DNA from: Oscillospiraceae bacterium
GTDB lineage: Bacteria; Bacillota; Clostridia; Oscillospirales; Oscillospiraceae
Assembly (NCBI GenBank): GCA_017435245.1
Contig: JAFSFK010000085.1
Coordinates: forward strand, 1 to 12,686
Direction of reading: 5' to 3'
Length of the DNA: 12,686 nucleotides
Below the pieces are notes generated by a model. That model saw only the letters and a list, made by a program, of their open reading frames with translations, had not been told where the DNA came from and did no database searches. Shown here one piece after another: positions 1-12,686 of the stretch; position 1 is the first letter of the stretch, and each line of letters begins with the position of its first letter. The position numbers were made by a program, and so were the translations under genes.

Positions 1-447
1 GTCCTTAAGTGTATCCGTATGCTGACCTTCCTGCCTCTGGAGCAGATCGATGCTATGTCTGACTGGAAGGATGCCCAGCTGAACACCGCTAAGGAGATCC
101 TTGCCTATGAGCTGACAAAGCTTGTCCATGGCGAGGAAGAGGCAAATAAGGCACAGGCAGCAGCCAAGGCCCTGTTTGTGGGCGGCGGTGACGATGCCAA
201 TATGCCCACCACCGAGATTGGTGCTGATAAGCTGACTGACGGCAAGATCGGTATTCTGAATCTGATGGTAGCTTGCAAGCTTGCAGCATCCAACGGCGAA
301 GCCCGCCGTCTGGTGCAGCAGGGCGGTGTGTTCGTCAATGACGAAAAAGTACCTGACCACACCTTTGCTGTCACGGAGGAAATGCTCAAGGATGGCGTTA
401 AGCTCCGTAAGGGTAAAAAGGTTTTCCATAAAGCGGTTCTTGTGTAA
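1..447 (+). CDS. tyrS: Tyrosine--tRNA ligase, C-terminal part (5' end outside window)
   Basis: This is the last 148 codons of a class I tyrosyl-tRNA synthetase, the cytoplasmic enzyme that charges tRNA-Tyr. The reading frame is open from base 1, so the catalytic Rossmann fold and KMSKS loop lie upstream of the window. The visible part begins with VLKCIRMLTFLPLEQID, typical of the segment just after the catalytic core. It continues through a helical linker (KEILAYELTKLVHGEEEA) and ends in an S4-type RNA-binding domain of about 60 residues (NLMVACKLAASNGEARRLVQ, then GGVFVNDEKV), which contacts the tRNA in bacterial TyrRS. The stop is TAA at 445-447, followed 10 bases later by a strong hairpin. 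The gene is convergent with dapA. Identification rests on recognised family sequence, and the length of the visible C-terminal portion is normal. Confidence 0.95.
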   Translation, partial: VLKCIRMLTFLPLEQIDAMSDWKDAQLNTAKEILAYELTKLVHGEEEANKAQAAAKALFVGGGDDANMPTTEIGADKLTDGKIGILNLMVACKLAASNGEARRLVQQGGVFVNDEKVPDHTFAVTEEMLKDGVKLRKGKKVFHKAVLV

Positions 448-457
448 TAAAAGGATG

Positions 458-477
458 GGGGCGGCAATTGCCGCCCC
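458..477. terminator. Shared bidirectional terminator between tyrS and dapA
   Basis: This is a perfect 20-base palindrome (GGGGCGGCAA paired with TTGCCGCCCC) with almost no loop, lying between the stop codons of two convergent genes. On the plus strand it is followed by GTCTTTA. On the minus strand it is followed by CATCCTTTTATT, the better U-rich tail. It could end transcripts from both directions. Because the arms are fully self-complementary, the real loop would be the central four bases (AATT). Confidence 0.8.
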
Positions 478-481
478 GTCT

Positions 482-1351
482 TTATGCAAAATAAGCCTGT
501 AGGCGTTTTTGATTTTCATCGGACAGTTTTCCAAGTGGCAGTCTGCAATCTCCGCAGTCAAAGCCAATATACTTCATTGCCGCTTTGACTGGGATAGGAT
601 TTACTTCGCAGAAGAGCAGTTCAATCAGCTTTGAAAGCTGACATTGAAGGGCTGCTGCCGTATCCAGATCGCCGGCAAGTGCGGCATTGGCCATAGCGGC
701 CGTTTCCATTGGACAGACATTGGAAACAACAGAGATCACCCCTTGACCGCCTAAGCTGATCACAGGGACGATCTGGTCATCGTTGCCTGACCATACACAG
801 AAATCCGGGCTGCATTCCCGTTTAATGCGGGTGATCTTTGTAATATCCGGACTGGCTTCTTTGACGCCGGCTATATTTGGTATCTTGGATAGCTTTTCAT
901 ATACAGACACAGGAATATCTACACCTGTGCGTGTGGGTACATTATATATGATTATGGGGATCCGCACGGCATTTGCTATGGACAAATAATGGGCAAGAAG
1001 TCCCTCCGGGTTTCCTTTGTTATAATATGGCGCAACCACCAGAAGTGCATCTGCACCGGCCTTTTCGGCAGCGATGCTCAGTTCTACTGCGTGAGCTGTG
1101 GAATTGGTCCCGGTCCCTGCAATGATGGTGCAGCTGTTCCCTGCATATTCTTTCGACCGACGGAATAGTTCAACTTTTTCTGCGTCACTGACAGTGGGAG
1201 ATTCCCCGGTTGTTCCGCACAGCACAACTGCCGGGATGCCGGCTTCAATCTGCCTGCGCAGCAATTGCTCTGCCATTGGGTAGTTGACCTTTCCATCCAG
1301 AAACGGTGTGACAAGAGCCGTACATGCTCCGGTAAAGACAGTTTTATTCAT
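482..1351 (-). CDS. dapA: 4-hydroxy-tetrahydrodipicolinate synthase (DapA)
   Basis: This cytoplasmic enzyme condenses pyruvate with aspartate semialdehyde, the first committed step of the diaminopimelate/lysine pathway. The 289-residue product has the usual family length and reads as a complete TIM barrel. Visible motifs are the pyruvate-binding loop CGTTGESPTVS (residues 45-55, Thr47/Thr48), the catalytic Tyr136 in IIIYNVPTRTG with Arg141, and the Schiff-base Lys164 in GVKEASPD. The start was set at the ATG at 1349-1351 (MNKTVFTGACTALVTPF) because a GGAGG at 1361-1365 sits 9 bases upstream. An in-frame ATG seven codons earlier would place that GGAGG inside the gene. No other lysine gene is adjacent, so it appears to be a single-gene unit ending at the shared hairpin. 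A TATAAT on the minus strand (1438-1443) is a possible -10, but its -35 is weak. Confidence 0.95.
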   Translation of the reverse strand: MNKTVFTGACTALVTPFLDGKVNYPMAEQLLRRQIEAGIPAVVLCGTTGESPTVSDAEKVELFRRSKEYAGNSCTIIAGTGTNSTAHAVELSIAAEKAGADALLVVAPYYNKGNPEGLLAHYLSIANAVRIPIIIYNVPTRTGVDIPVSVYEKLSKIPNIAGVKEASPDITKITRIKRECSPDFCVWSGNDDQIVPVISLGGQGVISVVSNVCPMETAAMANAALAGDLDTAAALQCQLSKLIELLFCEVNPIPVKAAMKYIGFDCGDCRLPLGKLSDENQKRLQAYFA

Positions 1352-1400
1352 AAGCTGATACCTCCATCCCAATCTATGCGGTGATGACGGTAATTGCGTG

Positions 1401-1429
1401 TTGCAAATTCAGGAAAAATCGTCTATACT
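1401..1429 (+). promoter_or_regulatory. Sigma-A-type promoter for queA
   Basis: TTGCAA at 1401-1406 and TATACT at 1424-1429 are separated by exactly 17 bases, close to the consensus for the housekeeping sigma factor. The predicted transcription start is near 1436, leaving a leader of about 24 bases that carries the GGAGG before the TTG start. The -35 hexamer is itself palindromic, but no matching -10 was found for the divergent dapA direction. Confidence 0.75.
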
Positions 1430-1446
1430 AGTAAAAAATTATAAGT

Positions 1447-1451
1447 GGAGG
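1447..1451 (+). promoter_or_regulatory. Ribosome binding site that sets a TTG start for queA
   Basis: GGAGG lies 8 bases before TTG at 1460. The only upstream in-frame alternative, GTG at 1445, overlaps this Shine-Dalgarno and has none of its own. The TTG start also gives the conserved N-terminus [20 protein letters not shown]. Confidence 0.85.
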
Positions 1452-1459
1452 AATCGCAT

Positions 1460-2482
1460 TTGAAGACCCACGATTTTTGGTATGATCTGCCGGAAGAACT
1501 GATTGCGCAGACACCACTGCAGCAGCGGGATACTTCCCGGTTGTTGGTTTTGGACCGTGAAAGCGGAAAGGTATCTCATCGGCATTTTTATGATATTATT
1601 GACTACCTGCATCCCGGAGATTGCCTGGTGATGAACGATTCCCGGGTGCTGCCTGCAAGATTGCTGGGACACCGTCCTACCGGCGGTGCTGCGGAGCTTT
1701 TATTGCTGCGTGACCTCGGTGACAAGAAGTGGGAATGCCTTGCAAAACCCGGCAGAAAGCTTCAGGAAGGGCAGGAGGTCATTTTTGGAAACGGGGAATT
1801 GACTGCGACGATTTCAGAAGTGCTGCCAGACGGAAATCGTGTTGTTGAATTTCACTTTGAAGGCATTTTTCTGGAAGTCCTGGAGCGATTGGGAAAAATG
1901 CCGCTGCCGCCCTATATCAAAGCAGAGCTGCAGGATCAAGAGCGGTACCAGACGGTGTATTCCCGTGAAGTTGGCTCTGCTGCTGCACCTACTGCCGGTC
2001 TGCATTTTACCAATGAACTTCTGGAGAAAATCCGCCGGAAGGGAATTAAGACGGCGTTTGTCACATTGCATGTTGGTCTGGGTACGTTCCGTCCGGTGAA
2101 GGCCGAGGAGATCACGGAGCACCATATGCACTCAGAACTTTGTATGATGAGTGAAGAAACGGCGAAGATCCTAAATGAAACCAAAGCATCCGGCGGCAGA
2201 GTGATTTGTGTGGGAACTACCTCCTGCCGAACTCTGGAATCCCTTGTCAATGAGGATGGGAGCTTTGGAGCGAATAGTCGTTGGACGGATATTTTTATCT
2301 ATCCTGGATATTCCTTTAAAGCAATGGACGGGTTGATTACCAACTTCCATTTGCCGGAAAGCACACTTGTGATGCTGGTTTCGGCTTTTGCCGGACGTGA
2401 AAAAATACTGGCTGCCTATGAAGAAGCTGTACGTGAAAAATATCGTTTCTTTTCTTTTGGCGATGCAATGACTATACTTTGA
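1460..2482 (+). CDS. queA: S-adenosylmethionine:tRNA ribosyltransferase-isomerase (QueA)
   Basis: QueA transfers and isomerises the ribosyl part of S-adenosylmethionine onto preQ1 at the wobble base of tRNAs for Asp, Asn, His and Tyr, making epoxyqueuosine. The 340-residue product has the full family length. It contains, in order, the N-terminal [89 protein letters not shown] and the C-terminal [10 protein letters not shown], all hallmark QueA blocks. The start is a TTG chosen by ribosome binding site spacing and N-terminal conservation. It is ten bases upstream of tgt in the same orientation, so the two enzymes of preQ1 insertion and maturation are made together. No truncation or missing block was seen. 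Confidence 0.97.
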
Positions 2483-2492
2483 GAGGAAAGCT

Positions 2493-3623
2493 ATGTTTGA
2501 ACTGAAAAAAACAGAGGGTACAGCTCGGCGTGGTGAGTTTACCTGTGCACACGGCACGGTGCAGACCCCCGTGTTTATGAATGTTGGTACCCAGGGTGCC
2601 ATTAAGGGTGCTCTGAGTGCCAAAGACCTAAAGGATATCGGCTGTCAGGTGGAGCTGTCCAACACCTATCACCTGCATTTGCGTCCCGGTGATCAGCTGG
2701 TGAAGGAATGTGGTGGTCTGCATAAGTTTATGACCTGGGATGGGCCGATTCTCACCGACTCCGGTGGATTCCAGGTATTCTCCCTGGCATCCTTGCGCAA
2801 GATCAAGGAAGAAGGCGTTACCTTTGCTTCTCACATTGATGGACATAAGATCTTTATGGGTCCGGAGGAGAGTATGCAGATCCAGTCCAATCTGGGTTCT
2901 GATATCTGCATGGCCTTTGATGAGTGTATCGAGAATCCTGCACCCCGGGATTACGTCAAGCAGAGCGTTGACCGTACCTACCGCTGGCTGGAGCGCTGCA
3001 AGGCAGAAAATGCCAGATTGAATGCTTTGCCGGATACGGTAAATAAACAGCAGATGCTTTGGGGCATCAACCAGGGTGGAACTTATGCAGATATTCGTGT
3101 GGACCATATGAAGCGGATCGCAGATCTGGATCTGCCCGGCTATGCCATCGGTGGATTGGCTGTTGGAGAGACCGCTGAAGAGATGTATGACATCATTGAA
3201 GCGGTGGAACCCCATATGCCCAAAGACAAGACCCGTTATCTAATGGGTGTTGGTACCCCTACTAATATTATCGAGGCTGTTGCCCGGGGTGTTGATTTCT
3301 TTGACTGTGTCATGCCTGCCCGTAATGCCCGGCACGCCCGGCTGTTTACCTGGGAGGGCGCTATTAATCTGAAGAATGCCAAGTATGCCAGGGATCTAAG
3401 TCCCATCGATCCGCAGTGTGACTGCCCGGTTTGCCGCCGCTACAGCCGTGCCTATATCCGTCATCTGTTTGTGGCTGAGGAGATGCTTGCAATGCGCTTG
3501 TGTGTGATGCATAACCTGTATTTCTACAATAAGCTGATGGAGCGGATCCGGGATGCTCTGGATAATGGCTGTTTTGAAAAGTTCAGATGTGAATATTCTG
3601 AAAAATTAAGCCGTAGAATCTAA
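2493..3623 (+). CDS. tgt: Queuine/preQ1 tRNA-guanine transglycosylase (TGT)
   Basis: TGT swaps guanine 34 of GUN-anticodon tRNAs for preQ1, the step before QueA. The 376-residue protein is full length. Asp89 in TDSGGFQVFSL is the conserved active-site acid. Asp271 in DFFDCVMPARNARHA is the covalent nucleophile. The substrate-recognition loop GGLAVGE is at 220-226. The zinc ligands are Cys309, Cys311, Cys314 (CDCPVC) and His340 (VMHNL), with spacing identical to that in characterised bacterial enzymes. The ATG is preceded by an AGAGGAAAG-type Shine-Dalgarno lying just after the queA stop. The pair is an operon by spacing. No terminator hairpin follows, so readthrough into yajC is possible in addition to the yajC promoter. 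Confidence 0.97.
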   Translation: MFELKKTEGTARRGEFTCAHGTVQTPVFMNVGTQGAIKGALSAKDLKDIGCQVELSNTYHLHLRPGDQLVKECGGLHKFMTWDGPILTDSGGFQVFSLASLRKIKEEGVTFASHIDGHKIFMGPEESMQIQSNLGSDICMAFDECIENPAPRDYVKQSVDRTYRWLERCKAENARLNALPDTVNKQQMLWGINQGGTYADIRVDHMKRIADLDLPGYAIGGLAVGETAEEMYDIIEAVEPHMPKDKTRYLMGVGTPTNIIEAVARGVDFFDCVMPARNARHARLFTWEGAINLKNAKYARDLSPIDPQCDCPVCRRYSRAYIRHLFVAEEMLAMRLCVMHNLYFYNKLMERIRDALDNGCFEKFRCEYSEKLSRRI

Positions 3624-3630
3624 ATATACC

Positions 3631-3658
3631 TTGCTTTTTATCCAAACAATGGTATAAT
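3631..3658 (+). promoter_or_regulatory. Promoter for yajC
   Basis: TTGCTT (3631-3636) and a perfect TATAAT (3653-3658) are 16 bases apart, starting only 8 bases after the tgt stop. Predicted transcription starts near 3665, so the AAGGAG at 3678-3683 would be in the leader. It suggests yajC can be expressed independently of the queuosine genes. Confidence 0.75.
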
Positions 3659-3692
3659 AGGGAAGAAATTATAAACGAAGGAGTTATTTTCA

Positions 3693-4043
3693 ATGCTGAA
3701 TTTTTTAACTGACGCTCCCGCTGCCGGCGGTCTTGGCGGTTCTACCATCATCATGCTGGTGGTTATGATCGCAGTATTCTACTTCCTGCTGATCCGTCCC
3801 GAGAACAAGCGGAAGAAGGAAGCTGAGCAGATGCGTTCCAACGTTAAGGTCGGTGATGAGATCACCACCATCGGTGGCATCATTGGCAAGGTTGTTAGTG
3901 TGAAGGAGGAGAAGTTCGTCATCGAGACCAGTGCTGATCAGGTTCGTATCGAGTTTGCAAAGTGGGCACTGTCCACCAATGAAACTGCCGCAGCTGCCGC
4001 AAAGGAAGAAGCCAAGAAGGCTGCAAAGAACAAGGAAGACTAA
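3693..4043 (+). CDS. yajC: Preprotein translocase accessory subunit YajC
   Basis: YajC is a small single-span membrane protein that associates with SecDF next to the SecYEG channel. The 116-residue product shows a short outside segment, one hydrophobic span at about residues 17-35 (IIMLVVMIAVFYFLLI), the signature RPENKRKKEAEQM, and the conserved cytoplasmic block VKVGDEITTIGGIIGKVV. The C-terminal tail is rich in Ala, Lys and Glu and looks disordered. AAGGAG at 3678-3683 is 9 bases before the ATG. Its codon choice is more biased than that of its neighbours, consistent with good expression. The secD/secF genes often found next to it are absent. Instead it follows tgt, also a common bacterial arrangement, and is closed by a strong terminator 8 bases after the stop. 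Confidence 0.95.
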   Translation: MLNFLTDAPAAGGLGGSTIIMLVVMIAVFYFLLIRPENKRKKEAEQMRSNVKVGDEITTIGGIIGKVVSVKEEKFVIETSADQVRIEFAKWALSTNETAAAAAKEEAKKAAKNKED

Positions 4044-4050
4044 TACTAAT

Positions 4051-4083
4051 AAAAAAGCTTCGGCATTATGCCGAAGCTTTTTT
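4051..4083. terminator. Bidirectional terminator between yajC and the ThrE-type exporter
   Basis: A near-perfect hairpin pairs AAAAAAGCTTCGGCA (4051-4065) with its complement TGCCGAAGCTTTTTT (4069-4083) around the 3-base loop TTA. It ends in six T on the plus strand and, by symmetry, six T on the minus strand, so it is a textbook intrinsic terminator in both directions. The loop bases 4066-4068 are the minus-strand stop codon of the exporter gene, so one arm is also protein-coding. Confidence 0.93.
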
Positions 4084-5304
4084 ATTATGCTGTTTCCATA
4101 CGCCCCAAAGGCGCACCAAGGTTGAAACCATAAGAATCCCCACAGCAATGGCACCGGCAATGGCAATGGTGTGTGTACCCTTGGAGGCGAAGCCAGCCAT
4201 ATCACCTCGTACCACATAACCGGTTGTATAGTAAATGCTGGCACCCGGAATCAATGGGAAAATTGAAACCACAAGGTAGGAAATTGCTGGGTATTTACGG
4301 ATGCGTGCCATAGCCTCGGAGTAAGCGGCAGAGACGATCGCAGCGCCGAAGTAAGCCAGGATATCACTGCCGGAAAAATGGAGGACGGCACAATAGGCAG
4401 CCCAGGACAAGCCGCCACCGAGGATACAAAGGGCAACGCCCGGCCCATGAATATTGAAGATCATAGCAAAGCCCAGGCAGCCGATGCTGGCAGCGATACA
4501 CTGGAGCAGCCATACGTATTCGATGGCAATGGATGAGTCAGGAATCGCCCAAATGAGATCTGCAAGGTTCAATGCCGCACCTGTTCCCAGAGCGATTGCT
4601 GCTGCAATCAGAAGAACCTGAACGATCCGGTTTGTACCGGAGTTTGTGTCGCCGAAGATGATATCACGCATCGCATTTGTAAACAACAGACCGGGGACCA
4701 AGAGCATTAAAGCACCGATTACCACGGCATCGGTGTTCCCGGCGAAACCAATAGATCCGGTTGCGTAAGCCACAAGTGTCATCAAAAATGCGGAAGCTAT
4801 AGTCGTAAAGAAAGGGTTGACCTTAAGCCTGCCAAGAAAGCTGTCTACGAGGCCCACAACGACGCCGCAGATTCCGGAGCACACTCCATCGATCAGCGTA
4901 CCGCCGAAGAACAGAGCAAAACCGAATGCACCAAGAAAATGTCCTGTAAGCTGAATGAAGCTCGGGTACTGGCGGCAGGCTTTTTTTGTTTCCTCGAGCC
5001 ATGCAAAGGCTGTGTCGATTGGGGGGACCTTGGCGCAGATTTTGCGGCTTAAATTGGAGAACTGTTCGACACATTCCAGATTGTTTCCGTGATGACCAAC
5101 ACGGCGCAGCCTTGTAATGCATTGACCGTCTGCGGCTTTGATGCTGACGGTCATACAGTTTGGAATGGCAAAGACCTCGGACTGCATTCCATAAGCAGCC
5201 AGAATGCGATTAATGCTGTCCTCCACCCGGAAAGTTTCTGCTCCGCTCATAGCCAGCTGATAGCCAAGCTCTGTTGCGAGATCCAGAAGTTTATCATTGT
5301 TCAT
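4066..5304 (-). CDS. Threonine/serine exporter family protein (ThrE; fused YjjP- and YjjB-like domains)
   Basis: This 412-residue membrane protein joins both halves of the ThrE family in one chain. Residues 1 to about 110 form the cytoplasmic part, with the signature SGAETFRVEDSINRIL and AIPNCMTVSI. About five hydrophobic spans follow, with the motif VPGLLFTNAMRDIIFGD (203-219). From about 265 a second set of spans carries the YjjB-like motif FPLIPGASIYY (349-359). In many bacteria these halves are separate genes, whereas in Corynebacterium ThrE they are fused as here. The family exports threonine and serine or, as YjjPB, succinate, so the substrate cannot be fixed from sequence. The ATG has AGAGGG 7 bases upstream and a promoter at 5338-5365. 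The gene is monocistronic. Its last five codons and stop lie in the terminator stem and loop. Confidence 0.88.
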   Translation of the reverse strand: MNNDKLLDLATELGYQLAMSGAETFRVEDSINRILAAYGMQSEVFAIPNCMTVSIKAADGQCITRLRRVGHHGNNLECVEQFSNLSRKICAKVPPIDTAFAWLEETKKACRQYPSFIQLTGHFLGAFGFALFFGGTLIDGVCSGICGVVVGLVDSFLGRLKVNPFFTTIASAFLMTLVAYATGSIGFAGNTDAVVIGALMLLVPGLLFTNAMRDIIFGDTNSGTNRIVQVLLIAAAIALGTGAALNLADLIWAIPDSSIAIEYVWLLQCIAASIGCLGFAMIFNIHGPGVALCILGGGLSWAAYCAVLHFSGSDILAYFGAAIVSAAYSEAMARIRKYPAISYLVVSIFPLIPGASIYYTTGYVVRGDMAGFASKGTHTIAIAGAIAVGILMVSTLVRLWGVWKQHNKKASA

Positions 5305-5337
5305 TGCAGAACCCTCTTTTATCTAATCTACCAATCC

Positions 5338-5365
5338 AGTATATCACACTATGAGAAAAATACAA
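5338..5365 (-). promoter_or_regulatory. Promoter for the ThrE-type exporter
   Basis: Read on the minus strand, TTGTAT (5365-5360) and TATACT (5343-5338) are 16 bases apart. The predicted start is near 5331, giving a leader of about 27 bases that includes the AGAGGG site at 5312-5317. The -35 begins just past the degV terminator tail, so the exporter is a separate unit. Confidence 0.65.
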
Positions 5366-5374
5366 GGAAGAAAA

Positions 5375-5401
5375 GACCGCTGAAGTGTTCCTTCAGCGGT
5401 C
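5375..5401 (-). terminator. Intrinsic terminator of degV
   Basis: On the minus strand GACCGCTGAAG pairs with CTTCAGCGGTC over 11 perfect base pairs around a 5-base loop (GAACA), followed by TTTTCTTCC. It begins 5 bases after the degV stop. The tail is U-rich only in the minus direction. Confidence 0.9.
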
Positions 5402-5406
5402 GAATA

Positions 5407-6249
5407 TTATTTGCGAACGAACAGAACACCGAGGGTGGCAGGCCCACAGTGGCACGATACGGTACATCCGGCTTTGGTCCAATAAGTATTTTCAAAGTTG
5501 TCGTACAGTGCAACAGCATCCTCAACAGCCTTAAGGCAATCGTCAGTGACAGGTGTACGGGTAACAAACAGAGTGCCTTTATCCAGATCATCCCGGTCAG
5601 CCAGACGGTCCTTAACATAGCTTGCAAGGCACTTGGAATAGCTGCCACGGTACTTCTTAACAACCGCCATTTTGCCGTTCTTGACCTCAATACAGGGTTT
5701 CAGGTTCAGCAGGTTTGCACCCAGCGCAGCAACGGCAGTGCAGCGGCCGCCCTTGACCATGTACTTCAGCTGATCCAGCAGGAAGCTTGCTTCCACCTTG
5801 TCGGTAAATTCTACCAGCTGTGTATAGATGTCATCCAGACTCTCGCAGGTTTTGGCCAGCTCGCATGCTTTCAGCACTACAAGGCCCTGACCGGTGGACA
5901 GGTTCCGGGAATCCACCACACGGACATTGTCAAACTCTTCGGCAGCCAGACGAGCGTTTTGATGGCAGGAGGAGAATTCTGCGCTGATATTGATGTGCAC
6001 AACACCGTCATATTCCTTTGCGTACTTTGAAAAGATTTCGGTGTACTCTTCGATATTCAGTGCGGTGGTGGAACACAGATCACCACCGGCTGCCACGTGG
6101 GCAAAAATATCGGCAGGCATAATGTCGACGCTGTCACGGTATGCCTTACCGCCCTTTACAACGGTCAGAGGAACGATGGTGATGTCATATTTTTCAACAA
6201 GTTCTTTGGAAAGGTCACAGGTGCTGTCAGAAATAATCTTAATGTTCAT
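5407..6249 (-). CDS. DegV family fatty-acid-binding protein
   Basis: DegV/FakB proteins hold a single fatty acid; in characterised cases they present it to the kinase FakA for phosphorylation and entry into phospholipid synthesis. The 280-residue product has the normal family length and order. It carries the N-terminal IISDSTCDLS (5-14), the lipid head-group loop with STTALNIEEY (60-69), ISAEFSSCHQNA (89-100), VVDSRNLSTGQG (111-122), LKYMVKGGRC followed by LNLKPCIEV (161-189), and the C-terminal HCGPATLGVLF. In the first loop the family usually has TSQP; the STTAL form here is a variant. No fakA homologue is in the window. AAGGAG at 6256-6261 sits 6 bases before the ATG. It lies 25 bases downstream of the HxlR gene and probably shares its transcript. 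The lipid specificity is unknown. Confidence 0.92.
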   Translation of the reverse strand: MNIKIISDSTCDLSKELVEKYDITIVPLTVVKGGKAYRDSVDIMPADIFAHVAAGGDLCSTTALNIEEYTEIFSKYAKEYDGVVHINISAEFSSCHQNARLAAEEFDNVRVVDSRNLSTGQGLVVLKACELAKTCESLDDIYTQLVEFTDKVEASFLLDQLKYMVKGGRCTAVAALGANLLNLKPCIEVKNGKMAVVKKYRGSYSKCLASYVKDRLADRDDLDKGTLFVTRTPVTDDCLKAVEDAVALYDNFENTYWTKAGCTVSCHCGPATLGVLFVRK

Positions 6250-6274
6250 TATAGACTCCTTTGAATGTTTTGTT

Positions 6275-6643
6275 TCAGTTTGAATTGGGAACCGGTGTTT
6301 TATCCATCATAAAGCAGCAGGGTTCCACATCTTTTTTTCGCAGATATCCTGCACCCCAGTCCCGCATTGCCACCAGAACAGGCATCAAGCTGCTGCCCAA
6401 TGCGGTGAGAGAGTATTCCACTTTTGGTGGAATTACGGGATAAACCTCACGGTGCACAAGCTTTTGGGATTCCAGTTCACGCAGCTGCTGGGTCAGCATC
6501 TTCGGGGTTGCGCCGGAGATCAGTTTTTTTAGTTCGGAAAAACGGAGCTTTCCTTCGGACAGATGCCACAAAATCAGGGCCTTATATTTGCCGCCGATCA
6601 GTTCCAAGGTAGCTTCCACAGGGCAGCAATCATTGGTTTTCAA
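6275..6643 (-). CDS. HxlR-family winged-helix transcriptional regulator
   Basis: This 122-residue protein is a complete HxlR/DUF24 MarR-like DNA-binding protein. The signature runs [20 protein letters not shown] (7-26), then [20 protein letters not shown] (33-52, recognition helix region) and [10 protein letters not shown]. The wing carries the conserved [13 protein letters not shown], followed by the dimerisation helix around MRDWG. The start is TTG at 6641-6643, with GGAGG 7 bases upstream. An upstream ATG at 6682 would put the Shine-Dalgarno inside the gene and lacks one itself. Cys7 occupies the N-terminal position that senses electrophiles or disulfide stress in relatives such as YodB and HypR. 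Here Cys6-Cys7 and a second pair, Cys109-Cys110, are present. It is upstream of degV and divergent from copA. Control of either neighbour is inference. Confidence 0.92.
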
Positions 6644-6650
6644 CTCGACA

Positions 6651-6655
6651 CCTCC
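6651..6655 (-). promoter_or_regulatory. Ribosome binding site that sets a TTG start for the HxlR gene
   Basis: On the minus strand GGAGG stands 7 bases before TTG (6643-6641). This gives the N-terminus [20 protein letters not shown], matching the usual family boundary, and rules out the ATG 13 codons upstream. Confidence 0.8.
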
Positions 6656-6672
6656 ACAGTATCCAAAAAGAT

Positions 6673-6681
6673 AGTATAGCA
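6673..6681 (-). promoter_or_regulatory. Extended -10 promoter for HxlR-degV
   Basis: On the minus strand TGCTATACT is a good extended -10 element (TG, one base, then TATACT). No convincing -35 lies 16-18 bases upstream, as expected for extended -10 promoters. Transcription would start near 6666, about 23 bases before the TTG start. Confidence 0.6.
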
Positions 6682-6697
6682 CAAATTAGTGCATACT
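6673..6697. repeat. Imperfect inverted repeat, candidate operator between the HxlR gene and copA
   Basis: The left arm AGTATAGCAC (6673-6682) and right arm GTGCATACT (6689-6697) are complementary except for one extra A in the left arm, around the A/T-rich spacer AAATTA. The repeat covers the -10 of the HxlR promoter and ends on the first base of the proposed copA -35. Size, symmetry and position fit a dimeric winged-helix binding site. No canonical CopY box (TACANNTGTA) was seen in the region. Confidence 0.55.
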
Positions 6698-6724
6698 TGT
6701 TTTTTTAGAATTGGATGTTAAAAT
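6697..6724 (+). promoter_or_regulatory. Probable promoter for copA
   Basis: TTGTTT (6697-6702) and TAAAAT (6719-6724) are 16 bases apart. Predicted transcription starts near 6731, giving a leader of about 50 bases that ends with GGAGGTGA at 6771-6778 before the ATG. A second A/T-rich element, TATAAA at 6741, has no suitable -35. The -35 touches the inverted repeat. Confidence 0.5.
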
Positions 6725-6781
6725 AGTATCACAGGACAGTTATAAAGTCAATATTTTTACAGATTGCTCTGGAGGTGAACT

Positions 6782-9259
6782 ATGGAACTGAAATTTAATG
6801 TTACTGGAATGACTTGTGCGGCTTGTTCAGCCCGGGTCGAAAAAGTAACTGCTCAGGTACCGGGAGTTACAAAGGTTGAGGTTAACCTGCTGGCAGGAAA
6901 AATGACTGTGATTGCAGATAGTGACAATGTGGTACCGCAAATTATCTCTTCCGTACAGAACGCAGGCTACGGTGTATCCATTCCCGGCAAAAAGTCTGAA
7001 AAGGAACCACCAAAGACTGACACGGCTCTTACGGATATGAAGAAGAGAATCGTTGGTTCTGCCATAAGCCTTATTATTTTGATGTACTTCACAATGGGCC
7101 ATATGATCGGATTGCCGGCACCTCATTGGTATCACGGGACAGAAAATGCGCTGGTAGCGGCATTGCTGCAATTCTTTTTGACCTTGCCGCCGATCTATTT
7201 GAACCGTGTCTACTATTCCCGTGGTCTTAAGGCTCTGTGGCACAAAGCACCCAATATGGATTCATTGATCGCTGTCGGTTCCGGTGCAGCACTGATTTAC
7301 GGTGTTGCGGCCCTGTTCCGTATTGCGTATGGAGTTGGTCATGGCGACTGGAACACAGTCAGCTTTTACAGCGAGAATCTGTATTTTGAGTCTGCAGCGA
7401 TGATCGTTACACTCATCACACTGGGTAAATTCCTGGAGACAAGAGCTAAGGGAAAAACGGGGGATGCCATTCGAAAGCTAATGGACATCAGTCCCAAAAC
7501 AGCAACTGTACGCCGTAACGGCGTTGAGGAAAGCATTCCTGTGGAGCAGGTGCAGCTTGGAGACACGGTGATCGTACGTTCCGGTGGCAGGATCCCGGTG
7601 GACGGCACGGTCGTTTCCGGACGGGGTGCCGTGGACCAAAGTGCGCTTACCGGCGAAAGTATACCGGTTGAAAAGGAGCCAGGCAATGCGGTTGCTGCGG
7701 CATCCATCAACACCGAGGGATATCTGGAGATCCGGGCAGAAAAAATCGGCGAGGACACTACACTGGCCCAGGTGATCCGTATGGTGGAGGAGGCCGGTGG
7801 ATCGAAAGCGCCTATTGCCAGACTTGCGGATAAGATCGCCGGTATATTCGTTCCGGTGGTAATGGCCATCGCCGTGATCGCATTCGCCGTTTGGCTTATC
7901 GCTGGTCAATCTCTTGAATTCTCTTTGACTACTGCTATAGCGGTTCTGGTGATCTCCTGCCCCTGTGCATTGGGTCTTGCCACACCGGTAGCGATTATGG
8001 TGGGAACCGGTCGTGGTGCACAGCTTGGTGTCCTGTTTAAAAATGCTGAGGCTCTCGAGAGTCTCCACAAAGTCGATACGGTGGTTTTGGACAAGACCGG
8101 TACCCTCACAAAAGGAAAGCCTGCTGTAACAGATATTATTCCGAATGGAATTTCAGATGGTGAATTGCTAAAATTTGCAGTATCATTGGAGTCCAGCTCT
8201 GAGCATCCTTTTGCTAAGGCGATCATGGAAAAAGCAAATACGGTGTCGCCTTTTGCTGTTTCTGATTTTGAGACCTTGCCGGGGCAGGGTGTATCTGCTA
8301 TAATAAATGGAAAGAGATACTTTGGTGGAAATCATCGTCTGATGGACCTGCTGCAAATTGATGTTCCTGAGTATCGGGAATTTACGCAAGCTGGTAAAAC
8401 GCCGCTTTATTTCGCCTGCGAGGATAAAGACTACCTTGGTGCAATCGTTGCAGCAGATGTATTAAAAGATGACTCTGTGGAAGCTGTGCAAGCGATGCTG
8501 CAGCTGAAAATGGATGTTGTGATGCTTACCGGAGATAATGACCAAACTGCAAAGGCGATTGCAGCAACGGCCGGTATTTCTCACATAATCGCCGATGTTC
8601 TGCCTGGTGATAAAGCAAGTGCCATCAGGAAATTGCAGGAGCAGGGAAAAAATGTTTTGATGGTTGGCGACGGGATCAATGATGCTCCGGCACTGGTAAC
8701 GGCAGATGTTGGTATGGCCATTGGAGCTGGTACGGACATTGCCATTGAGTCTGCGGATGTGGTGCTGATGAACAATTCCCTGAAGGGTGTTGCTGATGCG
8801 GTCGCACTGAGTAAGGCGACCATCCGCAATATTCGTCAGAATCTGTTTTGGGCATTCTTCTATAATTCATTGGGAATCCCCATTGCCGCTGGCGTTTTGT
8901 ATCCTGCTTTCGGGATCCAGTTAAGCCCAATGCTGGGAGCTGCTGCAATGAGCTTGAGTTCTGTTTTTGTTGTTACAAATGCCCTGCGTCTTCGCTTCTT
9001 TAAGAAGAAATCTACTGACCAACAGGGGATTAGATCTGACAAACCGAAGGAGGAAATTAAGATGGAAACTGTGATTAAAGTCGAAGGTATGATGTGTCCG
9101 CACTGCAAGGCCAGGGTGGAAAGCGTTTGTAAGCAGATTTCCGGTGTTGTGGATGCCGTGGTGGATCTGCAGGAGAAACAAGTTACCGTCACCGGTGAAG
9201 CGTCAGTTGATGCGCTAAAGAAGGCAATCGTTGATGCAGGGTATGAGGTTATCGACTGA
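6782..9259 (+). CDS. copA: Copper(I)-exporting P1B-type ATPase with N- and C-terminal metal-binding domains
   Basis: This 825-residue membrane ATPase pumps Cu+ (or Ag+) out of the cytoplasm. In order it has an N-terminal heavy-metal-associated domain (GMTCAACSARVE, Cys12/Cys15), two leading spans, two further spans, and the actuator loop with TGES (290-293). The transport-site SCPCALGLATP is at Cys393-Pro-Cys395. The phosphorylated Asp437 is in DKTGTLTKG, followed by the SEHP motif (His475-Pro476) and TGDN and GDGINDAPAL (629-638). Tyr694-Asn695 and MSLSS (Met723-Ser727) in the last spans are the Cu+-type P1B-1 signature. After a charged linker, a second metal-binding domain (GMMCPHCKARVE, Cys772/Cys775) ends the protein and may also be translated alone. 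GGAGGTGA precedes the ATG. It is divergent from an HxlR regulator. No CopY or CsoR gene is nearby. Confidence 0.96.
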   Translation: MELKFNVTGMTCAACSARVEKVTAQVPGVTKVEVNLLAGKMTVIADSDNVVPQIISSVQNAGYGVSIPGKKSEKEPPKTDTALTDMKKRIVGSAISLIILMYFTMGHMIGLPAPHWYHGTENALVAALLQFFLTLPPIYLNRVYYSRGLKALWHKAPNMDSLIAVGSGAALIYGVAALFRIAYGVGHGDWNTVSFYSENLYFESAAMIVTLITLGKFLETRAKGKTGDAIRKLMDISPKTATVRRNGVEESIPVEQVQLGDTVIVRSGGRIPVDGTVVSGRGAVDQSALTGESIPVEKEPGNAVAAASINTEGYLEIRAEKIGEDTTLAQVIRMVEEAGGSKAPIARLADKIAGIFVPVVMAIAVIAFAVWLIAGQSLEFSLTTAIAVLVISCPCALGLATPVAIMVGTGRGAQLGVLFKNAEALESLHKVDTVVLDKTGTLTKGKPAVTDIIPNGISDGELLKFAVSLESSSEHPFAKAIMEKANTVSPFAVSDFETLPGQGVSAIINGKRYFGGNHRLMDLLQIDVPEYREFTQAGKTPLYFACEDKDYLGAIVAADVLKDDSVEAVQAMLQLKMDVVMLTGDNDQTAKAIAATAGISHIIADVLPGDKASAIRKLQEQGKNVLMVGDGINDAPALVTADVGMAIGAGTDIAIESADVVLMNNSLKGVADAVALSKATIRNIRQNLFWAFFYNSLGIPIAAGVLYPAFGIQLSPMLGAAAMSLSSVFVVTNALRLRFFKKKSTDQQGIRSDKPKEEIKMETVIKVEGMMCPHCKARVESVCKQISGVVDAVVDLQEKQVTVTGEASVDALKKAIVDAGYEVID
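9047..9053 (+). promoter_or_regulatory. Internal Shine-Dalgarno within copA
   Basis: AAGGAGG, 8 bases before an in-frame ATG at 9062, is as strong as any ribosome binding site in the window. It lies inside the linker between the ATPase core and the C-terminal metal-binding domain, where it encodes part of the stretch KPKEEIK. Confidence 0.7.
9062..9259 (+). CDS. Possible independently translated CopZ-like copper chaperone (in-frame 3' end of copA)
   Basis: The last 65 codons of copA, starting at ATG 9062, encode exactly one complete heavy-metal-associated domain, METVIKVEGMMCPHCKARVE through DAGYEVID. This is the size and architecture of free CopZ chaperones, which shuttle Cu+ to CopA. The strong Shine-Dalgarno at 9047-9053 makes internal initiation plausible. 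Fusion of a C-terminal metal-binding domain to CopA occurs in clostridia, so the domain alone does not prove a separate product. The alternative is that the site is a relic of an ancestral separate copZ gene whose upstream stop was lost. This entry overlaps copA in the same frame and is an inference. Confidence 0.5.
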   Translation: METVIKVEGMMCPHCKARVESVCKQISGVVDAVVDLQEKQVTVTGEASVDALKKAIVDAGYEVID

Positions 9260-9325
9260 TCAAGTACGATTTATTGTACAGAACCGTTGTTAAAATATGA
9301 CCATAAACCGAAAGGAGTTATGGTT

Positions 9326-9454
9326 ATGTTTTCTGTTAAGTATGTTCGTGGTCACATTCAGGTTTATGATTTGAGAGGGAATTTCCTGTTTTCTGCGGAT
9401 TCAGAACGGGAGCTTAGAGAGGAAATGATGGAGTATGCGCAATCTGCGGCTTGA
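9326..9454 (+). CDS. Small hypothetical protein, 42 residues
   Basis: This short open frame starts MFSVKYVRGHIQVYD and ends EEMMEYAQSAA. AAAGGAG at 9311-9317 is 8 bases before the chosen ATG; an in-frame ATG two codons earlier (9320) would leave only 2 bases. The sequence suggests a two-strand hairpin (FSVKYVRGHIQVYD, turn LRGN, FLFSAD) followed by an acidic helix (SERELREEMMEY). There is no signal peptide or membrane span. I do not recognise the family. It overlaps the truA start by 20 bases in another frame, so translation of the two is likely coupled. The good ribosome binding site and non-random predicted fold support a real gene. Confidence 0.65.
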   Translation: MFSVKYVRGHIQVYDLRGNFLFSADSERELREEMMEYAQSAA

Positions 9455-10169
9455 TCTTTGTTATGAAGGTACCCGATACCGTGGATGGCAGCGCCTTCCC
9501 GGTGCTGAAAATACCATACAAGCAAAGCTGGAAGCGGCACTTTCCCGAATTTTGGAAGAGCCTATTGAAGTCAGCGGCAGCGGGCGTACGGATGCCGGTA
9601 CCCACGCAATGCGGCAGGTTGCCAATTTCCATTGTAATTCTACAATGCCTGCGCAGCAGATCCTTGAACAGCTGCGCAGGTATCTTCCGGAGGATATCGG
9701 CATATACTCCTGCAGAGATGTATCCGAAAGATTTCACGCACGTCTCAATGCCAAGACAAAAACCTACCGCTATCGGGTGTGGAACAGCCAGAACCCCTGT
9801 GTGTTTCAGCGAAAATTCGTTTACATTGATCCACGGGAACTGGATATGGAGAAAATGCGGTCGGCAGCGAAGCTGTATTTAGGACAGCATGATTTCTCTG
9901 CTTTCTGCGCCAATAAGCGAATGAAAAAATCAACGGTTCGCTATATCCAAAGCTTTGAAATCCAACGGGATGATAACGAAGTTGTATTTATAGTTACAGG
10001 AAATGGTTTTTTGCACCATATGGTTCGTATTATGGTGGGCACACTGCTGGAAGTCGGCAGGGGAGAGCGACAGGTGGATTCTGTTTCGGCACTTTTTGGG
10101 GCACTCCGTGCTGATGCCGGTGAACTGATCCCTGCCTGCGGTTTATGCCTTATGGAGGTAAACTATTGA
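9435..10169 (+). CDS. truA: tRNA pseudouridine(38-40) synthase TruA
   Basis: TruA isomerises uridines 38-40 in the anticodon stem-loop of many tRNAs. The 244-residue protein is full length. It begins MRNLRLDLCYEGTRYRGWQR and holds the catalytic Asp53 in SGSGRTDAGTHA. It also has FHAR (100-103), TYRYRVW with the conserved Tyr111, and the C-terminal GFLHHMVRIMVGTLLEVG. The ATG at 9435 is the first possible start, because TGA at 9426-9428 closes the frame. Its Shine-Dalgarno is mediocre (AGAGAGG, 12 bases away), which fits coupling to the overlapping small upstream gene. Its stop overlaps the start of the next gene by two bases. No promoter is obvious, and the cluster may be read from copA, which has no visible terminator. 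Confidence 0.95.
   Translation: MRNLRLDLCYEGTRYRGWQRLPGAENTIQAKLEAALSRILEEPIEVSGSGRTDAGTHAMRQVANFHCNSTMPAQQILEQLRRYLPEDIGIYSCRDVSERFHARLNAKTKTYRYRVWNSQNPCVFQRKFVYIDPRELDMEKMRSAAKLYLGQHDFSAFCANKRMKKSTVRYIQSFEIQRDDNEVVFIVTGNGFLHHMVRIMVGTLLEVGRGERQVDSVSALFGALRADAGELIPACGLCLMEVNY
10154..10158 (+). promoter_or_regulatory. Ribosome binding site that sets a TTG start for the ArsC-like gene
   Basis: GGAGG inside the truA 3' end stands 7 bases before TTG at 10166. The competing in-frame ATG at 10145 would place this site inside the coding region and would add residues that do not fit the family N-terminus. Confidence 0.8.
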
Positions 10170-10507
10170 ATATTCAAATTTTCGGAAAGAATAAATGCTT
10201 TGAGACGAAAAAAGCAGAGCGCTATTTCAAGGAACGCCGTGTGAAATACCAGATGATCGATTTGATCCGATACGGCCTTTCCGGCAAGGAATTTGATGCC
10301 GTTTTGCGTGGTGTTGGCGGTATTGATAATCTGATCGACTGGGATGGAAAGTCTCAGGAGATTACGAATATGAAGTATATGGAGGATGTTCTTGCTAAGG
10401 AGGACAAGGTCTTTGACGATCCATCTTTGATGCGAACACCGATCGTACGTAACGGCAAACAGGTTACGGTTGGTTATTGCCCGGATGTTTGGGCTAAGTG
10501 GGAATAA
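10166..10507 (+). CDS. ArsC/Spx-family thioredoxin-fold protein
   Basis: This 113-residue protein has the ArsC/Spx/YffB fold: beta strand MNIQIFGKNKC, helix FETKKAERYFKERRVKY, then a variable helical middle, and the conserved LMRTPIVRNGKQVTVGY near the end. A single cysteine (Cys11) stands at the ArsC catalytic position, and there is no CXXC as in Spx. The Arg of LMRTPIV (Arg90) aligns with a catalytic Arg of ArsC. The segment after it, VGYCPDVW, resembles Spx and YffB more than true arsenate reductases, and no ars genes are nearby. Arsenate reduction is therefore not claimed; it could be a general thiol redox protein. It starts at TTG, overlapping the truA stop by two bases, so it is co-translated. 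A strong terminator follows. Confidence 0.85.
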   Translation: MNIQIFGKNKCFETKKAERYFKERRVKYQMIDLIRYGLSGKEFDAVLRGVGGIDNLIDWDGKSQEITNMKYMEDVLAKEDKVFDDPSLMRTPIVRNGKQVTVGYCPDVWAKWE

Positions 10508-10511
10508 CACG

Positions 10512-10543
10512 AAAGCAGTCTCTCGGAAGAGAGACTGCTTTTT
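10512..10543 (+). terminator. Intrinsic terminator after the truA cluster
   Basis: AAAGCAGTCTCTC pairs with GAGAGACTGCTTT around a GGAA tetraloop, followed directly by a run of T (TTTTTCC). It starts 4 bases after the ArsC-like stop codon and closes the small ORF-truA-ArsC-like unit. Confidence 0.95.
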
Positions 10544-10549
10544 CCTGTG

Positions 10550-10596
10550 TTGGTGAACATATTTTTCTTGCAATATTAACAAAAAGGTGGTATTCT
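10550..10596 (+). promoter_or_regulatory. Promoter region of the alanine/glycine symporter (two overlapping candidates)
   Basis: The better hexamers are TTGCAA (10568-10573) and TATTCT (10591-10596), 17 bases apart. Transcription from there would begin near 10603, removing the AGGAGGG Shine-Dalgarno (10597-10603) from the message. A weaker pair upstream, TTGGTG (10550-10555) and TATTAA (10574-10579) with an 18-base spacer, would start near 10586 and keep it. Which is used cannot be decided from sequence. Confidence 0.45.
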
Positions 10597-10607
10597 AGGA
10601 GGGCATA

Positions 10608-12062
10608 ATGACCAAAGTATTGGAAGCTGTCAACGGGATTGTTTGGGGCTTACCGGTATTGATCGGTATTATTGGTGTTGGGATATACTTAACCTTGCGC
10701 ACAAGATTTGCGCAAGTCACCTTATTCCCAAGGGCACTATCCACTTTTTGCGGGCAATTTCTCGGGAAAAAGCAGCTTGGTGGAAGATCTTCATTCCGGG
10801 CGCTATGTACCGCCCTTGCCGCAACGGTTGGAACGGGGAATATTGCAGGTGTTGCCGGTGCGATCGCACTTGGCGGACCGGGTGCTGTATTTTGGATGTG
10901 GATCTGTGCATTTTTGGGGATGGTGACCAAGTTTGCTGAGGCTGTTCTAGCGGTGCGATACCACGCATTAGATCAAAATGGTGAACGGGTATCTGGACCG
11001 ATGTATATGATTCGCAATGGCCTTGGGAAACGGTGGGACTGGCTTGGTGGCCTATACTGTTTTTTTGGTGTTGTGGCTGCTTTTGGTGTTGGCAATGCGA
11101 CCCAGATCAATACACTGGTTGGCGGAATCAATGACTTGATCTCCGGTTTTGGTGTTCAGCAAACGACTGCAGGTGATCTGCTGATGGGTGTGTCGCTGGC
11201 GGTTCTGATCTTGATGATCCTCCGTGGTGGAGCGGGGCGCATTGGTGCTATTGCAGAAATGCTTGTGCCATTTGCGTCGGTAATGTATCTGCTGTTGGGT
11301 GCGGGTGTTTTGATCGTCAGGGCATCGGAACTGTCAAATGCGTTCTCTTTGATCTTTCTGGGAGCGTTCTCACCGGAAGCTGTTACCGGAGGGATGCTTG
11401 GTTCGGCCTTTACAGCCTTGCGCACCGGAGCCTCCCGTGGCACTTTTACCAATGAAGCGGGGATGGGTACGGCGGCCATTGCTCACGGTTCGGCGCAGGT
11501 TCGCCATCCTGTGGATCAGGGATTGATGGGAATCGTTGAGGTGTTTCTGGATACCATTGTGATCTGCACGATGACTGCACTTGTGATCCTTACCAGCGGT
11601 GTTGGTATTCCTTATGGAATGGATGTAGGTGCATCGCTGACAACAGATGCTTTTTCGCTGATATATGGTCCTTGGATCCGTGTCCCTTTGGTGCTGGCCT
11701 TGTGCTGTTTTTCTATCGCCACAATTCTTGGTTGGGGGCTGTACGGTGCCAGATGTGCTCAGTACCTGTTTGGGGACGGAGCGTGGAAAATATTTACAAT
11801 TTTCCAGGGAGCTGTTGTTGTTTTAGGCGCAGTGCTGAAAACCGGGACTGTCTGGATGCTTGCGGAGATTGTAAATGGTTTAATGGCCATTCCCAATTTG
11901 ATTGTTTTAATGTTATTATCGCCGGAGCTTGTTCGGCTTACCAATGAATATAAAATTATGTGCGGCAGGAATGATGTCGCCGGAGGTACATATGAAAATA
12001 TCCATAAATGCAAATCGCTGCGAGCCTTCTCCTATGAGAAAGTTCCACCCCCTGGCTGTTAA
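10608..12062 (+). CDS. Sodium:alanine/glycine symporter (AGCS family)
   Basis: AGCS proteins import alanine or glycine with Na+ or H+ through an inner-membrane LeuT-like fold. The 484-residue protein is full length with about eleven hydrophobic spans. It carries the family signatures ALAATVGTGNIAGVAGAIAL (69-88), GGPGAVFWMWICAFLGM (89-105), GPMYMIRNGLG (130-140) and TGASRGTFTNEAGMGTAAIA (273-292). The ATG has AGGAGGG 4 bases upstream. The recognisable transporter ends near LVRLTNEY (441-448). The following 36 residues are hydrophilic, and the last 23 (462-484) are read from bases that also encode the start of the next gene in another frame. The aminotransferase next door suggests joint work on an amino acid such as alanine. 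Substrate assignment is by family only. Confidence 0.93.
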   Translation: MTKVLEAVNGIVWGLPVLIGIIGVGIYLTLRTRFAQVTLFPRALSTFCGQFLGKKQLGGRSSFRALCTALAATVGTGNIAGVAGAIALGGPGAVFWMWICAFLGMVTKFAEAVLAVRYHALDQNGERVSGPMYMIRNGLGKRWDWLGGLYCFFGVVAAFGVGNATQINTLVGGINDLISGFGVQQTTAGDLLMGVSLAVLILMILRGGAGRIGAIAEMLVPFASVMYLLLGAGVLIVRASELSNAFSLIFLGAFSPEAVTGGMLGSAFTALRTGASRGTFTNEAGMGTAAIAHGSAQVRHPVDQGLMGIVEVFLDTIVICTMTALVILTSGVGIPYGMDVGASLTTDAFSLIYGPWIRVPLVLALCCFSIATILGWGLYGARCAQYLFGDGAWKIFTIFQGAVVVLGAVLKTGTVWMLAEIVNGLMAIPNLIVLMLLSPELVRLTNEYKIMCGRNDVAGGTYENIHKCKSLRAFSYEKVPPPGC

Positions 12063-12686
12063 AGCAAAAAAATCAGGTGCCAAGATCTATCATTTGAATA
12101 TCGGTCAGCCGGATATTGCCACTCCGCAGGCGTTCTATGATGCGGTAAATAGCTTTTCAGAGAGCACCCTTGCATATGACGCTTCTCCCGGCTCTCCTAT
12201 TCTGATTGAGGCGATCCGTAATTACTACAAAAAGCTGGGTGTGGATCTTGAGCCTGAGGATATTTTGATCACCACCGGCGGCAGTGAGGCTCTGCTCTTT
12301 ACCTGTCTGAGCATTTTGGATCCTTACACGGAAGAGATCATTCCGGAACCTTATAATCCTAATTATACTACCTTTGTTCACGCTGCTGGCGGTGTGATTC
12401 GTGCACTGCATACCGGTCCGGAAGAAGGTTACCACTATGCGGATAAAAAGAGGATCAGAAAGCTGATCACGAAGAACACCCGTGCCATTATGATCACTAA
12501 TCCCGGCAACCCCACCGGTGTTGTTTTGGATGAAGGTGAGATGCGGATGATCGCCGATATTGCAAAAGATAATGATCTGTTTTTGATCTCTGATGAAGTC
12601 TACCGTGAATTCTGCTATGACGATAAGTTTGGAATTCCTACGATGGGACGTTTTGAGGATATCAAGGATAATCTTGTAATTATTGA
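11992..12686 (+). CDS. PLP-dependent aminotransferase, class I/II (3' end outside window)
   Basis: This is the first 231 codons of a fold-type I aminotransferase that moves an amino group via pyridoxal phosphate. Visible features are NIGQPDIATP (36-45), YDASPGSPILIEAI (62-75), the cofactor phosphate loop TTGGSEALLF (94-103), PEPYNPNY (118-125), NPGNPTG (170-176) with the conserved Asn, and SDEVYREF (200-207) with the Asp201 that binds the pyridine nitrogen and Tyr204. The catalytic Lys lies beyond the window. GGAGG at 11982-11986 is 5 bases before the ATG. The N-terminal segment up to PSPMRKFHPLA fits the family, so the start at 11992 is favoured despite a 71-base overlap with the symporter. 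Substrate is unknown; coupling to an alanine/glycine transporter is suggestive only. Confidence 0.92.
   Translation, partial: MKISINANRCEPSPMRKFHPLAVKAKKSGAKIYHLNIGQPDIATPQAFYDAVNSFSESTLAYDASPGSPILIEAIRNYYKKLGVDLEPEDILITTGGSEALLFTCLSILDPYTEEIIPEPYNPNYTTFVHAAGGVIRALHTGPEEGYHYADKKRIRKLITKNTRAIMITNPGNPTGVVLDEGEMRMIADIAKDNDLFLISDEVYREFCYDDKFGIPTMGRFEDIKDNLVII

Follow-up and report, generated by a model that had tools for sequence, protein, structure and literature searches.

A conserved in-frame internal start in clostridial copA, predicted to yield a free CopZ-like chaperone from the C-terminal domain of the pump

Can one copA gene supply both a copper pump and, from its C-terminal end, a free copper chaperone? 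In E. coli, CopZ is made from copA by programmed ribosomal frameshifting, according to PMC7558416 and PMC10187127 (citing Meydan 2017 and Drees 2017). The question was raised for the copA gene of a 12,686-nucleotide stretch of an Oscillospiraceae assembly (GCA_017435245.1, contig JAFSFK010000085.1; hereafter the window, meaning the whole stretch), in which an earlier note had proposed a second, CopZ-like product started inside copA. The features concerned were as follows:

6275..6682, minus strand: gene adjoining copA and divergent from it, which we take to encode an HxlR-type regulator; synteny marker (ORF list)
6782..9259, plus strand: copA, P1B-type Cu(I)-exporting ATPase, 825 aa (ORF list; PF00122, PF00702 and PF00403, the last in two stretches)
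6794..6970, plus strand: N-terminal HMA domain of CopA, residues 5-63 (PF00403)
9047..9053, plus strand: internal Shine-Dalgarno (SD) AAGGAGG within codons Lys756-Glu757-Glu758 (sequence; third-base fixation; logo)
9054..9061, plus strand: spacer AAATTAAG, 8 nt between AAGGAGG and ATG (sequence)
9062..9064, plus strand: internal start codon ATG, Met761 of CopA, in frame (sequence; clade-A junction start codons)
9062..9259, plus strand: copZ frame nested in copA, predicted 65-aa single-HMA metallochaperone (PF00403; NCBIfam)
9086..9106, plus strand: GMMCPHC metal-binding loop (MxCxxC) of the C-terminal HMA domain (sequence)
9326..9454, plus strand: 42-aa ORF between copA and truA, overlapping the truA start
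9435..10169, plus strand: gene downstream of copA, presumably truA-like; synteny marker (ORF list)

The window CopA scored 616 bits against TIGR01511 (copper-translocating P-type ATPase, cut-off 397) and carried an HMA domain at its N-terminal and at its C-terminal end (two stretches of PF00403). The AAGGAGG motif lies exactly 8 nt upstream of the in-frame ATG (9047-9053 and 9062), as the earlier note had read it, and the frame from this ATG to the copA stop has 65 codons plus the stop. The note's description of the 65-residue product as precisely one complete CxxC domain was borne out: the product aligned to profile positions 1-62 of 62 of PF00403 (HMA; 59.7 bits, cut-off 24.8) and contains GMMCPHC, with the MxCxxC motif of CopZ/Atx1-type chaperones in the form MMCPHC. 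Clear sequence matches to solved CopZ and CopA domains were obtained (e.g. CopZ 6ff2, E 4e-11). The best NCBIfam model, CopZ_AFE_1862, gave 70.3 bits, below its cut-off of 85 and short of the curated CopZ equivalog level. The window's own genome, an incomplete assembly (62.7%), yielded no standalone copZ. The adjoining HxlR-type gene may be a regulator of the copper locus, which would be unusual.

Related copA genes were collected from genus to class. Among titled records, most of the closest genes came from assemblies labelled Oscillospiraceae or Clostridia, and three of the assemblies bear the name Candidatus Faecousia. Within the genus, 136 genomes were searched and 118 had copA at threshold. 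The genus, order-level and titled records gave 214 loci, from which eight without a copA match were dropped (L031-L034, L211-L214: standalone copZ loci). Removal of duplicates reduced the remaining 206 to 163 distinct copA genes, and five genes without a C-terminal HMA domain (L173, L181, L077, L029, L210) were dropped to leave 158. These were divided into clade A (92 distinct genes, at least 63% identity to the window copA) and clade B (66 distinct genes, 48-56% identity). A class-wide search of Clostridia covered 391 genomes and found a match in 334; the class sample taken from it comprised 110 loci (86 fused, 20 split and 4 in which no C-terminal HMA domain was found). Thirty of these loci were given by the search and 80 were hand-picked among the matches listed, namely those reaching the C-terminal domain or with stops there, so the ratio of fused to split genes is not a population figure. 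The total fused set held 244 distinct copA genes with a C-terminal HMA domain, whose proteins were roughly 47 to 73% identical to the two query sequences.

An internal start was counted as present when an ATG, GTG or TTG was preceded by an SD with an anti-SD energy of -5 kcal/mol or better, a lenient limit that 26.6% (clade A) and 23.4% (clade B) of other in-frame ATGs also pass. The pattern for the 16S tail had no match in the window genome and was found in 1 of 40 genomes; a generic anti-SD was therefore used, and the window's own anti-SD is assumed.

By this measure, a start with an SD was present before the last HMA domain in 230 of the 244 distinct fused genes. The earlier note had named as refuting evidence a loss of the AAGGAGG/ATG pair, at synonymous positions, from close relatives with the C-terminal domain retained; the opposite was seen. 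Before the first C-terminal HMA domain, the start was present in 84 of 92 clade-A, 58 of 66 clade-B and 83 of 86 fused class genes; in one clade-A gene beyond the 84 (L144), it sits before the second HMA domain. At -8 kcal/mol or better, the junction starts of clade A passed in 97.7% of 86 scored cases, against 3.8% of 2049 other in-frame ATGs, and those of clade B in 79.4% of 63, against 2.5% of other in-frame ATGs; in the class set, 66 of 86 fused genes passed. The mean anti-SD energy in clade A was -10.7 at the junction, -3.3 at other in-frame ATGs and -9.5 at the genes' own starts (81 scored). Among the 84 clade-A genes, the junction start codon was ATG in 81, GTG in two and TTG in one. 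Where the ATG lies one codon nearer to the domain or further from it, the SD shifts along (e.g. L045, L080). Between the end of the NALRL-like motif and the internal Met, the linker is 14 to 44 residues long; the signal thus keeps its place relative to the start codon and not relative to the membrane part. Judged on these alignments, the internal-start phenomenon is wider than the window gene.

Genes with two or more C-terminal HMA domains were found seven times. An SD with ATG stood before the last HMA domain, and before none of the earlier ones, in five of them (L144, L101, L104, L252, L263), and wherever a start exists the predicted product is a single domain. The other two (L058, L028) had no SD plus ATG start at any C-terminal HMA domain. 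L266 was excluded from the tandem count, its second pattern match lying beyond a stop.

Genes coding for CopZ by itself were examined at 12 standalone loci of congeners, and 11 of the 12 lie at the window's own locus. Upstream of these syntenic genes stand ThrE-like, DegV-like or HxlR-like genes, and downstream the 42-aa ORF, TruA-like or ArsC-like genes, each whole or in part (names that we take from recognition of the proteins). The HxlR-type gene is kept beside copZ in L326, L327 and L331 and as a fragment in L212. The truA-like gene is on the same stretch in L211, L214, L325, L326, L327, L330 and L331; L211 has its downstream block in inverted orientation and at a greater distance, and in L328 and L329 only the upstream synteny genes are seen. 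Remnants of copA were found in L326 (CopA residues 1-23 and then, within 10 nt, residues 692-756, out of frame with copZ) and in L212 (residues 625-673, in frame with copZ). Weak copA traces were found in L213 (E 0.005) and L331 (E 0.009). No copA trace was found in the other 7 of the 11 syntenic loci, so there we infer a former copA. Each of the 11 syntenic genes has an intact frame with an ATG preceded by an SD (-10.3 to -12.1 kcal/mol). Across 28 unsaturated pairs, of which three involve the non-syntenic L332, the standalone set had a median dN/dS of 0.18 and by this ratio looks constrained; 6 further pairs were saturated. The twelfth locus, L332, has none of the synteny markers; its SD is weak at the aligned ATG (-3.0) and better two codons on (-8.9).

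The 42-aa ORF has matches of 62-69% identity in 6 of the 12 standalone copZ loci (L213, L214, L325, L326, L330, L331) and is likely, from these matches, to code for a conserved small protein. Short HMA proteins of G028, G013, G098 and G100 (36-49% identity) have a hydrophobic N-terminal stretch and were judged by eye to belong to another family. A protein database search with the 65-aa query gave 641 matches at E 1e-10 or better. Among the best 120 of the 641, 96 have a length of 64-66 aa, and most lie on short contigs (a few kb at most). They may reflect starts chosen by gene callers within truncated copA genes and were therefore not counted as evidence.

The start was absent in 14 of the 244 fused genes, with nine changes of state on the tree, and it is therefore dispensable in some lineages. 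Coupled loss of the ATG and the SD on the tree was not significant (median p 0.125). In clade B, 5 of 5 genomes that lost the start hold copZ at the old locus, against any standalone copZ in 5 of 19 keepers, one of them (G129) with a non-syntenic copZ (Fisher 0.006); G117 (mixed copies) and G024 (copA cut at the contig end) were left out of the count. Four of the five losers form one clade, so these amount to about two events. In clade A, a standalone copZ (at least 55% identity) was present in 1 of 7 loser genomes and in 0 of 22 keepers examined, with G031 left out, since its second copA has the start. These counts are suggestive of compensation of the lost start by a standalone copZ, clear by count in clade B only. 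G029 has both a start-less copA (G029:C88, L014) and a standalone copZ at a window-type locus (G029:C71, L214).

The earlier note had also asked whether relatives carry a stop between copA and copZ. They do: the class sample held 20 split loci with copA, a stop, and copZ with an SD (L221, L237, L305-L307, L309-L323). Of these, 18 fall in one supported clade, and L221 and L237 lie among fused genes with weak support.

Could the SD be a by-product of a conserved Lys-Glu-Glu linker peptide with a chance Met? The earlier note had allowed that a Lys/Glu-rich linker might yield a purine-rich stretch by chance, and for the single gene this stood: KEE and QEE are frequent in clade A, and synonymous resampling with the peptide fixed reached the observed energy about once in four per gene, a result that was not significant (median p 0.26; p<0.05 in 3 of 86 clade-A genes). 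A column-rank test was therefore adopted, in which all columns share one tree, so that the other Lys/Gln/Glu columns of the clade-A alignment are a fair control. For third-base fixation, the SD codons of clade A ranked 1, 2 and 3 among the 59 K/Q/E columns (0.988, 0.966 and 0.915; median of the columns 0.64), which has a probability of 3e-5 if columns are exchangeable; in clade B, two SD codons ranked 1 and 4 of 47 such columns. Fixation at exactly the SD codons contradicts a by-product, and across genes the chance reading did not stand. In the sequence logo of the 84 clade-A genes with the start, each base of AGGAGGA (positions -14 to -8) occurs at 92-100%; the A-rich positions -30 to -15 hold 0.07-0.70 bits per base. 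The first SD codon encodes different residues (K, Q, E, R, V, L), yet 83 of 84 genes have G as its third base. The SD can also fall in a different reading frame with much the same spacing (e.g. L023, L215), as it does in many class genes; the same bases are thus kept under different residues.

The folding of the RNA also speaks against a by-product. The 70 nt around the internal start fold at a mean of -6.7 kcal/mol, against -20.9 at 1988 other in-frame ATGs, and the initiation region is folded more weakly than its synonymous recodings (-6.6 vs -9.8, p 5e-14, kinship ignored). Third-position GC is 0.42-0.50 from -60 to +33, rises to 0.62-0.68 deeper in copZ and is 0.64 over the body of the gene; at copA's own first codons it is 0.59, a much smaller dip than at the internal start. 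At the last HMA domain of the clade-A genes without a start there, 6 of 7 fold at -13 to -26 and the other, L160, in which the ATG is changed to ACG, at -11.6; the bodies of these genes are also richer in GC (0.64-0.83), which confounds the contrast in structure. Taken together, the fixation ranks, the prevalence among fused genes, the logo and the weak structure indicate an SD and start codon conserved beyond the needs of the protein, and we consider a mere by-product extremely unlikely.

The split loci give some ground for seeing the SD and ATG as a disused relic of a copA-copZ gene fusion, as copZ in the relative clade follows a stop and has its own SD. A relic should have decayed like the linker before the SD, which is little conserved, but the signals are kept almost throughout the fused set despite its wide range of protein identity, and we hold a relic to be very unlikely. 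Pausing of ribosomes at SD-like sites has been proposed, and the run lies after the last transmembrane part and ahead of the last domain; there it might hold back elongating ribosomes, giving the membrane part time to fold before synthesis of the last domain. The chance that pausing accounts for the site seems to us exceedingly small, as it leaves unexplained the start codon at fixed spacing, the GTG and TTG substitutions, and the SD and ATG kept at loci without copA. Free CopZ might also come from frameshifting of the E. coli type that releases the N-terminal domain, the C-terminal site being incidental. E. coli does so (PMC7558416 and PMC10187127), but in the window copA a strict slippery heptamer after the N-terminal HMA domain is absent (codons 58-110); any such heptamer was found in 23 of 92 clade-A genes, with nothing conserved, and we give this account almost no weight. 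Proteolysis could be an alternative source of free CopZ.

An evolutionarily maintained, in-frame internal start that would make free CopZ is by far the best explanation, and we hold it with high confidence. It agrees with the earlier note in its main point, an internally started CopZ-like product from copA, a reading that the conservation of the SD and start codon supports. Ribosomes starting at 6782 would make full-length CopA with an HMA domain at both ends. Other ribosomes would start independently at the SD and ATG (9047-9064), which lie in the linker, a stretch of weak structure ahead of the last HMA domain. Internal initiation would yield a free 65-aa CopZ able to carry Cu(I) to the pump, and the cell would gain by drawing from one mRNA a larger amount of soluble chaperone than of pump. 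That the internal start is translated, that its product binds copper and hands it to CopA, and that the cell gains in this way are inferred from comparative sequence data. The frame is unbroken in the 244 sampled genes, which suggests that the fused form is also used.

In E. coli copA(Z), as predicted for the window, one copA gives a pump and a free chaperone that is one of its HMA domains. There the N-terminal domain is released by a frameshift, after which an early stop comes; in the window it would be the C-terminal domain, released by in-frame internal initiation with an SD and ATG of its own. Meydan is said to have described in-frame internal starts in bacterial genes in 2019. Such starts are listed for infB, clpB, mrcB, arcB and others in PMC11005335. 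Like these, the window copA would have a second start within the gene that gives an N-terminally truncated isoform; unlike them, its product is a complete single-domain protein that resembles a known stand-alone family, is conserved in a large part of a class and can apparently persist after the host gene is lost. Separate copA-copZ pairs have the same two proteins in the same order and a ribosome-binding site before copZ, as in the window, with a stop in between that the window copA does not have. A search of an open-access library turned up no report of CopZ made by internal initiation, which is no proof of absence.

More broadly, we think it quite probable that in much of the class Clostridia copA is a dual gene, whose free CopZ would come from the pump's C-terminal domain by a route convergent with the E. 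coli frameshift and mechanistically opposite to it, and that the nested copZ can outlive a decayed copA, giving a new gene from inside an old one. If true, free CopZ may seem missing from genomes with this copA only because annotation shows one long frame, and two unrelated translational tricks have evolved for obtaining pump and chaperone from one gene. The losses, splits, tandem domains and decayed hosts form a large natural data set for how internal starts are kept.

The internal start was also seen in named isolates of Pseudoflavonifractor, Butyricicoccus, Anaerofustis and Blautia and in a Massilimicrobiota assembly (-5.7 to -11.7; L081, L088, L092, L094, L096, L108), so it is testable in isolates. 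The SD is moderate in several named isolates (Butyricicoccus -5.7 and -5.9, Pseudoflavonifractor -6.2), and Blautia parvula NBRC 113351 (L096) has a strong internal site at -11.1 kcal/mol.
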